Part shown: piece after piece, positions 1-64,000 of the stretch
Numbering within the stretch: the stretch's first letter is position 1
How the letters are laid out: each line of letters begins with the position of its first letter
Assembly: GCA_020073495.1 (NCBI GenBank)
Contig: JAIQFD010000001.1
Span: 124,001-188,000, forward strand
DNA from: Terriglobia bacterium
GTDB taxonomy: Bacteria; Acidobacteriota; Terriglobia; Terriglobales; Acidobacteriaceae
Reading direction: 5' to 3'
DNA length: 64,000 nt
Program-made: the position numbers and the translations under genes
Notes under the pieces: model-generated
The model's input: only the letters and a program-made list of their open reading frames with translations
What the model was told of the DNA's origin: nothing
Databases searched by the model: none

Positions 1-2
1 TG

Positions 3-578
3 GAGCGTGAATTCCACCGCCTGAGCCGCAAACTGCATCCCGACCTGTATGTGGGTGCGGGAGGACCGGAAGCCGAGTGGAGCCTGGAGAAGAGTTCCCA
101 GCTCAACGACGCCTACCGTACCCTGCGCGATCCCATCTCGAGGACGGCGTACCTGCTGAAGCTGGAAGGCGTGCAACTGGAGGAGCAGTCGAAAGCGGCG
201 ACGGACAAGGCGCGCGCCAGCGGCGAGGAAAAGAAGCAGGTGGTCCCGCCCGACCTGCTGGAGGAGGTCTTCGAGCTCAACATGCAACTCGAGGAGCTGC
301 GCGCGGGCAAGAAGATGGGCGAGGTGGAAGACAGCCTGAAAGGTGAACTCCAGCAGAAGAAGAACGACTTCGAGCAGAAGCTGGCGGCAACCGACGCCGA
401 ACTGAAGAAGCTTTGGACGGAGTGGGACGCTCTTCCCTTTCACAATCAGGCTGAGGGAAATGGCCAGGTCAGCGACCCGGAGCGGTTGCGCGTCCGCGAC
501 GCGATGGTCGCGCTGCTCAACCGGCGCAAGTACATCGCGAATCTCGTGCGCGACGTGAAGGCGGAGTTGGATTTGTAG
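3..578 (+). CDS. hscB: Fe-S co-chaperone HscB (5' partial)
   Basis: J-domain co-chaperone that delivers the IscU scaffold to HscA and stimulates its ATPase. The reading frame is already open at the window edge; the HPD motif of the J-domain (HPDLY) is encoded just after it, so only the extreme N-terminus is missing. It is followed by the co-chaperone motif NDAYRTLRDP and a Glu/Lys-rich helical C-terminal domain that ends in the expected helix pair. It lies 71 bases upstream of hscA, the usual isc order, and the rest of the operon (iscS, iscU) is presumably further left. The AT-rich spacer carries short near-palindromic AAATTACAAATTT-like words and no clear terminator. Confidence 0.9.
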   Translation, partial: EREFHRLSRKLHPDLYVGAGGPEAEWSLEKSSQLNDAYRTLRDPISRTAYLLKLEGVQLEEQSKAATDKARASGEEKKQVVPPDLLEEVFELNMQLEELRAGKKMGEVEDSLKGELQQKKNDFEQKLAATDAELKKLWTEWDALPFHNQAEGNGQVSDPERLRVRDAMVALLNRRKYIANLVRDVKAELDL

Positions 579-649
579 AGTTCGATTTGTAATTTGCAAA
601 GTAAGAGAGTCGGCCGGGAACTTTACAAATTACAAATTTGAAATTGCCA

Positions 650-2554
<1,905 letters not shown>

Positions 2555-2557
2555 GCT

Positions 2558-2971
2558 ATGGCAGAAGAGAAGTCGAGCAGCAGTACCGCGACCGTGGAAG
2601 AAAAGACCAACACCGTGTCCGTGACCTTCCTGCCGGAAGGCAAGACGGTGGAGTTCGAGCACGGCAAGCTGCCGTACAAGGACCATGGCAAGGAAGAATC
2701 GCTGCTGGATGTCGCGCTGAATCACGGCATCCATCTCGAACACGCGTGCGGGGGCAACTGCGCCTGCACCACCTGCCACGTGTGGGTGAAGGAAGGCGCG
2801 GACTGCCTCTCGGAGATGGACGATGACGAGGCCGACCGGCTCGACATGGCCGCCGACCTGCAGCTCAATTCGCGCCTGGGCTGCCAGGCGTGTGTGACCA
2901 AGCCGGGCAAGATCGTGGTCGAGATCCCCGCCTGGAACCGCAACTACGTCTCCGAGGGCGGAGACCACTGA
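2558..2971 (+). CDS. fdx: [2Fe-2S] ferredoxin of the Isc system
   Basis: Adrenodoxin-type ferredoxin that supplies electrons for cluster assembly. The four expected ligands are present as C64-x5-C70-x2-C73 and C109, with an additional Cys at 68 inside the loop (ACGGNCACTTC). At 137 aa it is longer than E. coli Fdx (111 aa) because of a polar, Ser/Thr/Lys-rich N-terminal extension of about 20 residues. The start follows hscA by three bases and has a good ribosome-binding site (AGGAAGG), so the two are co-translated. iscX follows 61 bases on. Confidence 0.93.
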   Translation: MAEEKSSSSTATVEEKTNTVSVTFLPEGKTVEFEHGKLPYKDHGKEESLLDVALNHGIHLEHACGGNCACTTCHVWVKEGADCLSEMDDDEADRLDMAADLQLNSRLGCQACVTKPGKIVVEIPAWNRNYVSEGGDH

Positions 2972-3032
2972 GGGCACGGCTGCAGCCGCGCTTACACCGG
3001 CTGCTGAGACGGCTGCCGCACCGGACAAAAGT

Positions 3033-3251
3033 ATGATGAACGATCTTCATTGGGATGACGCCGACGACATCGGCATTGTGCTGGCGGAAAAGTTCCCTGC
3101 TATCGATCCGCTCACCGTCCGCTTCACCGACCTGCACCGCTACGTCATCGAGCTGCCCGGCTTTGTCGATGATCCCAGGGCATCCAACGAGGGCAAGCTC
3201 GAGGCCATCCAGATGGCCTGGCACGAGGAGTGGAAAGACGCGCAGGAATAA
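3033..3251 (+). CDS. iscX: Fe-S assembly protein IscX
   Basis: Small acidic protein that binds iron and the IscS desulfurase and modulates cluster assembly. The 72-aa product matches the family pattern along its length: LHWDDADDIG at the start, DPLTVRFTDLH in the middle, and DDPRASNEGKLEAIQMAW at the end. There are two adjacent ATG codons (3033 and 3036); either could be used. It closes the hscB-hscA-fdx-iscX order seen in many Proteobacteria and confirms that the left edge is an isc operon. Confidence 0.92.
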   Translation: MMNDLHWDDADDIGIVLAEKFPAIDPLTVRFTDLHRYVIELPGFVDDPRASNEGKLEAIQMAWHEEWKDAQE

Positions 3252-3257
3252 GCGTCC

Positions 3258-3980
3258 ATGCCGCTAGCGACACCCACATCTTCCCTGCCCTTCATAGAAC
3301 CGGACCTGGCGCGGATCCCCGCGGGCTGGTTCCTGATGGGGAGCGACACCGGGCAGGACAATGAGCGGCCGGTCCATCGCGTCTGGCTGGACGCATTCGA
3401 ACTGGCTGCGCGGCAGGTCACGAACGCCGATTACGCACGCTACTTGGACGCGGCGAATGCGCCCGCGCCTCCGCACTGGAATGATCCATTGTTCTGCAAT
3501 CCCGAGCAGCCGGTCGTCGCCGTGTCCTGGTTCGAGGCCGTTGCGTACTGCAAGTGGCTGTCGCGCGTGACCGGCCGCAAGTGCCGCCTTCCAACGGAGG
3601 CGGAGTGGGAGCGCGCCGCGCGCGGCGGGGAGGATGGCAAGCAGTATCCCTGGGGCGATGAGCCGCCACAATCGCTGCCCGATTATGCGACCCGCTGGCT
3701 GACCGGCCCGGAACCGGTAGGACGTTACGCGCCCAACGCCTTCGGGCTTTACGACATCGGGGACAACGTCCACGAGTGGTGCAGCGACTGGTACGACGCC
3801 AACTATTACGCCGCGTCGCCGCAGCGCAATCCCAGCGGCCCCGCGGAGGGCACACGGCGCGCCTCGCGCGGAGGCTCATGGCGGCATCACGTAAAGGTGG
3901 CGCGCTGCGCCGCGCGCTCCAGCATCCCGCCGCATTTCCAGTACGCGGACTACGGCTTCCGCGTGGCTTGCGGCAAGTAG
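3258..3980 (+). CDS. SUMF1/FGE-fold protein (no FGE cysteine pair)
   Basis: Formylglycine-generating-enzyme-like (SUMF1) domain over nearly the whole 240 residues: IPAGWFLMGSD near the N-terminus, RQVTNADYARYL, the core RLPTEAEWERAARGG, YPWGDE, NVHEWCSDWYD and the end RGGSWRHHVKVARCAARS. The family includes oxidases that convert sulfatase Cys to formylglycine, but also many proteins of unknown role. Genuine FGEs carry two reactive Cys in the segment after RGGS; here only one Cys remains there, so sulfatase activation is doubtful. There is no signal peptide and no sulfatase gene nearby. It starts 6 bases after iscX and is probably co-transcribed with the isc genes. Confidence 0.75.
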   Translation: MPLATPTSSLPFIEPDLARIPAGWFLMGSDTGQDNERPVHRVWLDAFELAARQVTNADYARYLDAANAPAPPHWNDPLFCNPEQPVVAVSWFEAVAYCKWLSRVTGRKCRLPTEAEWERAARGGEDGKQYPWGDEPPQSLPDYATRWLTGPEPVGRYAPNAFGLYDIGDNVHEWCSDWYDANYYAASPQRNPSGPAEGTRRASRGGSWRHHVKVARCAARSSIPPHFQYADYGFRVACGK

Positions 3981-4086
3981 AGCGGGGATTCCGCCACCGA
4001 AGGCGCGTGTGACCGCCGTCACAGCTTTGTGTTCAGCCGGCTACTAGCTTTGCTGGTAGCGGAGAGTTCAAAAAGGAAGCCACGCA

Positions 4087-5051
<965 letters not shown>

Positions 5052-5055
<4 letters not shown>

Positions 5056-5720
5056 TCAGATTTTTCAGAGCGGTGCGCGAAGACATCGCTTCGGTGTTCG
5101 AGCGCGACCCGGCGGCACGCTCCTACTTCGAAGTGCTCACCTGCTACCCGGGCCTGTATTCGCTCTGGTCACATCACCTGGAGCATTGGCTGTGGGCCCA
5201 CGGGCTGCGCTGGATGGCCCGCTTCCTGTCGCAGGTCTCGCGCTTCTGGACCGGCATCGAGATCCATCCTGGCGCGGTGATCGGCCGGCGAGTCTTCATC
5301 GATCACGGCATGGGCGTCGTGATCGGGGAAACCACCATCGTCGGCGACGACGTCACCCTCTACCAGGGCGTGACCCTGGGCGGCACCGGCAAGGAGAAAG
5401 GCAAGCGCCATCCCACGCTGCTGAACAACGTGATGGTGGGCGCGGGCGCGCGCATCCTGGGAAACATCACGGTGGGCGAGAACTGCCGCGTGGGCGCGGG
5501 CTCTGTGGTGCTGCGCGACGTACCGGACAACTCGACTGTCGTCGGTGTGCCGGCGCACGTGGTGCTGCGCGACGGCAAGCGCGTGGTGATCAACGATCCC
5601 AAGCAGGTGGATGATCCGGTCGACACCGAGATCCAGGAACTGATGCGGGATGTCCGCGAACTGAAAGAGAAGATGCGTGAGCTCACCGCCGAGACCGCCG
5701 CGCGCGACCGCAAGCCTTGA
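5052..5720 (+). CDS. cysE: Serine O-acetyltransferase
   Basis: Acetylates serine with acetyl-CoA to make O-acetylserine, the committed step to cysteine. The N-terminal helical part is short ([21 protein letters not shown]), as in the truncated SAT subfamily, and is followed by a left-handed beta-helix of hexapeptide repeats ([45 protein letters not shown]). A charged helix of about 35 residues follows the repeats and might hold the C-terminal tail that docks in CysK. It overlaps cysK by four bases and meets efp tail-to-tail: the stop codons form the palindrome TGATCA. Confidence 0.93.
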
Positions 5721-6299
5721 TCAGGCGCCCTTCTTGCGCTCCAACCGCACGCGCTCGACGTAGCGGCCGCTCTCGACGTCCACGCGAACCAGCTCGCCCG
5801 GCCCGATGAACAGCGGGACATTGAGCTTCATCCCGTTCTCGAGCGTGGCTTCCTTCCACGCGCTGTCATTGCCGGCGTGCAGCGGCGGAGCGGTGTCGGC
5901 AACGTGGATCTCCACCACGTCGGGCAACACCAGGCTGATCGGACGCCCGTCGAAAAACTCAACCGGCACCTTCGTGCCTTCCTGGAGAAAGAGTTCACCG
6001 GGGCCGAGCGCGGTGCGCGGCACCTCGACCTGCTCGAAGTTCACCGGGTTCATGAAGTGGCAATTGTCGTCGTCGCGGTAAAGGAACTCCATGGTCTGGC
6101 GCTCGACTTGCAGTTCCTCGATGCGCACCTCGGGCCGGAAATGCGGCTCCCACATGCGGCCGCTCTCCACGTTGCGCAGCTTGGTCTTGACCACGCCGCC
6201 GAGTTGGCCGCCGCCCGCCTTGGACTCGACCTCGAGCACCTTGTAGACCTGGCCCTCGATCCGGACCGCCATGCCTGCCCTGAGCTGCGATGCGATCAT
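5721..6299 (-). CDS. efp: Elongation factor P paralogue
   Basis: Three-domain EF-P protein (192 aa) that should bind the ribosome between P and E sites and relieve stalling. It shows the KOW-like start (QLRAGM, TKLRNVESG), the middle OB domain (EFLYRDDDNCHFMN) and the end domain (VPLFIGPGELVRVDVESG). The loop that carries the modified Lys34 in E. coli reads K-A-G-G-G-Q here, so the tip residue is Gly and the loop is about two residues longer; no Lys or Arg sits at the tip. This suggests a divergent paralogue, with a canonical EF-P likely elsewhere. I chose ATG 6299 because GGGAGG lies 5 bases upstream; GTG 6305 overlaps that site. Confidence 0.85.
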   Translation of the reverse strand: MIASQLRAGMAVRIEGQVYKVLEVESKAGGGQLGGVVKTKLRNVESGRMWEPHFRPEVRIEELQVERQTMEFLYRDDDNCHFMNPVNFEQVEVPRTALGPGELFLQEGTKVPVEFFDGRPISLVLPDVVEIHVADTAPPLHAGNDSAWKEATLENGMKLNVPLFIGPGELVRVDVESGRYVERVRLERKKGA

Positions 6300-6381
6300 G
6301 CGCACCTCCCGGACGGAACTATCGGGAAACGAATTCTAGCGCAAACCGGCGGCGAGAGACGGTGACGGGAGGGAAGCACCT

Positions 6382-7518
6382 TCAGCCGTGGGTCGCCGGC
6401 TTCGCCGTGCGACGCAGCCATGCCCCGATCTCGATCCCGCGCTCCTTCATCTGCGTGCGCACCCGCGAGAGCACCAACATGGCGAGAACAATGGTCAGCA
6501 ATCCGAGCGATGCCGCGCCGATGCCTACCGCGCGCTTGGGAAGGATGGAGAGCCTTCCGTACACGAACTCGATGTGGACCCAGTACACCAGCAGCGAGGT
6601 CTGCCCAAGTTGGATGAGGGGGCTGAAACTCCACTGCCCCGCGCCCCAGCGGCACCAGGCATAGCTGCCGCACAGGATGATCAGCAGCACGCCCACACGG
6701 ATGAGATAAAAGCTGGGGCTGGTGTGCCAGAAGTCGTAGACGGCGTAAGCCCTCTGAGGCTGCGCGTCGAGCCAGCGCGCGAACAGGATGAGGCCAGCAC
6801 CTCCGGCACCGAACAGGGCAAACATGGCGGCTTCGCGCCGCTTCACCCATTCGCTGAAGAGGACGAATCCGATCGCCAGCCCCGCGAAGGCGAACGCCGC
6901 CCAGGGAAAGATGGGGAAAAGCCAGGACTGCGGTTCCTTCAGGTTGTGCACGCCGTTGATGTAAGACTCCACCGGCCAGGGCAGCCAGCGGGGGCGCCAC
7001 GTGGTCCACAACGGCGGAGTCATTGCGGAGATGGCCAGCGCCACGGCCACGGCGGCGCCGGCCGTGACCCAACGGGCCCTTCCTTCGCCCCCGGCCGCGG
7101 TCAGACGGCATAGCCCACCCATCAGCATCATGGACATCCCGATCGTGTTCAGGATGTCCACGCGCAGCAGGTCGGTCCACGGCGCCCAGGGGAAGGAGAT
7201 CAGGTACTCCTGCAGGCGGAACAGAAGTCCAAGAGCAAAGATCTCCGCCCCGCGGAGAATGGTGGTGCGGGCGATCTCGCCGGCGGCGACGCCCTTCTGC
7301 CTCAACTTGCCGGTCACCAGCGCGAACGAGATGCCGGCCAGAAACAGAAACAGCGGCGCGGGCAGCGTCCCACCCAGTTGCGACCACATGAAGAAAGTGG
7401 ATTTGCGAGCAGCGCCGCCCAGCCAGGAGTCGTAGGCGTGGGTCTGGAACATGAGCACGCAGGCGAGCCCGCGCATCCAGTCGATGTACGCCAGCCGCGC
7501 CCGCGTCGCTGTTGCCAT
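6382..7518 (-). CDS. DUF1624 / HGSNAT-like membrane acyltransferase
   Basis: Polytopic membrane protein of 378 aa with about 10 hydrophobic segments. The opening YIDWMRGLACVLMFQTH, then FLFLAGISFAL and RVDILNTIG, are hallmarks of the DUF1624 / heparan-alpha-glucosaminide N-acetyltransferase catalytic family, which moves acetyl groups across a membrane onto amino sugars; several bacterial members are uncharacterised. The conserved His after the first helix (FQTHAYD) would be the candidate acetyl-carrying residue. It lies upstream of efp with an 82-base gap on the same strand. Substrate unknown; cell-envelope sugar acetylation is the simplest idea. Confidence 0.75.
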   Translation of the reverse strand: MATATRARLAYIDWMRGLACVLMFQTHAYDSWLGGAARKSTFFMWSQLGGTLPAPLFLFLAGISFALVTGKLRQKGVAAGEIARTTILRGAEIFALGLLFRLQEYLISFPWAPWTDLLRVDILNTIGMSMMLMGGLCRLTAAGGEGRARWVTAGAAVAVALAISAMTPPLWTTWRPRWLPWPVESYINGVHNLKEPQSWLFPIFPWAAFAFAGLAIGFVLFSEWVKRREAAMFALFGAGGAGLILFARWLDAQPQRAYAVYDFWHTSPSFYLIRVGVLLIILCGSYAWCRWGAGQWSFSPLIQLGQTSLLVYWVHIEFVYGRLSILPKRAVGIGAASLGLLTIVLAMLVLSRVRTQMKERGIEIGAWLRRTAKPATHG

Positions 7519-7621
7519 GGAAGAAGGGCTAGCCTAGCGCGACCTCTCCGGCCTGCGCCACACAAAACCGGCCTCCGGGCTACAATGCTCGGCGTCTTTG
7601 GTGAGCGAGGGCCACCAGTCC

Positions 7622-8779
7622 ATGCACGCTGCGGACGTCGTCATCATCGGGGGAGGGATCGTCGGCGCCAGCATCGCCTACCACTTGACCTCGGCCGGTT
7701 GCCGTAACGTGCTCATCGTCGAGCGCGAGACTCACCAGGGCAAGGGCTCGACCGGCAAGAGCATGGGCGGAGTGCGAGCGCAGTTCTCCACGCCGGTCAA
7801 CATCCGCATGTCGCTGTACTCGATCCCTTTCTACGCCTCGTTCGAGGAACGCATGGGACATCCCTCCGGCTATCGTCCGCAGGGGTATCTCTTCTGCGCC
7901 ACCAACGACGCGCAGATGAACTACCTGCGCACGAACTATCAGAAGCAGGTCGAGCTGGGATTGAAAGGCGTGCGCCTAGTCTCGGCTGACGACGTCCGCG
8001 GCCTGTATCCGCAGCTCCGCGCCGACGACATCGTGGGCGGAAGCTTCTGCGAGACCGACGGCTTCGTCGATCCCTACAGCGCGATGGTCGGCTTCACCCA
8101 GCGTGCGCAGGAACAGGGCGCGCAGGTCTGGCGCGATGCCGAGGTCACCGGCATCGCGCTCGACGAGATAGGAATCTGCGCCGTGGACACGACGCGCGAG
8201 CGCGTCTCCACCCGCGTGGTGGTGAATGCCGCCGGCGCGTGGGCCGCCGGGGTCGCGAAACTTGCGGGCGTGGACTTGCCGGTCGAGCCGCTGCGCCGCA
8301 TGCTGGTGCCCACCGAACCGTTCGCCGACTTCCCGCACTCCGCGCCGATGATCATTGACATGTCGAACGGCTTCCACTTCCGCCCCGAGGCGCTCGGCTT
8401 CCTGCTCGCGTGGGCCGATCCGGAGGAAACTCCGGGCTACAAATTCGACTTCGAGCCGGCGTTCATCGAGAAGGTGCTGACCCGCGCCGCCAGCCGCGTG
8501 CCCATCTTCGAGAATCTCGCGGTCAACCCCAAGCGCGCGTGGGCGGGGCTCTATGAGATGACCCCCGACCATCATCCCATCCTCGGGCCGGTGCCCGACG
8601 TGCCCGGGCTCTTCCTGGCCAACGGTTTCAGCGGACACGGAGTGATGCACGCGCCGGCAACGGGAAAGGTCGTTTCCGACCTCATCCTTCACCGCAAAAC
8701 CGACCTGATCGATGCCGAGTTGCTGTCCTACCGGCGCTTCGCCGAGAACCGTCTGATCCACGAGTCCGCGGTGCTCTAG
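7622..8779 (+). CDS. FAD-dependent oxidoreductase (DAO / sarcosine oxidase-like)
   Basis: Flavoprotein of the D-amino-acid-oxidase superfamily. The Rossmann motif VVIIGGGIVGASIAYHL follows the start, then the second FAD-contact strand LIVERE; the C-terminal FAD region reads GLFLANGFSGHGVMHAPATGK, as in sarcosine oxidase beta and dimethylglycine dehydrogenases. The substrate is probably a secondary amine or an amino acid. I chose ATG 7622, preceded by GCGAGGG at 10 bases; TTG 7598 and GTG 7601 lie upstream in frame. A TACAAT box near 7580 could be its -10. The amidase gene begins three bases after its stop, so the pair forms an operon. Confidence 0.85.
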   Translation: MHAADVVIIGGGIVGASIAYHLTSAGCRNVLIVERETHQGKGSTGKSMGGVRAQFSTPVNIRMSLYSIPFYASFEERMGHPSGYRPQGYLFCATNDAQMNYLRTNYQKQVELGLKGVRLVSADDVRGLYPQLRADDIVGGSFCETDGFVDPYSAMVGFTQRAQEQGAQVWRDAEVTGIALDEIGICAVDTTRERVSTRVVVNAAGAWAAGVAKLAGVDLPVEPLRRMLVPTEPFADFPHSAPMIIDMSNGFHFRPEALGFLLAWADPEETPGYKFDFEPAFIEKVLTRAASRVPIFENLAVNPKRAWAGLYEMTPDHHPILGPVPDVPGLFLANGFSGHGVMHAPATGKVVSDLILHRKTDLIDAELLSYRRFAENRLIHESAVL

Positions 8780-8782
8780 CCC

Positions 8783-10180
8783 ATGGCGTCTCGTTCAACT
8801 GAGGAATTGATCTCGCTGTCGCTCAGTGAAGCCGCCGAATTGGTCCGCGACAAGAAGATTTCGCCGGTCGAGCTCACACGCGCCTGCCTGGAGCGGATCG
8901 AGGCAGCCAATCCCGAGCTGAACGCGTTCATCACGGTAACCGCAGAATCGGCATTGCAACAGGCGCGGGCCGCGGAAGACGAGATCCAGGGCGGACACTG
9001 GCGCGGGCCGCTGCACGGCATTCCGATCTCGCTCAAGGACCTGATCGACACCGCCGGCGTGCGCACCACCGCCGCCAGCGCGCTCTACCGCGATCGTGTG
9101 CCGGAGGAAGATGCCGAGGTCGTTCGCCGCCTGCGCGCCGCAGGCGCCATCGTGCTCGGCAAGACGAACCTGCACGAGTTCGCTTACGGCGGCAGCGGTC
9201 TTATCAGCCACTTCGGTCCCGCGCGCAATCCCTGGGACCCGGAGCGGATCACAGGCGGGTCATCGTCGGGCTCGGCGGCCGCCGTGGCTGCAGGCCTGTG
9301 CTTCGCTTCTATCGGCAGCGACACCGCCGGATCGGTCCGCCTGCCCGCCGCTTATTGCGGGATCGTCGGCATCAAGCCCAGCTACGGCCTGGTGCCGCTG
9401 CGCGGTGTCATCCCGCTGTCCTGGTCATACGACCACGTTGGGCCGCTCGCGCGTTCGGTTCGCGACGCCGCCATCGTGCTGCGCGCCGTCGCGGGCTACG
9501 ATCCGCTCGACATCACCTCGCGCAAGTTCCTCGCCGAGGACTATGCCGCCGCTCTGGATCGCATGCCCGAACCGATGACGATCGGGATTGCGTCGGATTT
9601 TTTCTTCTCCGATCTCCAGCGCGACATCGAAGCGCGCGTGAAAGAAGCTGTGCACCTGCTCCTGCAATTCGGCGACCTGCGGGAGGTGCGCGTTCCGGTG
9701 GACCGCGACCGCACCGTCGCTTCCGCCGAGACCTTTGCCTATCACGCCGAGCACGTGGCGCGCTCGCCCGAGCTCTACGACCCGGAGACGCTGCGGCGAA
9801 TCCGCACCGGCGCCGAGGTCACCGCCACCGCATATATCCAGAAGCGGCAGGAACTCGATAGCCTGCGGCGCCGCGCTCCGGAACTATTCAAAGATGCGGA
9901 CGTGATCGTGACTCCCACGGTACCCATCGCTCCGCCTGCGATCTCAGAGCTGGTGGCGGAACCCACGCGGCTCCGTCCAAGCGAGCTGCTGATGTTGCGC
10001 AACACGCGCCCCTTCAACGTGCTCGGCTTACCCGCGATCTCCGTTCCCTGCGGCTTCACCTCGGACGGCCTGCCCGTCGGATTGCAGATCGCAGGGCCGC
10101 CCGGCAGCGAATCCGCGGTCCTGCGCCTCGCATACTTCTACGAGCAGACCGCCCCCTGGCGTCTGCAACACCCGCGCTGA
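8783..10180 (+). CDS. Amidase (amidase-signature family)
   Basis: Amidase-signature hydrolase of 465 aa. The Ser-cisSer-Lys triad can be placed as K85 (SLKDLIDTAG), S160 (GGSSSGSAAA) and S184 (GSDTAGSVRLPA), with the same spacing as in GatA. It resembles GatA broadly, but no gatB or gatC is adjacent and it is paired with an oxidoreductase, so a catabolic amidase (amino acid amide, allophanate-like or similar) is more likely than the tRNA amidotransferase subunit. The exact substrate cannot be read from sequence. Confidence 0.85.
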   Translation: MASRSTEELISLSLSEAAELVRDKKISPVELTRACLERIEAANPELNAFITVTAESALQQARAAEDEIQGGHWRGPLHGIPISLKDLIDTAGVRTTAASALYRDRVPEEDAEVVRRLRAAGAIVLGKTNLHEFAYGGSGLISHFGPARNPWDPERITGGSSSGSAAAVAAGLCFASIGSDTAGSVRLPAAYCGIVGIKPSYGLVPLRGVIPLSWSYDHVGPLARSVRDAAIVLRAVAGYDPLDITSRKFLAEDYAAALDRMPEPMTIGIASDFFFSDLQRDIEARVKEAVHLLLQFGDLREVRVPVDRDRTVASAETFAYHAEHVARSPELYDPETLRRIRTGAEVTATAYIQKRQELDSLRRRAPELFKDADVIVTPTVPIAPPAISELVAEPTRLRPSELLMLRNTRPFNVLGLPAISVPCGFTSDGLPVGLQIAGPPGSESAVLRLAYFYEQTAPWRLQHPR

Positions 10181-10201
10181 ACCCCGCACAAGGAGGTACC
10201 G

Positions 10202-10267
10202 ATGGATAGGGCACTCCTTCCTGGTCACTGCGAAAAGACAGTACCCAGAGCTATACTCCGCGCCTGA
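10202..10267 (+). CDS. Possible 21-aa mini-ORF with consensus SD
   Basis: A very short frame starting MDRALLPGHC sits 21 bases after the amidase stop, behind a perfect AAGGAGGT ribosome-binding site. No hydrophobic segment or known motif is visible. Its 3' part overlaps a likely -10 box (TATACT, about 10252-10257) for the next gene, which argues that it could be a leader peptide or a leftover of a longer gene rather than a functional protein. Confidence 0.2.
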   Translation: MDRALLPGHCEKTVPRAILRA

Positions 10268-10293
10268 AATGCAGAAAGGTGGGCCACCCGCCC

Positions 10294-10602
10294 ATGAATC
10301 TATCCCATCTTGCTCTCATCTTGTGTCTCGCAGGAATTATGATTGGTAACGTGCTGCACTTGTGGATTGTCGCGAGATTGAAAGGCGCCAATATTTCAGC
10401 GAGATACTTCGGAACCATCCTTGACGCTTCCAAAGCGCATCGTGACTATGCAAAGCTTGCGCGCACTTTTGATTGGCACCTATGGCCGTTGTACGTGTTG
10501 CAGGTAGCTGGCTACGGTGGGCTCTTAGGAGCAGTGGTCGTTCTAGTGTCGGACCGCTCATTACTTGACGAGATTCGACGCTGGGTGGAGCAGTTGAGGT
10601 AA
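10294..10602 (+). CDS. Small membrane protein, unknown
   Basis: A 102-aa protein with two clear hydrophobic segments (about residues 4-24, ALILCLAGIMIGNVLHLWIV, and about 67-87), joined by a charged loop with a His-Arg-Asp-Tyr cluster. I do not recognise the family. ATG 10294 is preceded only by a weak ribosome-binding site, while GTG 10279 has GAAAGG next to it, so the start is uncertain. A -10-like TATACT lies about 40 bases upstream, suggesting its own transcript. Confidence 0.55.
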   Translation: MNLSHLALILCLAGIMIGNVLHLWIVARLKGANISARYFGTILDASKAHRDYAKLARTFDWHLWPLYVLQVAGYGGLLGAVVVLVSDRSLLDEIRRWVEQLR

Positions 10603-10647
10603 GCCGCGTTCGGTAGAATGTCCACTCCCAAGGAGGACGCTACTAGC

Positions 10648-11007
10648 ATGCCTCTGCTCATCGAGCACCCCACGCAGATCACTTCCGCCGACACCAAGCC
10701 GAAGATCATCCAGGAATTCGTCGGACGCGTGAACTCGAAGACGTCCGTCCTGAGTGTGGCCCATATGCGCAGCCCTTCCGGCTGGGAAGAACCCGGCCAG
10801 ACGCCCGAGTTCGACGAATACACGGTGGTGCTGCATGGCACATTGCGCGTGCGACACAAGGAAGGCGCCCTGGACGTAAGCGCGGGGCAGGCTGTCATCG
10901 CTCATCGCGGCGAGTGGGTGCAGTACTCCACGCCGGACGGCGCTGAGTACATCGCCATCTGCCTGCCGGCGTTCTCGCCCGACACCGTCCACCGCGACGG
11001 CCACTGA
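10648..11007 (+). CDS. Cupin-domain protein
   Basis: Single cupin barrel, 120 aa. The motif region PEFDEYTVVLHGTLRVRH and AGQAVIAHRGEWVQYSTP matches the two cupin signatures, although the metal-binding His set is reduced: motif 1 keeps Glu but lacks the usual HxH pair. The start at 10648 is fixed by AAGGAGGA ten bases upstream; the earlier in-frame ATG at 10618 lies before that site. Function unknown; single-domain cupins often bind a small acid or sugar. It is 116 bases upstream of asnB on the same strand. Confidence 0.75.
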   Translation: MPLLIEHPTQITSADTKPKIIQEFVGRVNSKTSVLSVAHMRSPSGWEEPGQTPEFDEYTVVLHGTLRVRHKEGALDVSAGQAVIAHRGEWVQYSTPDGAEYIAICLPAFSPDTVHRDGH

Positions 11008-11123
11008 CCATCAGCGGCTGCGCCTTGTGGTAGAGTTTTCAGCGAAGGCAGAAACGAGCGTTTCTCGGCGCTTGCGCGCGCCCCGACCACCCGATTCCGC
11101 GGCGCAGGGGAAAGAGTACCGAT

Positions 11124-13049
11124 TTGTGTGGCATCGCCGGTTTTACCCGGAAGAAGAGCGTAGGCGGCCCCGACCGCATCCGCGCTGCGGCGAATTGCCT
11201 TGTCCACCGCGGGCCTGACCAGCAAGGCGTCTTTCAATCTAACTCCGTTGCACTCGCCGCCACCCGACTGAAGATCATCGACCTCGAATCGGGCGACCAA
11301 CCGATCGTTTCCCCGGACGGCGATGCGGTGATCGTGTTCAATGGTGAGATCTATAATTTCCTCGAAGTTCGCGCCGAACTGGAGCAGCGCGGCCACCACT
11401 TTCACACCCACACGGATACGGAAACAGTCCTGCACGCCTTTCTCGAATGGGACACAGAATGTTTTTCGCATCTGCGGGGGATGTTCGCCGTCGGGCTGTG
11501 GACCGAGTCGAAGAAACGCCTGGTCCTGGCTCGTGATCGCATGGGCATCAAGCCGCTTTATTTCGCGCGCCACGCGGACGATCTGTTCTTCGGGTCCGAA
11601 CTGAAGGCGATCCTGGTCCACCCGGAGATCGATCGCCGCCTCAGCCTGGACGGGCTGGATTGCTATCTGTCTCTGAACTACGTGCCCTGCCCGTGGACCC
11701 TGGTCGAGGGCATCGAGAAGCTGCCCCCGGGTCACTGGCTGGAGTGGCGCGACGGCGCCATCCGTTCCGAGCCGTACTGGCGCCTGCCGTTCGGAGTCTC
11801 TCGCGATCGGAGCCTGGAATCCGCCCAGGAGGAACTCGACTCTCTTCTGCAACAGTCGGTCCGGGAGCACTTGCTTTCCGATGTTCCCCTCGGCGTCTGG
11901 CTCAGCGGCGGCGTCGACTCTTCCACCATCCTTCACTACGCTGCCGCGGCTTCCAGTTCGCCGCTGAAGACGCTTTCGATCTCGTTCCAGGGACGCAGCT
12001 TTGACGAAACCGCGTACATGCGCGAGGTCGCAACCCGTTACGGGACGGACCACGAGGAATTCGACCTCAACGTCGACCTGGGCCTCCAGGACGCGATCGA
12101 GGAATTCGCGTACTACTCCGACGAGCCGAGCGCGGACGCCGGAGCGCTGCCCGTTTGGTTCCTGTCGAAGCTGAGCAAAACAAAGGTGACCGTCGCTCTC
12201 AGCGGAGAAGGTGGTGACGAACTGTTCGGAGGCTACGTCACCTACAGAGCCAATCGGCTCGCACGTCCCATGCGGCGGCTGCCTTCCGTGGCTCTGCGGC
12301 TGGCGCTCGAGGCAGTGCGGTTCTGGCCCGTCTCCGACGAGAAGATCAGCTTCGAATACAAGCTGAAGCGCTTCCTCGAAGGCTGCCGCATGCCGCCAGA
12401 GCAGGCGCACGTCTTCTGGAATGGGACTTTCTCCGGCCCGGAGAAGCAGGGCCTGCTTCAGGCAACGCTGCCGGGCACATTCGACCGCATCCTGGCCGAA
12501 CTGCGCCAGAATCTCGCTTCCGAGGATGACCTGGCGCCCTACACCTGGTTCGACCAGAAGTACTACCTGCCGGATGACATCCTTACGAAGGTGGACCGCA
12601 TGAGCATGGCTCACTCGCTCGAGGTGCGTCCGCCCTTCCTGGACCACCGCATCGTGGAATTCGCCGCGTCACTGCCCGCGGATTTCAAGATCCGCGGCTC
12701 CCGGCAGAAACTCATCCTCAAGGAGCTGATGAAGCACAAGCTGCCTTCCTCGGTGCTGCGGCGCAAGAAGATGGGATTCGATATCCCCGCCCACGAATGG
12801 TTTCGCGGCCCGCTGCGCACGCTGCTCTGCGATACACTCGGGGCCGGCGCTACCGAACATTCCGGGCTGTTCCGGCGCAGCGCGGTCGATGATTGTGTGC
12901 GCGCGCACCTGGAGCGGCGCGCCAACCTTGGGTATCACCTTTGGGGTTTGCTGACCCTGTTCCTTTGGATGAAGAGATGGCGAATTCAAACGGCGCCGGG
13001 GGACCGAGTGGGCCGTCCGATGACCGAAAGCATTCCTACCTCTATTTAG
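11124..13049 (+). CDS. asnB: Asparagine synthase-type glutamine amidotransferase
   Basis: Two-domain enzyme of 641 aa. The N-terminal class II glutaminase starts with the catalytic Cys2 (MCGIAGF), so the TTG at 11124 must be the start codon. The synthetase domain has the ATP-pyrophosphatase loop LSGGVDSSTIL and the later SGEGGDELFGGY. The family makes asparagine, but copies in polysaccharide clusters amidate sugars or modify exopolysaccharide precursors. The position at the head of an envelope glycolipid cluster suggests such a role. Its 3' end overlaps the start of the glycosyltransferase by 73 bases in another frame. Confidence 0.85.
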   Translation: MCGIAGFTRKKSVGGPDRIRAAANCLVHRGPDQQGVFQSNSVALAATRLKIIDLESGDQPIVSPDGDAVIVFNGEIYNFLEVRAELEQRGHHFHTHTDTETVLHAFLEWDTECFSHLRGMFAVGLWTESKKRLVLARDRMGIKPLYFARHADDLFFGSELKAILVHPEIDRRLSLDGLDCYLSLNYVPCPWTLVEGIEKLPPGHWLEWRDGAIRSEPYWRLPFGVSRDRSLESAQEELDSLLQQSVREHLLSDVPLGVWLSGGVDSSTILHYAAAASSSPLKTLSISFQGRSFDETAYMREVATRYGTDHEEFDLNVDLGLQDAIEEFAYYSDEPSADAGALPVWFLSKLSKTKVTVALSGEGGDELFGGYVTYRANRLARPMRRLPSVALRLALEAVRFWPVSDEKISFEYKLKRFLEGCRMPPEQAHVFWNGTFSGPEKQGLLQATLPGTFDRILAELRQNLASEDDLAPYTWFDQKYYLPDDILTKVDRMSMAHSLEVRPPFLDHRIVEFAASLPADFKIRGSRQKLILKELMKHKLPSSVLRRKKMGFDIPAHEWFRGPLRTLLCDTLGAGATEHSGLFRRSAVDDCVRAHLERRANLGYHLWGLLTLFLWMKRWRIQTAPGDRVGRPMTESIPTSI

Positions 13050-14821
13050 CCGTCCTGCTAATTGCGAGCGCAGTGTATCTGGGCTGCATCGTGTCTCCGC
13101 CGTCGCTGATGGACGACGTGGACGCGGTGCAGGCGCAGCTCGGGCGCAATATGCTCGCCTCGGGCGACTGGGTGACCGGCCACCTCGACGGCGTCAAATA
13201 CGTGGAAAAAGCGCCGCTCATCTACTGGTCGATCGCGGTCTCCTACAAGGTCTTCGGCGTTCACGACTGGTCCGCGCGCATCCCCGTCGCGCTGTCCGCC
13301 ATCGCACTCTGCCTGCTGACGACCGCTTTCGGCGCCTGGGCGTTCGGCCAACGCGCCGGTTTCTACGCCGGCCTGTGCATGTCAACATGCGTCGGCCTGT
13401 TCCTGTTCACACGCATCCAGATCCCAGACGTCATGCTCGCCTTCACCGTCGCGTTGGCCCTGTGGTCATTCCTGCGAGCGCTCGACGAGGAGGAGCCACG
13501 TCCCCGATTCTGGGCGTTCCTGATGGCTGCAAGTCTGGGGACCGGCCTGCTGCTGAAAAGCCTGATAGGCGTCGTCTTCCCAACCGCTGCGGGCGTGATC
13601 TACCTGTTGCTCACACGCCAGTTCTTTTCCGTCCGGACGTGGAAACGGCTCCATCCATTCAGCGGGCTCTTGATCGTGCTGTTGATCGCGGCGCCCTGGC
13701 ACATCCTGGCGACGCTGCGCAATCCACCTTACTTCGCCTTTACTCTCCAAAGCCGCCCCGGCGAATACCACGGATTCCTCTGGTTCTTTTTCATCAACGA
13801 GCAGCTTCTCCGCTTTCTGGGCACACGCTACCCGCACGACTACAACACCGTGCCGCGCTGGGCCTTTTGGCTGTTCCACTTCGTGTGGCTGTTTCCCTGG
13901 AGCGTTTACTTCCCGGCGGTGGCGAAGCTTTCCTTCATGCCGGTGGATCGCGCGGGACGCACCCGCTTGTTGGCGCTCTGCTGGGCCGGATTTCTGCTCG
14001 TGTTCTTCACCTTCTCCACCACCCAGGAATACTACTCAATGCCTTGCTATGCGGCGCTGGCGCTGCTGCTGGGTTCGGCGATGGAAGCGGGAGGAGTTTG
14101 GATCCGCCGTGGCACTCGCGCGCTTACGGTCCTCGCCGGCCTCGCGGCCGTCGTGGCGGGAACCTTGCTTTTCCTGGTGCGCAACGTCCCCACCCCCGGC
14201 GACATCTCCGCCGCTCTCACCCAGCACCCCGAGGCCTACACCCTCTCGCTCGGACACATGGAGGACCTGACGCTCCACTCATTCGCCTATCTTCGCCTCC
14301 CTCTCGCGGTCGCCGGAATCGCTTTTCTCCTGGGCGCATTGGGGACCCTGCGAGCCGCCAGCCAGCGCGCGTTCCTGGCCGCCGCCCTGATGATGGTCCT
14401 GTTTTTCCACGCCGCCCGGCTGGCGCTCGTGGTCTTTGACCCTTACATGTCGTCGCGGCCGCTGGCGGAGGCGTTGCTGCGCGCTCCCGACGGCAAATTG
14501 ATCGTCCACCACCATTACTACCCGTTCTCCTCGGTCTTCTTTTATACGAACCGCACGGCGTTGTTGCTCGACGGCCGCATCGACACCATGGTGTACGGTT
14601 CCTACGCTCCCGGCGTGCCCGACGTTTTCATTGATAATGCGCGATTCAAGGGCCTGTGGACCCAGCCGGAGCGCTGGTACTTCGTCACGGAACGTTCTGA
14701 GTTGCCGAAGTTCGAAAGCCTCCTGGGAGGCGGGAGGCTGAACCTGGTCGCCGAGAGCGGGGGCAAGCTCGTCCTGACCAATCTTCCGCTGTCCTCACCG
14801 CAAGGGCTCCGCTCCCGATAA
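12977..14821 (+). CDS. GT39/ArnT-like membrane glycosyltransferase
   Basis: Integral membrane protein of 614 aa with about 11-12 hydrophobic segments and a soluble C-terminal domain (from about residue 490). The first periplasmic loop carries an acidic pair (LMDDVDAVQAQLGRNML) and later VKYVEKAPLIYW, the pattern of the PMT/ArnT superfamily, which moves sugars from polyprenyl phosphate to lipid or protein acceptors. I chose ATG 12977 (MANSNGAG); the frame stays open upstream inside asnB. With the GT2 that should make the polyprenyl-phosphate sugar three genes on, it gives a donor-transferase pair. Confidence 0.8.
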   Translation: MANSNGAGGPSGPSDDRKHSYLYLAVLLIASAVYLGCIVSPPSLMDDVDAVQAQLGRNMLASGDWVTGHLDGVKYVEKAPLIYWSIAVSYKVFGVHDWSARIPVALSAIALCLLTTAFGAWAFGQRAGFYAGLCMSTCVGLFLFTRIQIPDVMLAFTVALALWSFLRALDEEEPRPRFWAFLMAASLGTGLLLKSLIGVVFPTAAGVIYLLLTRQFFSVRTWKRLHPFSGLLIVLLIAAPWHILATLRNPPYFAFTLQSRPGEYHGFLWFFFINEQLLRFLGTRYPHDYNTVPRWAFWLFHFVWLFPWSVYFPAVAKLSFMPVDRAGRTRLLALCWAGFLLVFFTFSTTQEYYSMPCYAALALLLGSAMEAGGVWIRRGTRALTVLAGLAAVVAGTLLFLVRNVPTPGDISAALTQHPEAYTLSLGHMEDLTLHSFAYLRLPLAVAGIAFLLGALGTLRAASQRAFLAAALMMVLFFHAARLALVVFDPYMSSRPLAEALLRAPDGKLIVHHHYYPFSSVFFYTNRTALLLDGRIDTMVYGSYAPGVPDVFIDNARFKGLWTQPERWYFVTERSELPKFESLLGGGRLNLVAESGGKLVLTNLPLSSPQGLRSR

Positions 14822-14926
14822 AGGAAACGCGCGCGCGGCACCATTGACGCCGGCAACTGCGGCTTATAGCATCTCATCTATTGTCCTTACGGCGGCCATC
14901 GACCTGGAGAAACGTCGCCCGAACCG

Positions 14927-15808
14927 ATGAAGCGACTCGTGGTGAATGCCGACGACTTCGGGATGGCCGACAGCATTAACGAGGGGATCCTGGAAGCGCA
15001 TCGCCGGGGGATCGTGACCAGCACAACCCTGCTGGCCAACGGCGTGGCTTTCGAGCGGGCCGTGGCGATGGCGCAGGCCGCACCCAAGCTGGGAGTGGGA
15101 GTGCACCTGAACCTTACCCAGGGGCGGCCCCTATCGGATCCGGCCTCGATCGCGAGTCTGGTGAATAGGAAGGGCGAGTTCTCTCGGCAGCCGGCGGCAT
15201 TGCTGCGCGGCGCCCTTTCTGGCCGGGTGAGTCTGGCTGAGGTTGAGCGCGAGCTCAGCGCGCAGATCGAAAAAGTGCGCGACGCCGGCATCGCGATCAC
15301 TCATTTGGACGGACACAAGCACGTCCACATGCTGCCGGGCATCTTCCGCGTCGTGGTGCGGCTGGCAAAGAACTATGGCATTGCCGGCGTGCGCTGGGCC
15401 AGCGAACGACGAGGGGGCCTTTGGGCGCTGCTGCGGCGCAACAGGCCGGCGGCGGCGAGCATCGTGAAACAATCCGTGAAGTCGCGCGCCCTGGCCTTCA
15501 TGACAAGGGATTCGCGCGCCATGCTGCGGGAGGCCAGGCTACAGTTTCCCATGCATTTCTACGGCATCACGCAAACCGGATTTCTCGACGACCACGAGCT
15601 GGGCGTGATCCTGGGCAACCTGGCGGAAGGCACCAGCGAGCTGATGTGCCACCCGGGCTGCGAGGATCCCGTCTTGGATCCAAGAATGACTCGGCTGCGA
15701 GCCGAGCGACAACGCGAGCTGGATGCACTGACCCGGCCGGAGACTTTGCAACTCACCGCCCGGCTCGGCATCGAGCTCATTGATTACCGGGGGTTAAGTC
15801 AGACCTGA
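14927..15808 (+). CDS. hpnK: HpnK/ChbG-type (YdjC) carbohydrate deacetylase
   Basis: YdjC-family deacetylase, 293 aa. The metal site is visible as NADDFGM near the N-terminus, GVGVHLNLTQG, and HLDGHKHVHMLPG near residue 125. HpnK members deacetylate N-acetylglucosaminyl-bacteriohopanetetrol made by HpnI; ChbG members act on chitooligosaccharides. An HpnI-like glycosyltransferase is encoded at 17845-19083, which favours the hopanoid role, though a lipid-linked sugar in a lipid A-type pathway is possible. It shares one base with the following GT2 gene (TGATG), so they are co-translated. Confidence 0.7.
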   Translation: MKRLVVNADDFGMADSINEGILEAHRRGIVTSTTLLANGVAFERAVAMAQAAPKLGVGVHLNLTQGRPLSDPASIASLVNRKGEFSRQPAALLRGALSGRVSLAEVERELSAQIEKVRDAGIAITHLDGHKHVHMLPGIFRVVVRLAKNYGIAGVRWASERRGGLWALLRRNRPAAASIVKQSVKSRALAFMTRDSRAMLREARLQFPMHFYGITQTGFLDDHELGVILGNLAEGTSELMCHPGCEDPVLDPRMTRLRAERQRELDALTRPETLQLTARLGIELIDYRGLSQT

Positions 15809-16830
15809 TGCAGAATGAAGTTGGATTGATGTATTCCGTCGTCGTGCCCTTCTATAACGAGCAGGAGAGCGTCTCTCCGTTGTACGTGAAGATCGTCGAG
15901 GTGATGGACGCGGTGGGCGCGCCCTACGAGATGGTCTTCGTGGACGATGGCAGCACCGACGGCACCTACCCCGCCCTGCTCCGCATCTGCGAGAACGACC
16001 GCCGCGTGCACCTGGTGCGGCTCCGCCGCAACTTCGGCCAGACGGCCGCGCTCAAGGCGGGCTTCGACTTCGCCCGCGGCGAGATCGTCATCTCCATGGA
16101 CGGCGATCTACAGCATGATCCCGCCGAGATCCCGCTCTTCCTGGAAAAGATCAAGGAAGGTTTTGACATCGTGAGCGGCTGGCGCGTGCAGCGCAGCGAC
16201 CGCTGGCTGACGCGCCGCTTGCCCAGCCGCGTCGCCAACTGGATGATGGCCAAGCTTTCCGGGGTCGAGCTGCACGACTTCGGGACCACGTTCAAGGCCT
16301 ATCGCCGCGAGATCCTCGACGAGGTCCATCTCTACGGTGAACTGCATCGCTTCATCCCCGCGCTGGCGAGTTGGGCGGGCGCTTCGGTGGCCGAAGTCGC
16401 CATCACCAACCCTCCGCGCCAGAACGGAAGCTCCAACTACGGCATCTCGCGGACCATCCGCGTGCTGCTCGACCTGCTGAGCGTGAAGTTCCTGCTCGAC
16501 TACTCCGCCAAGCCGATGCAATTGTTCGGCCTGGCGGGTCTGGTGTGCCTGAGCGGCGGATTCGGCATCGGATTATGGGTCTTCATCCGCAAGGCCGTCC
16601 TGGATGAAGGCCTGCTGGCCAACCACGGCCCCCTGATGCTGCTGGGGATGGCGCTGGTCATGGGCGGCATCCAGTTCATCGCCACCGGCCTGATCGGCGA
16701 GATGCTCGTGCGCACCTATTACGAAACGCAGAACAAGCCCGTGTATCTCGTGCGCGAGTTCCGCAACGGAAGCGAAGCCATCGCCGGTGGCACTCGTCCT
16801 GCGCGTACCGCCAAGACAACCGGCCGGTAG
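15808..16830 (+). CDS. GT2 polyprenyl-phosphate glycosyltransferase (ArnC/GtrB-like)
   Basis: Family 2 glycosyltransferase, 340 aa, GtrB/DPM1-like: YSVVVPFYNEQES at the start, FVDDGSTDGT, the acidic motif SMDGDLQHDP and the catalytic region FGTTFKAYRREI. Two membrane segments follow near residues 235-255 and 275-295 (LMLLGMALVMGGIQFIATG). Such enzymes transfer a sugar from a nucleotide to undecaprenyl phosphate on the cytoplasmic face. The start overlaps the hpnK stop. ATG 15829 is an alternative start just before the conserved strand. The product is the likely donor for the GT39 protein encoded upstream. Confidence 0.85.
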   Translation: MQNEVGLMYSVVVPFYNEQESVSPLYVKIVEVMDAVGAPYEMVFVDDGSTDGTYPALLRICENDRRVHLVRLRRNFGQTAALKAGFDFARGEIVISMDGDLQHDPAEIPLFLEKIKEGFDIVSGWRVQRSDRWLTRRLPSRVANWMMAKLSGVELHDFGTTFKAYRREILDEVHLYGELHRFIPALASWAGASVAEVAITNPPRQNGSSNYGISRTIRVLLDLLSVKFLLDYSAKPMQLFGLAGLVCLSGGFGIGLWVFIRKAVLDEGLLANHGPLMLLGMALVMGGIQFIATGLIGEMLVRTYYETQNKPVYLVREFRNGSEAIAGGTRPARTAKTTGR

Positions 16831-16834
16831 TCCC

Positions 16835-17902
16835 ATGCGACGTAAGGCCCTGTCGTTTTTCGCCTGCCCTTGCTGCGCCAGCGACCTGACGCTCCGCACC
16901 GATGAACCACCCGACAGCGATGGGCACATACTGGCCGGCGAACTCGCTTGCTCTGGATGCAGTTTGCGCTTCCCCATCCGCGACGGCGTGCCCGTGCTCC
17001 TGCCCGACGATGTGGAAGAGGTGAAGCTCGAGACCGCGTCGCGTTTCGCCGACGAATGGCTGCACTGGAGCGATCTTCGCGACTACTACGAGCAGGAATT
17101 CTTCGCTTGGCTCGCCCCGCTTACCGCCGCGGACTTCGCCGGCCGAACAGTCTTCGAAGGAGGATGCGGCAAGGGCCGGCACACGGCGATCGTCGCCGCC
17201 CACGGCGCGAAGGCGATTGTCTCCATCGACCTCGGCCAGAGTGCCTTTGTGGCGTTCGCCCACACGCGTCACCTGCCCAACGCTCACGTCGTGATCGGAG
17301 ATCTGCTCCAACCGCCGGTCCACCCGGTTTTCGACCTGGCCTTCTCCGTCGGCGTTCTGCACCATCTACCCGATCCCGCGGCAGGGTTTGCCAGCCTCGC
17401 CTCCCGCGTGCGGGATGGCGGGCGAGTCGCGTTCTGGGTCTACGGGCAGGAGGGGAACGAGTGGATCACCCGCTACGTGGACCCGGTGCGCACTGCGCTC
17501 ACCTCGAAACTACCCGCCCGCCTCCTCCGGGCTGCGTGTGTTCCGCCTTCCGCGTTCCTGTGGGGCGCGATCAAGCTTTTCTATCGCCCCCGCGCCGATG
17601 GAAAAGGTCCCGCGAAGCTTCCCTATGGGGACTATTTCGCTTCGATGTACGACTATCCGTTCGACGAGATCCACGCCAACGTCTTCGACCAGCTGGTGAC
17701 GCCGGTGGCGCATTACCTGCGGGGAGACGAAGTGCTCGCCTGGGTGGCGTCGGGGTTCTACGATGTGGCGGTGCGCTCCCATCGCGGCTATAGCTGGAGC
17801 GGCCTGGCTACTGTCGACCGCAGTTCTTCGGGCGCGACGGCAAGCTACTCGGGTCCCGAGCGCGGCGTTCGTGCAGGGGCGTCGCCCGAACCGTCGCGCT
17901 GA
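16835..17902 (+). CDS. SAM methyltransferase with N-terminal zinc ribbon
   Basis: Class I methyltransferase of 355 aa. The N-terminus is a Trm112-like zinc ribbon (CPCC near residue 11 and CSGC near 39), followed by a SAM site VFEGGCGKGRHT and the post-motif SVGVLHHLPDP. A C-terminal extension of about 130 residues has hydrophobic and aromatic stretches. It starts four bases after the GT2 stop, so it belongs to the same operon and may methylate the glycolipid head group or a precursor. Its last 58 bases overlap hpnI tail-to-tail. The Arg/Ser-rich tail may be a read-through into that overlap. Confidence 0.75.
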   Translation: MRRKALSFFACPCCASDLTLRTDEPPDSDGHILAGELACSGCSLRFPIRDGVPVLLPDDVEEVKLETASRFADEWLHWSDLRDYYEQEFFAWLAPLTAADFAGRTVFEGGCGKGRHTAIVAAHGAKAIVSIDLGQSAFVAFAHTRHLPNAHVVIGDLLQPPVHPVFDLAFSVGVLHHLPDPAAGFASLASRVRDGGRVAFWVYGQEGNEWITRYVDPVRTALTSKLPARLLRAACVPPSAFLWGAIKLFYRPRADGKGPAKLPYGDYFASMYDYPFDEIHANVFDQLVTPVAHYLRGDEVLAWVASGFYDVAVRSHRGYSWSGLATVDRSSSGATASYSGPERGVRAGASPEPSR

Positions 17903-19083
17903 TCTTTGCGGCCGGTTCCCGCCGCCTGAGTTAACGGGACCAGCAAGCCCCGCTTCACCCGGTACTGCCGTCCCCGCCAGGTGACCTTGTCGGAGAAGAA
18001 TCCTGCTACCCACACCACGAAACTCACCGCATCCCGCAGCGGAACCAGCCACAGGCTTTTCCGCGTGACCGGATCATCCAGTCCCCACGCGCCCGACGTC
18101 CACACCTGAGTGAGCCGCAGCGCCAGGTAAGCCAGCAGATACGCCGCCGCGATTCCTGCCGATGGGGCCACCGCCGCCGCCAGCACCGCCCAGGGCAGCC
18201 CGAATGTCAGCGCCAGCCCGATATATCCGGCGGGCCTCACGTTTCGCAGCCCGATCGACCAACGCATCTCATGGCGCAGGTACTCACCGATCGTTTCCCG
18301 GGGGAACACCATCCAGACCGGCTGACGAGTGAGCTCGATGCGGAATCCGTGCGCCGCGATGCGGTTGCCCAGCTCGAAATCGTCCGAGTGATAATTCACG
18401 ATCGCCTCGAAGCCGCCGATCGCCTTCAGGCACTGTTTCGTCGTCGCCATCGTCCATCCGAAGGCGAACTGGATCTTGCCTTCCATCTGCTGCGCCACCA
18501 GCGCATTGGGCACGGTCTCGGTGGAGAGCGCCAGTCCCTCCAACTCCGCGGCCATGCCGCCGGGTGTCAGGCCGCGAAAGAACGCCGTGACTGCGCCCAC
18601 TCGCGGATCGGCGAAGTGCGCCGCCACTTCCCGCAGGTAGCCCGGTTCCACCCGAACGTCGCTGTCGGCGATCACCAGCAGGTCGTGCTTGGCCTCCTGC
18701 ACCAGCTTGCACAGGTTATTCACTTTGGGGTTGGCGCCGAGAGAGGGCACGTCGGTCAACAGGCGGATCGAACGCTGAGGAAAGTCTCGCCGCAACTTCT
18801 CGATGAGCGGAATCACCGGATCGTCCGCATCGCTCACCGCGAACAGCAGCTCGTATTCGGGATAATCCAGCCGGCAGAAGCTGGCGAAATTCTCATACCC
18901 TTCGCGGTCGAGCCCCCGAACCGGCTTCAGTACGCTGACCGGCGGCGTGAACGAGGGGTCCAGCGGCGGCAGGGACCGTCGTTTGCGGAAGTACTGCCAG
19001 CCGCAGTAGGTCGCGAGCAGGTAGTAAGCTAGTGGCGAGAGCGCCGCCAGCAGCGCCGCTCCTCGAAGCAATTGCACAGTCAT
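17845..19083 (-). CDS. hpnI: HpnI-like / ceramide glucosyltransferase-type GT2
   Basis: Processive-type GT2 of 412 aa with one N-terminal membrane helix and several C-terminal helices. All key motifs are present: PVSVLKPVRGLD, the DxD in IADSDVRV, the catalytic DDFELGNRIA and the (Q/R)xxRW-like RHEMRW. This is the ceramide glucosyltransferase / HpnI group; HpnI adds N-acetylglucosamine to bacteriohopanetetrol. With an HpnK-like deacetylase 2 kb away the pair suggests aminosugar-hopanoid synthesis. No squalene cyclase is in the window. It is transcribed toward the cluster and overlaps the methyltransferase gene at the 3' ends. Confidence 0.7.
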   Translation of the reverse strand: MTVQLLRGAALLAALSPLAYYLLATYCGWQYFRKRRSLPPLDPSFTPPVSVLKPVRGLDREGYENFASFCRLDYPEYELLFAVSDADDPVIPLIEKLRRDFPQRSIRLLTDVPSLGANPKVNNLCKLVQEAKHDLLVIADSDVRVEPGYLREVAAHFADPRVGAVTAFFRGLTPGGMAAELEGLALSTETVPNALVAQQMEGKIQFAFGWTMATTKQCLKAIGGFEAIVNYHSDDFELGNRIAAHGFRIELTRQPVWMVFPRETIGEYLRHEMRWSIGLRNVRPAGYIGLALTFGLPWAVLAAAVAPSAGIAAAYLLAYLALRLTQVWTSGAWGLDDPVTRKSLWLVPLRDAVSFVVWVAGFFSDKVTWRGRQYRVKRGLLVPLTQAAGTGRKDQRDGSGDAPARTPRSGPE

Positions 19084-19104
19084 TCTTGTAGCAGATTCGG
19101 CAAG

Positions 19105-19153
19105 AAATGGTAGGCACGTGGGGACTCGAACCCCAGACGACTATCTTGTCAAG
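19105..19153 (-). repeat. Degenerate tRNA-Val 3' half (att-like copy 1)
   Basis: A 49-base copy of the 3' half of tRNA-Val(GAC), reading on the minus strand from the anticodon loop to CCA. It matches the intact gene at 45 of 49 positions by my count; the mismatches cluster in the anticodon-stem side, so it cannot be a working tRNA. It marks the left end of island A. The bases to its left (chromosome) are unlike those left of copies 2 and 3. Confidence 0.85.
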
Positions 19154-19458
19154 AATGAAGTCACAACGCTGAAGCCCATTGCCTGCCCTGCTTTCCGCAT
19201 GTTCATGGTACGGAAAAACAGGCCAAAATGGGTGGGTTTGGGTCACGAATTAGTGACGAGTTTCTTGCGGGCAGGCGAACGTGCAGAGCCGAGAAGCGCG
19301 ATAACCGGTGAGAAGGAGACTTCTCAACAGCTACCTGAGAAGATTCAAATCCTCTAGGGCGGACCAATCAAAGACTAACGGGCGCTTCCCTCCACTTCAA
19401 ACGTAGGGCCGACTCCAGGTCTGAGTTTGAGCGCTTCATTCAGGAGCGCATCGACCGT
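19154..19458. other. Non-coding left arm of island A
   Basis: No gene seen in 305 bases. The first 130 bases resemble the arm right of the second tRNA remnant (30934-31050), including GCCTGCC-TGCTTTCCGCAT and an ACGAATTAGTGACGAG word that has counterparts at 31021-31042 and 43833-43848. Such repeated words at both element ends are what recombinase arm sites look like, but this is inference. The open frame here that begins GTRTPD is a translation of tRNA sequence, not a gene. Confidence 0.6.
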
Positions 19459-20301
19459 CTATTGGGCGGTTCTGAAGGCGACGCCGATCTCACGCTGATC
19501 GGCATTCTCGCGTTGCTGTGGCAGGGTCGGCAGCGCGGCAATGAGCTGTTGGGTGTAGGGATGCGAAGGAGAACTGAAGATCCGCTCCGTGCGGTCGCAT
19601 TCCACGATCTCTCCGTTGCTCAAGATCGCGATGCGGTGGCAGATCGAGGCGACCGAAAGCAGGTCATGCGAGATGTACAGCACCCCCATCCCACGCTCCC
19701 GGTTGAGCTTGGCAAAGAGGTTCAGGATCTCGGACTGGGTGATCACGTCCAGCGAGCTGGTGGCTTCGTCCGCGATCAGCAGTGCGGGACAATGCAGCAC
19801 CGCCATGGCGATCAGCACCCGCTGCGCCTGGCCGACGCTGATCTGTCCCGAGTAGCGCTGGAGGAACTCATCCTCGTACGGCAGGCTGACGCTGGCCAGC
19901 GAGCGCACGATGGCGGCGCGGCACTCCGCGGCAGAACTGCCGCTGTGCGCGCGCCATGCTTCTTCGAGCTGCGTGGAAATCTTTAGCGCCGGATTCAGCG
20001 ACGAAAGCGGGGACTGGAGCACCAAGCTGATCTCGCGTCCACGCACCTTGCGCATCTCCGATTCGCTCAGGGGCATCAGGTCGCGCCCGTTGAAGGTCAT
20101 TCGGCCATTGACGCGGCCGCCCTTGAACGCGAGCAGCTTCATCAGCGCCAGGGCGATGGTGCTCTTCCCCGACCCGCTCTGGCCGACGAGGCCCAGCACC
20201 TCGCCGGGATAGATGTCGAGCGACACGTCGCGCAGCACCCCGGGCTTGTTGGGATAATCCGCGGAGATGCGCGCCGACAGCAATGGCCCATACGACTTCA
20301 T
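19459..20301 (-). CDS. Peptide-type ABC transporter ATPase (Opp/Dpp family)
   Basis: ATP-binding subunit of 280 aa that powers the importer encoded upstream. Walker A is GQSGSGKST, the Q-loop LQSPLSSLNP, Walker B LLIADEATSSLD and the switch His SHDLLSV. The signature motif, normally LSGGQ, reads ISVGQ, an unusual form that keeps Ser and the Gly-Gln pair. The C-terminal oligopeptide-transport tail (SHPYTQQLIAALP) confirms the Opp/Dpp class. Only one ATPase gene is present, so it would have to work as a homodimer or borrow a partner. It overlaps the binding-protein gene by one base. Confidence 0.88.
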   Translation of the reverse strand: MKSYGPLLSARISADYPNKPGVLRDVSLDIYPGEVLGLVGQSGSGKSTIALALMKLLAFKGGRVNGRMTFNGRDLMPLSESEMRKVRGREISLVLQSPLSSLNPALKISTQLEEAWRAHSGSSAAECRAAIVRSLASVSLPYEDEFLQRYSGQISVGQAQRVLIAMAVLHCPALLIADEATSSLDVITQSEILNLFAKLNRERGMGVLYISHDLLSVASICHRIAILSNGEIVECDRTERIFSSPSHPYTQQLIAALPTLPQQRENADQREIGVAFRTAQ

Positions 20302-21938
20302 TATTGCCGCTCCTTGATGACTTCATGCTTCAATGCGAGCCGGTCGACGTTCCAGTACGTCTGCGGCCGGAGCACGACGGGATGCGCGCCGATCAATGCC
20401 GACGACACCGCCGACAGAGCATTCCGGTTCACCAGATAAATGAAGGGCGCCTGCTCGTAGACGATCTCCTGCACCTTGTCGAAGCTGGCCTTGCGCTTGG
20501 CCGGATCGAGCGCGGCGGCCTGTGCCTGCATGAGCCGGTCGATCTCCGCTTCCCACGCGGTAGCTGGCGTCTTTTGCTTCGGGTTCCACTGGTGGTTCTC
20601 GGCGGAGCTGAGCCACACGTTCATCTGTGCGTTGGGATCGAGGTCGGTGTTGACCAGGCCGAGAAGCACGGCTTCGTAGTTGAACTTGTCGGTCATGCGC
20701 TCGATCAGCGACGGGAAGTCGAGCGTGACCACGTTCACCTTCATGCCGATCTTGGCCAAGTCCTGCTGGATCATGGCGGCGATGCGCTCGCGGTACTTGT
20801 TCCCGGAATTCGTGACGATGGAGAATTCGACCGCATGTCCGGCGCGATCGCGCAGCACTCCGTCCTGGAGCTTGAACCCGTCGCCCTCGAGACGGCGCAG
20901 CGCCGCGTCAGGGCTGTACGCGATGGGCTTCAGCCTGGCGTTGAACCAGAACTTGTTGGCGGTCGAGATGGGCCCGATCGCGGGGCGCGCGTGGGAATTG
21001 AAAACCACGCGGCAGAGGTCGTCGCGATTGATGGCCTCCGAAACGGCGCGGCGGAACGCCGTCGAGCGGAACCAGTCGCGCTTGTAGCCGTCGATGGGGG
21101 CATTCGGCACCTGGTTGAACCACATCTGCTCAGAGTCGAGCGAAGCGCCCGCGTCATGGACGCTGGAGCTGCCCGCCGACGCCAGCCGGTCGTAGAACTC
21201 GCTGTCCAGCGTGTTGATAAGGTCGATCTCGCCGCGGCGGAAGCGCAGCGCTTCGATGTCGCGGTTCGACTGGATGTCCATGCGAATCGTGTTCAGGTAC
21301 GGCAGCGGGCGTCCTGCCGCATCCTTCTTCCAGTAGTTCGGATTGCGCTTCAGCAGGATGTAGGAGCCCGGCTTGTGATCCGCGACGTAGAACGGCCCGA
21401 GCACCGCCATCTCCTTCTTCGGCGAGTACGCGGACATGATCGCCACCTGGTCGAAGAGGCGGTCCATCCCCGCGACCGGCGCCGGGAAGGCGATTGTGAC
21501 CTCGGTCGGCGAGACGGCCTTTGTCCCCGTTGCGCCGGTCCCCGAGCGGAAGGAGTCGCCGGTCGGCGAGTGGGTCGCCGGGTCCATCATCTGAGTGACC
21601 GTGTACACGACATCGTCGGCGGTAAAGGGAGTCCCATCGGAAAAAAAGAGATTACTGCGGAGCTTAAAAGTGATGGTGCGGCCGTCCTTGGACACCTTCC
21701 ACGAGGCCGCCAGTTCGGGTTGAAGCGCCTGGGTATCGCGGTTGACCCGCACCAGCACGCCACCGGTCAGGTAACGCACCGTTTCGGAGGCCTCGTCCTC
21801 GACCAACAGCGGGTTGAACGTCTTCGGTTCCGCCCGCAGACAGAAGCGAAGCTCGCCACCCTGGTTCTGCGCCAACGCGGCAAATGGAAGCAGGAGTGCA
21901 AGGAGCAGGAACGCAGACACGATCGCTTTGCGGCTCAT
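20301..21938 (-). CDS. Peptide-type ABC substrate-binding protein
   Basis: Extracytoplasmic solute-binding protein family 5, 545 aa. An N-terminal signal peptide ends near ALAQ (no lipobox Cys), followed by LRAEPKTFNPLL and ELAASWKVSKDGRTITFKL, the usual family start, and the hinge region VVYTVTQMMDPATHSP. Family members bind di- and oligopeptides, nickel or other ligands. The ligand cannot be told from the sequence, but the nearby secreted subtilase makes peptides plausible. It overlaps the permease by four bases and the ATPase by one. Confidence 0.88.
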   Translation of the reverse strand: MSRKAIVSAFLLLALLLPFAALAQNQGGELRFCLRAEPKTFNPLLVEDEASETVRYLTGGVLVRVNRDTQALQPELAASWKVSKDGRTITFKLRSNLFFSDGTPFTADDVVYTVTQMMDPATHSPTGDSFRSGTGATGTKAVSPTEVTIAFPAPVAGMDRLFDQVAIMSAYSPKKEMAVLGPFYVADHKPGSYILLKRNPNYWKKDAAGRPLPYLNTIRMDIQSNRDIEALRFRRGEIDLINTLDSEFYDRLASAGSSSVHDAGASLDSEQMWFNQVPNAPIDGYKRDWFRSTAFRRAVSEAINRDDLCRVVFNSHARPAIGPISTANKFWFNARLKPIAYSPDAALRRLEGDGFKLQDGVLRDRAGHAVEFSIVTNSGNKYRERIAAMIQQDLAKIGMKVNVVTLDFPSLIERMTDKFNYEAVLLGLVNTDLDPNAQMNVWLSSAENHQWNPKQKTPATAWEAEIDRLMQAQAAALDPAKRKASFDKVQEIVYEQAPFIYLVNRNALSAVSSALIGAHPVVLRPQTYWNVDRLALKHEVIKERQ

Positions 21939-22741
21939 GCTTGTACCTCTTTGCGGCTAAGAAAGATCTGGAAGCTGCTGACCACCAGGATAAGGAGCAG
22001 CAGCGGGACGAATCTCCAGGGTTGATCGCCGAAGCTGACGAAGGATTCCAGCTCGCGCAGCAGGCTGCCCCACGAGGGCAGCGGCTCGGCCACCCCGAGT
22101 CCCAGGATCCCAAGGTTCGCTTCGCTCAAAATGAATACGGGGATCGAGATCCAGAACTGCGCGAACAGCACCGGGCGAACGTTCGGTGTGATGTGGAGCG
22201 CGAGCAGTCGCCAGGGCGAGATCCCGGAAGCCTGCGCCTGCAACATAAAATCGGAGTGCCGGATAGTCTGTACTTCCGCAGCAACAACACGCGCCGACGC
22301 CGCCCAGCCCAGCAGCCCGAGCAGCAGGAACGTGACGGTGACGCTCGTCCCCGGAGACACGTTCAATGGCAGCATCGCTCGCACGATAATAAGCAGGAAC
22401 AGCCACGGCATCGAAAGAAAAAGATCAGTAACTGCCATGGCTACCTTCTTAGTCGGCCCGCCGACATACCCGGCGATGCCGCCGACGAATGCCGCCAGCA
22501 GCGTCGAGAGCAGTGCCGCGGCCGGCGCCAGCAACAGCGACACCCGCGTGCCGTAGAGGAGGCGCGAGAACGAATCGCGTCCCAGGTCGTCGGTTCCGAG
22601 CAGGTGATGGCGCGACGGTGCAGCCGAGGGCGCTTCGCGGAACTGGGTTGCGTAATCCGCTGGAGCGAGGAACCCTGTCAGCACGCAAGCCAGCGCCGCC
22701 AGCACCAACACCGAAGCGGCGATGCAGCGGACGGCTTTCAT
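21935..22741 (-). CDS. ABC transporter permease, DppC-like
   Basis: Inner-membrane permease of 268 aa with about six hydrophobic segments. HHLLGTDDLGRDSFSRLLYGTRVSL is the N-terminal signature of DppC/OppC, and the EAA-type loop is ASGISPWRLLALHITPN. ATG 22741 overlaps the stop of the DppB-like gene by four bases; a longer frame upstream to 23272 is only the antisense of that gene. It pairs with the next permease to form the channel. Confidence 0.88.
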   Translation of the reverse strand: MKAVRCIAASVLVLAALACVLTGFLAPADYATQFREAPSAAPSRHHLLGTDDLGRDSFSRLLYGTRVSLLLAPAAALLSTLLAAFVGGIAGYVGGPTKKVAMAVTDLFLSMPWLFLLIIVRAMLPLNVSPGTSVTVTFLLLGLLGWAASARVVAAEVQTIRHSDFMLQAQASGISPWRLLALHITPNVRPVLFAQFWISIPVFILSEANLGILGLGVAEPLPSWGSLLRELESFVSFGDQPWRFVPLLLLILVVSSFQIFLSRKEVQA

Positions 22742-23604
22742 CGGCCCTCCGCGCGCAGCGCTTGCGACAGCAAGTCGGAACTCGAGTTCGCCGCCAGGGT
22801 GATGACCGTGACCAGCACAGTCAGTGTCACAAGCAGTGGCAGATCGCGCGCGATGGCGGCTTGCCACGCGAGCTGCCCGATTCCCGGAATGCCGCACAGC
22901 GCTTCGACCGGGATGCAGGCGCCCAGCGCCAGGCTGACCGAAACCCCCGCCAGCGCGAACAGCGGGCGGGCACACACCGGCAGAACATGCCAGAACAAAA
23001 CCCGTGAACCCGACAAGCCCTTGGCGCGCGCCATGATCACGTGCGGCATGTCGTAGCTGTCCGCCAGCAGGTTGCGGCAATAGCGGAAGAGCTTGGGAAA
23101 GACGACGCACGCGATGGCCAGATACGCCGGGCTCTTGGCCACCACCGTCATGAGTCCCAGCACCGCAGCCGGCACACAGAGAAACGCGCCGCTGAACACT
23201 GTCGTCATCACGTCCATGCCCTTGGAGCGGGTCATGGTCGCGACCACGGCTAGCGCAAAAGCCATGATCCAAGCGGCGAGCAGTCCTGCACCCGCGAGCC
23301 TGGCGGTCGCGGGCAGGCGCTCGGCGATCAATTTGCGGACGGGTTCGTTCAGCGTCTGGGATTGACCAAGGTCGCCGCGAGCGGCTCGCCCGAGGAATTG
23401 GAGATAGAAGTGGACGATGTTGCGCTGTCCGGCGCGCTCGGCTTTGATCGCCGCGATGGTCTCGGGGCTCAGGCGCGGATCAAGTTGCCGCTCATCGACG
23501 TCGAAGCCAGGGGCCAGCCGCACCATGGTCGCAGCCAACAGACCACCCAACAGGATGGTGGCGAGCATCGCTGCGATATGCCGGGCTAGCCTGGAGATCC
23601 ACAT
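22738..23604 (-). CDS. ABC transporter permease, DppB-like
   Basis: Second channel subunit, 288 aa, about six membrane segments. The first helix, then GDLGQSQTLNEPVRKLIAERL, and the coupling loop ARAKGLSGSRVLFWHVLP fit DppB/OppB, though at 288 aa it is shorter than E. coli DppB (339). It starts 10 bases after the stop of the HD-GYP/GGDEF gene, so the transporter and the c-di-GMP enzyme are probably on one transcript. Confidence 0.85.
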   Translation of the reverse strand: MWISRLARHIAAMLATILLGGLLAATMVRLAPGFDVDERQLDPRLSPETIAAIKAERAGQRNIVHFYLQFLGRAARGDLGQSQTLNEPVRKLIAERLPATARLAGAGLLAAWIMAFALAVVATMTRSKGMDVMTTVFSGAFLCVPAAVLGLMTVVAKSPAYLAIACVVFPKLFRYCRNLLADSYDMPHVIMARAKGLSGSRVLFWHVLPVCARPLFALAGVSVSLALGACIPVEALCGIPGIGQLAWQAAIARDLPLLVTLTVLVTVITLAANSSSDLLSQALRAEGR

Positions 23605-23614
23605 TCCTCACCCA

Positions 23615-26041
23615 CTAGTTGATGGTTGCCCTGACGTAAGAAGCGGGCGGAACGGTCACCACCTTGTCGCGATCGTGGTGCACCTGTTTGATCGAATACA
23701 TGCGGCGGTCGGCTTCCGACAGCAACTGCTCGGCGTCGCTGCCGTCTTCGCCGAAGATGGTGCTGCCCACGCTGACCGAAAGGAAGGCCTCGCCACAGAC
23801 CTGCCGCCCGATCTCGTTGGCCAAGCCGGTGATCTGCACGATCTTTTCCTGGATGGCTTCGCGGCGCATGCCCGGCATGACGACCACGAACTCGTCGCCG
23901 CCCATGCGGGCCACGTAGTCGTACTCGCGGCAGGAAGCCTTCAGTGCCTGGGCAAACATGCGCAGGACCTTGTTCCCTTCCAGGTGCCCGAAGCGATCGT
24001 TCACCTGCTTGAACTCGTCGAGGTCGCAGACCATCAGGGCAAGAGAGGTGCGCGCACGCTTGCAGCGGGCGATCTCGGAATCCAGATGGAGGAAGAGCGA
24101 GCGCGCATTCGGCAGGCCGGTCAGGTAGTCGGTGGTAGCGGAGGTCTCGGCTTGCTGGTACTTGAGGGCGTTCTCGATCGCCAATCCGACCTTTGAGCTG
24201 ATGGCCAGCAGGATGCGGAGTTGGTCGCGCGGGAAGGCATCGATATCGGCCTTATACAGCGACAACACGCCGACCACACCGTTCATGCCCTTCAGCGGCA
24301 CTGCGAGCGCGGAGCGCAGCGTGGTGGACTGTCCCGGGTCCTTGAAATAGCTGGGCTCGACCGAGGGATTGCCGTTCAGGATCGGGCGACAGTGTTGCGC
24401 CACCCATCCGGAAAGGCCTTTGCCCAGCGGGATGTTGGTAGAACCGAACAGGCGGAAATTGTCACCGCTGACGTATTCGGGAACGAGCTCACGGTCGCGG
24501 ACGATGTACACCGCGATGGAATCGTAGGGAACGAGTTTCTGTAGGCGCACTCCCAGCAGCGACAAGGTTTCGCCCAGGCTTAGCGAGCTGCCCAGTTCGT
24601 GACTGAGCTCGAACAGAGTGTGCGCTTCCTGCCGGGCGGCGGCGATGGCGCCCAAGAACCCATCCTCGTTCGGCTCCTGGGCCGAAGCGTGGGCATGCTC
24701 GAAGCCGGTCGCCGGAGATTCGCCCCGGGCGACGATCAGGTCCGTGGTCAGGTGCTTCTCCGGGCGCTGCGACACCGCCATGCGTTCCAGTTCCACGTAG
24801 CGGCGGGAAAGTATGTCGACCACCGCGGGATCGAATTCTTTGCCGGAAAGCCGGGCTACTTCCTTCATGGCGTCGTCCAGCGGCAACGCGCGCCGGTACT
24901 GCCGGTGCGAGGCCAGCGCGTCCAGGCAATCCACCACCGAAAGGATACGGGCGCCGATCGGGATCGCTTCGCCCTTCACCCCGAACGGGTAACCGCTGCC
25001 GTCCCATTTCTCGTGGTGCGCGAGGACGATCGGCACCACCGGATAGGGGAATGAAACGCGCTCCAGGATCTCGGCCCCGACCAGGGGGTGGATCTTCATC
25101 TTCTCGAATTCTTCGGGGGTCAGCCGGCCCGGCTTGTTGATGATGTGCTCGGGAACGGCGAGCTTGCCGATGTCATGCAGCAAGGCGGCTGCACGCAGGG
25201 CTTCAATCTCCTGCTCCGGTAATCCCAGTTCCTTGCCGATCTCGACCGCGTACACGCGTACGCGCTGCAGGTGGTCGTGGGTCGTGTGGTCCTTCGCTTC
25301 GATGGCCAACGCCAACGCTTCAATGGTGCGCAGGTGCAGCGATGCCATCTCCTCTACATGCCGCTTCTCGTCTTCCAGGCGGCCGAGGTAGAGGCGATAC
25401 GATCGGTAGAGCCAGTACACGACCGGCAGCACCATCAGCGAAGTGTGCCATCCGATCCGCTGGTTGATGAAACTGACCAGTCCCGCGATGCCGGCCCCGA
25501 CCAGGTAGTACGGCAGAGACCAGAAGTAGCATTCGGCCCAGGTCGTCCGCAGCGACTTGTGTTCCGTCATCGTAATGACGATGGCGACCGGGATCGTATT
25601 GAACAGGAAGTACGCGAACGCGGCTGCAACCAGCATGAGCGAGGTCTTGCCATGGAATAACCGCATGCTGTGCTGGTACGTCCAGAACGACACGGCGATG
25701 GCCGGCGCCATCATGCTGAGTACGTTGAAGATCACCTGAATGGGTTTAACCTTGTTGCGGACCTTCCAGAAGCACTGCACCACGGTCGCCGCGCAGCCGA
25801 TCACGAGGGTCTCCGGCAGCGACAGCTCCAGGACGCCGATGAGGATGAACAGGAAGGTCACCGACATGGTGCCGTTGATGCCCGGCAACTCGACCCGCAT
25901 CCGTGACGCCAGCACCGCCAGCAGGACGTAACAGGCAAATCGCACCGGATCGGCGGATTGCCAATGGGAGAGAGCTGAATAGGCGATGGCCGCGCCGATG
26001 GCGGCGGTCGCGACAACGTAGGCCCGCGTCTTCAGGTCCAT
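23615..26041 (-). CDS. Membrane HD-GYP / GAF / GGDEF c-di-GMP protein
   Basis: Signalling enzyme of 808 aa. Residues 1-222 form about seven membrane segments (MASE-like sensor). An HD-GYP phosphodiesterase follows (HDIGK near 289, HHEKWDGSGYP near 350), then a GAF domain (about 475-640) and a GGDEF cyclase (GGDEF near 713). Both catalytic motifs are intact, and REYD sits five residues before GGDEF, matching the RxxD inhibitory site. It could therefore both make and break c-di-GMP. ATG 26041 is preceded by GAAGAGG at 9 bases; the frame is open 18 codons further up. The permease gene follows after 10 bases. Confidence 0.9.
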   Translation of the reverse strand: MDLKTRAYVVATAAIGAAIAYSALSHWQSADPVRFACYVLLAVLASRMRVELPGINGTMSVTFLFILIGVLELSLPETLVIGCAATVVQCFWKVRNKVKPIQVIFNVLSMMAPAIAVSFWTYQHSMRLFHGKTSLMLVAAAFAYFLFNTIPVAIVITMTEHKSLRTTWAECYFWSLPYYLVGAGIAGLVSFINQRIGWHTSLMVLPVVYWLYRSYRLYLGRLEDEKRHVEEMASLHLRTIEALALAIEAKDHTTHDHLQRVRVYAVEIGKELGLPEQEIEALRAAALLHDIGKLAVPEHIINKPGRLTPEEFEKMKIHPLVGAEILERVSFPYPVVPIVLAHHEKWDGSGYPFGVKGEAIPIGARILSVVDCLDALASHRQYRRALPLDDAMKEVARLSGKEFDPAVVDILSRRYVELERMAVSQRPEKHLTTDLIVARGESPATGFEHAHASAQEPNEDGFLGAIAAARQEAHTLFELSHELGSSLSLGETLSLLGVRLQKLVPYDSIAVYIVRDRELVPEYVSGDNFRLFGSTNIPLGKGLSGWVAQHCRPILNGNPSVEPSYFKDPGQSTTLRSALAVPLKGMNGVVGVLSLYKADIDAFPRDQLRILLAISSKVGLAIENALKYQQAETSATTDYLTGLPNARSLFLHLDSEIARCKRARTSLALMVCDLDEFKQVNDRFGHLEGNKVLRMFAQALKASCREYDYVARMGGDEFVVVMPGMRREAIQEKIVQITGLANEIGRQVCGEAFLSVSVGSTIFGEDGSDAEQLLSEADRRMYSIKQVHHDRDKVVTVPPASYVRATIN

Positions 26042-26239
26042 AGAGGAAGCCTCTTCAGTGCTGCTGTCGCACGTTCCGTACCACTGCGGTTCCACAGCTC
26101 TAGTATTTTGTGCTTTATTTTCAGTTAGTTACATGAATGCGAACGAGGGGTTTGCAGGCCGCCTGAGGCTGCCTGGGACAACTTGTCGCATCCTGAGATG
26201 GGGGCTGAGACAGTATGGCTCTACTGCGAGATAGGCTTG

Positions 26240-26272
26240 GGCGAGCCGGAGGACGGTTCCCCAGGGCTCGCC
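26240..26272 (-). promoter_or_regulatory. Hairpin in the leader of the HD-GYP/GGDEF gene
   Basis: An 8-bp perfect stem (GGCGAGCC / GGCTCGCC, 17-base loop) lies about 200 bases upstream of the HD-GYP/GGDEF start, just after the preceding gene's stop. No T-run follows on the minus strand, so it is a poor intrinsic terminator. The downstream bases CAAGCC, then a short TCTC...GAG-A stem, loosely recall structured leader RNAs, but I cannot match a known riboswitch. The rest of 26042-26287 holds no gene. Confidence 0.3.
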
Positions 26273-26287
26273 TCGCCTTTCTAGCCT

Positions 26288-27034
26288 TTAGTCCCCATCC
26301 GTAGCCGCTGCCCGCAGGGTTGCGGCGGGATACGCCCGGCCCGGAGCCTTGCGTGCCATGACCGCGGCCACCCGGCCGCAGATCGTCTTGTAGGAGAGGT
26401 AGATCCCGGCCATCACCGGCAACAGCATGAGCGGCACGTGCCATCCGACATACGCCACCGCCGTGATGAAGATCGTGCCCAGACCCGCGCTCGCCACGTA
26501 GTACGGAAAGGTCCACTGGAAGATCGAATACCAGGTCTTGAAGACATCCCCGCCTTCAGTGAGCGTGATGATGACCGCCACGGGTACGGTATTGGCCAGG
26601 AAGTAGGCGCACGCCGACACGGTCAGCAGCACCGGGAAATTCGAAGCCTGCCGTCCCCAGAACGGCGCATGGAAGGTTGCGAACGCGGCCCCAGCCGAGA
26701 TCGCCATCAAACAGAAGTTGAACCATACCTGGACTGCCGCGGGACGCTTCTCAGCCGCCAACAGCGACTGCACCAGCGAACATCCGCAGGCCACGATCAG
26801 CGATTCGAACAGCGACATCTGACATGCGGCGATCACGATGAACGGCATGTTCACCGACATCGCTCCCGTCATTCCGGGAAGCCGCACTTTCATTCTCGAG
26901 GCGATCAGTGCCACGGCCAGGAACGAACCGAACCGCAGCAGGTCCGATGATCCGAGATGCAGCGCGCCGTAGCCCAGTACCGCCAATCCGATGAGAGAGA
27001 CGACGACTATGAAACCCTTCGCTTGTGCTTTCAC
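26288..27034 (-). CDS. Stand-alone membrane sensor domain
   Basis: Protein of 248 aa consisting almost only of membrane segments. It is clearly paralogous to residues 1-222 of the HD-GYP/GGDEF protein: both have LIASRM-V-LPG-x-G-MSV, then N-T-PVA-x-ITxTE, and PYY-x-x-AG in the same order and spacing. There is no output domain; it ends in a short basic tail. GTG 27034 is the start: AAAGGAGG lies six bases upstream; the frame extends 27 codons further but without such a site. It could pair with the full-length sensor or serve as a ligand receptor. It follows the subtilase gene by 31 bases. Confidence 0.75.
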   Translation of the reverse strand: MKAQAKGFIVVVSLIGLAVLGYGALHLGSSDLLRFGSFLAVALIASRMKVRLPGMTGAMSVNMPFIVIAACQMSLFESLIVACGCSLVQSLLAAEKRPAAVQVWFNFCLMAISAGAAFATFHAPFWGRQASNFPVLLTVSACAYFLANTVPVAVIITLTEGGDVFKTWYSIFQWTFPYYVASAGLGTIFITAVAYVGWHVPLMLLPVMAGIYLSYKTICGRVAAVMARKAPGRAYPAATLRAAATDGD

Positions 27035-27065
27035 GATTTCCTCCTTTCTTCGCGATTTCGAAGGG

Positions 27066-28850
27066 TCATTGAATCGTCGGATCTGCGGGGTCGTCCGTGT
27101 CGCCGTCGTAGTCAACGCTCATCGCGTCGGTAGTCGCCGTGCCCCACGTTACGCTAGTCCCCCATGTGACGCTGGTGCCCCAGACGATGCTGGAAGCGGT
27201 TGAAGTGCTGCTACCCCATACCAGCGACGTACCCCAGACGATGCTGCTGCCGGTCACGTCGGTGCCCGCGAAAGCCGAGGTGCCCCACACCACCGAGGTA
27301 CCCCAGGTCACGCTCGTGCCCCAGGTGACCGACTGGTCGAAGACCAGGGTCGTCGTACTGTTGTTCGCATTGAAAACGGCTGTGGGCGATTTCGCCGCGC
27401 CCACGTTCGCTCCGGCCAGGTCGGTGCTGTTCAGTGCAGCCATGACATCAAGATAGCCGGCGCCGACCGTGAACACGTCATTTTCAAGAGTGCGCAAACT
27501 CAGGTTCTTTGTATCCACCCAGCGGGTATACCGCGGCAGGCTCTTGCTCGCCGTCTTCATCAGGCGGGCCTTCACCTGGTCCGGCGTAAGGGTCGGGTCC
27601 TGCTGGATCAGCAGCGCGGCAGCGCCCGCAACCATGGGCGACGCCATGCTGGTGCCGTTGAGGCGGAAGTAGTTGCTGGACATTGCGAGGACGGGCCCGG
27701 ACGTATAGTACGAGACGGGGACCTTGCCAGCCGGGTTCAGGTTCACCAGGGTCGTGCCTTTTGTCATGACCGAGGCGATCCGGTTGCCGGGCGCCACGAT
27801 GTCAGGCTTGGCGATGTGATCGATGAGCGACGGCCCCTTGGAGCTGTAGGTCGTCATGACGTCGTCAGCGCGGTTGCTATCGCCGCGCATATTGGTGGCG
27901 CCAACGGTGATGACGTACGGATCGTTGCCGGGAACCGTGATGGTGCCGTACCCGTCGTTGCCGTTGGTGTTGTCGCGGCCGTAGTTGCCGGCGGCTACCA
28001 CCACCACGATGCCCGCGTTCCAGGCCTGTTCGACGGCCTGGCACAGAGGATCGAGCGTGTAGCTCTCCCAGATGCCGCGGCCCACCGACAGGTTGATGAC
28101 GCGGATGTTGTAGGTGTCCTTCAACTGGATGGCGCGCTGGATCGCGGCGATGATGCTGCTATCGTTGCCCGCTCCGTCGGCCGAGAGCACGCGCAGGTCG
28201 ATGAGGTTGACGTTCGGGGCGACGCCGTGGATGACGACATCGCAGTTCGCGCACGAGGAAGCCGCGCCGTTGCCGCCCACGATGCCGGCCACGTGCGTTC
28301 CGTGCTCGTACAGATCAGCCGCGTTCGCCCCTCCATCGCTGGCGAAATTCTCGCGGTACACGATGCGCGACTGCGTCCCGTCCTGGGTCATGAAATCCGG
28401 GTTGTCGCTGATGCCGCTATCGATGACTGCGACTCCGACGCCCGTACCGTCATAGCCGTACGACAGGGCGATGTCGGCCCCCAGGGTCGCAACCGCCTTG
28501 TCCATCATGCGGGTGTTGGGGCGGTTCAGCGAGATGTACCGGATGTGCCTGTCCCGGTTGAGGAGCGTCTTCAGCGCCCCACACGGCAGCGACAGGTGGC
28601 GGGTCCGGATGAACCCAAAGTGCGCCCTCTTGGTCGCGCGGACGTCGTTCGCCGCCCGGTCCGAATCGGCGCCCGGCTGCCGGTCATACTGCACCAGCAC
28701 CTCGACCTTGGTGCCCGGAGTGCTGCAGACACTCTGCAGGTCCTGCGATAGCTGGGTCTTCCAGTCCGCTAAGGCCGTGCCTGTCGCCATACAGGCGACG
28801 AATATGGCGGTGAATATGACGCGAGCTACTTTTCCTGTGATGTAGCGCAT
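27066..28850 (-). CDS. Secreted S8 subtilisin-like protease with WG-repeat tail
   Basis: Subtilase of 594 aa. A signal peptide (VIFTAIFVACMATGTALA) is followed by an I9-like prodomain and the catalytic triad: Asp in VAVIDSGISDN, His in YEHGTHVAGIVGG, and Ser in LNGTSMASPMVAGAA. The last about 75 residues are a run of short units of the form S-[VI]-[VT]-W-G-T-S (about nine), ending in an acidic Asp-rich tail. Start ATG 28850 has GGAG upstream; the open frame reaches 29033 but lacks a signal peptide there. It is the only secreted enzyme in the island and likely supplies peptides for the ABC importer. Confidence 0.9.
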   Translation of the reverse strand: MRYITGKVARVIFTAIFVACMATGTALADWKTQLSQDLQSVCSTPGTKVEVLVQYDRQPGADSDRAANDVRATKRAHFGFIRTRHLSLPCGALKTLLNRDRHIRYISLNRPNTRMMDKAVATLGADIALSYGYDGTGVGVAVIDSGISDNPDFMTQDGTQSRIVYRENFASDGGANAADLYEHGTHVAGIVGGNGAASSCANCDVVIHGVAPNVNLIDLRVLSADGAGNDSSIIAAIQRAIQLKDTYNIRVINLSVGRGIWESYTLDPLCQAVEQAWNAGIVVVVAAGNYGRDNTNGNDGYGTITVPGNDPYVITVGATNMRGDSNRADDVMTTYSSKGPSLIDHIAKPDIVAPGNRIASVMTKGTTLVNLNPAGKVPVSYYTSGPVLAMSSNYFRLNGTSMASPMVAGAAALLIQQDPTLTPDQVKARLMKTASKSLPRYTRWVDTKNLSLRTLENDVFTVGAGYLDVMAALNSTDLAGANVGAAKSPTAVFNANNSTTTLVFDQSVTWGTSVTWGTSVVWGTSAFAGTDVTGSSIVWGTSLVWGSSTSTASSIVWGTSVTWGTSVTWGTATTDAMSVDYDGDTDDPADPTIQ

Positions 28851-28906
28851 AGTGTGCTTGCTCCTACTATTTTCGGAACTACCAAGATGTGTGCCCATGG
28901 TGCTCA

Positions 28907-29176
28907 TTAGTTCGCACCCCGCGCATTCTTCGAACCTGGGCCCTGGGCTGACATGCTTTTGGACACGGCCGACGTGCGCAGGACTGCGCCCGGTTGGATC
29001 GTGTTGCTCATCCACAGTGCCCGGCTTCCCCAAACCGCCGAGCTCCTCCAGATCATCGGGCTACCCAAAAAAGCCTCACGGGCGGATGTGACCATCTTGC
29101 CTCCCCAGACGGCGGAGCATGTCCACTCCGGCGCCTGGTCCCCTGTGATCATCAGCGTGATATCGACAGCTTTCAT
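28907..29176 (-). CDS. Small protein with SAVWG motifs, unknown
   Basis: Frame of 89 aa with a GGAG ribosome-binding site eight bases before ATG 29176. It contains CSAVWGGKM and SSAVWGSRALW, the same Ser-x-Val-Trp-Gly motif as the C-terminal repeats of the protease encoded 56 bases downstream. No signal peptide is apparent. It may be a small repeat protein co-transcribed with the protease, or the decayed tail of a second protease. It reaches into the intergenic zone shared with the divergent regulator. Confidence 0.45.
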   Translation of the reverse strand: MKAVDITLMITGDQAPEWTCSAVWGGKMVTSAREAFLGSPMIWRSSAVWGSRALWMSNTIQPGAVLRTSAVSKSMSAQGPGSKNARGAN

Positions 29177-29448
29177 CTCTGTGCTCCAAGGCACGTCGAG
29201 GTGACGAGCGAAACTGCTAAATGCAAGAGCGTGGCCAGTAGCTAAGTTGTTGAATCGCAAGGCGGGCTGAAACGCCACAAGTCTGAGCTGCGCCACTTTG
29301 GCGTGACGAAGATGCCACTTTGTCTGGACGTGGCCGTAGCTAGAAAGCCAACCCCCTTGGTGACTGGAGTAATCGAAAGGTCACCTTTTTCTCTCGACAA
29401 AGGTTTGGAAATCGAGCTAAATGCCTATCAATCAGGAAAATGACCGTG

Positions 29449-30786
29449 ATGACAGCGAGCAGCGTGCCTATTCGCGTGCACGAGATGGAGATGGTGGTCG
29501 CCAGCGAACCCATGCGCCTGGTGATGGCGATGGTGGAGCGGGTGGCAGCCACTCCTGGGGCCGTGCTCATTACGGGCGAGACTGGCGTGGGAAAGGAACT
29601 GGTCGCGCGCGCGATCCATTCTTATTCAATGCGCTGCGCCAAGCCTTGGGTGGACGTGAATTGCGCCGCCATCCCCGAGCACCTGGTGGAGAGTGAACTC
29701 TTCGGATACGAAAAGGGCGCCTTCAGCGGGGCCGACGCGGCGAAAGCCGGACTGTTCGAACTGGCCGACAAAGGCACCCTGTTCCTGGACGAGATCGGCG
29801 AACTCGATCCCAAGGTGCAGGTCAAGCTGCTGCGCGTGTTGGACGGCGTCCCCTACTACCGATTGGGCGGCAATCGAAAAGTGTCGGTGGACGTGCGTAT
29901 CGTGGCCGCGACGAATCGCCCCCTGGAAGAGGCGGTCCGATTCGGACGTTTCCGCCGCGACCTGTATCACCGCCTGTCGCAGTTCCAGATCCGAGTGCCG
30001 GCGCTCCGGGAGCGTCCCGAGGACATTCCCGTGCTCGCCGAGATGTTCCTTCGCCAGAACTGCGACGCGCAGTTCTCTCCGGAGGCGCTGGAAGCGCTGA
30101 GCGCCTACGCCTGGCCGGGCAATGTTCGCGAATTGCGCAATGTGGTGATGAAGATGTCGGTGGTCGCCCGCGAGGGACGCGTCGAACCCGGCGACATTCC
30201 CTCCGAGATGGTCGACCGCAACGCGGTCTCGATCCCGCCGCCGGTGCCGGTGCGGGCCACCGGGGCAGATCTGGGAGAACTGGAGCGCCAGACGATCCTG
30301 CGCACCCTTCATCAGGCCGGCGGCCACCAGGGCGTCGCCTCCAAGATGCTGGGGATCTCGCGTCGTACGCTCAGCCGAAAGCTGAAGCAGTACCGCATCG
30401 AAGGATCTGAGGAGACGCTCCGCATCGAGCCGCCGCCGAATCCGCCCGATCCGCAGGACCAGTATTTTCGCATCGACTTGCAGGTGCCGGTCCGGATCCG
30501 CGACAGCAAGGGAAACGTGCACGAATTCACGACGGTGAATGTCAGCATGGGAGGCATTGCTCTGGAGGGCGTCAAGAACCCCTTCGCCCTGAGCCGCGAC
30601 TTTATCGTGTCGCTCCAGATCCCGGACGGACCCACGATCGAATCCACTGCGAAGCTGGTCTGGGCCGACATCAATGGCAGGGCCGGCGTGAACTTCGTGG
30701 AACTTCCCGAGGGAACTCACGAACACCTGCGGAAATGGATCGCCAGCCACCAGCAACAAGAGGCCTGGGATCCTGCTACACACTAA
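29449..30786 (+). CDS. Sigma-54 activator with C-terminal PilZ domain
   Basis: Transcription activator of 445 aa. The AAA+ domain has Walker A GETGVGKE, the sigma-54 loop GAFSGA (Ser in place of the usual Thr of GAFTGA), and Walker B TLFLDEIGEL. A Fis-type helix-turn-helix (GVASKMLGISRRTLSRKL) follows and then, atypically, a PilZ domain (about the last 105 residues). The PilZ has NVSMGG (N/DxSxxG) but its first motif reads RIDLQ rather than RxxxR, so c-di-GMP binding is uncertain. There is no receiver domain. ATG 29449 suits AGGAAA nine bases upstream; ATG 29440 abuts that site. Divergent from the protease operon, its likely target. Confidence 0.85.
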   Translation: MTASSVPIRVHEMEMVVASEPMRLVMAMVERVAATPGAVLITGETGVGKELVARAIHSYSMRCAKPWVDVNCAAIPEHLVESELFGYEKGAFSGADAAKAGLFELADKGTLFLDEIGELDPKVQVKLLRVLDGVPYYRLGGNRKVSVDVRIVAATNRPLEEAVRFGRFRRDLYHRLSQFQIRVPALRERPEDIPVLAEMFLRQNCDAQFSPEALEALSAYAWPGNVRELRNVVMKMSVVAREGRVEPGDIPSEMVDRNAVSIPPPVPVRATGADLGELERQTILRTLHQAGGHQGVASKMLGISRRTLSRKLKQYRIEGSEETLRIEPPPNPPDPQDQYFRIDLQVPVRIRDSKGNVHEFTTVNVSMGGIALEGVKNPFALSRDFIVSLQIPDGPTIESTAKLVWADINGRAGVNFVELPEGTHEHLRKWIASHQQQEAWDPATH

Positions 30787-30884
30787 CTCCCCGCACAAGC
30801 GGCATCAGATACACTGCTACGGAACATGGCCTCGCGGATCGGCTGCCGCTGTCTACCACGAGGATTCAATGAGTTAGGGCAGAA

Positions 30885-30933
30885 AAATGGTAGGCACGTG
30901 GGGACTCGAACCCCAGACCTCTACCGTGTCAAG
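30885..30933 (-). repeat. tRNA-Val 3' half (att-like copy 2)
   Basis: A 49-base sequence identical to bases 43910-43958, i.e. the 3' half of tRNA-Val(GAC) from the anticodon loop through CCA plus three bases. It ends abruptly at the anticodon loop, where the sequence changes to AATGAGG instead of the 5' half. The upstream 50 bases also match those left of the intact tRNA (GCGGATCGGCTGCCG, GGATTCAATGAGTTAGGGCA), giving a direct repeat of about 100 bases. This is the junction between islands A and B. Confidence 0.9.
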
Positions 30934-31256
30934 AATGAGGTCACAGACGTAAATCCCTTTGCCTGCCTTGCTTTCCGCATTTTCATAGCCCCAAGAAACG
31001 GCCCGATTTTGGCGAGTTTTGGTGACGAATTGGTGACGAGTTTTTGCCGGACTTCCAGGATCAGCTCTCAGACCGTGGGACTCATCGCTCCCACCGTTTG
31101 CTGCGCAAAAGTGTTGCGGCAAAGGATGTGGCACTCCGAAGACCTCGGAAAGGGTGGGCCCGCCCAAGTTTACTAAGTCTTTATGGACTCTTAATTCGAA
31201 CTTTACGAACTCTGTTATCAAATGACGGTAGCCGGATTCTGCCGGCGGGAGACAAA
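30934..31256. other. Non-coding left arm of island B
   Basis: No gene seen. The first 120 bases match the left arm of island A in patches (AAGAATGA-GTCAC, GCTTTCCGCAT) and contain the repeated word GGTGACGAATTGGTGACGAG near 31021-31042. The rest is unremarkable. A frame starting GTRTPD across the tRNA half is spurious. Confidence 0.6.
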
Positions 31257-31457
31257 ATGACTTCAACCCTCGCGTCATTGGGCTTCCTCGTACTGACATT
31301 TCTGCTGCTCAGTCGAGCCTCCGCCTGCCAGCCAGAGAATAGCCACTACAAACGACAACATCGGGTAAGCCAGTTTGCTAGCCGCAGGAGCGAACAAAAG
31401 TCGGATGACAACCCGCTGGCAGAAAGAAAATCAATGCCATCCTTGCGGCAGGTGTGA
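31257..31457 (+). CDS. Small secreted or membrane peptide, unknown
   Basis: Frame of 66 aa beginning MTSTLASLGFLVLTFLLLSRASACQ: a hydrophobic segment with a possible signal or lipoprotein cleavage near ASAC, followed by a basic, polar tail. It lies 163 bases upstream of kdpA, where kdpF often sits, but it is longer than KdpF and does not resemble it beyond hydrophobicity. No good ribosome-binding site is visible. May be spurious. Confidence 0.3.
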   Translation: MTSTLASLGFLVLTFLLLSRASACQPENSHYKRQHRVSQFASRRSEQKSDDNPLAERKSMPSLRQV

Positions 31458-31620
31458 TTGGGCGGCAACTGGGGCGCCTGTTGTGGATCCAAAGTCGATT
31501 AAGCGAAGATCGCCGCGTGCACGTCTGATAAGCGAACCTGAGGTCATCCTCACCTCAAGGCAACCTGCGAACCACAACCACATCCTCTCCATCTGCTTTT
31601 TCCACCCCGACAGGTTATGA

Positions 31621-33351
31621 ATGCAAGCACTAATCCAATATGGCGCTTTCCTCCTGCTCCTCACGCTGTTGGTCAAGCCTCTCGGCGGCTACATGGCACG
31701 TGTTTTCCAGGGACAGCGGACATTCTTGGATCCGGTGCTGAAACCCGTAGAACGTCTTCTGTACAGAATCACCGCTGTCGATGATCAGCAGGAGATGGAC
31801 TGGAAGGAATATGCGGTCTCGTTTGTGCTGTTTGGCTTGTGTGGAACTGTTTTTCTTTATGGAATCCTGCGCCTGCAGCGATTCCTGCCCTGGTTCTATC
31901 CCACTTATCAGAACGCGCCATTGACGCAGGACCTGGCGATGAACACGGCGATAAGTTTCTCCACCACCACCACCTGGCAGGCTTACAGCGGTGAGACGAC
32001 GATGAGCTACTTCAGTCAGATGGCCGGCCTGACTGCCCAGAATTTCCTGGCCGGGGCGGCTGGACTCGCCGTCGGCATGGCGTTCATCCGCGGGCTCGCT
32101 CGGCAAATGACAGACAAGCTGGGCAACTTTTGGGTCGATCTTGCGCGCGCCATGCTGTGGGTGCTGCTTCCCCTCGCACTCGCCGGCGCTCTTGTCCTGG
32201 TGTGGCAAGGCGTGCCCATGAATTTCCACCCCTACACAGAAGTAACAACGGTTGAAGGGGCAAGGCAGACCATCGCGCAGGGACCGGTTGCCGCCCTGGA
32301 GATCATCAAGAACCTCGGCACCAATGGCGGCGGGTTCTTCAATGCGAATGGGGCTCATCCCTACGAAAACCCGACCCCATTGACGAACCTGATCGCCATG
32401 CTGGCCATCGCACTGCTTCCGGCCGCGTTCACCAATACCTTCGGCCGCATGATTGGCAATCCGAGGCAGGGATGGATGCTTTACGCAGTGATGACGGTGC
32501 TGTTCGTCACCGGGCTCGGGGTGTGCGGGTGGTCAGAGCAACAAGGTAACCGCATCCTCGCGAAGCAAGCGCACGTGCAGGCCAGGTCCACCGCGGACCA
32601 GGCCGGCGGCAACATGGAAGGCAAGGAGGTAAGGTTTGGCATCGCGCAGTCTGTCTTAACCGCTGTGGTGACCTCCAACGGCGCGACCGGTTCTTACAAC
32701 TCGATGCATGACAGCTACACGCCGCTGGGCGGAGCGATGCTGCTGGTCAACATGCTGCTGGGCGAGATCGTCTACGGGGGGCTTGGCACAGGTCTTTACA
32801 GCATCATTCTGATCGCCCTGCTGGGCCTGCTGCTGGCGGGACTGATGGTGGGCCGAACACCGCAGTATCTCGGCAAGACGATCGGACCATCGGAAGCAAA
32901 GATGCTGACGCTCTACGTGCTCGCAGGTCCGATGGCCATTCTTCCGTTCACCGCGATCGCAGTCGTTACCCAGGCGGGCCTGGCAGGTCTCACGACCAAT
33001 ACGGGGGCACACGGATTCACGGAGATCATTTTCGCTTTCGCCTCTTGTATGGCCAACAACGGCCAGAGCTTTGCAGGGCTGAATGCCAATACGCCGTTCT
33101 ATAACCTGACCACTGCGATGGCCATGATGGTGGGCCGCTTCGGCCTGGCTATTCCGGCGTTGGCGCTCGCCGGACTCTTTGCCGGACAATCCCGCCGTTA
33201 TGGCGGGATCGGAACCATCCCCACCGACACGATCGTTTTCGCCCTCCTGCTGCTCGCCACCGCACTCATCGTGTGCGGTCTGAGCTTCTTCCCGGCGCTG
33301 ACCCTCGGGCCGGTGCTGGAACACCTGGCGGGCTTCAGACCTCTGGCTTGA
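31621..33351 (+). CDS. kdpA: Potassium-transporting ATPase subunit KdpA (orphan)
   Basis: K+-channel-like subunit of the Kdp P-type ATPase, 576 aa (E. coli 557), ten or so membrane segments. The four selectivity-filter regions are recognisable: TTTWQAYSGE, TNGGGFFNANGAHPYENPT, SNGATGSYNSMHDS and CMANNGQSFAGLNANTPF. The frame is intact. However, no kdpB or kdpC follows and no kdpDE is near; the next 280 bases hold at most a short remnant. Without the KdpB ATPase it cannot work as the usual pump, so it is a leftover of a truncated operon, or it uses subunits encoded elsewhere. ATG 31621 has AGG six bases upstream. Confidence 0.92.
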   Translation: MQALIQYGAFLLLLTLLVKPLGGYMARVFQGQRTFLDPVLKPVERLLYRITAVDDQQEMDWKEYAVSFVLFGLCGTVFLYGILRLQRFLPWFYPTYQNAPLTQDLAMNTAISFSTTTTWQAYSGETTMSYFSQMAGLTAQNFLAGAAGLAVGMAFIRGLARQMTDKLGNFWVDLARAMLWVLLPLALAGALVLVWQGVPMNFHPYTEVTTVEGARQTIAQGPVAALEIIKNLGTNGGGFFNANGAHPYENPTPLTNLIAMLAIALLPAAFTNTFGRMIGNPRQGWMLYAVMTVLFVTGLGVCGWSEQQGNRILAKQAHVQARSTADQAGGNMEGKEVRFGIAQSVLTAVVTSNGATGSYNSMHDSYTPLGGAMLLVNMLLGEIVYGGLGTGLYSIILIALLGLLLAGLMVGRTPQYLGKTIGPSEAKMLTLYVLAGPMAILPFTAIAVVTQAGLAGLTTNTGAHGFTEIIFAFASCMANNGQSFAGLNANTPFYNLTTAMAMMVGRFGLAIPALALAGLFAGQSRRYGGIGTIPTDTIVFALLLLATALIVCGLSFFPALTLGPVLEHLAGFRPLA

Positions 33352-33409
33352 AACGCACTGCAGCATCACATGATTGCGAGCCGTGCGTTAGGGAGTGCGA
33401 GTTTGACGC

Positions 33410-33577
33410 ATGACTTTCGAGCGGCGGCAGACCAAGCGCCACGAGCGAAATATGTGCGACCCTCATTGCCGCCTATCCGAATCTCTCCGCGCTTGTGAGA
33501 TCGAGTTCCCGATTCGATGCATTACGAATTCTTTACGGCCTCATTATCCATTTCTTATGCGCTCCGTATTCCAATGA
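33410..33577 (+). pseudogene. Possible kdpB 5' remnant
   Basis: A 55-codon frame 58 bases after kdpA, where kdpB normally begins. Its product starts MTFERRQTKRHERNMCDP, which has the Lys/Arg-rich lead-in and Asp-Pro that many KdpB N-termini show, but the similarity fades after about 25 residues and the frame stops. It may be chance. The remaining bases to 33634 hold nothing recognisable. Confidence 0.2.
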
Positions 33578-33634
33578 ACTGTGAAGTGGGTGCACGCACG
33601 GACGTAAGCGCGCGCGCCTCTACCAGGTGCTGGA

Positions 33635-33898
33635 ATGCTGACGATGGTCCTAGTTGCTGTCGTATGTGTAGCAGCTGAGCTTTTCCTCATTCGATTTCTC
33701 ATCGCGCTAATCGCAGAATCACGGAATTCTGTGCGCCTTAGCGCTACGGTGGTGCATCAGCTGCGCTCACAAACTCGCCAGAACTACTCTGTTCTGGCAT
33801 CTGGTGCAGCCCGAACGAAGCCCAACCAATATCAAGGCGCGTCGGTAGTTCCAATCACTGCAAGCGACGCCCACCGAATACTAAACGCCGGAAGATAA
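33635..33898 (+). CDS. Small single-pass membrane protein, unknown
   Basis: 87 aa: an N-terminal hydrophobic helix (MLTMVLVAVVCVAAELFLIRFLIAL) and a polar, Ser/Thr/Gln-rich remainder. I recognise no family. No clear ribosome-binding site. It is followed by another small membrane protein and the VWA gene, which may form one transcript. Confidence 0.4.
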   Translation: MLTMVLVAVVCVAAELFLIRFLIALIAESRNSVRLSATVVHQLRSQTRQNYSVLASGAARTKPNQYQGASVVPITASDAHRILNAGR

Positions 33899-33959
33899 TA
33901 ATGACGCGGGAATTGTCTACGAAACGATCTGTCGGCAGGATGTGAAAAAGGAAGGAAGT

Positions 33960-34205
33960 ATGCGTGCGTGGGTGTGGGTTATCTCGGTCATAGCTGTTGC
34001 GATCGTCAGTTTTGCGGCGGGTTTCCGCCTCGGGAAGCGCGCCGGACAATCGATTTCCGCGGGTGCGTCGTCCCTGGGGGTAGCCCAATTGAAGGAAACA
34101 GTGTTGGCGCTGCGCGCGCGTGTGGAGCAACTCGAAAACCGGCGTAAGAGCGCTCCAGTCGCGTCCGGCCAATATGTGGCGGGACGCAAGGACTACCGCA
34201 AATGA
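33960..34205 (+). CDS. Small membrane protein with coiled coil, unknown
   Basis: 81 aa: one hydrophobic helix (AWVWVISVIAVAIVSFAAGF), then a basic patch and a predicted coiled coil (LKETVLALRARVEQLENRR). ATG 33960 is preceded by AAGGAAGG, which supports this start over GTG 33942. It overlaps the VWA gene by four bases, so it is probably translated with it. Function unknown. Confidence 0.55.
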   Translation: MRAWVWVISVIAVAIVSFAAGFRLGKRAGQSISAGASSLGVAQLKETVLALRARVEQLENRRKSAPVASGQYVAGRKDYRK

Positions 34206-35248
34206 CTGCTCCCGTGAGCCGTTGTCCAGCAAGGCTGCAGTTCTTGGGGACACTAGTCTGGATCCTCAAGGCAGCGGTTCTTGCTGTGCTATGTGTGCAA
34301 CCGCTCTTAGCACAAATCGGCCAGGATGAAGTCCACTTCCTTCCGCCATCGAGGCCAGCCCGCCTAGCTGAACACCAGGCGACGCTGAAAACTAACGTCG
34401 ATCTGGTACTGGTACATGTCACCGTTACCGACTCCAAAGACCGCATCGTAAGCAACCTGCAGGCAGGCGACTTTTCGGTTCTTGACGGCAAGCATCCGCA
34501 AAACATTCGCTATTTATCGTCAGAAGACGCGCCCATCTCGATAGCTGTCATCTTCGATGCAAGCGGCAGCATGCGGAACAAACTTGATCAAGCTCGCGAC
34601 GCCGCAATCGAATTCTTCAGGTACTCCAATCCGCAAGACGAATTCGCTGTAGTCACGTTTGCCGACACGCCGCGCTTGCTGGCGGGGTTTTCTGACTCCG
34701 TCCCTGACATCGAATCGGTTTTACATCCCATTCAGGCTGATGGCGAGACGGCGCTTTGGGACGCCGTTTATCTCGGGCTCGGCGAGATGCGAAAAGCGCG
34801 CTTTAGCAAGAAGGCACTCCTGGTGATCTCTGATGGCGGAGATAACCACAGCCGCTCCACGGAAGCTGAAATTAAGTCGGCCCTGAGAGAGGCGGACGTG
34901 CAGCTCTATGCCATCGACATCTTCGAAAGATATCCGAAGACACCCGAAGAGAGATCAGGACTGCTGTTTCTTGATGAGGTGACAAGTCTCACGGGCGGAC
35001 GCGTCTTCCTGACCCATGACTCGAACGAACTGCATCGGGCTGTGAGGCAGATCAGCGATGCATTGCGGACGCAGTACGTGCTTGGCTACTTACCAGGGCA
35101 ATCAGCACGAAACGGAAAGTGGCACAAGATCAAGGTAGAGCTGAAACACCCCAACCCGAGAAAACTTCGAGCCTACGCCAAGAAAGGCTATTACGGCTCT
35201 TTTGACAGATACCCACCGCCGTTACCACCCGCAGAAGCAGTGAAGTAA
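34202..35248 (+). CDS. VWFA-related acidobacterial-domain protein
   Basis: Secreted or envelope VWA protein, 348 aa, with an N-terminal hydrophobic segment (about residues 15-40) that may be a signal anchor. The 'VWFA-related acidobacterial domain' pattern is clear: VDLVLVHVTVTDSKDRIV, LQAGDFSVLDG, then the VWA metal site DASGSM, TALWDAVYLGL and ISDGGDN. The C-terminus ends with KLRAYAKKGYYG, a common feature of the family. Role unknown; VWA domains bind proteins through a metal. It is a strong phylum indicator. Confidence 0.88.
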   Translation: MTAPVSRCPARLQFLGTLVWILKAAVLAVLCVQPLLAQIGQDEVHFLPPSRPARLAEHQATLKTNVDLVLVHVTVTDSKDRIVSNLQAGDFSVLDGKHPQNIRYLSSEDAPISIAVIFDASGSMRNKLDQARDAAIEFFRYSNPQDEFAVVTFADTPRLLAGFSDSVPDIESVLHPIQADGETALWDAVYLGLGEMRKARFSKKALLVISDGGDNHSRSTEAEIKSALREADVQLYAIDIFERYPKTPEERSGLLFLDEVTSLTGGRVFLTHDSNELHRAVRQISDALRTQYVLGYLPGQSARNGKWHKIKVELKHPNPRKLRAYAKKGYYGSFDRYPPPLPPAEAVK

Positions 35249-35281
35249 AACGCAGTTTGAAAGTTGAGGAGACACACAAAC

Positions 35282-37030
35282 ATGAGCCCCTTGTTGCAAA
35301 AGGTCGTAGCGCAGTCCGTGATCCGTTCGATAGTAATCCTGAGCCTCACATCGGTTGCTCCCCGCGGTTACGCCCAGAGCGTGGCAGAACCGGCACCGGA
35401 TCAGTCGGTTCGTAGCGTGAGTGCTGCCGCTGAATCGTCCAGCCAATCGACTGGCGCGGCAGATACCGCGATACCGCCCGCGGTCGCGAAGGAGCTTAAG
35501 GCGATGAAAGATCGCATCGCGCAGCTCGAGTCCGAGTTGAAGACTGGCAAGGCACCACAAATGCCCGCAACGCCCGTGGAAACCTCAAAGGCGACCGCGC
35601 CTAAACAACCAGAGGTCCCAGCACACGAGGGCCAACCAGAGGTGACGGCGCCCTTCGCCTACGCTGACTGGACTTGGCTCAACGGCAACCCGCGCAACAA
35701 GGATGCGGTGTGGGACTCCAAATTCTTCACCCCCGAAATCAGGTTCGACACCCACTTCGTGCACAGCTTCAATCACCCACAGGACGACACGATGGGCGGG
35801 TCTACCGAAATCTTTCGGTCCAACGAAATCCAGTTGGAGCAGATCAGCTTTGGCGGCGACTTCCACTGGCAGAACGTTCGGGGCCGGATCTTGACCATGA
35901 ATGGAATGTTCGCAACCACGACCCCACGGAACGACGCCAGCGCCGGTCGCGGCCAATGGGCGCTTCGTGGTGCTTACCGCTACGTTTCGGAAGCGTGGGG
36001 CGGATACCACTTCGATGTGAACCATGGGCTCAACATCGACGCGGGAATCTTTGTTTCCTACATCGGCCTGTTCAGCTACTACAACTTCGATAACTGGACC
36101 TACCAGCCGTCCTACGTGTCGTCCAACACGCCGTGGTTCTTCAACGGCATCCGCATCCAGTGGTTTCCCACCGACAAGCTGAAGATCGAGCCCTGGATCA
36201 TCAACGGATGGCAATCTTACGGGAGGATCGGCAGCAAACCCGGGCTGGGAGGACAGATCCTGTACCGTCCCAAACCATGGCTCTCGCTCGTCTTCAACAA
36301 CTACGGGATGGGTGAGGACACCCTCGGTACCGGAAACGGCCAGTTTGGCCGCACGCGCATCCACACCGACGACAGCGTTGAGATTAAGTACTACGACAGA
36401 CCGGAAAAGTTCCTAGACAAGATGGCGTTCTCTCTGACCGGCGATCTGGGTTGCGAGTACGGCGGCCCTCCGGGAGCAAACACGAATTGCTACCACAACA
36501 CCCCGACCAGCTTTAAGCAGACATTTGCCGGCTGGATGCTCTACAACCGCTGGTGGTTCAAGAAGGACTTGTACGCCATCACGATCGGCGGCGGGGCGAT
36601 GAGTAACCCCGGGCGGTACCTGACGCTGATGCCGCCCATCAATGGAGCAGACGCAATCTCCGGCTCCCCTTACTTTACGGCTAATCCCGGTGACCCGTTC
36701 AAAGGCTGGGATGGCTCCATCACGTATGACTGGATGCCCAAGCAGTACATCACCTTCCGTTCGGAGTTCGGCTATCGCCACGCCAACGTGCCGTACTGGA
36801 GCGGCCGCGGCGGGATCACGCCTCCGGGTGGAAACACGGGTTCTCCCAGCGTTTTCGCGGGCGGAAACAGCGGCAGCCCTGGCCAAGTAGTGCCCGGAAC
36901 TACCTTCGTGCCAGGCCCGTACTTGTCCGCTACGCCGGGGTTCACTTGCGTTGCGGGAGCGACCGGCTGGTGCCCCGATCTGCGCAAGGATGAGGCCAGC
37001 GTGAGGTTCGCCATCATGGTCAAGTTCTAG
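35282..37030 (+). CDS. OmpL-like outer-membrane beta-barrel porin
   Basis: 582-aa outer-membrane protein. A signal peptide is followed by a short coiled coil (KELKAMKDRIAQLESELK) and a long barrel with many aromatic-rich strands (GGDFHWQNVRGRI, FVSYIGLFSYYNFDNWTY, NTPWFFNGIRIQWFPTDKLKIEPWIINGWQSYG broken into strands). The pattern fits the beta-barrel porin-2 / OmpL-like family. It ends in Phe (IMVKF), the expected barrel end signal. ATG 35282 is favoured by GAGGAG upstream; TTG 35264 lies before it. It is separated from the efflux operon by a terminator. Confidence 0.75.
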   Translation: MSPLLQKVVAQSVIRSIVILSLTSVAPRGYAQSVAEPAPDQSVRSVSAAAESSSQSTGAADTAIPPAVAKELKAMKDRIAQLESELKTGKAPQMPATPVETSKATAPKQPEVPAHEGQPEVTAPFAYADWTWLNGNPRNKDAVWDSKFFTPEIRFDTHFVHSFNHPQDDTMGGSTEIFRSNEIQLEQISFGGDFHWQNVRGRILTMNGMFATTTPRNDASAGRGQWALRGAYRYVSEAWGGYHFDVNHGLNIDAGIFVSYIGLFSYYNFDNWTYQPSYVSSNTPWFFNGIRIQWFPTDKLKIEPWIINGWQSYGRIGSKPGLGGQILYRPKPWLSLVFNNYGMGEDTLGTGNGQFGRTRIHTDDSVEIKYYDRPEKFLDKMAFSLTGDLGCEYGGPPGANTNCYHNTPTSFKQTFAGWMLYNRWWFKKDLYAITIGGGAMSNPGRYLTLMPPINGADAISGSPYFTANPGDPFKGWDGSITYDWMPKQYITFRSEFGYRHANVPYWSGRGGITPPGGNTGSPSVFAGGNSGSPGQVVPGTTFVPGPYLSATPGFTCVAGATGWCPDLRKDEASVRFAIMVKF

Positions 37031-37040
37031 TCCTGGTGTG

Positions 37041-37083
37041 AAGCGGGCGTGCTGCTTCGCAGTTACGAAGGCACGCCCGCTTT
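37041..37083 (+). terminator. Rho-independent terminator after the porin gene
   Basis: Perfect 12-bp stem AAGCGGGCGTGC / GCACGCCCGCTT with an 18-base loop that contains a small inner hairpin (CTTCG...CGAAG), followed by TTTGATTATT. It starts 10 bases after the porin stop and ends before the efflux adaptor, so the porin and efflux operons are likely separate transcription units. Confidence 0.8.
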
Positions 37084-37132
37084 GATTATTGGGAAGCTTC
37101 GAACGGCTGCTGCCGTTGGGCGGATATTTGTC

Positions 37133-38269
37133 ATGAAAAGCAAAGGTTTGGAGATCGGTTATCTCCTTCTCGCCGTTCCTTTATTGCTGGCGCTGGTCGG
37201 CTGTAGCCGAGCGCATGGCGATGCGGCTGCGGAGGCGCCGCCTCCCGCCAAGGTCGTTCCCGATGTGGACGTCAACCTTTTGTCTGTGGACCACCCGGAG
37301 CAGTTTCCGCTCAGCGCCGTGACTGAGCACACTGCAACTTCGCGATTGGTGGTGACCGGTGCCGTGACCCCCGACATCGCTCGCAATGTTCCCGTCATAT
37401 CGCTGGCTACTGGCCGGGTGGTGGCCATTCACGCGCGACTGGGGGATATCGTTAAGAAAGGCCAGTTATTGCTGACCATTCGCAGCGACGATGTCGCAGG
37501 CGGCTTCTCCGATTACCGCAAAGCCGTCTCCGCCGAAGCCCTGACCCGCACCCAACTGGAGCGTGTCACCGACCTTTACAAACACGGCGCCAACTCGCTG
37601 AACGATCTCCAGGTCGCCGAAGATGCGGAAAACCGGGCCAAGATCGATCTCGAAACCACAGCCGAGCATCTCCGCCTGCTGGGCAACGACCCCGATCATC
37701 CGAAGGTCATGGTGGACATCTATGCGCCTGTCTCGGGCGTGATCACCGACCAGCAAGTCACCAACGCAGCTGGCGTACAGGCATTAGGCGCCAGCCCCTT
37801 CACCATTTCCGACCTGTCCTACATCTGGGTGGTATGCGATGTGTACGAAAACGATCTGGCTAACGTCCACCTTGACGAGAGCGCTGAAATCGCCGTGAAC
37901 GCATACCCGGATCAGGTGATCAAGGGCCGGATCAGCAACATTGGCGCAGTCCTCGATCCCAGTATTCGGACCGCGAAGGTGCGCCTCGAAGTCCGCAATC
38001 CCGGAATGTTGCGCATCGGTATGTTTGTGACAGCCACGTTCCACGGCCTGAAGAAGGAAACTCACACCGTCATTCCGGCGACTGCGATCTTGCACCTTCA
38101 TGACCGCGACTGGGTCTATGTGCCGACGGTGGACAATAAGTTCCGCCGGGTGGAAGTCGTCAGCGGTGAACCTGTATCGAGCGAGATGCAGGAGGTTGTC
38201 TCAGGACTGAAACCAGGCGAACGGGTGGTCACGAACGCACTCGTCCTCGAGCACACGGTCAATCAATAA
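37133..38269 (+). CDS. RND efflux periplasmic adaptor (CzcB/CusB-like lipoprotein)
   Basis: Membrane-fusion subunit of 378 aa. A lipoprotein signal ends in LALVGC (Cys24). The lipoyl half-motif GRVVAIHARLGDIVKKGQLLLTI, a helical hairpin (LTRTQLERVTDLYKHGANS) and the beta-barrel region IYAPVSGVITDQQV are all present. It bridges the inner-membrane pump and the outer-membrane channel encoded downstream. The frame opens earlier at 37049, inside the preceding terminator, so ATG 37133 is the sensible start. Confidence 0.88.
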   Translation: MKSKGLEIGYLLLAVPLLLALVGCSRAHGDAAAEAPPPAKVVPDVDVNLLSVDHPEQFPLSAVTEHTATSRLVVTGAVTPDIARNVPVISLATGRVVAIHARLGDIVKKGQLLLTIRSDDVAGGFSDYRKAVSAEALTRTQLERVTDLYKHGANSLNDLQVAEDAENRAKIDLETTAEHLRLLGNDPDHPKVMVDIYAPVSGVITDQQVTNAAGVQALGASPFTISDLSYIWVVCDVYENDLANVHLDESAEIAVNAYPDQVIKGRISNIGAVLDPSIRTAKVRLEVRNPGMLRIGMFVTATFHGLKKETHTVIPATAILHLHDRDWVYVPTVDNKFRRVEVVSGEPVSSEMQEVVSGLKPGERVVTNALVLEHTVNQ

Positions 38270-38307
38270 GTGAAAGGCAGGGCGGGCTCTCCCCCAGGGA
38301 ACAGCTA

Positions 38308-41300
38308 ATGATCCGGTTTGTCGTAGACTTTGCGCTCAACAACCGCTTTGTTGTGCTGGCGACTGTCGTCCTTTTGCTGGTCTGGGGTGCGGTCTCGTTT
38401 CATAACCTGCCCGTCGAAGCCTATCCCGACATCGCGGACAATTATGTAACGGTCATTACGCAATGGCCGGGCCGCGCCGCAGAAGAGGTGGAACAGCAGG
38501 TCACGATCCCCGTTGAAAAGCAGATGAACGGGATCCCGCATCTTTTGCATCTTCGCTCGGAGTCGATCTTCGGCCTGTCGTTCGTGATCCTGATCTTCGA
38601 CGACCAGTCGAACAACGACTGGAACCGCCAGAAAGTCCTGGAGAGACTCTTGCAAGTCGATCTGCCTCCTGGATTGCAGCCCCAGATGGGTACGGACTGG
38701 AGCACGACGGGGCAGATCTATTGGTACGTCCTGCGCAGCACCAACCCCCGGATCGACCTCATGGACCTCAAGTCGATCCAGGACTGGACAGTCGAGAAGG
38801 AGCTCAAGTCGGTTCCGGACATTGTTGAAGTCAGTAGCTTCGGCGGCACAACCCGCGAATATCAGGTACGCCTCGATCCCAACAAGCTGGTCTCGTATGG
38901 ATTGACCGTTGGCCAGGTCGAGCAGCAGTTGGCCAACAATAACGTGAATGCGGGCGGCAGCTTCGTGGAGACCGGCCTGCAACAGATGAACGTCCGCACC
39001 ATCGGGCTTCTCAGTACCGTCAAAGACATTGAGCAAACGGTCTTGATCGCCAAGAGCGGGACCGCTCTTCGGGTCAAAGACATCGCGGAGGTGACCCAGG
39101 GTCCAAAGATCCGCCTCGGCCGCGAGGGAAGGGCCGTTCATCGCGCGGATGGCGTGATCGTAGACAACGACGATGTCATCTTTGCGCAGGTGATGATGCG
39201 CAAAGGTGCAAACTCCGCGCCTACGCTGGCAAAGCTCCACGCCAAAGTGGACCAGCTCAACAATGGGATCCTTCCTCGCGGCGTGAAGATGGAGCGGATG
39301 ATCGACCGCAGCGATCTCCTTCATTACACCCTGCATACCGTGCTGCACAACCTGGTGGAAGGGATGATCCTGGTGACTCTCATCCTTTTGCTCTTCCTTG
39401 CCAATGTTCGTGCCGCTTTCATTGTTGCGCTCACCATCCCGTTCTCCCTGCTGTTCGCTTCCATCTGGCTTGATGTGAGCAAGATGGACGTGAATCTTCT
39501 TTCCCTCGGGGCCCTCGACTTTGGAATGGTGGTGGACGGCGCCGTGGTCATGGTGGAGAACATCGTTCGGCACCTCAGCCGCAGAAATGGCTCCGAATCC
39601 ACCGCGGTAAGAACACTACCCGAAACCATACGCAACGCCGCCCACGAAGTTCAACGCCCGGTGTTTTTCGCCATCGCCATCATCATCACGGCATACTTGC
39701 CGATCTTCACGCTGCAACGGATAGAGGGCCGGCTATTCCGGCCCATGGCCTGGACGGTTGCCTTCGCTCTTTTCGGAGCCCTGCTTTTCTCGATCCTGGT
39801 CGCACCGGTTCTCTGCGGCCTGTTGTTCCGCAAGGAGATCCGGGAACGTCGCAACCGAGTGATGGAATTCCTGACCAAGCACTATCGCAGGCGCCTGCGG
39901 TGGGCCATTGCCCATCACTGGATCACGCTCGGAACCGGTGTAGCTCTCTTTGTGCTGACACTGTTTCTGGTGTTTAGCGGGATCATCGGTTCGGAGTTCC
40001 TGCCTCATCTGGACGAAGGCGCGATCTGGCTACGCGGTTCACTGGAGCAAAGTACAAGTCTCACGGAAGGGGTGCACTTCATGAACCGGGCGCGCCTCGT
40101 TCTTGCCTCATTTCCGGAGGTGACCCAGGTGGTGTCGGAAGTGGGACGTCCCGATGACGGCACCGACACTGGCGGGTTCGGCAACACCGAGTACTTGGTT
40201 GACTTGAAGCCGAAGGAGCAATGGAGGGCGGTGTTTCATCAGGACAAGGAGGCGCTGATCGCCGCCATGAATCGCGAGATCGAGAAACTCCCGGGAGCTA
40301 CCTGGAATTTCTCGCAACCGATCGAAGATAACGTGGGTGAGGCCGAAAGCGGCACAAAAGGCCATCTTGCCGTAAAACTTCTGGGGACCGACCTAAGGAC
40401 GCTGGACGCGAAGGGCGCAGAGGTCGCTGCCGCGATGGCCCCCGTCCCGGGGATCAAAGACCTAAAGGTATTTCCGCTCGTTGGGCAGCCCAACCTCAAT
40501 TTCACCATCGACCGGCTCCAGGCTGCCCGCTTCGGGATCAATGTGGTGGACATCCAGGACGCCATCGAGACCGCCGTGGGCGGAAAGGCTGTGAGTCAAG
40601 TCCTCGAGGGCGAGGCGCGATACGACGTGGTGGTGCGGTATCAGGAGCCCTATCGCAATACCAAGGAGGCCATCGCCAAAGTCCGGCTGCCTTCTCCATC
40701 GGGGGAACGAGTCTCCCTGGCACAGCTCACCAAGGTTACGGTTCGAGATGGTGCATACGACATCTACCGTGAAGGGAACAGCCGTTATGTCGCCGTGACG
40801 TTCAGCGTGCGGGGCCGCGACCTGGGCACCACCGTCGAAGAAGCCATGAAGCGGATCGATGACAAGGTGAAGCTTCCGGCGGGCTATCGCCTGGAATGGG
40901 CAGGCGAATATGAGAGCCAGCAACGAGCGAACAAACGGCTAGAACTCATTGTTCCGCTCACCATCATGCTCATTTTCATGATTCTCCATGCGCTGTTCAA
41001 GTCGGTGAAATGGTCGTTGCTGGTTCTTGGAACCGTGGCGTTGGCCCCGATCGGCGGCTTGTTGGCGCTGCTGGTGACGGGGACGAACTTCAGTGTTTCT
41101 TCCGGAGTTGGGTTTCTGGCGCTGTTTGGAGTCTCCGTGCAGGTCGGAGTCATCATGCTCGACTACATCAACCAACTCCGGGCGCGAGGACAGTCCATTC
41201 AGCAGGCGGCGGTAGAGGGTGCCATTCTGAGGCTTCGACCCATCATGATGACCATGCTGGTCGCGACCTTGGGCTTGCTGCCGGCGGCGATGTCACACGC

Positions 41301-41460
41301 GATCGGTTCGGATTCCCAGCGGCCCTTCGCCATCGTCATTGTCGGCGGTCTGGTTGCGGCTTTGGTGCTGAGCATCTTCATACTGCCCACCGTGTACGTT
41401 TGGGTCGCTCGCCCGGGCGATGTCCTTCCAGACGCGAAGGAGGCCGCCGAATATTCATGA
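38308..41460 (+). CDS. czcA: Heavy-metal RND efflux pump, CzcA type
   Basis: Inner-membrane proton-driven metal exporter, 1050 aa, twelve membrane segments with two large periplasmic loops. In helix 4 the sequence DFGMVVDGAVVMVEN gives D404, D410 and E417, the Asp-Asp-Glu proton-relay pattern of the Co/Zn/Cd (HME1) group; copper/silver pumps lack the first Asp. ATG 38308 follows the adaptor gene by 38 bases and the 3' end overlaps the TolC-like gene by four (ATGA). Metal identity is inferred from the motif only. Confidence 0.9.
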   Translation: MIRFVVDFALNNRFVVLATVVLLLVWGAVSFHNLPVEAYPDIADNYVTVITQWPGRAAEEVEQQVTIPVEKQMNGIPHLLHLRSESIFGLSFVILIFDDQSNNDWNRQKVLERLLQVDLPPGLQPQMGTDWSTTGQIYWYVLRSTNPRIDLMDLKSIQDWTVEKELKSVPDIVEVSSFGGTTREYQVRLDPNKLVSYGLTVGQVEQQLANNNVNAGGSFVETGLQQMNVRTIGLLSTVKDIEQTVLIAKSGTALRVKDIAEVTQGPKIRLGREGRAVHRADGVIVDNDDVIFAQVMMRKGANSAPTLAKLHAKVDQLNNGILPRGVKMERMIDRSDLLHYTLHTVLHNLVEGMILVTLILLLFLANVRAAFIVALTIPFSLLFASIWLDVSKMDVNLLSLGALDFGMVVDGAVVMVENIVRHLSRRNGSESTAVRTLPETIRNAAHEVQRPVFFAIAIIITAYLPIFTLQRIEGRLFRPMAWTVAFALFGALLFSILVAPVLCGLLFRKEIRERRNRVMEFLTKHYRRRLRWAIAHHWITLGTGVALFVLTLFLVFSGIIGSEFLPHLDEGAIWLRGSLEQSTSLTEGVHFMNRARLVLASFPEVTQVVSEVGRPDDGTDTGGFGNTEYLVDLKPKEQWRAVFHQDKEALIAAMNREIEKLPGATWNFSQPIEDNVGEAESGTKGHLAVKLLGTDLRTLDAKGAEVAAAMAPVPGIKDLKVFPLVGQPNLNFTIDRLQAARFGINVVDIQDAIETAVGGKAVSQVLEGEARYDVVVRYQEPYRNTKEAIAKVRLPSPSGERVSLAQLTKVTVRDGAYDIYREGNSRYVAVTFSVRGRDLGTTVEEAMKRIDDKVKLPAGYRLEWAGEYESQQRANKRLELIVPLTIMLIFMILHALFKSVKWSLLVLGTVALAPIGGLLALLVTGTNFSVSSGVGFLALFGVSVQVGVIMLDYINQLRARGQSIQQAAVEGAILRLRPIMMTMLVATLGLLPAAMSHAIGSDSQRPFAIVIVGGLVAALVLSIFILPTVYVWVARPGDVLPDAKEAAEYS

Positions 41461-42791
41461 GGAACAGAGACCTGCTGAGGTATCGGATACAAAAGTTGCG
41501 TTGGGTGTGCTGTTTTGTTCTGCTGACCAGCGCGGGCGTTATGGCTCAGACGCCATCACCCATGACCTGGGAACAGGTGCGCGAACGTCTTGAACTGAAC
41601 AATCCAACCCTGTTAGCAGGCAAGCTGAACATCGATGAGTCCAAGGCGCAGGAGATCACGGCGTTTCTGCGTCCCAATCCGCAGTTCACGGTGGCATCGG
41701 ACGGGACCCAGGTGATTCCGACTCCCAAGGATCCCGCCACGGGGGCGCTGAACCCCTGGCAGCCGTTCGTCGGCTCTTATGAATCCGGGGCCCTCAGCTA
41801 TCTACACGAGCGTCAGCACAAGCGGGAATTGCGCCTGGGAAGCGCCCAGAAAGCGACGCAGATCGCCGTCTCCACCCAGGCCGATCTGGAGAGGAGTCTC
41901 CTCTTCGGCCTGCGCAGCGCGTTCGTCTCAACCCTTCAGGCCAAGGCGGTGCTTCAGCTGGCGAAAGACAACCTGGCGTACTACGACCACGTCCTCGACA
42001 TCAGCCGGATCCGCTTCAAGGACGGCGACATCGCGCAGATCGATCTCGACCGCCTCGAACTGCAGCGCGTGCAGTTCGAATCCGACTTGCAGACGGCCGA
42101 AGTGAATCTGCGCACGTCCAAGATCGCGCTGCTCACGCTCCTCAACGATCGCACTCCGGTGGAGCAATTCGACGTCAGCGGGCCCTTCGACTTCAGCGAG
42201 CAACTCTTGCCCCGTGACGAGTTCCGGAAGATTGCTCTGGATAGCCGACCCGACTTGCGGGCCGCCGTTCAAGCCGTGGACAAAGCCCACACCGACCACG
42301 ACCTGGCCGTAGCGAACGGCTCAACCGATCCGACGCTCAGCAGTTGGTGGACACACAGTGGCTCGTACAACTTCTCGCCCGGTCCGGTCTATGGCCGCCA
42401 CACTCTCGGTGCGAGTGTCAGCGTGCCCCTCCGCATCTTCGATCGCAACCAGGGAGAGAAACTGCGCACGAAACTCGATATCACGCGCAACGAAAGACTG
42501 CGCGATGCCGCCGAAGCACAGGTGTTCAGCGACGTAGACTCCGGCCACGCCACCCTGGCCAGCACCTTGATCTTGTTGCGGCCATACAAGGCCAGGTACC
42601 TGCAGCAATCAGTGCGCGTACGGGACACGGTCTACTACTCCTATCAACATGGCGCGGCTTCCCTGCTTGATTTCTTGAGCGCCGAAAGTGAGTACCGCAC
42701 CGTGCAACTGAATTACGTGAACCTGGTCGGCTCTTACTTGACGGCTGCAGCCCAATTGAATCAGGCCGTGGGCCGGGAGGTGATCCAATGA
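41457..42791 (+). CDS. TolC-family outer-membrane channel (CzcC-like)
   Basis: Outer-membrane efflux protein of 444 aa. A signal peptide ending near GVMAQ is followed by two TolC repeats: MTWEQVRERLELNNPTLL, long amphipathic helices (AQIDLDRLELQRVQFESDLQ), and in the second half GASVSVPLRIFDRNQGEK. ATG 41457 overlaps the pump stop; the much longer frame that opens at 41010 is only antisense to the pump in another phase. It completes a czcBAC-ordered tripartite system. Confidence 0.88.
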   Translation: MRNRDLLRYRIQKLRWVCCFVLLTSAGVMAQTPSPMTWEQVRERLELNNPTLLAGKLNIDESKAQEITAFLRPNPQFTVASDGTQVIPTPKDPATGALNPWQPFVGSYESGALSYLHERQHKRELRLGSAQKATQIAVSTQADLERSLLFGLRSAFVSTLQAKAVLQLAKDNLAYYDHVLDISRIRFKDGDIAQIDLDRLELQRVQFESDLQTAEVNLRTSKIALLTLLNDRTPVEQFDVSGPFDFSEQLLPRDEFRKIALDSRPDLRAAVQAVDKAHTDHDLAVANGSTDPTLSSWWTHSGSYNFSPGPVYGRHTLGASVSVPLRIFDRNQGEKLRTKLDITRNERLRDAAEAQVFSDVDSGHATLASTLILLRPYKARYLQQSVRVRDTVYYSYQHGAASLLDFLSAESEYRTVQLNYVNLVGSYLTAAAQLNQAVGREVIQ

Positions 42792-42834
42792 AAAGGTATC
42801 TCGAGCGGTCGCAGGGAGTGAGGCAAATACCGTG

Positions 42835-43494
42835 ATGAATGCCGCCGAACATAGGACCGAAAATCAAAGCCCACCGATTCGGATGTTAGACGCAGTGACG
42901 GAGACCGAAATGGCAAAGGATATGTACCTGATCTTGCAGAGCTTGATCGACAGAGTGAAGAAGCGCGGTTACACCGACGATGACATCCTCCGGGTTGCCA
43001 CCGCCCAAGGGGACAGCCTGCTCGACAAGTTTGCCGATGTCATGATCGATGCGGCAAGCAAGAAGAGAGATATTTTCCCTGTCGCAGTGAACTACGATCT
43101 CTCGGTGGAAGAAGCGGTCAACGCCGGAGATTACCAGGCGGTGCACACCCAGATCACAAGCAAGAACTTTCCGTCCACGCGGCGCGGCCACGCGGACCTG
43201 GAAATCGTTCTCGTTCGCTTTGAACGCCGAATGGCGTCGGAGGACGTGGTCCGTGAACTCGAGGAAGAAGGCTTGCGGGCAGCTGAATTGCCCGAATTCC
43301 TGGCATTTGGAGCAAAGTATCCGGAGGTGCAGCGGAAATTCTCCGTGGTCGGCATTGGCTCCGTGTGGCGAGACCAGAAGGGCTACCGCAATGTCCCATG
43401 CTTGTATAGCGCCTCGGAAGGGCGTTACCTCGACCTGCATTGGTGGGACGACGGGTGGTACGCGTACAGCCGCTTTGCTGCGATCCGCAAATAA
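42835..43494 (+). CDS. Conserved protein of unknown function
   Basis: 219 aa, soluble, without signal or membrane segment. The N-terminal half is helical (DMYLILQSLIDRVKKRGYTDDD); the C-terminal half has NYDLSVEEAVNAGDYQ, ITSKNFP, LPEFLAFGAKYPEVQRKFSVVGIGSVW and ends in RYLDLHWWDDGWYAYSRFAAIRK, rich in Trp/Tyr. The pattern recalls an uncharacterised family common in candidate-phylum genomes, but I assign no function. It follows the efflux operon by 43 bases and is the last island gene. Confidence 0.6.
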   Translation: MNAAEHRTENQSPPIRMLDAVTETEMAKDMYLILQSLIDRVKKRGYTDDDILRVATAQGDSLLDKFADVMIDAASKKRDIFPVAVNYDLSVEEAVNAGDYQAVHTQITSKNFPSTRRGHADLEIVLVRFERRMASEDVVRELEEEGLRAAELPEFLAFGAKYPEVQRKFSVVGIGSVWRDQKGYRNVPCLYSASEGRYLDLHWWDDGWYAYSRFAAIRK

Positions 43495-43909
43495 AGCTTT
43501 CTTCTTGGCCTATGCGGGCAGTTCGATGTGATGCTGCAACACGCTTCAAGCTTCATTTGGGCGCAAATCCGCTTCCGGACCGAAGAACTGTTACAGATCG
43601 CGTGTTTGCACTGTGCCAAAGGTGGTACGAAGGGATTTCCTGCAAGCCGCATTAGCGACCAAAATTCAGGCCATGGTGGTAGCAACGTTACGTACGTACG
43701 TTACGTGCAAGGATGGGATTCAACTGAAGGGGTCCTCCGCGAAGGCGGAAACTCTCTACGACTTTCGAGATTTACACCCCGCCGATTCCCGCGCATCAGC
43801 GCGAGGCAGTCGAAAATCTTTCGCGAATGGTGACAAATGGTGACGAGTCACGGCCAAACGCGGATCGGCTGCCGATGCCTACCACGCGGATTCAATGAGT
43901 TAGGGCAAA
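43495..43909. other. Non-coding right end of island B
   Basis: No gene supported in 415 bases. It holds a 12-base palindrome ACGTACGTACGT near 43692, the word GGTGACAAATGGTGACGAG near 43829-43848 that recurs at the left arm, and a stretch of about 50 bases (GCGGATCGGCTGCCG...GAGTTAGGGCA) that also precedes the tRNA half at 30885. Two short overlapping frames here show no family resemblance. Confidence 0.6.
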
Positions 43910-43912
43910 AAA

Positions 43913-43989
43913 TGGTAGGCACGTGGGGACTCGAACCCCAGACCTCTACCGTGTCAAGGTAGCGCTCTAACCAACTGAGCTACGCGCCT
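43913..43989 (-). tRNA. tRNA-Val (anticodon GAC)
   Basis: Complete cloverleaf: acceptor AGGCGCG pairs with CGTGCCT (one G-T pair), then TA, D-arm GCTC/GAGC, anticodon stem CTACC/GGTAG with loop TTGACAC (anticodon GAC), T-arm TGGGG TTCGAGT CCCCA, discriminator A, and an encoded CCA. A -10-like TAGAAT (plus-strand bases 44010-44015) lies 20 bases upstream of the 5' end. Its 3' half is the insertion site of the tandem islands. Confidence 0.97.
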
Positions 43990-44116
43990 ACGCCTGGATG
44001 GACTCCTTTATTCTACTACGGCGCTGGAGCCCGAACGGCGCGGCCTGCCCATCGATCCAGGGGTTGGGCCCGGTTAGCAGTTGCAATCGGACGCGGGGGC
44101 GGGGACAATCGCACTC

Positions 44117-44488
44117 GTGCCCCCTCCCGCCCGCAAGAACGCATCGGAAGCGGCCCCGGCGCTGTTTTCCGCCGGCGTGCTGGTGCTGGTCACGCTCAAC
44201 AGCCCGCGTGAAAAGTTCTGGGGCGCGATCTTGGACATCAACCCGTCGGGGGTAAGTCTGCGCGGCATCGACCTGAATTCCTTCGACGATTTTGCCGGCC
44301 TGGTGCGCGCCGGCGAGCCGGTCACCGCGTCTGCCGTCTTCTTTCCCATGCACCGGATCGAGCGCCTGGAGGTCGATGTCCGCAATGGCGAGATCCCTTC
44401 CTTGCGCGAGCGCTTCGAGAGCAAGGCGGGCTGCGACGTCGCGGATATCTTTGGCATGGTGCGGCCCGGTCCCGAGGTGAGCGGGTGA
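44117..44488 (+). CDS. Conserved protein of unknown function
   Basis: 123 aa, probably soluble. The core LVLVTLNSPREKFWGAILDINPSG and VSLRGIDLNSFDDF suggests a small beta-barrel (Sm- or PilZ-like), but no signature confirms it. GTG 44117 is favoured: TTGCAA (44081) and GACAAT (44104), 17 bases apart, form a promoter whose start would fall on or next to that GTG, and there is no ribosome-binding site. It overlaps the phosphatidyltransferase gene by four bases (GTGA). Confidence 0.6.
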   Translation: MPPPARKNASEAAPALFSAGVLVLVTLNSPREKFWGAILDINPSGVSLRGIDLNSFDDFAGLVRAGEPVTASAVFFPMHRIERLEVDVRNGEIPSLRERFESKAGCDVADIFGMVRPGPEVSG

Positions 44489-45057
44489 TCCGTCAGCTCT
44501 GGACCGCACCCAACCAGCTCACGCTGCTGCGGCTCATCTTCATTCCCTTCATCGTCATCAATGTCATCGACGGCAAATACCGCTGGGCGCTCCTCCTGTT
44601 CGTGCTCGCCGGGCTCAGCGATGCGCTGGACGGCACGCTGGCGCGCGCCCTCAAACAGAAGACGGTGCTCGGCCAGTACCTCGACCCCATCGCCGACAAG
44701 CTCCTGCTGAGCTCTCTGTTCCTGGTGCTGTCCCTGCTGCACAAGATCCCCTGGCGGGTGACCATCCTGGTGTTCAGCCGCGACATCTGCATCATCGCCA
44801 TCTGTGCCGTCCTCTACGCCACCACCTCCCTCCGCGAGTTCCGCCCCAGCACCTTCGGGAAGGTGAACACCCTGGCGCAGATCGTGGCGCTATTCTTCGT
44901 CCTGCTGCGGCAGCTCAGCGACGCCACCTGGGTGGCCGTGGGCCGGACCGTCGGGCTGTGGGCGACCTTCGCCTTCACCCTGATCTCGGGGATCCACTAC
45001 ATCATCATCACCGGGCAGCGCCTGCGCGCGCACGAGAAGTCAGTCCCCGGCGCCTAG
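44485..45057 (+). CDS. CDP-alcohol phosphatidyltransferase (PgsA-like)
   Basis: Integral membrane enzyme of 190 aa that joins a CDP-activated lipid to an alcohol, most likely glycerol-3-phosphate or cardiolipin synthesis. The full family motif D-G-x2-A-R-x8-G-x3-D-x3-D is present in LDGTLARALKQKTVLGQYLD followed by PIAD. About five membrane segments. It starts with GTG overlapping the upstream stop. PgsA is the closest idea, but the alcohol acceptor is not fixed by sequence. Confidence 0.85.
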   Translation: MIRQLWTAPNQLTLLRLIFIPFIVINVIDGKYRWALLLFVLAGLSDALDGTLARALKQKTVLGQYLDPIADKLLLSSLFLVLSLLHKIPWRVTILVFSRDICIIAICAVLYATTSLREFRPSTFGKVNTLAQIVALFFVLLRQLSDATWVAVGRTVGLWATFAFTLISGIHYIIITGQRLRAHEKSVPGA

Positions 45058-45063
45058 CAGACA

Positions 45064-46056
45064 CTATTTCCCCGCCATCGACGCCCCGCTGCCGCCCACG
45101 TCCGCGAAAGAAAAACGGTTGGAGACGTTCGGATACGTCTTGCCGTCCACCTCGACGTACGGATACACGAGGTAGTTGAGCGGCTCGCCCGCTTGCGGCG
45201 GATTCAGACGGAGATCGCGTCCCGCGGAGAACTGCATGCGATTCACGTCGTGGGCGCCGAAGAAGTAATCGCGCCTGGACTGGTCCTTCCAGGCTTCCGA
45301 GATGTCGACCGGAACCCAGCCAAACTGCTGATCGTAGAACTCGGCCCAGCAGTGATATCCGGCGATCTCGCCCGAAGTCTTGTTGGCGGGCAGCGGGAAA
45401 CCGATCTCGAACCGTGCGGGGATGTGCTGCGAGCGCGCCATCGAGATGAACAGCGAGTGAAAGTCGGTGCAGTTGCCGCGCTTGGAGTCGCACGCCCACT
45501 CCGCGTCGCCCCGTCCCCAGCCGGTGCCCGTTTTGTCGTACCGCATGGTGCGAAAAACGTAGTCGTAGAGGGCGCGGGCGCGGTCCATCGTACCCGTGTG
45601 TCCCTGGACCTCTTTCGCGGCCAGATCCGCCAGCCTGCCGGTGACCGGAACGAGCTTGTCCGGCCCAAGATATTCGCCGGTTTCCTTGCCCGGAGCCTTT
45701 ATGACCCGCGGCTGTATTCCCTCCCGCGGCAGCGCGATGCGCTCCTTGCGCACCACGTCATACTCAATGTCGAAGCTGTACTCCTCTTTCGCGGCTTTCG
45801 GCGCAATGGCATAGAAGATCCGGTTGCCGTACTTTGACTCACGCGTGTTGTTGACCGGCAAATCGCCCTTGACGGACACGATCTTCACCGCCTGGAACCG
45901 GTCCGAATAGGCCTGAGGGAACCAGATCTGGACCTTCTGTCCCGGCTGGATGTTGCGCACGCTGAATCCGTAGTGGAAGGTGAAGTGGCGAGACTGCTGG
46001 GCGAGGGCCGAGACTGAGAGAAACAGCACAACAATAAAGAGGATGGTCTTGCGCAT
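45064..46056 (-). CDS. Secreted transglutaminase-like protein
   Basis: 330 aa with a signal peptide (ILFIVVLFLSVSALAQ). The transglutaminase/protease core is intact: Cys in RGNCTDFHSLF, His in GYHCWAEF and Asp in WVPVDISEA. The N-terminal domain is beta-rich. Such proteins act as periplasmic peptidases or crosslinkers. AAGGAG lies nine bases before ATG 46056. It converges on the phosphatidyltransferase gene with a six-base gap. Confidence 0.85.
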   Translation of the reverse strand: MRKTILFIVVLFLSVSALAQQSRHFTFHYGFSVRNIQPGQKVQIWFPQAYSDRFQAVKIVSVKGDLPVNNTRESKYGNRIFYAIAPKAAKEEYSFDIEYDVVRKERIALPREGIQPRVIKAPGKETGEYLGPDKLVPVTGRLADLAAKEVQGHTGTMDRARALYDYVFRTMRYDKTGTGWGRGDAEWACDSKRGNCTDFHSLFISMARSQHIPARFEIGFPLPANKTSGEIAGYHCWAEFYDQQFGWVPVDISEAWKDQSRRDYFFGAHDVNRMQFSAGRDLRLNPPQAGEPLNYLVYPYVEVDGKTYPNVSNRFSFADVGGSGASMAGK

Positions 46057-46223
46057 GGCGAGCGGCTCCTTATGTCTTTGAGGCGGTGTTCAGGGAAACG
46101 ACCGACCGGTCCTTCAGGCGGGAACTACCGTCAAGTGAAGCCGCGGAACATGGTGAGTGAGATGCCCCCGAATCGGGAGAGGATACACGAAATCCCATTC
46201 CCGGTGCACCGCAATAACCGCGG

Positions 46224-46253
46224 TTGACCCCCTTTCACGGCGACCCCTAGAAT
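46224..46253 (+). promoter_or_regulatory. Sigma-70-type promoter of cysS
   Basis: TTGACC (46224-46229) and TAGAAT (46248-46253) with an 18-base spacer, giving a start site near 46260, about 20 bases before the cysS ATG. The short leader leaves no room for a T-box. Confidence 0.6.
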
Positions 46254-46280
46254 CGAGATTCCGCACCGCGTCGGGAACGA

Positions 46281-47768
<1,488 letters not shown>

Positions 47769-47778
47769 TTTTCAGGTC

Positions 47779-47948
47779 TGTCATCCTGAACGAGGCGCTT
47801 TACGCGCCGAGTGAAGGACCCCGCGAATGCTGCAACCCGCGACGTCAGCGCGCATGGATTCGCTCCGAAGTGCCGACCCGGCACTCTCGTGACTGCGAGC
47901 CCGTCGGGGGTCCTTTCGCTCGGGCCTTCGCCCTCGCTCAGGATGACA
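47779..47948. repeat. MITE-like element with 17-bp inverted ends
   Basis: 170 bases between cysS and arsM. It begins TGTCATCCTGAACGAGG and ends CCTCGCTCAGGATGACA; the two ends are inverted repeats with 16 of 17 bases matching. Internal parts also pair (AGTGAAGGACCCC / GGGGTCCTTTCGCTC-like). It has no coding capacity. The same TGTCATCCTGA end sequence flanks the GIY-YIG gene at 59.0-59.5 kb, so it belongs to a genome repeat family. Confidence 0.7.
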
Positions 47949-47979
47949 GTTGCATTGATTTTGTCTGGCTTGCGCGGCT

Positions 47980-48759
47980 TCACTTACTTCCGTGCAGCTT
48001 GATGGAGGCGATCGCCTCGGCGGCTTCCGTCGCCCCACCACAGCAGGAAGCGGGAATGCCCCCCGGCATGAGCACTTGCGCCAGTTTCACGCCCCATTTC
48101 ACTTCCTTGACCTGAAGATCGCTCAGCCCCGCCTCGAGTGCGTAGCGGATGTAATCGCCGATCAGACTCGCGCCGGAGATGCAGCCGACGTAGGCGGCGA
48201 CGTCGCGCGCGATCGACTCCGGCAGTTGCTTCAGCAGCACGATGTCGCTCACCGCGAAGCGCCCGCCCGGCTTCAGCACGCGCGCCATCTCGCGGAAGAC
48301 CGCGGGCTTGTCGGGACTCAGATTGATGACGCAGTTGCTGATGATGAAATCCACTGAGGCATCCTCCACCGGCAACTTCTCGATGAACCCTTTGCGGAAC
48401 TCGACGTTGGTCGCGCCCACCTTTTCGGCGTTGGCGCGGGCGCGTGCCAGCATGTCGTCGGTCATGTCCACGCCTATCACGCGGCCGGTCGGCCCCACCA
48501 CCCGCCATGCCAGGAAGGCGTCGAATCCGGCGCCCGCTCCCAGGTCGAGCACCGTCATTCCGGGCTTCACTTCGGCCAGCGCCAGCGGATTGCCGCATCC
48601 CAGACCGAGGTTCGCGCCTTCGCCCAGCGCGACTTCTTCTGGGCTGTAGCCGATGGCTATCGCCGTGTTCGCCGTGCCGCACCCGCAGCCCGACTGCTCG
48701 CCGCGCGCGATGGAACCGTACTTCTGCTGTACCGCATCGAGGATGGCATCTTTTTCCAT
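47980..48759 (-). CDS. arsM: Arsenite S-adenosylmethionine methyltransferase
   Basis: Methylates As(III) to less toxic or volatile forms. SAM motif VLDLGAGAGFDAFLA; the three catalytic Cys typical of ArsM are C55 (GLGCGNP), C143 (SNCVINLSPDK) and C193 (YVGCISGA). Additional Cys pairs lie at 25/27 and 239/240. Length 259 aa. It follows the marR gene by 10 bases and is probably controlled by it. Confidence 0.93.
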   Translation of the reverse strand: MEKDAILDAVQQKYGSIARGEQSGCGCGTANTAIAIGYSPEEVALGEGANLGLGCGNPLALAEVKPGMTVLDLGAGAGFDAFLAWRVVGPTGRVIGVDMTDDMLARARANAEKVGATNVEFRKGFIEKLPVEDASVDFIISNCVINLSPDKPAVFREMARVLKPGGRFAVSDIVLLKQLPESIARDVAAYVGCISGASLIGDYIRYALEAGLSDLQVKEVKWGVKLAQVLMPGGIPASCCGGATEAAEAIASIKLHGSK

Positions 48760-48769
48760 GGTCGTTCTC

Positions 48770-49255
48770 CTATCTGTTTCGTTCCGCTTCGGTTTGGGCT
48801 GCGGCGAATCCGCAGCAGCCGCCGCGCTCGATGCACGCGTTCAGCATGCGTAAGCCGTCGAACAGTTTTTGCCGTGAGTCTTCGGGAATGGCGTTGACGA
48901 TGGCGCCGGTGCGCTCCTGCATCAGGCGGTCGATGCGCTGCCGCACCTTGCGGCCCTCGCCGGTGATCTTGACGATGGAGGCGCGCCCGTCTCTCTGCCC
49001 TCCGCGCACGCGCTGCACCAGCCCCAGCTTCTCCAGCCGCTCCAGCACGCGGGTCATGGCGCTGGGGCTGATCTCGGCCGCCTGTGCCAGGTCGGAGAGG
49101 CGCGCGCCCTCCTGCCGCACCAGCATGCGCAGGATGGAGCACTGCCGCGCCGTCAGCCCTTCGCAACAGATCTCGTCCGGGCCCACCCGGCCCAGCAGCA
49201 CGGTCAGCCGCTCCAGTTCGTCACACCATCCGTGAAGGTCAGTGTTTCTCGTCAT
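48770..49255 (-). CDS. MarR-family regulator, Cys-rich
   Basis: Winged-helix repressor of 161 aa with the MarR core LSDLAQAAEISPSAMTRVLERLEKLGLVQRVRGGQRDGR. It has seven or more Cys, including C30-C31, C39 and a C-terminal C-C near 147-148, an arrangement suited to sensing arsenite or oxidants. It is the first gene of the marR-arsM pair. ATG 49255 sits six bases after a TATGAT box, implying a leaderless message; the TTG 49291 extension would lie within the promoter. Confidence 0.85.
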   Translation of the reverse strand: MTRNTDLHGWCDELERLTVLLGRVGPDEICCEGLTARQCSILRMLVRQEGARLSDLAQAAEISPSAMTRVLERLEKLGLVQRVRGGQRDGRASIVKITGEGRKVRQRIDRLMQERTGAIVNAIPEDSRQKLFDGLRMLNACIERGGCCGFAAAQTEAERNR

Positions 49256-49261
49256 GGCAAC

Positions 49262-49304
49262 ATCATAGGCAGAAGTATTTGCATGTGTCAATCAAATTAT
49301 TTGC
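49262..49304 (-). promoter_or_regulatory. marR-arsM promoter with direct-repeat operator candidate
   Basis: On the minus strand TTGACA (49291-49286) and TATGAT (49267-49262) are 18 bases apart, a near-consensus sigma-70 promoter. Two direct copies of GCAAATA (plus-strand TATTTGC at 49276-49282 and 49298-49304) are 22 bases apart, about two helix turns, and straddle the -35 box. The divergent DUF2252 gene starts 31 bases beyond. A regulator bound here could act on both genes. Confidence 0.6.
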
Positions 49305-49335
49305 CCCTCCCCCCTCGCTTACAATCGTTCCCTCC

Positions 49336-50424
49336 ATGAACGTCTTCAAAGCGACCAAGCGCTACCAGAGCTGGCTCTCCCAACACACCCACTTGTTGAA
49401 GGAAGACGTCCAGCACAAGCACGAGCGCATGGCCGCGGGCCCCTTCCCCTTCCTGCGCGCCACCTTCTACCGCTGGATGCAGTTGTGGCCGGGCATCTGC
49501 CCCGACCTGAAGCGGGCGCCCCAGGTGCTGGCCATCGGCGACCTGCACGTCGAGAACTTCGGCACCTGGCGCGACATCGACGGCCGCCTGGTCTGGGGCG
49601 TCAACGATTTCGACGAGGCCTATCCCCTGCCCTACACCGTGGATCTCGTGCGCCTGGCGGCCAGCGCCATCCTCGCCATCCACGACCGCAACCTGGCCGT
49701 CAATCCGGCGGGCGCCTGCGACGCCATCCTGGAAGGCTATGCCGCTTCCATGAACGCGGGCGGCAAGCCTTTCGTCCTGGAGGAGCAGGACACCTGGCTG
49801 CGAGACATCGCCATGAGCGAATTGCGCAACCCCGTCCGCTTCTGGAAGAAGATGGAGGCCTTGAAGCGTTGCAACCACTTGCCGGCCAGCGCGCGCGAGG
49901 CGCTGGAGTCGATGCTGCCCGAGCGCGGCATCAAGTACGAGGTCGCACACCGCGTGGCCGGACTGGGCAGTCTGGGGCGGCAGCGCTACGTGGCCCTGGC
50001 CACCTGGCGCGGGGGGCGCGTGGCCCGCGAGGCCAAGGCGCTCGTGCCTTCGGCCTGCTTCTGGACCGGCGAAGGCAAGGAGACTGAGATCCTTTATCAG
50101 GCCATCATCACGCAGGCCGTACGGTGCCCCGACCCGTTCGTGCAACTCCGCGGCAACTGGATCGTGCGCCGCCTTGCGCCCCACTGCTCCAAGATCGAGC
50201 TGTCGTCGCTGCCCGCGCGCCGCGACGAGCTGCGCCTCCTCTCCGCCATGGGCTGGGAGACCGCCAACATCCACCTCGGCACCCGGGGCAGCGTCAAATC
50301 TGTCCGGGCCGACCTCGGCAAGCGGAAGAGCCGGTGGCTGCGGGAAGCCGCCCACTCCATGGCGGCCGCTGTTCACAAGGATTGGGAGCGCTGGCGGAAG
50401 GAATACGGGAAGAAGGACGCCTAG
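49336..50424 (+). CDS. DUF2252 family protein
   Basis: 362 aa. The DUF2252 core is clear: GDLHVENFGTWRD, VWGVNDFDEAYPLPYTVDLV (kinase-like metal and catalytic layout) and a C-terminal region rich in Arg/Lys. The family resembles aminoglycoside phosphotransferase-type kinases, but its substrate is unknown. TACAAT lies 10 bases before ATG 49336 and no ribosome-binding site is present. The stop overlaps the opposing EamA stop: both use the palindrome CTAG. Confidence 0.8.
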   Translation: MNVFKATKRYQSWLSQHTHLLKEDVQHKHERMAAGPFPFLRATFYRWMQLWPGICPDLKRAPQVLAIGDLHVENFGTWRDIDGRLVWGVNDFDEAYPLPYTVDLVRLAASAILAIHDRNLAVNPAGACDAILEGYAASMNAGGKPFVLEEQDTWLRDIAMSELRNPVRFWKKMEALKRCNHLPASAREALESMLPERGIKYEVAHRVAGLGSLGRQRYVALATWRGGRVAREAKALVPSACFWTGEGKETEILYQAIITQAVRCPDPFVQLRGNWIVRRLAPHCSKIELSSLPARRDELRLLSAMGWETANIHLGTRGSVKSVRADLGKRKSRWLREAAHSMAAAVHKDWERWRKEYGKKDA

Positions 50425-51389
50425 TCAGCGCCCGCTTCGCACGCGGGCAATTCCGGCTCGCGCTCCGGCGCACCCGCGCGCGGGCGCACCTTGGCGCTGG
50501 TCACCAGCGCGACCGCTGCGATGATCACCACGGATCCGGCCACGATGAACACGTCGATCTTCTCGTGCAGGATCAGCCAGCCCAGGAACACGGCCACCAC
50601 CGGGTTGACGTAGGCGTAGGTCGCGACCTTCCCTGTCGGCACGTGGTCCAGCAGCCAGATGTAAGCCGTGTACCCGACCAGCGAGCCGAAGATCACCAGG
50701 TACACGATGGCTCCCAGTCCGCTGGCGGTCCAGTGCGACTTGGGAACATCCCCCAGTGCCAGCGCTCCCAGGAAGTTGACTACGCCTGCGATCAGCATCT
50801 CCCACCCGGTCGCGGCGTACACGCCGACGCCCACCGTCCAGCGCCGGGACAGTGTCGATCCCAGCGCCCAGACGCCCGAGGTGCACACCAGCGTGAGGCC
50901 GGCGAGGAGCTGCATCTTGCCCAGTCCCGCCCGCGCCGCCACCAGCTTCGGCCACAGCAGGACCACCAGCCCGGCGATGCCCAGCGCGATGCCCACCAAT
51001 CCGCGCCGCGAGAGGTGGTCGCCCTTCATCACCCAGGTGTCGATCACCAGGAACCACAGGGGGACGACCGCCACGATCAACGCCGCCAGACCGGTCGGCA
51101 CGTACAGCTCCGCCCAGCCCAGCAGCACGTTCGCGATGCTCAGCAGCAGGATCCCGATCACGCTCAGCTTCACAAAGTCGCGCGCGCCGATCGCGACCTT
51201 CTTCCCTTGCAGCGCACAGACCGTCAGCATGATCAGCCCTGCCGCCGTAAACCGCAGCGTCCCCATCATGTACGGGGGGAAGGACTCGACGGAGATGCGG
51301 ATCGCCAGGTAGGTCGAGCCCCAGAACACGTATACCAGCGCGAAGGCGAAGGCGACGCGGAACCGGTGCTGGCGCTGCTCGGCGGTCAT
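50421..51389 (-). CDS. EamA/DMT-superfamily transporter
   Basis: Ten-segment drug/metabolite exporter of 322 aa with two EamA repeats: FALVYVFWGSTYLAIRI near the start and GAIVYLVIFGSLVGYTAYIWLL in the second half. The C-terminal tail is acidic. ATG 51389 is preceded by AGGAAC at about eight bases; the frame stays open 25 codons upstream. It is likely an amino-acid or metabolite exporter; substrate unknown. Confidence 0.85.
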   Translation of the reverse strand: MTAEQRQHRFRVAFAFALVYVFWGSTYLAIRISVESFPPYMMGTLRFTAAGLIMLTVCALQGKKVAIGARDFVKLSVIGILLLSIANVLLGWAELYVPTGLAALIVAVVPLWFLVIDTWVMKGDHLSRRGLVGIALGIAGLVVLLWPKLVAARAGLGKMQLLAGLTLVCTSGVWALGSTLSRRWTVGVGVYAATGWEMLIAGVVNFLGALALGDVPKSHWTASGLGAIVYLVIFGSLVGYTAYIWLLDHVPTGKVATYAYVNPVVAVFLGWLILHEKIDVFIVAGSVVIIAAVALVTSAKVRPRAGAPEREPELPACEAGAD

Positions 51390-51512
51390 GGGTTTGTTCC
51401 TAACCCTATCAGACGTAATGGGCTTTATCGGTGATTCGAAATTCTTCCCGCTCCCCCTCAACACTGCGTACTGAGTACCGAGTACTGCGTACTTCCGTAC
51501 CCTTCCCAGGGG

Positions 51513-51541
51513 TTACGCGGACGAATCCAGTCCGCTATAAT
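51513..51541 (+). promoter_or_regulatory. Aminotransferase promoter with internal inverted repeat
   Basis: TTACGC (51513-51518), 17-base spacer, TATAAT (51536-51541). Within the spacer region GCGGAC (51517-51522) and GTCCGC (51530-51535) form a perfect 6-bp inverted repeat with seven bases between, placed so a bound repressor would block the polymerase. The leader to the ATG would be about 180 bases. The stretch before it (51465-51495) carries the repeat TACTGAGTACCGAGTACT, also found at 53262-53290. Confidence 0.5.
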
Positions 51542-51727
51542 GGCGTCAGGAGTTGGCGTCATGACGTTCGATCGCTTCCATTGTCCTTCCACGGCCCGGC
51601 CCAACCTCTTCGCCGGCGACTAGCCACTCCTCTCTTCTGCTCAAGGCGTTTCCGACCAACGCATCGCCTGCCGTCGCGCATTTTGCTGCGTGCACACGCG
51701 ATCCGAACTTTGGAAGAGAGGTTTGCC

Positions 51728-53089
51728 ATGGCTACCGAGACTATGACCCGTCCCGCAGGACCGAAGATCGTCACCAAGCTGCCGGGGCCGAACGCCCAGC
51801 GCGTGCTCAAGGGCGACGAGAAATGGATCTCGCCCTCCTACACCCGTTCCTACCCGCTGGTCGCCAAGCGCGGCCGCGGCGTGGTGATCGAGGACGTGGA
51901 CGGCAACGAGTTCTTCGATTTCTCCGCCGGCATCGCCGTGACCTCGACCGGTCACTGCCATCCCGAGGTGGTCGCCGCCATCCAGAAACAGGCCGGCGAG
52001 CTGATCCACATGTCGGGCACCGATTTCTACTACGAGAGCATGATCACGCTGGCCGAGCGGCTCTCCAAAATCGCGCCCATGAAGGGGCCGCACAAGGTGT
52101 ACTACGGCAACTCGGGCGCGGAGGCCATCGAGGCCGCGCTGAAACTGGCGCGCTACCACACCAAACGGCAGCACATCATAGCCTTCTACGGCGCGTTCCA
52201 CGGACGCACCATGGGGGCGCTGTCGCTGACCTCCTCCAAGCCGCAGCAGCGCCGCCGCTTCGCCCCTCTTATGCCCGGCGTCACCCACATCCCATTTCCC
52301 AACCTCTATCGCCGTCCCGCAGGGACCGACGCGACCGAGTACGCCGTGGGCTGTGCCCGCTTCCTCGAGGACAAGGTCTTTAAGACCAGCGTGCCGCCCG
52401 AGGAAGTGGCGGCCATCTTTGTCGAGCCCTTCCAGGGCGAGGGCGGATACCTGCCCGCACCGCCTGCGTTCATGCAGGAGCTGCGCCGCATCTGCGACAA
52501 GCACGGCATCCTGCTGGTGTGCGACGAAGTGCAGTCCGGCTGCGGCCGCACCGGCAAGTGGTGGGCCGTCGAGCACACCGGAGTCGAGCCTGACATCATC
52601 ACCATCGCCAAGGGCATCGCCTCCGGCATGCCGCTCGGCGTCACCCTGACCCGCGCCGAGATCATGGACTGGATTCCCGGCTCGCACGCCTCCACCTTCG
52701 GCGGCAACCCGGTCTGCATCGCGGCAGCCTTGGCCACCCTGGACGTGCTGGAACACGAAGGCGTGAAGAACTCGGAGAAGGTGGGCCGCCATATCATGCA
52801 GCGCATCAAGGACTGGCCGAAGAAGCACCGCATGGTGGGCGACGTCCGCGGCCTGGGCCTGATGATCGGCGTCGAGATCGTCACCGACCACGAGTCTAAG
52901 GGCATCGCCAAGGACGAGCGCGACCGCATCGTCGAGCTGGCGTTCGCGCGCGGCATCCTGTTCCTGGGCGCCGGCGAGAACTCCATCCGCATGTCGCCGC
53001 CGCTCATCGTCACCGCGGAGCAGGCCGACATCGCGCTCGACGTCCTCGAGGAGTGCATCTCTCTGGTGGAGAGCGGCAAGGCCAAGTAA
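51728..53089 (+). CDS. Class III PLP aminotransferase (GabT / AcOAT-like)
   Basis: 453 aa. The PLP lysine lies in ITIAKGIASGMPLG; GNSGAEAIEAALKLAR and the cofactor Asp in CDEVQSGCGRTG complete the class III set. This could be 4-aminobutyrate, acetylornithine or a related diamine aminotransferase; the long N-terminal lead and family pattern GAFHGRTMGALSLTSSKPQQ point to the GABA/acetylornithine group. ATG 51728 follows AGAGAGG; 338 bases separate it from the divergent EamA gene. A strong terminator follows. Confidence 0.88.
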   Translation: MATETMTRPAGPKIVTKLPGPNAQRVLKGDEKWISPSYTRSYPLVAKRGRGVVIEDVDGNEFFDFSAGIAVTSTGHCHPEVVAAIQKQAGELIHMSGTDFYYESMITLAERLSKIAPMKGPHKVYYGNSGAEAIEAALKLARYHTKRQHIIAFYGAFHGRTMGALSLTSSKPQQRRRFAPLMPGVTHIPFPNLYRRPAGTDATEYAVGCARFLEDKVFKTSVPPEEVAAIFVEPFQGEGGYLPAPPAFMQELRRICDKHGILLVCDEVQSGCGRTGKWWAVEHTGVEPDIITIAKGIASGMPLGVTLTRAEIMDWIPGSHASTFGGNPVCIAAALATLDVLEHEGVKNSEKVGRHIMQRIKDWPKKHRMVGDVRGLGLMIGVEIVTDHESKGIAKDERDRIVELAFARGILFLGAGENSIRMSPPLIVTAEQADIALDVLEECISLVESGKAK

Positions 53090-53119
53090 AGCACGGCCGC
53101 TCCAGCGTCCCTACAACCA

Positions 53120-53149
53120 CGGGCCAGCGCACATGCTGGCCCGCTTTTT
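53120..53149 (+). terminator. Rho-independent terminator
   Basis: Perfect 9-bp stem CGGGCCAGC / GCTGGCCCG with a six-base loop, followed by CTTTTTC, 30 bases after the aminotransferase stop. Confidence 0.92.
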
Positions 53150-53293
53150 CGATTGCAGATCTCAGATTTTAGATTCTTGATTTCAGATTATTTAGAGTCG
53201 CCGCATGTCACTCTGCAATCTGGAATTTGAAATCTGTAATCGGCTCATCTGTTATTGACTGGGTACTGAGTACCGAGTACTGGGTACTTCTTT

Positions 53294-54187
53294 ATGAAAC
53301 TCCGTTTTGCCAGCGCGCTGATCGGCGCCATGGTCCTGTGGGCCTCTGGCTTCGCCGGGATCCGCGCCGGGCTGACCGGTTACTCACCGGAGCACCTCGC
53401 GGTCCTGCGCTTTCTGGTCGCCTCCGCGACGATGGCCATCTACGCCCTGATCGCGCGCACTGCGCTGCCCAAGCGCACGGACATCTCTTTCATCCTGGTG
53501 ACGGGGTTCATCAGCATCACCTGGTATCACGTCGCGCTGAACATCGGCGAGCAGACGGTGAGCGCTGGGGCCTCCAGCATGCTCGTAGCCTCGGCGCCCA
53601 TCTTCTCCACGCTCATCGCGCATTTCTTCACCGGCGAACGCCTGCGCCTGCGGGCGTGGATGGGCATCTTTCTGTCTTTCTGCGGCGTCGGCCTGATCGC
53701 TCTGGGCGAAGGCGGTGGCCTGCGCTTCAGTTCCGGCGCCTGGCTGGTGCTCTCGTGCGCCCTGGCCACTGGGATCTCGGTGGTGTTGCAGAAGAAATAC
53801 GTGGCGCGCTATTCGCCCGCGGAGTTTTCCTGCCACCTGATCTGGGCGGGGACGCTGTTTCTGCTGCCGCTGGCCGGCGGTCTCCCCCAGGCGATCGCGC
53901 ACGCGCCCCTGAATGCCACCCTCGCGGTGATCTACATCGGCGTCTTCCCCGGCGCCATCGCCTATCTGGGATGGGGATACGCCCTGGCTCGCGTCCCCGC
54001 TTCCAACGCCGCCAGTTACCTGTACACCATTCCGGTGATTGCCATCTTCATCGCCTGGATCTGGCTGGGCGAGATCCCCCACATGATTTCACTCGCGGGT
54101 GGCGGAGTCGCCCTCGCCGGCGTGCTGCTGGTCAATACCCGCGCCAAGCAGAAGCTCTCAAACGTCGTGGTCGCGGAAGGCGACTGA
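53294..54187 (+). CDS. EamA/DMT-superfamily transporter
   Basis: 297 aa with ten membrane segments and two EamA repeats (MVLWASGFAGIRAGL; GVFPGAIAYLGWGYALARVP). It is only distantly like the EamA protein at 50.4 kb. No ribosome-binding site is obvious before ATG 53294; the upstream 200 bases are AT-rich with degenerate repeats such as GATTTCAGAT and TACTGAGTACC. Probably an exporter of amino acids or other metabolites. Confidence 0.85.
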   Translation: MKLRFASALIGAMVLWASGFAGIRAGLTGYSPEHLAVLRFLVASATMAIYALIARTALPKRTDISFILVTGFISITWYHVALNIGEQTVSAGASSMLVASAPIFSTLIAHFFTGERLRLRAWMGIFLSFCGVGLIALGEGGGLRFSSGAWLVLSCALATGISVVLQKKYVARYSPAEFSCHLIWAGTLFLLPLAGGLPQAIAHAPLNATLAVIYIGVFPGAIAYLGWGYALARVPASNAASYLYTIPVIAIFIAWIWLGEIPHMISLAGGGVALAGVLLVNTRAKQKLSNVVVAEGD

Positions 54188-54232
54188 CACTCATTGGTGA
54201 TTGGTGGTTGGTGATTGGTGATCGTTTCGAGT

Positions 54233-54303
54233 CACCGTGGAAGCCCACGCCTTCAGGCGTGGGTTCACAATGGCGCCATAAAGAAACGGCATTAGCCCCG
54301 GTG
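54233..54303. repeat. REP-like palindromic repeat, copy 1
   Basis: CACCGTGGA followed by the hairpin AGCCCACGCC-TTCA-GGCGTGGGTT, then a second hairpin around GAAACGGCATTAGCCCCG. Further copies occur at 55263-55330 and, diverged, at 55375-55445 and 60430-60500. A short tandem run of TTGGTGATTGGTGG precedes it. Confidence 0.75.
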
Positions 54304-54370
54304 GCATCGGAAGTCACGGGCGGGAAGCGGTGAATTTCGGCGTGCATGACCTCACAGGTACAATAGCGGG

Positions 54371-55162
54371 ATGCGTCTTCTCTTCACCATCCTGCTCATG
54401 CTCACAGTGGCGGCGGTTTCGGCTCAGACACCGCCTCCGTCGCTTCCCGCTCCCTCCGATGTCGCCGCGCCGCCGGCAGACGCCGCGAAAACGGCGTCCG
54501 GCCTTGCGACCAAAGTTCTGAAGCCCGGCGCCGGCAAAGATCACCCCGCCAAAGACGATCTCGTCACCATCGATTACACCGGTTGGACGACCGACGGGAA
54601 AATGTTCGACAGCTCGGTCACCCGCGGCAAGCCCGCGACCTTTCCCGTCGCCCGCGTGATCCCCGGCTTCAGCGAAGGCGTTCAGCTGATGGTCGCGGGG
54701 GAGACGCGCCGCCTGTGGATCCCCGAGTCGCTCGCCTACAAAGGCCAGCAGGGGAAACCGGCGGGGATGCTGGTGTTTGACGTGACGCTCATCGAGATGC
54801 CGACCCGCGCACCCGCCGACGTCAAAGCGCCTCCGCCCGATGCGAAGCGGACCGCCAGCGGCCTCGCCTACAAGGTGCTCCAGCCGGGCACGGGTGGACG
54901 CCACCCCAAGGCCAGCGACCAGGTCACAGTGCACTACACCGGCTGGACGATCGACGGGAAGATGTTCGACAGCTCCGTCACCCGCGGCGCGCCGGCGACC
55001 TTCCCGCTCAATCAAGTCATTCCCGGGTGGACCGAAGGCGTGCAGCTGATGGTCGAAGGTCAGAAAACGCGCTTCTGGATTCCCGAGAGGCTCGCATATC
55101 AGGGCAAGCAGGCGCCGTACGGGATGCTCGTGTTCGACGTGGAACTGATCAAGATCCAGTAG
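54371..55162 (+). CDS. Tandem FKBP-type peptidyl-prolyl isomerase
   Basis: 263-aa secreted protein. A signal peptide (LLMLTVAAVSAQ) is followed by two FKBP domains (about 40-140 and 155-263) that share DGKMFDSSVTRG and PATFP and are close to each other even at DNA level, so the duplication looks recent. Both keep the active-site Tyr/Asp/Phe pattern (IDYTGWT, VHYTGWT). Likely a periplasmic folding catalyst. No ribosome-binding site; TACAAT (54359-54364) ends six bases before ATG, suggesting a leaderless message. Confidence 0.9.
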   Translation: MRLLFTILLMLTVAAVSAQTPPPSLPAPSDVAAPPADAAKTASGLATKVLKPGAGKDHPAKDDLVTIDYTGWTTDGKMFDSSVTRGKPATFPVARVIPGFSEGVQLMVAGETRRLWIPESLAYKGQQGKPAGMLVFDVTLIEMPTRAPADVKAPPPDAKRTASGLAYKVLQPGTGGRHPKASDQVTVHYTGWTIDGKMFDSSVTRGAPATFPLNQVIPGWTEGVQLMVEGQKTRFWIPERLAYQGKQAPYGMLVFDVELIKIQ

Positions 55163-55505
55163 CGGACGCTTCGAATTTGCGATCGGTGATTTGTAATTTG
55201 TGATTGTTCCGAATCATGGTGAAAGCCCCGGCCTTCGGATTTGTGATTTGTGATTGTTTCGGATCACCGTGGAAGCCCACGCCTTCAGGCGTGGGTTCAC
55301 AGCGTGCTGAAGAGAAACGGCTTTAGCCGCGGGTCTTCCTTCGTGTCTTCCTTCGTGTCCTTTGTGGTGAATCTTTGGTGGAAGCCCCTGCCTTTAGGCC
55401 GGGGTTTATGACGTTTAGAAGAGAAACGGCTTTAGCCGCGGTAGGAGACAATTCCTCCCCGTCCTCCGTGGTGAAATCGTTCTTCCCCCGCGTACAATCT
55501 CTCGC
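55163..55505. repeat. Repeat-filled spacer with REP-like copies 2 and 3
   Basis: No gene. It holds GTGATTTGTAATTTGTGATT-type AT-rich words, a full REP-like copy at 55263-55330 (AGCCCACGCC-TTCA-GGCGTGGGTT, GAAACGGCTTTAGCCGCGG) and a diverged one at 55375-55445 (AGCCCCTGCC-TTTA-GGCCGGGGTT, again GAAACGGCTTTAGCCGCGG). Near the end TACAAT (55493-55498) is the likely -10 of the peptidase gene. Confidence 0.75.
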
Positions 55506-56900
55506 ATGACGCGAAAGCTATTTCTCGCCCTCATTCTTTTCTCGTCCTTGGTGGCGTTGGCCGCTCCGCGCACCATGCGCCTCGACTACTACCACTCCGG
55601 CAACGCAACCACCGAGATGTACAGCCTGGACCGCGTGGTGCTGGAGCCGCTGCCCTGGCCGGGAAATCCCAGCAAGAACCTCGACGATTCCAACCTCGGG
55701 AAGTACTGCTTCGAGGTGCGAGACCGCGCCACCAACCGCATCCTCTACTCGCGCGGATTCGCCTCCGTATTCGGCGAGTGGGAGACCACCGACGAAGCCA
55801 AAGCGCTCAACCGCACCTTCTCCGAGTCGCTGCGCTTTCCCATGCCGGACGCTCCCGTCCAGGTGATCTTGAAGAAGCGCGACGCGCAGAACGCCTTCCG
55901 CGAGGTCTGGTCCATCAACATCGATCCTCGGGACAAGTTCATCGACCGCTCCACGCCGGCGCCGCCGGGGAAGGTGATCGCTCTGCAGCAGTCGGGCGAT
56001 CCTGCCGTCAAGGTGGACTTCCTCATCCTGGGCGACGGCTACACCGCCGCCGAGCTGCCCAAGTTCGAGAAGGACGCCCGCCGCCTGATGGAAATCCTTT
56101 TCTCCACCTCGCCGTACAAAGAGCACCGCCAGGATTTCAACGTGTGGGGGCTGTGCCCGCCGGCGGCGGAGTCGGGCATCTCGCGCCCCTCCTCCGGCGT
56201 CCACAAGCGCTCGCCGCTGGGCGCCACCTACGACGCCTTTGGCTCCGAGCGCTACGTCCTCACCTTCGACAACCGCGATCTCCGCGACGTGGCCCAGTTC
56301 GCTCCCTACGAGTTCGTCGAGATCCTGGTCAACGACAAGATCTACGGCGGAGGCGGCATCTTCGGCCAGTACAGCACGGTCGCCGCCGACAACGCCAACT
56401 CCCCCTACGTCTTCGTGCACGAGTTCGGTCACCACTTCGCCGGCCTGGGCGACGAGTACTACACCTCCGACGTCGCCTACGGCCCCGCCACCGAAAAGAT
56501 CGAGCCTTGGGAGCCGAACATCACCGCCCTGCTCGATGCCAAGGATTTGAAATGGCGCGACCTGGTCGAGCCCGGCACGCCTCTGCCCACGCCCTGGAAC
56601 AAGACCTCATTCGAAGCCCTGGCGCGCGACATCCAGAAGCGCCGCCGCCAGCTCCGCGCCGACAACCGCCCCGAGTCGGAGATGGACGCGCTCTTCCGCG
56701 ACGAGCGCAAGAACGAGAATGAATTATTCGCCGCGGACAAATACGCCGCCAAGGTGGGCGCCTTCGAAGGCGCGATGTATGAGGCCAAGGGCTACTACCG
56801 CCCGCAGGAAGATTGCATCATGTTCACACGGTACGACCGGTTCTGCGCCGTCTGCCGCCGCGCCATCGAGCGCGTGATCGCCATGTACACGGTTCAATAG
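55506..56900 (+). CDS. Secreted M64-family metallopeptidase
   Basis: 464 aa with a signal peptide (LFLALILFSSLVALAAP). An N-terminal M64 domain is followed by the peptidase domain with KVDFLILGDGYTAAE and the zinc site HEFGHHFAGLGDEY (HExxH plus distal GDE). M64 enzymes include the Clostridium IgA protease, but most are uncharacterised. There is no ribosome-binding site: TACAAT ends seven bases before ATG 55506, so the message may be leaderless. It converges on the PD-(D/E)XK gene with a three-base gap. Confidence 0.9.
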   Translation: MTRKLFLALILFSSLVALAAPRTMRLDYYHSGNATTEMYSLDRVVLEPLPWPGNPSKNLDDSNLGKYCFEVRDRATNRILYSRGFASVFGEWETTDEAKALNRTFSESLRFPMPDAPVQVILKKRDAQNAFREVWSINIDPRDKFIDRSTPAPPGKVIALQQSGDPAVKVDFLILGDGYTAAELPKFEKDARRLMEILFSTSPYKEHRQDFNVWGLCPPAAESGISRPSSGVHKRSPLGATYDAFGSERYVLTFDNRDLRDVAQFAPYEFVEILVNDKIYGGGGIFGQYSTVAADNANSPYVFVHEFGHHFAGLGDEYYTSDVAYGPATEKIEPWEPNITALLDAKDLKWRDLVEPGTPLPTPWNKTSFEALARDIQKRRRQLRADNRPESEMDALFRDERKNENELFAADKYAAKVGAFEGAMYEAKGYYRPQEDCIMFTRYDRFCAVCRRAIERVIAMYTVQ

Positions 56901-56903
56901 CCG

Positions 56904-57452
56904 CTAGATCGAACCGGCTTCAGCCGCACTGAAAAAGAATTCCTCTGCGATCTCTGCGGTCGAATACGCCGGGTCCGCGCACGCCTGCAACTCGATCCCA
57001 TATCCCGGGACGCACCCTCGCATCAGGTCCCACGCATCCCTGTACTTTTCCCACTGCGCGTGACTGTTGCGGATGTGCGGCATCACGTACCCCACGTCGT
57101 ACCGCGACGCCTTCCGCCTCGGGATCACGTACCACGCATCCTCCGGCACGACGTACACAACGATGAAATCCACCTCGCCCTTCCGGTACCGATGTCTCCT
57201 CGACCCGCTGGCCTTGAACCGGTACATGTTGTCTGTTTTCCCCCACGACGACTTCACCTGCACCCGGCTGACTCTGCTCCCTGGCGCAAACACCAGGAAG
57301 TCGAACCGATGGTTGTCGCCATACGGACGGCACACCGTGAACCCCAGGCTCATCGCCTTGGCCATGAACACCAGCTCCGCCCATTCGCCCTTGGTCTTGC
57401 GATGGCGCAGACGAGGACACACCCGCGCCGGCGCACGTTTACGCTTTTTCAT
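56904..57452 (-). CDS. PD-(D/E)XK nuclease-like protein (repeat-derived tail)
   Basis: 182 aa resembling the group I intron-associated PD-(D/E)XK endonucleases: TKGEWAELVFMAKAMSLGF, then YGDNHRFDFLVF and VQVKSSW supply the Asp...Gln-x-Lys-type active site, and EVDFIVVYVVPEDAWYVIP follows. No intron is seen nearby. The last about 19 codons and the stop lie in an intergenic repeat that recurs at 60492-60530 and 60603-60646 (TTCAGCCGC, GAATTCCTCTGCG, TCTCTGCGGT), so its C-terminus was acquired from a repeat. The start is ATG in a Lys/Arg-rich lead. Confidence 0.7.
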   Translation of the reverse strand: MKKRKRAPARVCPRLRHRKTKGEWAELVFMAKAMSLGFTVCRPYGDNHRFDFLVFAPGSRVSRVQVKSSWGKTDNMYRFKASGSRRHRYRKGEVDFIVVYVVPEDAWYVIPRRKASRYDVGYVMPHIRNSHAQWEKYRDAWDLMRGCVPGYGIELQACADPAYSTAEIAEEFFFSAAEAGSI

Positions 57453-58053
57453 GTCTTTTCTCGGTAGAGACGCCCCTCAAGGCGTCTGGAAGAAAGGCGT
57501 CTGGAAAAAAAAGAGGTAGTGCGGGCCTTCAGGCCCGCGTTCACGGGCCCCCACCCACACCGGCTTCAGCCACTGAGGATTATCACGATGACTAGCGGGT
57601 GAGTGCTGACATCCCGTTTCGCTAACGACTAGCCACTAGCTACTGCTTTTCCCCTTTATTTCCAGAGTAGCAAATTGCAGGGGGTGAAAGTACCACGCTC
57701 CAGATGTTTATTTCTCGAATGTTTCCAAACAGTTGCGCAGGAATCCAGATCTTGGGGGTCTTGACAGGTTTTCCACTGGCAACTGGCAACTGCCCACTGC
57801 CCACTGCCAACTGCTCTACTTCCAGTATGGCAGATCGGATGGGGTGACTCCGACGATTTCCACAAAACTATATCTTGAACGCGATCAACGAGTTCCGGCC
57901 AAAACCGAACGCCAGGGGGCTTGACAATTCTTAGAGCCAATATTTCGCGTCGCCATTCGCTGTACACAATCTGGAGCCGCGCCAGATTTCTCCGCACTTA
58001 CCATGCCGAGTGCCTTCATCGGGACCTAGTCGCGTTCGCGAGTGTCGCAACCT
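57453..58053. other. Gene-free spacer with short tandem repeats
   Basis: About 600 bases without a supportable gene. It has an inverted repeat GTGCGGGCCTTCAGGCCCGCG near 57517-57538 in pieces, a small array of ACTGGCA/ACTGCCC-type seven-base units at about 57769-57813, and CTAGCCACTAGCTACT near 57629. AT content is higher than in the flanks. The one long frame here is a translation of the tandem array. Confidence 0.6.
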
Positions 58054-58962
58054 CTAAGCGCGGGTCCACTGCTTCATCGTCCCGCTGTTGGATTTGACAA
58101 CGTATCCGACCCGGCGCACCAGGTCCCGCTCTGCGTCTATCAAAGCTGGTAAGTCTATTGACGTCTTCTTTGAAACCCACTTGAGCGTGTACAAGTTGCC
58201 ATCGACAGCACCCCATCTGAGCGCCAACGCTTTGAAGACGGAACTCGGAAGGTCTGTGGGCCGAGCATTTTGAAAGAACTCCCGGATCGTGACGTACTGG
58301 TAGGCAGCCATCTCTTCGGGGCCTTCTGTACGACCCCGGTTGTATGCTCGACCATAATCCTCTGCTGTGGGCGGCCGTCCCTCGCGAGCTTCGATTTCTC
58401 TGCCCCCCGCGACTACCATGAGCAGCCAACGAATAAGTTCAACGCCCATTGGTTCCGCAAGGTGGTCACCAAGGTTGCTGATCAGAAACTCATCTTCAAA
58501 GTTAGCGCGTTTCCTTCGGTTACACTTGCGGCACAGCAGGCGAATATTCCACTCGTCCGACGGTCCACCCTTAGACCATGGAATGACGTGATCGAACTCG
58601 ACGTCAGGATCTGACACGGCGGACTTGCACACACAACAGATCTGGTTCTCGCGTTTCAAGACCCTGAACTGGGTCACTCGCGGGATTGTCCTACTAATGT
58701 TTCTGAGTTCCTTCGTTTCTGTAAATGGTTCCGCTACATAGAAAACCGGACAATCGTGCCCAAATATCCGGCAACTCCTTTCGTCGCGTTCGCTGTGCAA
58801 CGGGAATTCCTCAATTAGCGGTCCATAAGGACAGTACTTGATTTCCCAGCACGGCTTACAAACCGCTTTGACACGTCTGCCCCACCCGATCTTCTCACCC
58901 CAACGAGTGATGAGGTTCGGAGTGGTACTCCGCGTCCGTTGTGCCTTCTTGTTGCGTGCCAT
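58054..58962 (-). CDS. HNH endonuclease domain protein
   Basis: 302 aa. A C-C pair (CVCKSAVSDPDVEFDHVIPWSKGG) and the following LLCRKCNRRK form a standard HNH site near the middle. The N-terminal part has additional Cys (CKPCWEIKYCPYG, RSCRIFGHDCP) that may form a second zinc unit. The C-terminal 120 residues are unlike anything I recognise. Composition is more AT-rich than the neighbours, a sign of transfer. ATG 58962 was chosen over the upstream ATG at 59034. Possibly a restriction or defence nuclease. Confidence 0.8.
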   Translation of the reverse strand: MARNKKAQRTRSTTPNLITRWGEKIGWGRRVKAVCKPCWEIKYCPYGPLIEEFPLHSERDERSCRIFGHDCPVFYVAEPFTETKELRNISRTIPRVTQFRVLKRENQICCVCKSAVSDPDVEFDHVIPWSKGGPSDEWNIRLLCRKCNRRKRANFEDEFLISNLGDHLAEPMGVELIRWLLMVVAGGREIEAREGRPPTAEDYGRAYNRGRTEGPEEMAAYQYVTIREFFQNARPTDLPSSVFKALALRWGAVDGNLYTLKWVSKKTSIDLPALIDAERDLVRRVGYVVKSNSGTMKQWTRA

Positions 58963-59044
58963 TGCCCCTAGTATAGCTGCCGGCTCAAGGCAGCCGACCC
59001 CATGTGTTACGTCACAGACATCCACGAGCAGCACCTATTACAAA

Positions 59045-59081
59045 TGTCATCCTGAGGGGCTCTAGCCCCGAAGGACCTCGG
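59045..59081 (+). repeat. 37-bp inverted repeat, left copy
   Basis: Begins TGTCATCCTGAGGG and ends CCCGAAGGACCTCGG. Its centre forms a hairpin (GGGGCTCTAGCCCC). It lies three bases before the GIY-YIG start codon. Confidence 0.85.
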
Positions 59082-59084
59082 ACC

Positions 59085-59486
59085 ATGTGGGACTCGCAGA
59101 ATCGTAGACCGGACCAGCAGAGATGCTTCTACGTGTACATCATGGCCAGCAAGAACCGTGTGCTTTATATCGGCGTGACGAACAGCCTGGCAAAGCGCGT
59201 GTGGCAGCACAAAACCCACGAGATCGAGGGATTCACCAGCAAGTACAAAGTTCACACGCTCGTGCATTTCGAATCGTTCGACGATGTGCGCAATGCAATC
59301 GATCGCGAGAAAGTGCTGAAGGGGTGGACGCGCGCGAAGAAGATCGCATTGATCGAAGAAACCAACTCGAAGTGGAAGGACCTGGCGGAGGGGTGGTATC
59401 GCAAGCTCTCGGATGAACAGATGAAGAAGCAGTTTGCGAGGCGAAATCCGGCGGGGGCGGGGTCCGGGGAGAAACCGGTCAACTGA
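59085..59486 (+). CDS. GIY-YIG nuclease, flanked by inverted repeats
   Basis: 133 aa, single GIY-YIG domain: FYVYIMASKNRVLYIGVTN, then RVWQHK and the catalytic Glu in the REKVLKGWTRAKK region; close to the UPF0213-type small proteins. The catalytic Arg and Glu positions look intact. The frame runs upstream to 59004 through the inverted repeat; ATG 59085 is the first start after it, but no ribosome-binding site is visible. Together with the repeats at 59045 and 59506 it forms a compact 0.5-kb unit. Confidence 0.85.
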   Translation: MWDSQNRRPDQQRCFYVYIMASKNRVLYIGVTNSLAKRVWQHKTHEIEGFTSKYKVHTLVHFESFDDVRNAIDREKVLKGWTRAKKIALIEETNSKWKDLAEGWYRKLSDEQMKKQFARRNPAGAGSGEKPVN

Positions 59487-59505
59487 GTCGTGAGTTGCTA
59501 CGGCT

Positions 59506-59542
59506 CCGAGGTCCTTCGGGCGTAAAGGCCCTCAGGATGACA
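59506..59542 (-). repeat. 37-bp inverted repeat, right copy
   Basis: Reverse complement begins TGTCATCCTGAGGG and ends CCCGAAGGACCTCGG, identical to the left copy outside an eight-base centre (29 or more of 37 bases match). It lies 20 bases after the GIY-YIG stop. Confidence 0.85.
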
Positions 59543-59607
59543 GCGCTTAAGGGTTCCAGGTCCAAACATCGGGCGGGTGGCCCACGCCTTACGGAACCTG
59601 AGGGTGC

Positions 59608-59638
59608 CCCACCCTTTTCGCGCCAGCGAAAGGGTGGG
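59608..59638. repeat. Hairpin CCCACCCTTTTCGC / GCGAAAGGGTGGG
   Basis: A 13-bp stem with one bulged T and a four-base loop. No T-run follows on either side, so it looks like another palindromic repeat family rather than a terminator. Confidence 0.6.
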
Positions 59639-59731
59639 TAAGCAAAATCCGCTCTCATCCGCGTTGATCCGCGGTCAATGAATCCCCTCCGCATCCTCTG
59701 CGATCTCGGCGGTGAAATCTTTCCGACGCAG

Positions 59732-60322
59732 CTACTTCGGCTTTGCGGGCGGCGGCGCCGGTTCGCGCTGGAAGTCGCCGGTCCACGGAGGGATCACTCC
59801 CACGGACCTCGCATAGGCGATCGCCTGTCCCAGGTGCTCCGCCGTGTGGCGCATGATAAAGAGCAGTATGCCTCGCTCGGTATTCTTGCCGCCGAACCAA
59901 TCCAGCGACTTCTCCAGGTCCGCGTCAGGCATGGCCATGATGGCCTTGCATTCGTGCGCGAAGGCGTCTTTCAGCGTGGCGACGATCTTCTGCTTGTCGG
60001 TGGTCGATTTGTCGAAGCCCTTCGCGTCGAATCCGGCGGGCGGCGGCGTGCCGATCAGTTTCGGCAGGTTGTAACTGGCGGCCGCGACATGGAGGAAAAC
60101 TTCGGCGATGGAGCGCACATCCGGCGCCGGGCGCCAGGTGTACTTTTCCGCTGGGATCGCCTCCGCCAAACGTACGAATTTGTTCTCCTGGATGCGGACT
60201 TCCGCCAGCACCTCGCCCCGGTAGCCGGTGACGCCGGGCGTCGGGTCCGCGTACGGATTCACCTGCGCCGCCAGGTTCCCGGCAGCCACGCATAACAACA
60301 TCACAGCCCACAAGCGCTTCAT
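59732..60322 (-). CDS. Exported DinB-like four-helix protein
   Basis: 196 aa with a signal peptide (LWAVMLLCVAAGNLAAQ), then a DinB-fold four-helix bundle (IQENKFVRLAEAIPAEKYTWRP, HVAAASYNLPKLIG, LLFIMRHTAEHLGQAIAYAR). The usual metal His are at the expected positions. DinB proteins often bind metal and thiols. AGGAGG six bases upstream fixes ATG 60322. Many acidobacterial genomes have exported copies; function unknown. Confidence 0.85.
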   Translation of the reverse strand: MKRLWAVMLLCVAAGNLAAQVNPYADPTPGVTGYRGEVLAEVRIQENKFVRLAEAIPAEKYTWRPAPDVRSIAEVFLHVAAASYNLPKLIGTPPPAGFDAKGFDKSTTDKQKIVATLKDAFAHECKAIMAMPDADLEKSLDWFGGKNTERGILLFIMRHTAEHLGQAIAYARSVGVIPPWTGDFQREPAPPPAKPK

Positions 60323-60702
60323 CCCCCACCTCCTGGTGACGGGAGTGTCCACGAGCGTGGCAACGAAGTCAAATCAAGGCGCGGGTAATCTCCGCGCACT
60401 CTGCGATCTCTGCGGTCAAATCGGTGGAATCCCTGCCTCCGGTGGAAGCCCCGGCCGGAACCTGTCCTGAGCCGAGCCGAAGGAGGCCGGGGTTTAATAG
60501 CCGCTAGATCGAACTGGCTTCAGCCGCGGTGCCCATTGATTCCTCCGCGTCCTCAGAGTCCTCCGTGGTGAAACTCTCTAGAATCTTCTCTGTGCCTCGG
60601 TGGTGAAAAAGAATTCCTCTGCGCTCTCTGCGATCTCTGCGGTAAATAAAGACTGCCTGCACGTCACTGCATTTCCCCTCCGAATATGCCTATCCTCAGC
60701 CC
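60323..60702. repeat. Repeat-filled spacer between dinB-like gene and yraN
   Basis: No gene. Copies of CTCTGCGATCTCTGCGGT-type words at 60397-60427 and 60620-60646, a REP-like palindrome at 60430-60500 (GCCCCGGCC...GGCCGGGGTT), the TAGCCGCTAGATCGAACTGG unit at 60494-60520 (the same as at the 3' end of the PD-(D/E)XK gene), and CCTCCGTGGTGAAA near 60560. Confidence 0.75.
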
Positions 60703-61152
60703 ATGTCCGGCAGGCTCACTCACGCTGCCCTCCGCGCGCTCGATCGCGTGAACCGCGCGCTGCTGCCGAAATCGAAGCGCGCCGAGCACCTTCAGACCGG
60801 CCGTCGCGGCGAAGAGGACGCCTATTTCTACCTGCGCCGGCAGGGCTACGTGATGGTGGCGCGGAACTGGCGCTCGCCGCGGCGTAAGGGCGAGCTCGAC
60901 CTCATCGGTTACGACGGCGATACTCTCTGCTTCGTCGAAGTGAAGACTCGCACCACGATGGACGTCAAGCCGGCGGAAGCGGCCGTGGACCAGGAGAAGC
61001 GCCACGACCTCTCGGCCGTCGCCCGCGAGTACTTGCGGCGTTTGCCGCAGCATCCGGCCCACCGATTTGATATCCTCAGCATCTATTACTTGGGCGACGG
61101 TGGGAAACTTCCTCAATTTGCCCTCTTTAAGAATTGCTTCCCGCTGTCGTAA
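60703..61152 (+). CDS. YraN family (UPF0102) nuclease-like protein
   Basis: 149 aa. The UPF0102 pattern GRRGEEDAYFYLRRQGYVMVARNWRSPRRKGELDLIG is present in pieces, with the conserved Glu, Asp and FVEVKTR of a PD-(D/E)XK-like fold. This is a widespread family of Holliday-junction-resolvase-like proteins of unclear role. It lies 38 bases upstream of galT. Confidence 0.85.
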   Translation: MSGRLTHAALRALDRVNRALLPKSKRAEHLQTGRRGEEDAYFYLRRQGYVMVARNWRSPRRKGELDLIGYDGDTLCFVEVKTRTTMDVKPAEAAVDQEKRHDLSAVAREYLRRLPQHPAHRFDILSIYYLGDGGKLPQFALFKNCFPLS

Positions 61153-61190
61153 GATACTGAGAGCTTTCTTCCGAAAGGAACCCCCGAGAA

Positions 61191-62252
61191 TTGCCCGAAC
61201 TACGTAAAGATCCCATCACGGGCCGTTGGGTGATCATTTCCACCGATCGCGCCAAACGCCCCACCGATTTCTCCCGCGAAGCAATGAAGCTGAAGGGCGG
61301 CTTCTGCCCCTTCTGTTACGGCAACGAGTCGAAGACGCCGCCGGAAGTCCTGGCCTATCGTCCCAACAAGAACGGCGCAGGCCCGCCGCCGGAGCGCGAC
61401 AGCCCGGGGTGGAACCTGCGGGTGGTGCCCAACAAGTTCCCCGCGTTGGGGATCGAAGGCGGCCTGAACCGCCAGGCCGAGGGCATGTTCGACAAGATGA
61501 ACGGCATCGGCGCGCACGAGGTCATCATCGAGACCCCGGAGCACGAGAAGACCCTGGCCACCATCCCCGACAAGCGGGTGGAAGACGTCTTCTGGGCTTT
61601 CCGCGACCGCATCCTGGATCTCAAGCAGGACAAGCGCTTCAAGTACATCCTGATCTTCAAGAACCACGGCGAGCCCGCGGGAGCGTCGCTGGAACACCCG
61701 CACTCGCAGCTCATCGCTCTGCCGATTCTGCCCAAGCAGGTGATCGAAGAACTGGAAGGCTCCAAGCAGTACTACGTGTACAAGGAGCGCTGCGTCTTCT
61801 GCGACATCATCCGCCAGGAGCTGGAGAACCCGCTCCGGGTGGTGGCGGAGAACAGTGACTTCGTGACCCTGGAGCCTTACGCTCCGCGCTTCCCCTTCGA
61901 GACCTGGATCCTGCCCAAGCGGCACGAGTCCAGCTTCGAGAATTCGCCCACGCACGTGTACGAATCGCTGGCGAAAGCCGTGAAGCTGCTTTTGCTGAAA
62001 GCCGACCGCGTACTCGACAACCCCGCCTACAACATGGTCATCCACACTTCGCCGGTGCAGGACCCCTCCAGCGACCACTACCACTGGCATATCGAATTCA
62101 TGCCGAAGCTGACCAAGACGGCGGGATTCGAGTGGGGCACGGGTTTCTACATCAATCCGACGCCGCCGGAGGAAGCGGCGCGGTTCCTGCGCGAGGCCGA
62201 CGTGAGCCAGTCGGGTCCGCCGCCGCCAGCGCAGCAGCCGGTGCACGCGTAG
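61191..62252 (+). CDS. galT: Galactose-1-phosphate uridylyltransferase
   Basis: 353 aa, Leloir pathway: swaps UMP between UDP-glucose and galactose-1-phosphate. The nucleotidylated His is in HPH (169-171, SLEHPHSQLIALP). A Zn pair CPFC is near residue 40 and a second half-domain repeats the histidine triad fold (HWHIEFMPK). The start is TTG 61191 with AAAGGA upstream. No other gal gene is in the window. Confidence 0.9.
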   Translation: MPELRKDPITGRWVIISTDRAKRPTDFSREAMKLKGGFCPFCYGNESKTPPEVLAYRPNKNGAGPPPERDSPGWNLRVVPNKFPALGIEGGLNRQAEGMFDKMNGIGAHEVIIETPEHEKTLATIPDKRVEDVFWAFRDRILDLKQDKRFKYILIFKNHGEPAGASLEHPHSQLIALPILPKQVIEELEGSKQYYVYKERCVFCDIIRQELENPLRVVAENSDFVTLEPYAPRFPFETWILPKRHESSFENSPTHVYESLAKAVKLLLLKADRVLDNPAYNMVIHTSPVQDPSSDHYHWHIEFMPKLTKTAGFEWGTGFYINPTPPEEAARFLREADVSQSGPPPPAQQPVHA

Positions 62253-62295
62253 AACGTCAGAAGTGAGAAGCTAAAAGGAAGCGGGAAATCTGTCA

Positions 62296-63003
62296 CTAAG
62301 CGCAGAGCGCCAGGGCGGGGTTGACGCCGGCCTTCTCCGCTTCCGCGGTCAGCCAATCCCCTAATCGATGCCGGTCCGCCAGCGGGATGGCCCGGAAGCG
62401 CAGGCCGCAGCGCCCGTCGGAGTCGCCCCAGGCGACCTCCGCCTCGGCTTTGATCTCGCCCTTGCCGGGAAGCTCGAAGCGCACGTCCACCACCGTGCTG
62501 GGACGGAGAGGTTCCGCGAGCTTCAAGCACATTCCGCCCTCGCTCACGTTGCTGCTGGCCGCGCGCAGGTCCTTCACCGCTCCGAAACTGAGGAAGACGG
62601 TGGTTTGCATGGGCTGGCGGAAGTAGCGGCGGCGCTCCGCGAGCATCAATCCCTTAGCGGCGCGGAAGCTGCGTAACGCCCGGTCCGGAGCGATCGGCTT
62701 CTCCAGGACGAAGTGCGCACCCAAGGCGAAAGCGTCGTGCATCGAGGTCACGCGATTCAGGATGGCGATGGCGATGGAGCGCTTGCTGGAGGCGCCGTCG
62801 TGCAGCGCCTTGAGCAGGCCGGGGCCGCCGTCCACGTCGTCGCAATCGACGATCACGGTGTCGAACTTCTTCCGCTTCGCCTGTGCCAGCGCCTGCTCGG
62901 GGCCGGCGAAGATCTCGACGGAGACGCCGATGCTCCCGAGCGCGTGGCACAGGGTCTGCACTGCCACCGGATCGCGGCAGAGAAGGAGTGCGTCCAGCTT
63001 CAC
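62296..63003 (-). CDS. Receiver-like domain fused to PilZ
   Basis: 235 aa. The N-terminal 120 residues resemble a response-regulator receiver (DALLLCRDPVAVQTL, VIVDCDDVDGG; the phospho-acceptor would be one of those Asp; EKPIAPDRAL has the Lys-Pro end). The C-terminal PilZ domain keeps both c-di-GMP motifs, RRYFR (RxxxR) and NVSEGG (NxSxxG). GTG 63003 or GTG 63051 could be the start; neither has a strong ribosome-binding site. Likely a c-di-GMP effector with an atypical receiver. Confidence 0.75.
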   Translation of the reverse strand: MKLDALLLCRDPVAVQTLCHALGSIGVSVEIFAGPEQALAQAKRKKFDTVIVDCDDVDGGPGLLKALHDGASSKRSIAIAILNRVTSMHDAFALGAHFVLEKPIAPDRALRSFRAAKGLMLAERRRYFRQPMQTTVFLSFGAVKDLRAASSNVSEGGMCLKLAEPLRPSTVVDVRFELPGKGEIKAEAEVAWGDSDGRCGLRFRAIPLADRHRLGDWLTAEAEKAGVNPALALCA

Positions 63004-63189
63004 GATCCCATTACAGGGCCCCGAGGCCGGCGCGGAAAGGAAAGCGCTCACAGACGCGTGTGACGAGCAGCCGCCCGAGAACCGCCGGCGTTACTTCCGT
63101 TACTTGTTCCGCGATGACCACCGTTATCTTTCGCCGCCCGCGAGACCGCGCTACCTTGCGGGCATCGGGCACGGACTGTGAGGTGGGTC

Positions 63190-63444
63190 ATGGACGAGCT
63201 CAATCGCAAGATCGCCCGCGTGGCGGAAGAGTTGCGGTCCGTACAGGAGGAGTTAGAGCGTGCTGGGCTGGTGGTGACGCCCGAGATGGCGCGCGTGCGC
63301 CGCTGGGAGCTGGCCCGCCACCTGGGTTCGCTTTACCAGCACCTCCAGGAATTCATCTTTCTGCACCACGGAACGCCGTCCATGGCGCCCGATCGCCGTG
63401 AGCCACGACGCGCTGTGGCCCAAGCGCCCCATCCCGACTACTAG
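63190..63444 (+). CDS. Small coiled-coil protein, unknown
   Basis: 84 aa, mostly helical, with a heptad-like lead (IARVAEELRSVQEELERAGLVV). A GAGGTG ribosome-binding site precedes ATG 63190. Unrecognised family. Confidence 0.45.
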   Translation: MDELNRKIARVAEELRSVQEELERAGLVVTPEMARVRRWELARHLGSLYQHLQEFIFLHHGTPSMAPDRREPRRAVAQAPHPDY

Positions 63445-63493
63445 CCCCAGGCTTTCCCTATCCGCGCTTAGCGACTAGACTCGAGGCGTCTTC

Positions 63494-63673
63494 ATGTCCG
63501 ACATCAAGCTAGTGCGGGAGTGGGACGCCGACGGCTTTCACAAGAAAGTCCTCGAACTCGAACAGCAGGGATACGTCTCGAAACTGGACACCTACAAGAT
63601 CACCGCCGAGATGAACCCCGAGACCGGGCTCATCGTCCACCTGCACACCATTGAGATGCACAAGTCCGATTAG
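63494..63673 (+). CDS. Small conserved protein of unknown function
   Basis: 59 aa starting MSDIKLVREWDADGFHKKV, with EQQGYVSKLDTYKITAEMNPETG and a His-rich end (VHLHTIEM). No signal or membrane segment. The frame is intact and looks like a real small protein that recurs in related genomes. It is 74 bases before the regulator gene. Confidence 0.55.
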   Translation: MSDIKLVREWDADGFHKKVLELEQQGYVSKLDTYKITAEMNPETGLIVHLHTIEMHKSD

Positions 63674-63747
63674 GCAGACTCGCCCAGGAACCGCCTCGAT
63701 TCCCGAAATGGTGCGGAAATGGTATATTCCTGCTAGGGTCCACAACT

Positions 63748-64000
63748 GTGCTGTCACCATACGGTCTCGAGATCATCGAGAGCTGCCTGACCTGCAAGCT
63801 GCGGGAAGATCGGCTGTTCTGTAATCTGTCGCCGGTGGCGGTCAAGGACCTGGAAGCCATCAAGTATTCCACCGCGTACCCCAAGGGCGCGGTTCTTTTT
63901 GTCGAAGGGCAGGCGCCGCGCGGGGTGTTCATCCTGTGCAAGGGCCGGACCAAGCTCTCCATCTGCTCCAGCGACGGCAAGACGCTGATCCTGAAGATCG
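63748..64000 (+). CDS. Crp/Fnr-family regulator (3' partial)
   Basis: Start of a cyclic-nucleotide-binding regulator, cut by the window end after 84 codons. It has Cys13-x2-Cys16-x8-Cys25 ahead of the cNMP fold (TAYPKGAVLFVEGQAPRGVFILCKG), which is a layout compatible with an Fe-S cluster as in Fnr, though a fourth ligand is not visible. GTG 63748 is the start. This sort of N-terminus is frequent in Acidobacteriota. Confidence 0.85.
   Translation, partial: MLSPYGLEIIESCLTCKLREDRLFCNLSPVAVKDLEAIKYSTAYPKGAVLFVEGQAPRGVFILCKGRTKLSICSSDGKTLILKI

Follow-up and report, generated by a model that had tools for sequence, protein, structure and literature searches.

The window, by which we mean the whole analysed stretch of 64,000 nucleotides from a Terriglobia bacterium, carries a small gene for a GIY-YIG nuclease (ATG at 59085, stop codon at 59484-59486), which is enclosed by two hairpin repeats (REPs) in inverted orientation. 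A doublet of such repeats is present elsewhere in the window. The coordinates of these features are listed in Table 1.

Table 1. Positions of the GIY-YIG element and of the gene-free REP doublet in the window
Feature	Position	Strand	Characteristics or basis
Left REP	59045..59081	+	TGTC tag, outer stem TCCT/AGGA, GA/GA internal loop, inner GC stem
GIY-YIG nuclease gene, 133 aa	59085..59486	+	Pfam PF01541, 54.5 bits (cut-off 22.6)
Right REP, inverted copy of left REP	59506..59542	-	Sequence comparison
REP doublet, 170 bp, non-coding, REPIN-like	47779..47948		Outward TGTCATCCTGA tags

Repeats around the gene and in the host genome

An earlier note on this DNA had described the gene as bracketed by 37-bp inverted repeats that match outside the hairpin centre, and both statements were confirmed: the two copies are identical at 33 of 37 positions, all mismatches are central, and both have the layout TGTCA-TCCT-GA-inner hairpin-GA-AGGA-CC. 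The spacing to the gene was given correctly for the left side (3 bp), but is 19 bp and not 20 bp on the right. Pairing of the hairpin centre by different bases in each copy, which had also been claimed, was seen by eye at one inner pair that is swapped from G-C to C-G, but the next pair is broken (C-C) in the right copy. Upon folding as single-strand DNA, the left REP forms a simple hairpin with 4+5 pairs, an internal loop, a 4-nt loop and CCT after the arm, while the right REP adopts a different and better fold. In the stretch 59070-59087, the conserved GAAGGA arm of the left REP lies about 10 bases 5' of the ATG and could be the ribosome-binding site of the gene. A divergent ORF beside the element (58054-59034) has an HNH-like motif recognised by eye and is a putative second nuclease gene adjoining the first. 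An RNA-family search of positions 58900-59700 gave no match.

With up to one mismatch allowed, TGTCATCCTGA was found at four sites in the window, each of them exact and each at an end of the gene element or of the doublet, whose outward tags are the same as those around the gene, as the earlier note had stated for the common end motif. The chance expectation is 0.94 sites on average and four sites were reached in 3 of 100 shuffles, so the window alone is weak evidence and the case rests on other genomes.

Three genes with PF01541 were identified in the genome of the host, namely the window gene, a second stand-alone gene (L011, the same as L016) and UvrC. The second stand-alone gene has outward TGTC repeats on both sides, with quite different inner hairpins, and outward tags likewise precede the domain of the host UvrC, by 181 and 244 bp. 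A strict repeat pattern matched nine times in this genome and a looser tag, TGTCATYCYGAG, 115 times, against no match for either of the reversed controls.

The nuclease and its distribution

PF01541 is the sole Pfam domain of the window protein and scores above its cut-off (Table 1), which places the protein in the GIY-YIG superfamily. Y18, Y28, R38, H42, E75 and N94 are invariant in alignments of 43 and of 26 rows and are the putative catalytic residues of the GIY-YIG family. The AlphaFold model has a mean pLDDT of 81.6, with 80 residues at or above 90, a well predicted core and a low-confidence C-terminal helix. Among solved folds, the nearest were those of UPF0213 proteins (E 1.3e-3) and of Slx1, a nuclease of branched DNA (E 1.4e-2); no match reached 0.001, and the sequence match to UPF0213 was weak (1ywl, E 0.14). 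Kinship with structure-specific nucleases would suit recognition of a hairpin. For the two proteins tried against NCBIfam, no family was found above the cut-off. The dN/dS ratio was 0.05-0.27 in six of nine nuclease pairs, with dS above 1 in five of these six, and the other three pairs gave no ratio. At four loci (L018, L021, L037 and L053, possibly one site in several genera) the GIY-YIG frame continues into the downstream gene to give ORFs of 307-393 aa; the downstream gene, recognised by eye, is presumably enoyl-CoA hydratase-like.

The low dN/dS and the nearest solved folds would both suit a structure-specific nuclease maintained by the host, beside which the REPs serve as terminators or regulatory hairpins in a unit that does not move. 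We regard this reading as highly improbable in view of the patchy distribution of the gene, relatives of which were found in 61 of 100 host-family genomes, one of them (G075) with as many as 8 distinct sites, and of the in-frame stops that 24 of the 149 match rows contain (a hand count in which pieces of one gene may be separate rows). The occurrence of like units in different surroundings and the presence and absence of the unit at one site, both described below, also argue against it.

Bracketing of GIY-YIG genes by outward repeats

The host-family set comprised 132 loci, from which the short-fragment rows G052:C392, G080:C12, G024:C51, G061:C56 and G023:C44 had been left out. Inverted repeats were searched de novo by comparing the 300 bp upstream of each gene with the reverse complement of the 300 bp downstream, and control intervals of the same length were taken from the same loci. 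At a score of at least 14, such repeats were found at 94 of 132 genes and at none of 297 control intervals; the corresponding values were 104/132 against 7/297 at a score of at least 12, and 121/132 against 61/297 at a score of at least 10. When the tag motif itself was used, 88 of 131 host-family genes had an outward pair within 300 bp and 43 had none, while inward pairs were found at 17. Counted by single sides (n = 131), outward tags were upstream of 105 genes and downstream of 98, compared with inward tags at 44 and 42, respectively. By the de novo comparison, here and in the wider set below, terminal inverted repeats as in a classical insertion sequence are present at about two thirds of the loci. 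Among control intervals, one per locus from both the host-family and the wider set, 1 of 180 had an outward and 2 of 180 an inward pair.

The wider set was assembled from a scan with one genome per species, of which the best 80 of 113 loci were used, and from a protein search of plasmid records (35 records, 14 fetched); L283, L284 and L285 were left out of the analysis. De novo inverted repeats with a score of at least 14 were found at 61 of 91 wider loci, compared with 2 of 231 random intervals and 9 of 183 ORF intervals, and by tag pairs 55 of 90 loci were outward and 26 of 90 inward. As 14 wider loci repeat places in the host-family set, these were removed, after which 48 of 76 had outward and 23 of 76 inward pairs. 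The outward pairs were distributed as follows: Acidobacteriota 14/25, plasmid records 9/14, Pseudomonadota 5/8, Bacteroidota 4/5, Elusimicrobiota 3/5, Bacillota 2/4, Ignavibacteriota 2/2, Melainabacteria 2/2, Peregrinibacteriota 1/2, Roizmaniibacteriota 0/2, unranked 1/2, and Chloroflexota, Planctomycetota, Verrucomicrobiota, Vogeliibacteriota and Komeiliibacteriota 1/1 each. Outward GTCAT tags on both sides were recorded in Azospirillum lipoferum, Rhizobium CIAT894, Neorhizobium, two Shinella, Neisseria, Planktothrix and Spirosoma, and the variant tags CGTCGCC, CGTCACC and CCTCAT in Novosphingobium, Sphingobium and Sinorhizobium C101. At the S. meliloti locus the left tag is intact and the right tag is mutated; no clear tag pair was found at the Photobacterium and Rhizobium tumorigenes loci, nor an outward pair around the one phage GIY-YIG gene (33% identity). 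In Planktothrix agardhii (L189, NZ_LR882964.1) the gene has an MmeI-type restriction gene on one side and DISARM drmA on the other, apparently in a defence island. Two of the plasmid-labelled records, L187 (Neisseria gonorrhoeae, 2.2 Mb) and L188 (S. meliloti 'pSymB', 3.7 Mb), are chromosome-like.

Many GIY-YIG genes elsewhere are flanked by the repeats too, in the host family, at the further loci and at the second stand-alone gene of the own genome. The repeats are not equally common beside unrelated genes, as is seen from the control intervals and from the Y1-transposase loci considered below. The arrangement proposed in the earlier note, like that of REPs and their transposase with a GIY-YIG nuclease as the candidate mobiliser, is supported by this outward bracketing relative to the controls.

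Co-variation of the hairpin arms and agreement of the two ends

In the host-family loci, the outer arms are complementary in 269 of 288 distinct units (the 3' arm is missing in four), and the pairing units comprise 113 with TCCT/AGGA, 90 with TCCC/GGGA, 31 with TTCT/AGAA and 35 with TTCC/GGAA. Of the 58 elements readable at both ends, 51 have the same arm type on the left and on the right, compared with a mean of 19.8 and a maximum of 32 in 2000 permutations. On a quick tree of 92 nucleases, 18 changes of arm type were counted for either side (71 and 65 labelled rows), while shuffling gave 32.8 and 29.4 on average and never fewer than 24 and 23. Between different genomes, the arm type is shared in 149 of 293 pairs of close nucleases and in 443 of 1478 distant pairs, although these pairs are non-independent and include host ancestry; within one genome the values are 7 of 14 closer and 10 of 23 distant pairs. 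Arm type may thus track the ancestry of the host rather than the nuclease. As far as can be judged from sequence, the hairpin of the repeat has been maintained and the ends of an element are matched. In one genome (G029), all ten neighbouring pairs less than 300 bp apart were outward-tagged, among the 40 of 136 tags listed.

Signs of movement

In three genomes, two copies of the unit (L052/L057, L079/L080 and L100/L101) are alike from GTCAT to ATGAC, that is from REP to REP, with 75-85% identity, and differ within a few bases outside, where the surroundings are unrelated. For L032/L060, likeness that stops at the REP end was seen on the right side. L110/L111 was set aside as a copy pair, being near-identical only in part.

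The search for empty sites, which the earlier note had suggested, yielded gene-free sites that mostly lack the repeats. At one conserved site, for which 30 loci were fetched from matching genomes and six single-flank loci dropped, tags are present in 7 of 7 genomes with the gene and in 1 of 18 without it; in seven of these 18 the gap is short (11-113 bp), and in the rest the site is occupied by other DNA. In Azospirillum lipoferum, the gene and two REP doublets lie inside a 617-bp gap between sufB and sufC, while the same gap is 87, 91 and 129 bp in A. oryzae, A. ramasamyi and strain B510 and holds neither gene nor tag. For the window element, no syntenic flanks were found among the relatives searched, and the site of the doublet at 47.8 kb was rejected as a clean empty site because a sister genome has a single REP there. 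At one Sinorhizobium site (L188 and L282), a seemingly partial GIY-YIG copy in S. meliloti Ak57 corresponds to a single, almost perfect palindrome in Sinorhizobium K101, which is formed by two outer REP arms. The difference looks as though the interior had been either lost or inserted at the centre of the hairpin. The contrast is compatible with insertion as well as with deletion between palindromes, and we did not treat the site as empty.

These sites bear upon another explanation, in which a free-standing, homing-type GIY-YIG gene enters REP doublets that already exist, REPs being hot spots for insertion, and another agent moves the REPs. In the available text of PMC1525189, insertion sequences are described as targeting REPs; the REPs far outnumber the gene (115 tags against two stand-alone genes in the own genome), repeat-rich genomes free of the gene exist, and the single palindrome of K101 stands where the arrangement of Ak57 is longer. 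On this explanation the gene would enter sites that already hold REPs, but the gene-free sites mostly have none (1/18 against 7/7 at the conserved site, 0/3 in Azospirillum); copies within one genome share the REPs along with the gene, and the arms at the two ends match each other and track the tree of the nucleases. We therefore consider it unlikely.

No convincing regular short target duplication was found among the elements (4.2%, compared with 1.7% +/- 1.1% after permutation), and the fixed-length target site duplication of a classical insertion sequence is lacking. With tags masked, long direct repeats in the flanks reached a score of 20 at 8 of 143 elements and at none of 405 same-size intervals; at a score of 12 there was no clear excess (18/143 against 35/405). 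The clearest case is L035, where 33 bp around a stop/start junction are duplicated exactly, with 19 bp between the duplication and the left tag and about 50 bp on the right. The long flank duplications hint at a repair-type insertion. Around L016, L035, L115 and L202, 33-113 bp of the adjacent host DNA is directly repeated on both sides. At L109, L116, L136 and L187 the flank repeats include REP sequence or arrays, or border on them, and were rejected as target duplications; L276 was left out.

Taken as a comparison of sequences, these data support both the association of gene and repeats and the mobility of the unit, and the element appears to behave as a moving unit.

Repeat numbers and other candidate enzymes

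Genomes with the gene (n = 61) contain a median of 52 copies of the gapless tag, and those without it (n = 39) a median of 11 (Mann-Whitney p 2.9e-8); the reversed control is near zero. Tag number and gene number have a rank correlation of 0.61, where gene numbers are match rows in which the pieces of broken genes count separately (10 rows for 6 places in G004, 9 rows for 8 places in G075). Among 21 same-genus pairs, gene number differs in 17, and tag number agrees with it in 11 and opposes it in 6 (p 0.33).

A profile search of the 39 gene-negative genomes found a family member in one only (G059). An orphan repeat population is present in G033, a genome in one contig and 100% complete, with 167 tags and no family member. 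Each of seven tag-rich negative genomes, G033 included, has one PF01541 gene, with a frame of 616-682 aa, which is the size of UvrC. Such genomes may have kept old repeats after loss of the gene, or a different enzyme may act in them. UvrC was also used as a GIY-YIG control: in the 400 bp that precede the domain, 2 of 10, that of the own genome included, carry an outward tag, compared with 105 of 131 family genes in the upstream 300 bp.

Mobilisation of the REPs by Y1/RAYT transposases, with the GIY-YIG element as a passenger, was also considered. RAYTs are linked with GTAG REPs and REPINs in the available text of PMC3116915, and Y1_Tnp genes were found in 18 of 20 genomes searched, with 97 matches. 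However, of the 30 loci fetched from these 97, none had an outward tag pair and one had a single outward side; G035 and G020, with 187 and 97 tags, carry GIY-YIG genes and gave no Y1_Tnp match; and the available text of PMC3733652 (Di Nocera et al. 2013) records no tyrosine transposase flanked by CGTC repeats. Such a role of Y1/RAYT transposases is very unlikely in our view.

Proposed role of the nuclease

We propose that the feature is a compact mobile unit, composed of a REP, the GIY-YIG gene and an inverted REP, and that the nuclease is a dedicated mobiliser of the CGTC/TGTC REP superfamily; we put the probability of this reading at roughly 0.7. Bracketing and mobility are suggested by comparison of genomes, and from them we infer the enzymatic action. 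The nuclease would recognise the tagged REP hairpin, either single-stranded or extruded, and may nick near the (C/T)GTC tag at both ends, after which host replication or repair would copy the unit to a new place. Gene-free doublets, such as that at 47.8 kb, would be non-autonomous passengers acted upon in trans, as REPINs are for RAYTs. It also seems fairly probable that this GIY-YIG lineage, across more than ten phyla, is the dedicated CGTC/TGTC REP mobiliser, moving itself and the doublets via the tagged hairpin, and is an independent, non-homologous counterpart of the RAYT/REPIN system.

The points that comparison supports are the bracketing, the co-varying arms, the agreement of the ends, the copies that extend from REP to REP, the sites with and without the unit, the invariant putative active site and the low dN/dS. 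Against the nuclease as mobiliser stand the gene-free G033, the non-significant contrasts within genera, the genes without an outward pair, the inward pairs, the tags at UvrC, the lack of a regular duplication and the possible host ancestry of the arms.

If the nuclease is the mobiliser, the spread of one of the two large REP superfamilies would be explained by a concrete enzyme, GIY-YIG nucleases would gain a mobile role in bacteria beyond introns, and REP systems would have arisen with unrelated enzymes. CGTC REPs are described as apparently without a dedicated transposase in the available text of PMC3733652, and the GIY-YIG candidate makes the question directly testable. Among open-licence PMC papers, preprints excluded and broader queries judged by their best matches, we found no paper joining GIY-YIG nucleases with bacterial REPs or dRS3; the idea may exist elsewhere.

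Comparison with known systems

GIY-YIG homing endonucleases, of the I-TevI and I-BmoI type, resemble the present protein in their catalytic domain and in a selfish-like spread, but the 133-aa protein has no second known domain, no intron was noticed, and REPs bracket its gene. The UPF0213/Slx1 GIY-YIG nucleases are the nearest in fold, with modest scores, and the match in sequence is weak.

REPtrons, which combine REPs with a RAYT/TnpAREP transposase, and REPINs are alike in having a small nuclease gene between inverted, tagged hairpin REPs and gene-free doublets elsewhere in the genome. The enzyme here, in contrast, is a GIY-YIG and not an HUH/Y1 protein (PF01541 is the only Pfam domain), and the tag is TGTC or (C/T)GTC and not GTAG. 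Since REPtrons are defined by the RAYT transposase, the present unit is not a member, but it may work like one.

The CGTC REP superfamily, as far as it is set out in the available text of PMC3733652, is defined by a CGTC tag or its TGTC and CCTC variants, a stem of 8-9 bp, a loop of 4-5 nt and a CCA-like tail, and its members are mostly inverted dimers (HH dimers), to which we take the outward-tag doublets to be equivalent. It includes dRS3 of Neisseria and repeats of rhizobia, sphingomonads and Rickettsia; the same text lists it from five phyla, Acidobacteriota not among them, and reports no dedicated transposase associated with it. The tag found here is TGTC in the window and CGTC in rhizobia, Azospirillum and Neisseria. 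The hosts overlap as well, with Neisseria, A. lipoferum, Sinorhizobium meliloti and Novosphingobium aromaticivorans both carrying the gene and named as hosts of CGTC REPs in that text. The units described here differ in their GA/GA internal loop and variable inner stem, and they agree with the superfamily in the tag variant of the window, in a hairpin that starts with AT and, as counted in the one genome G029, in being mostly inverted dimers.
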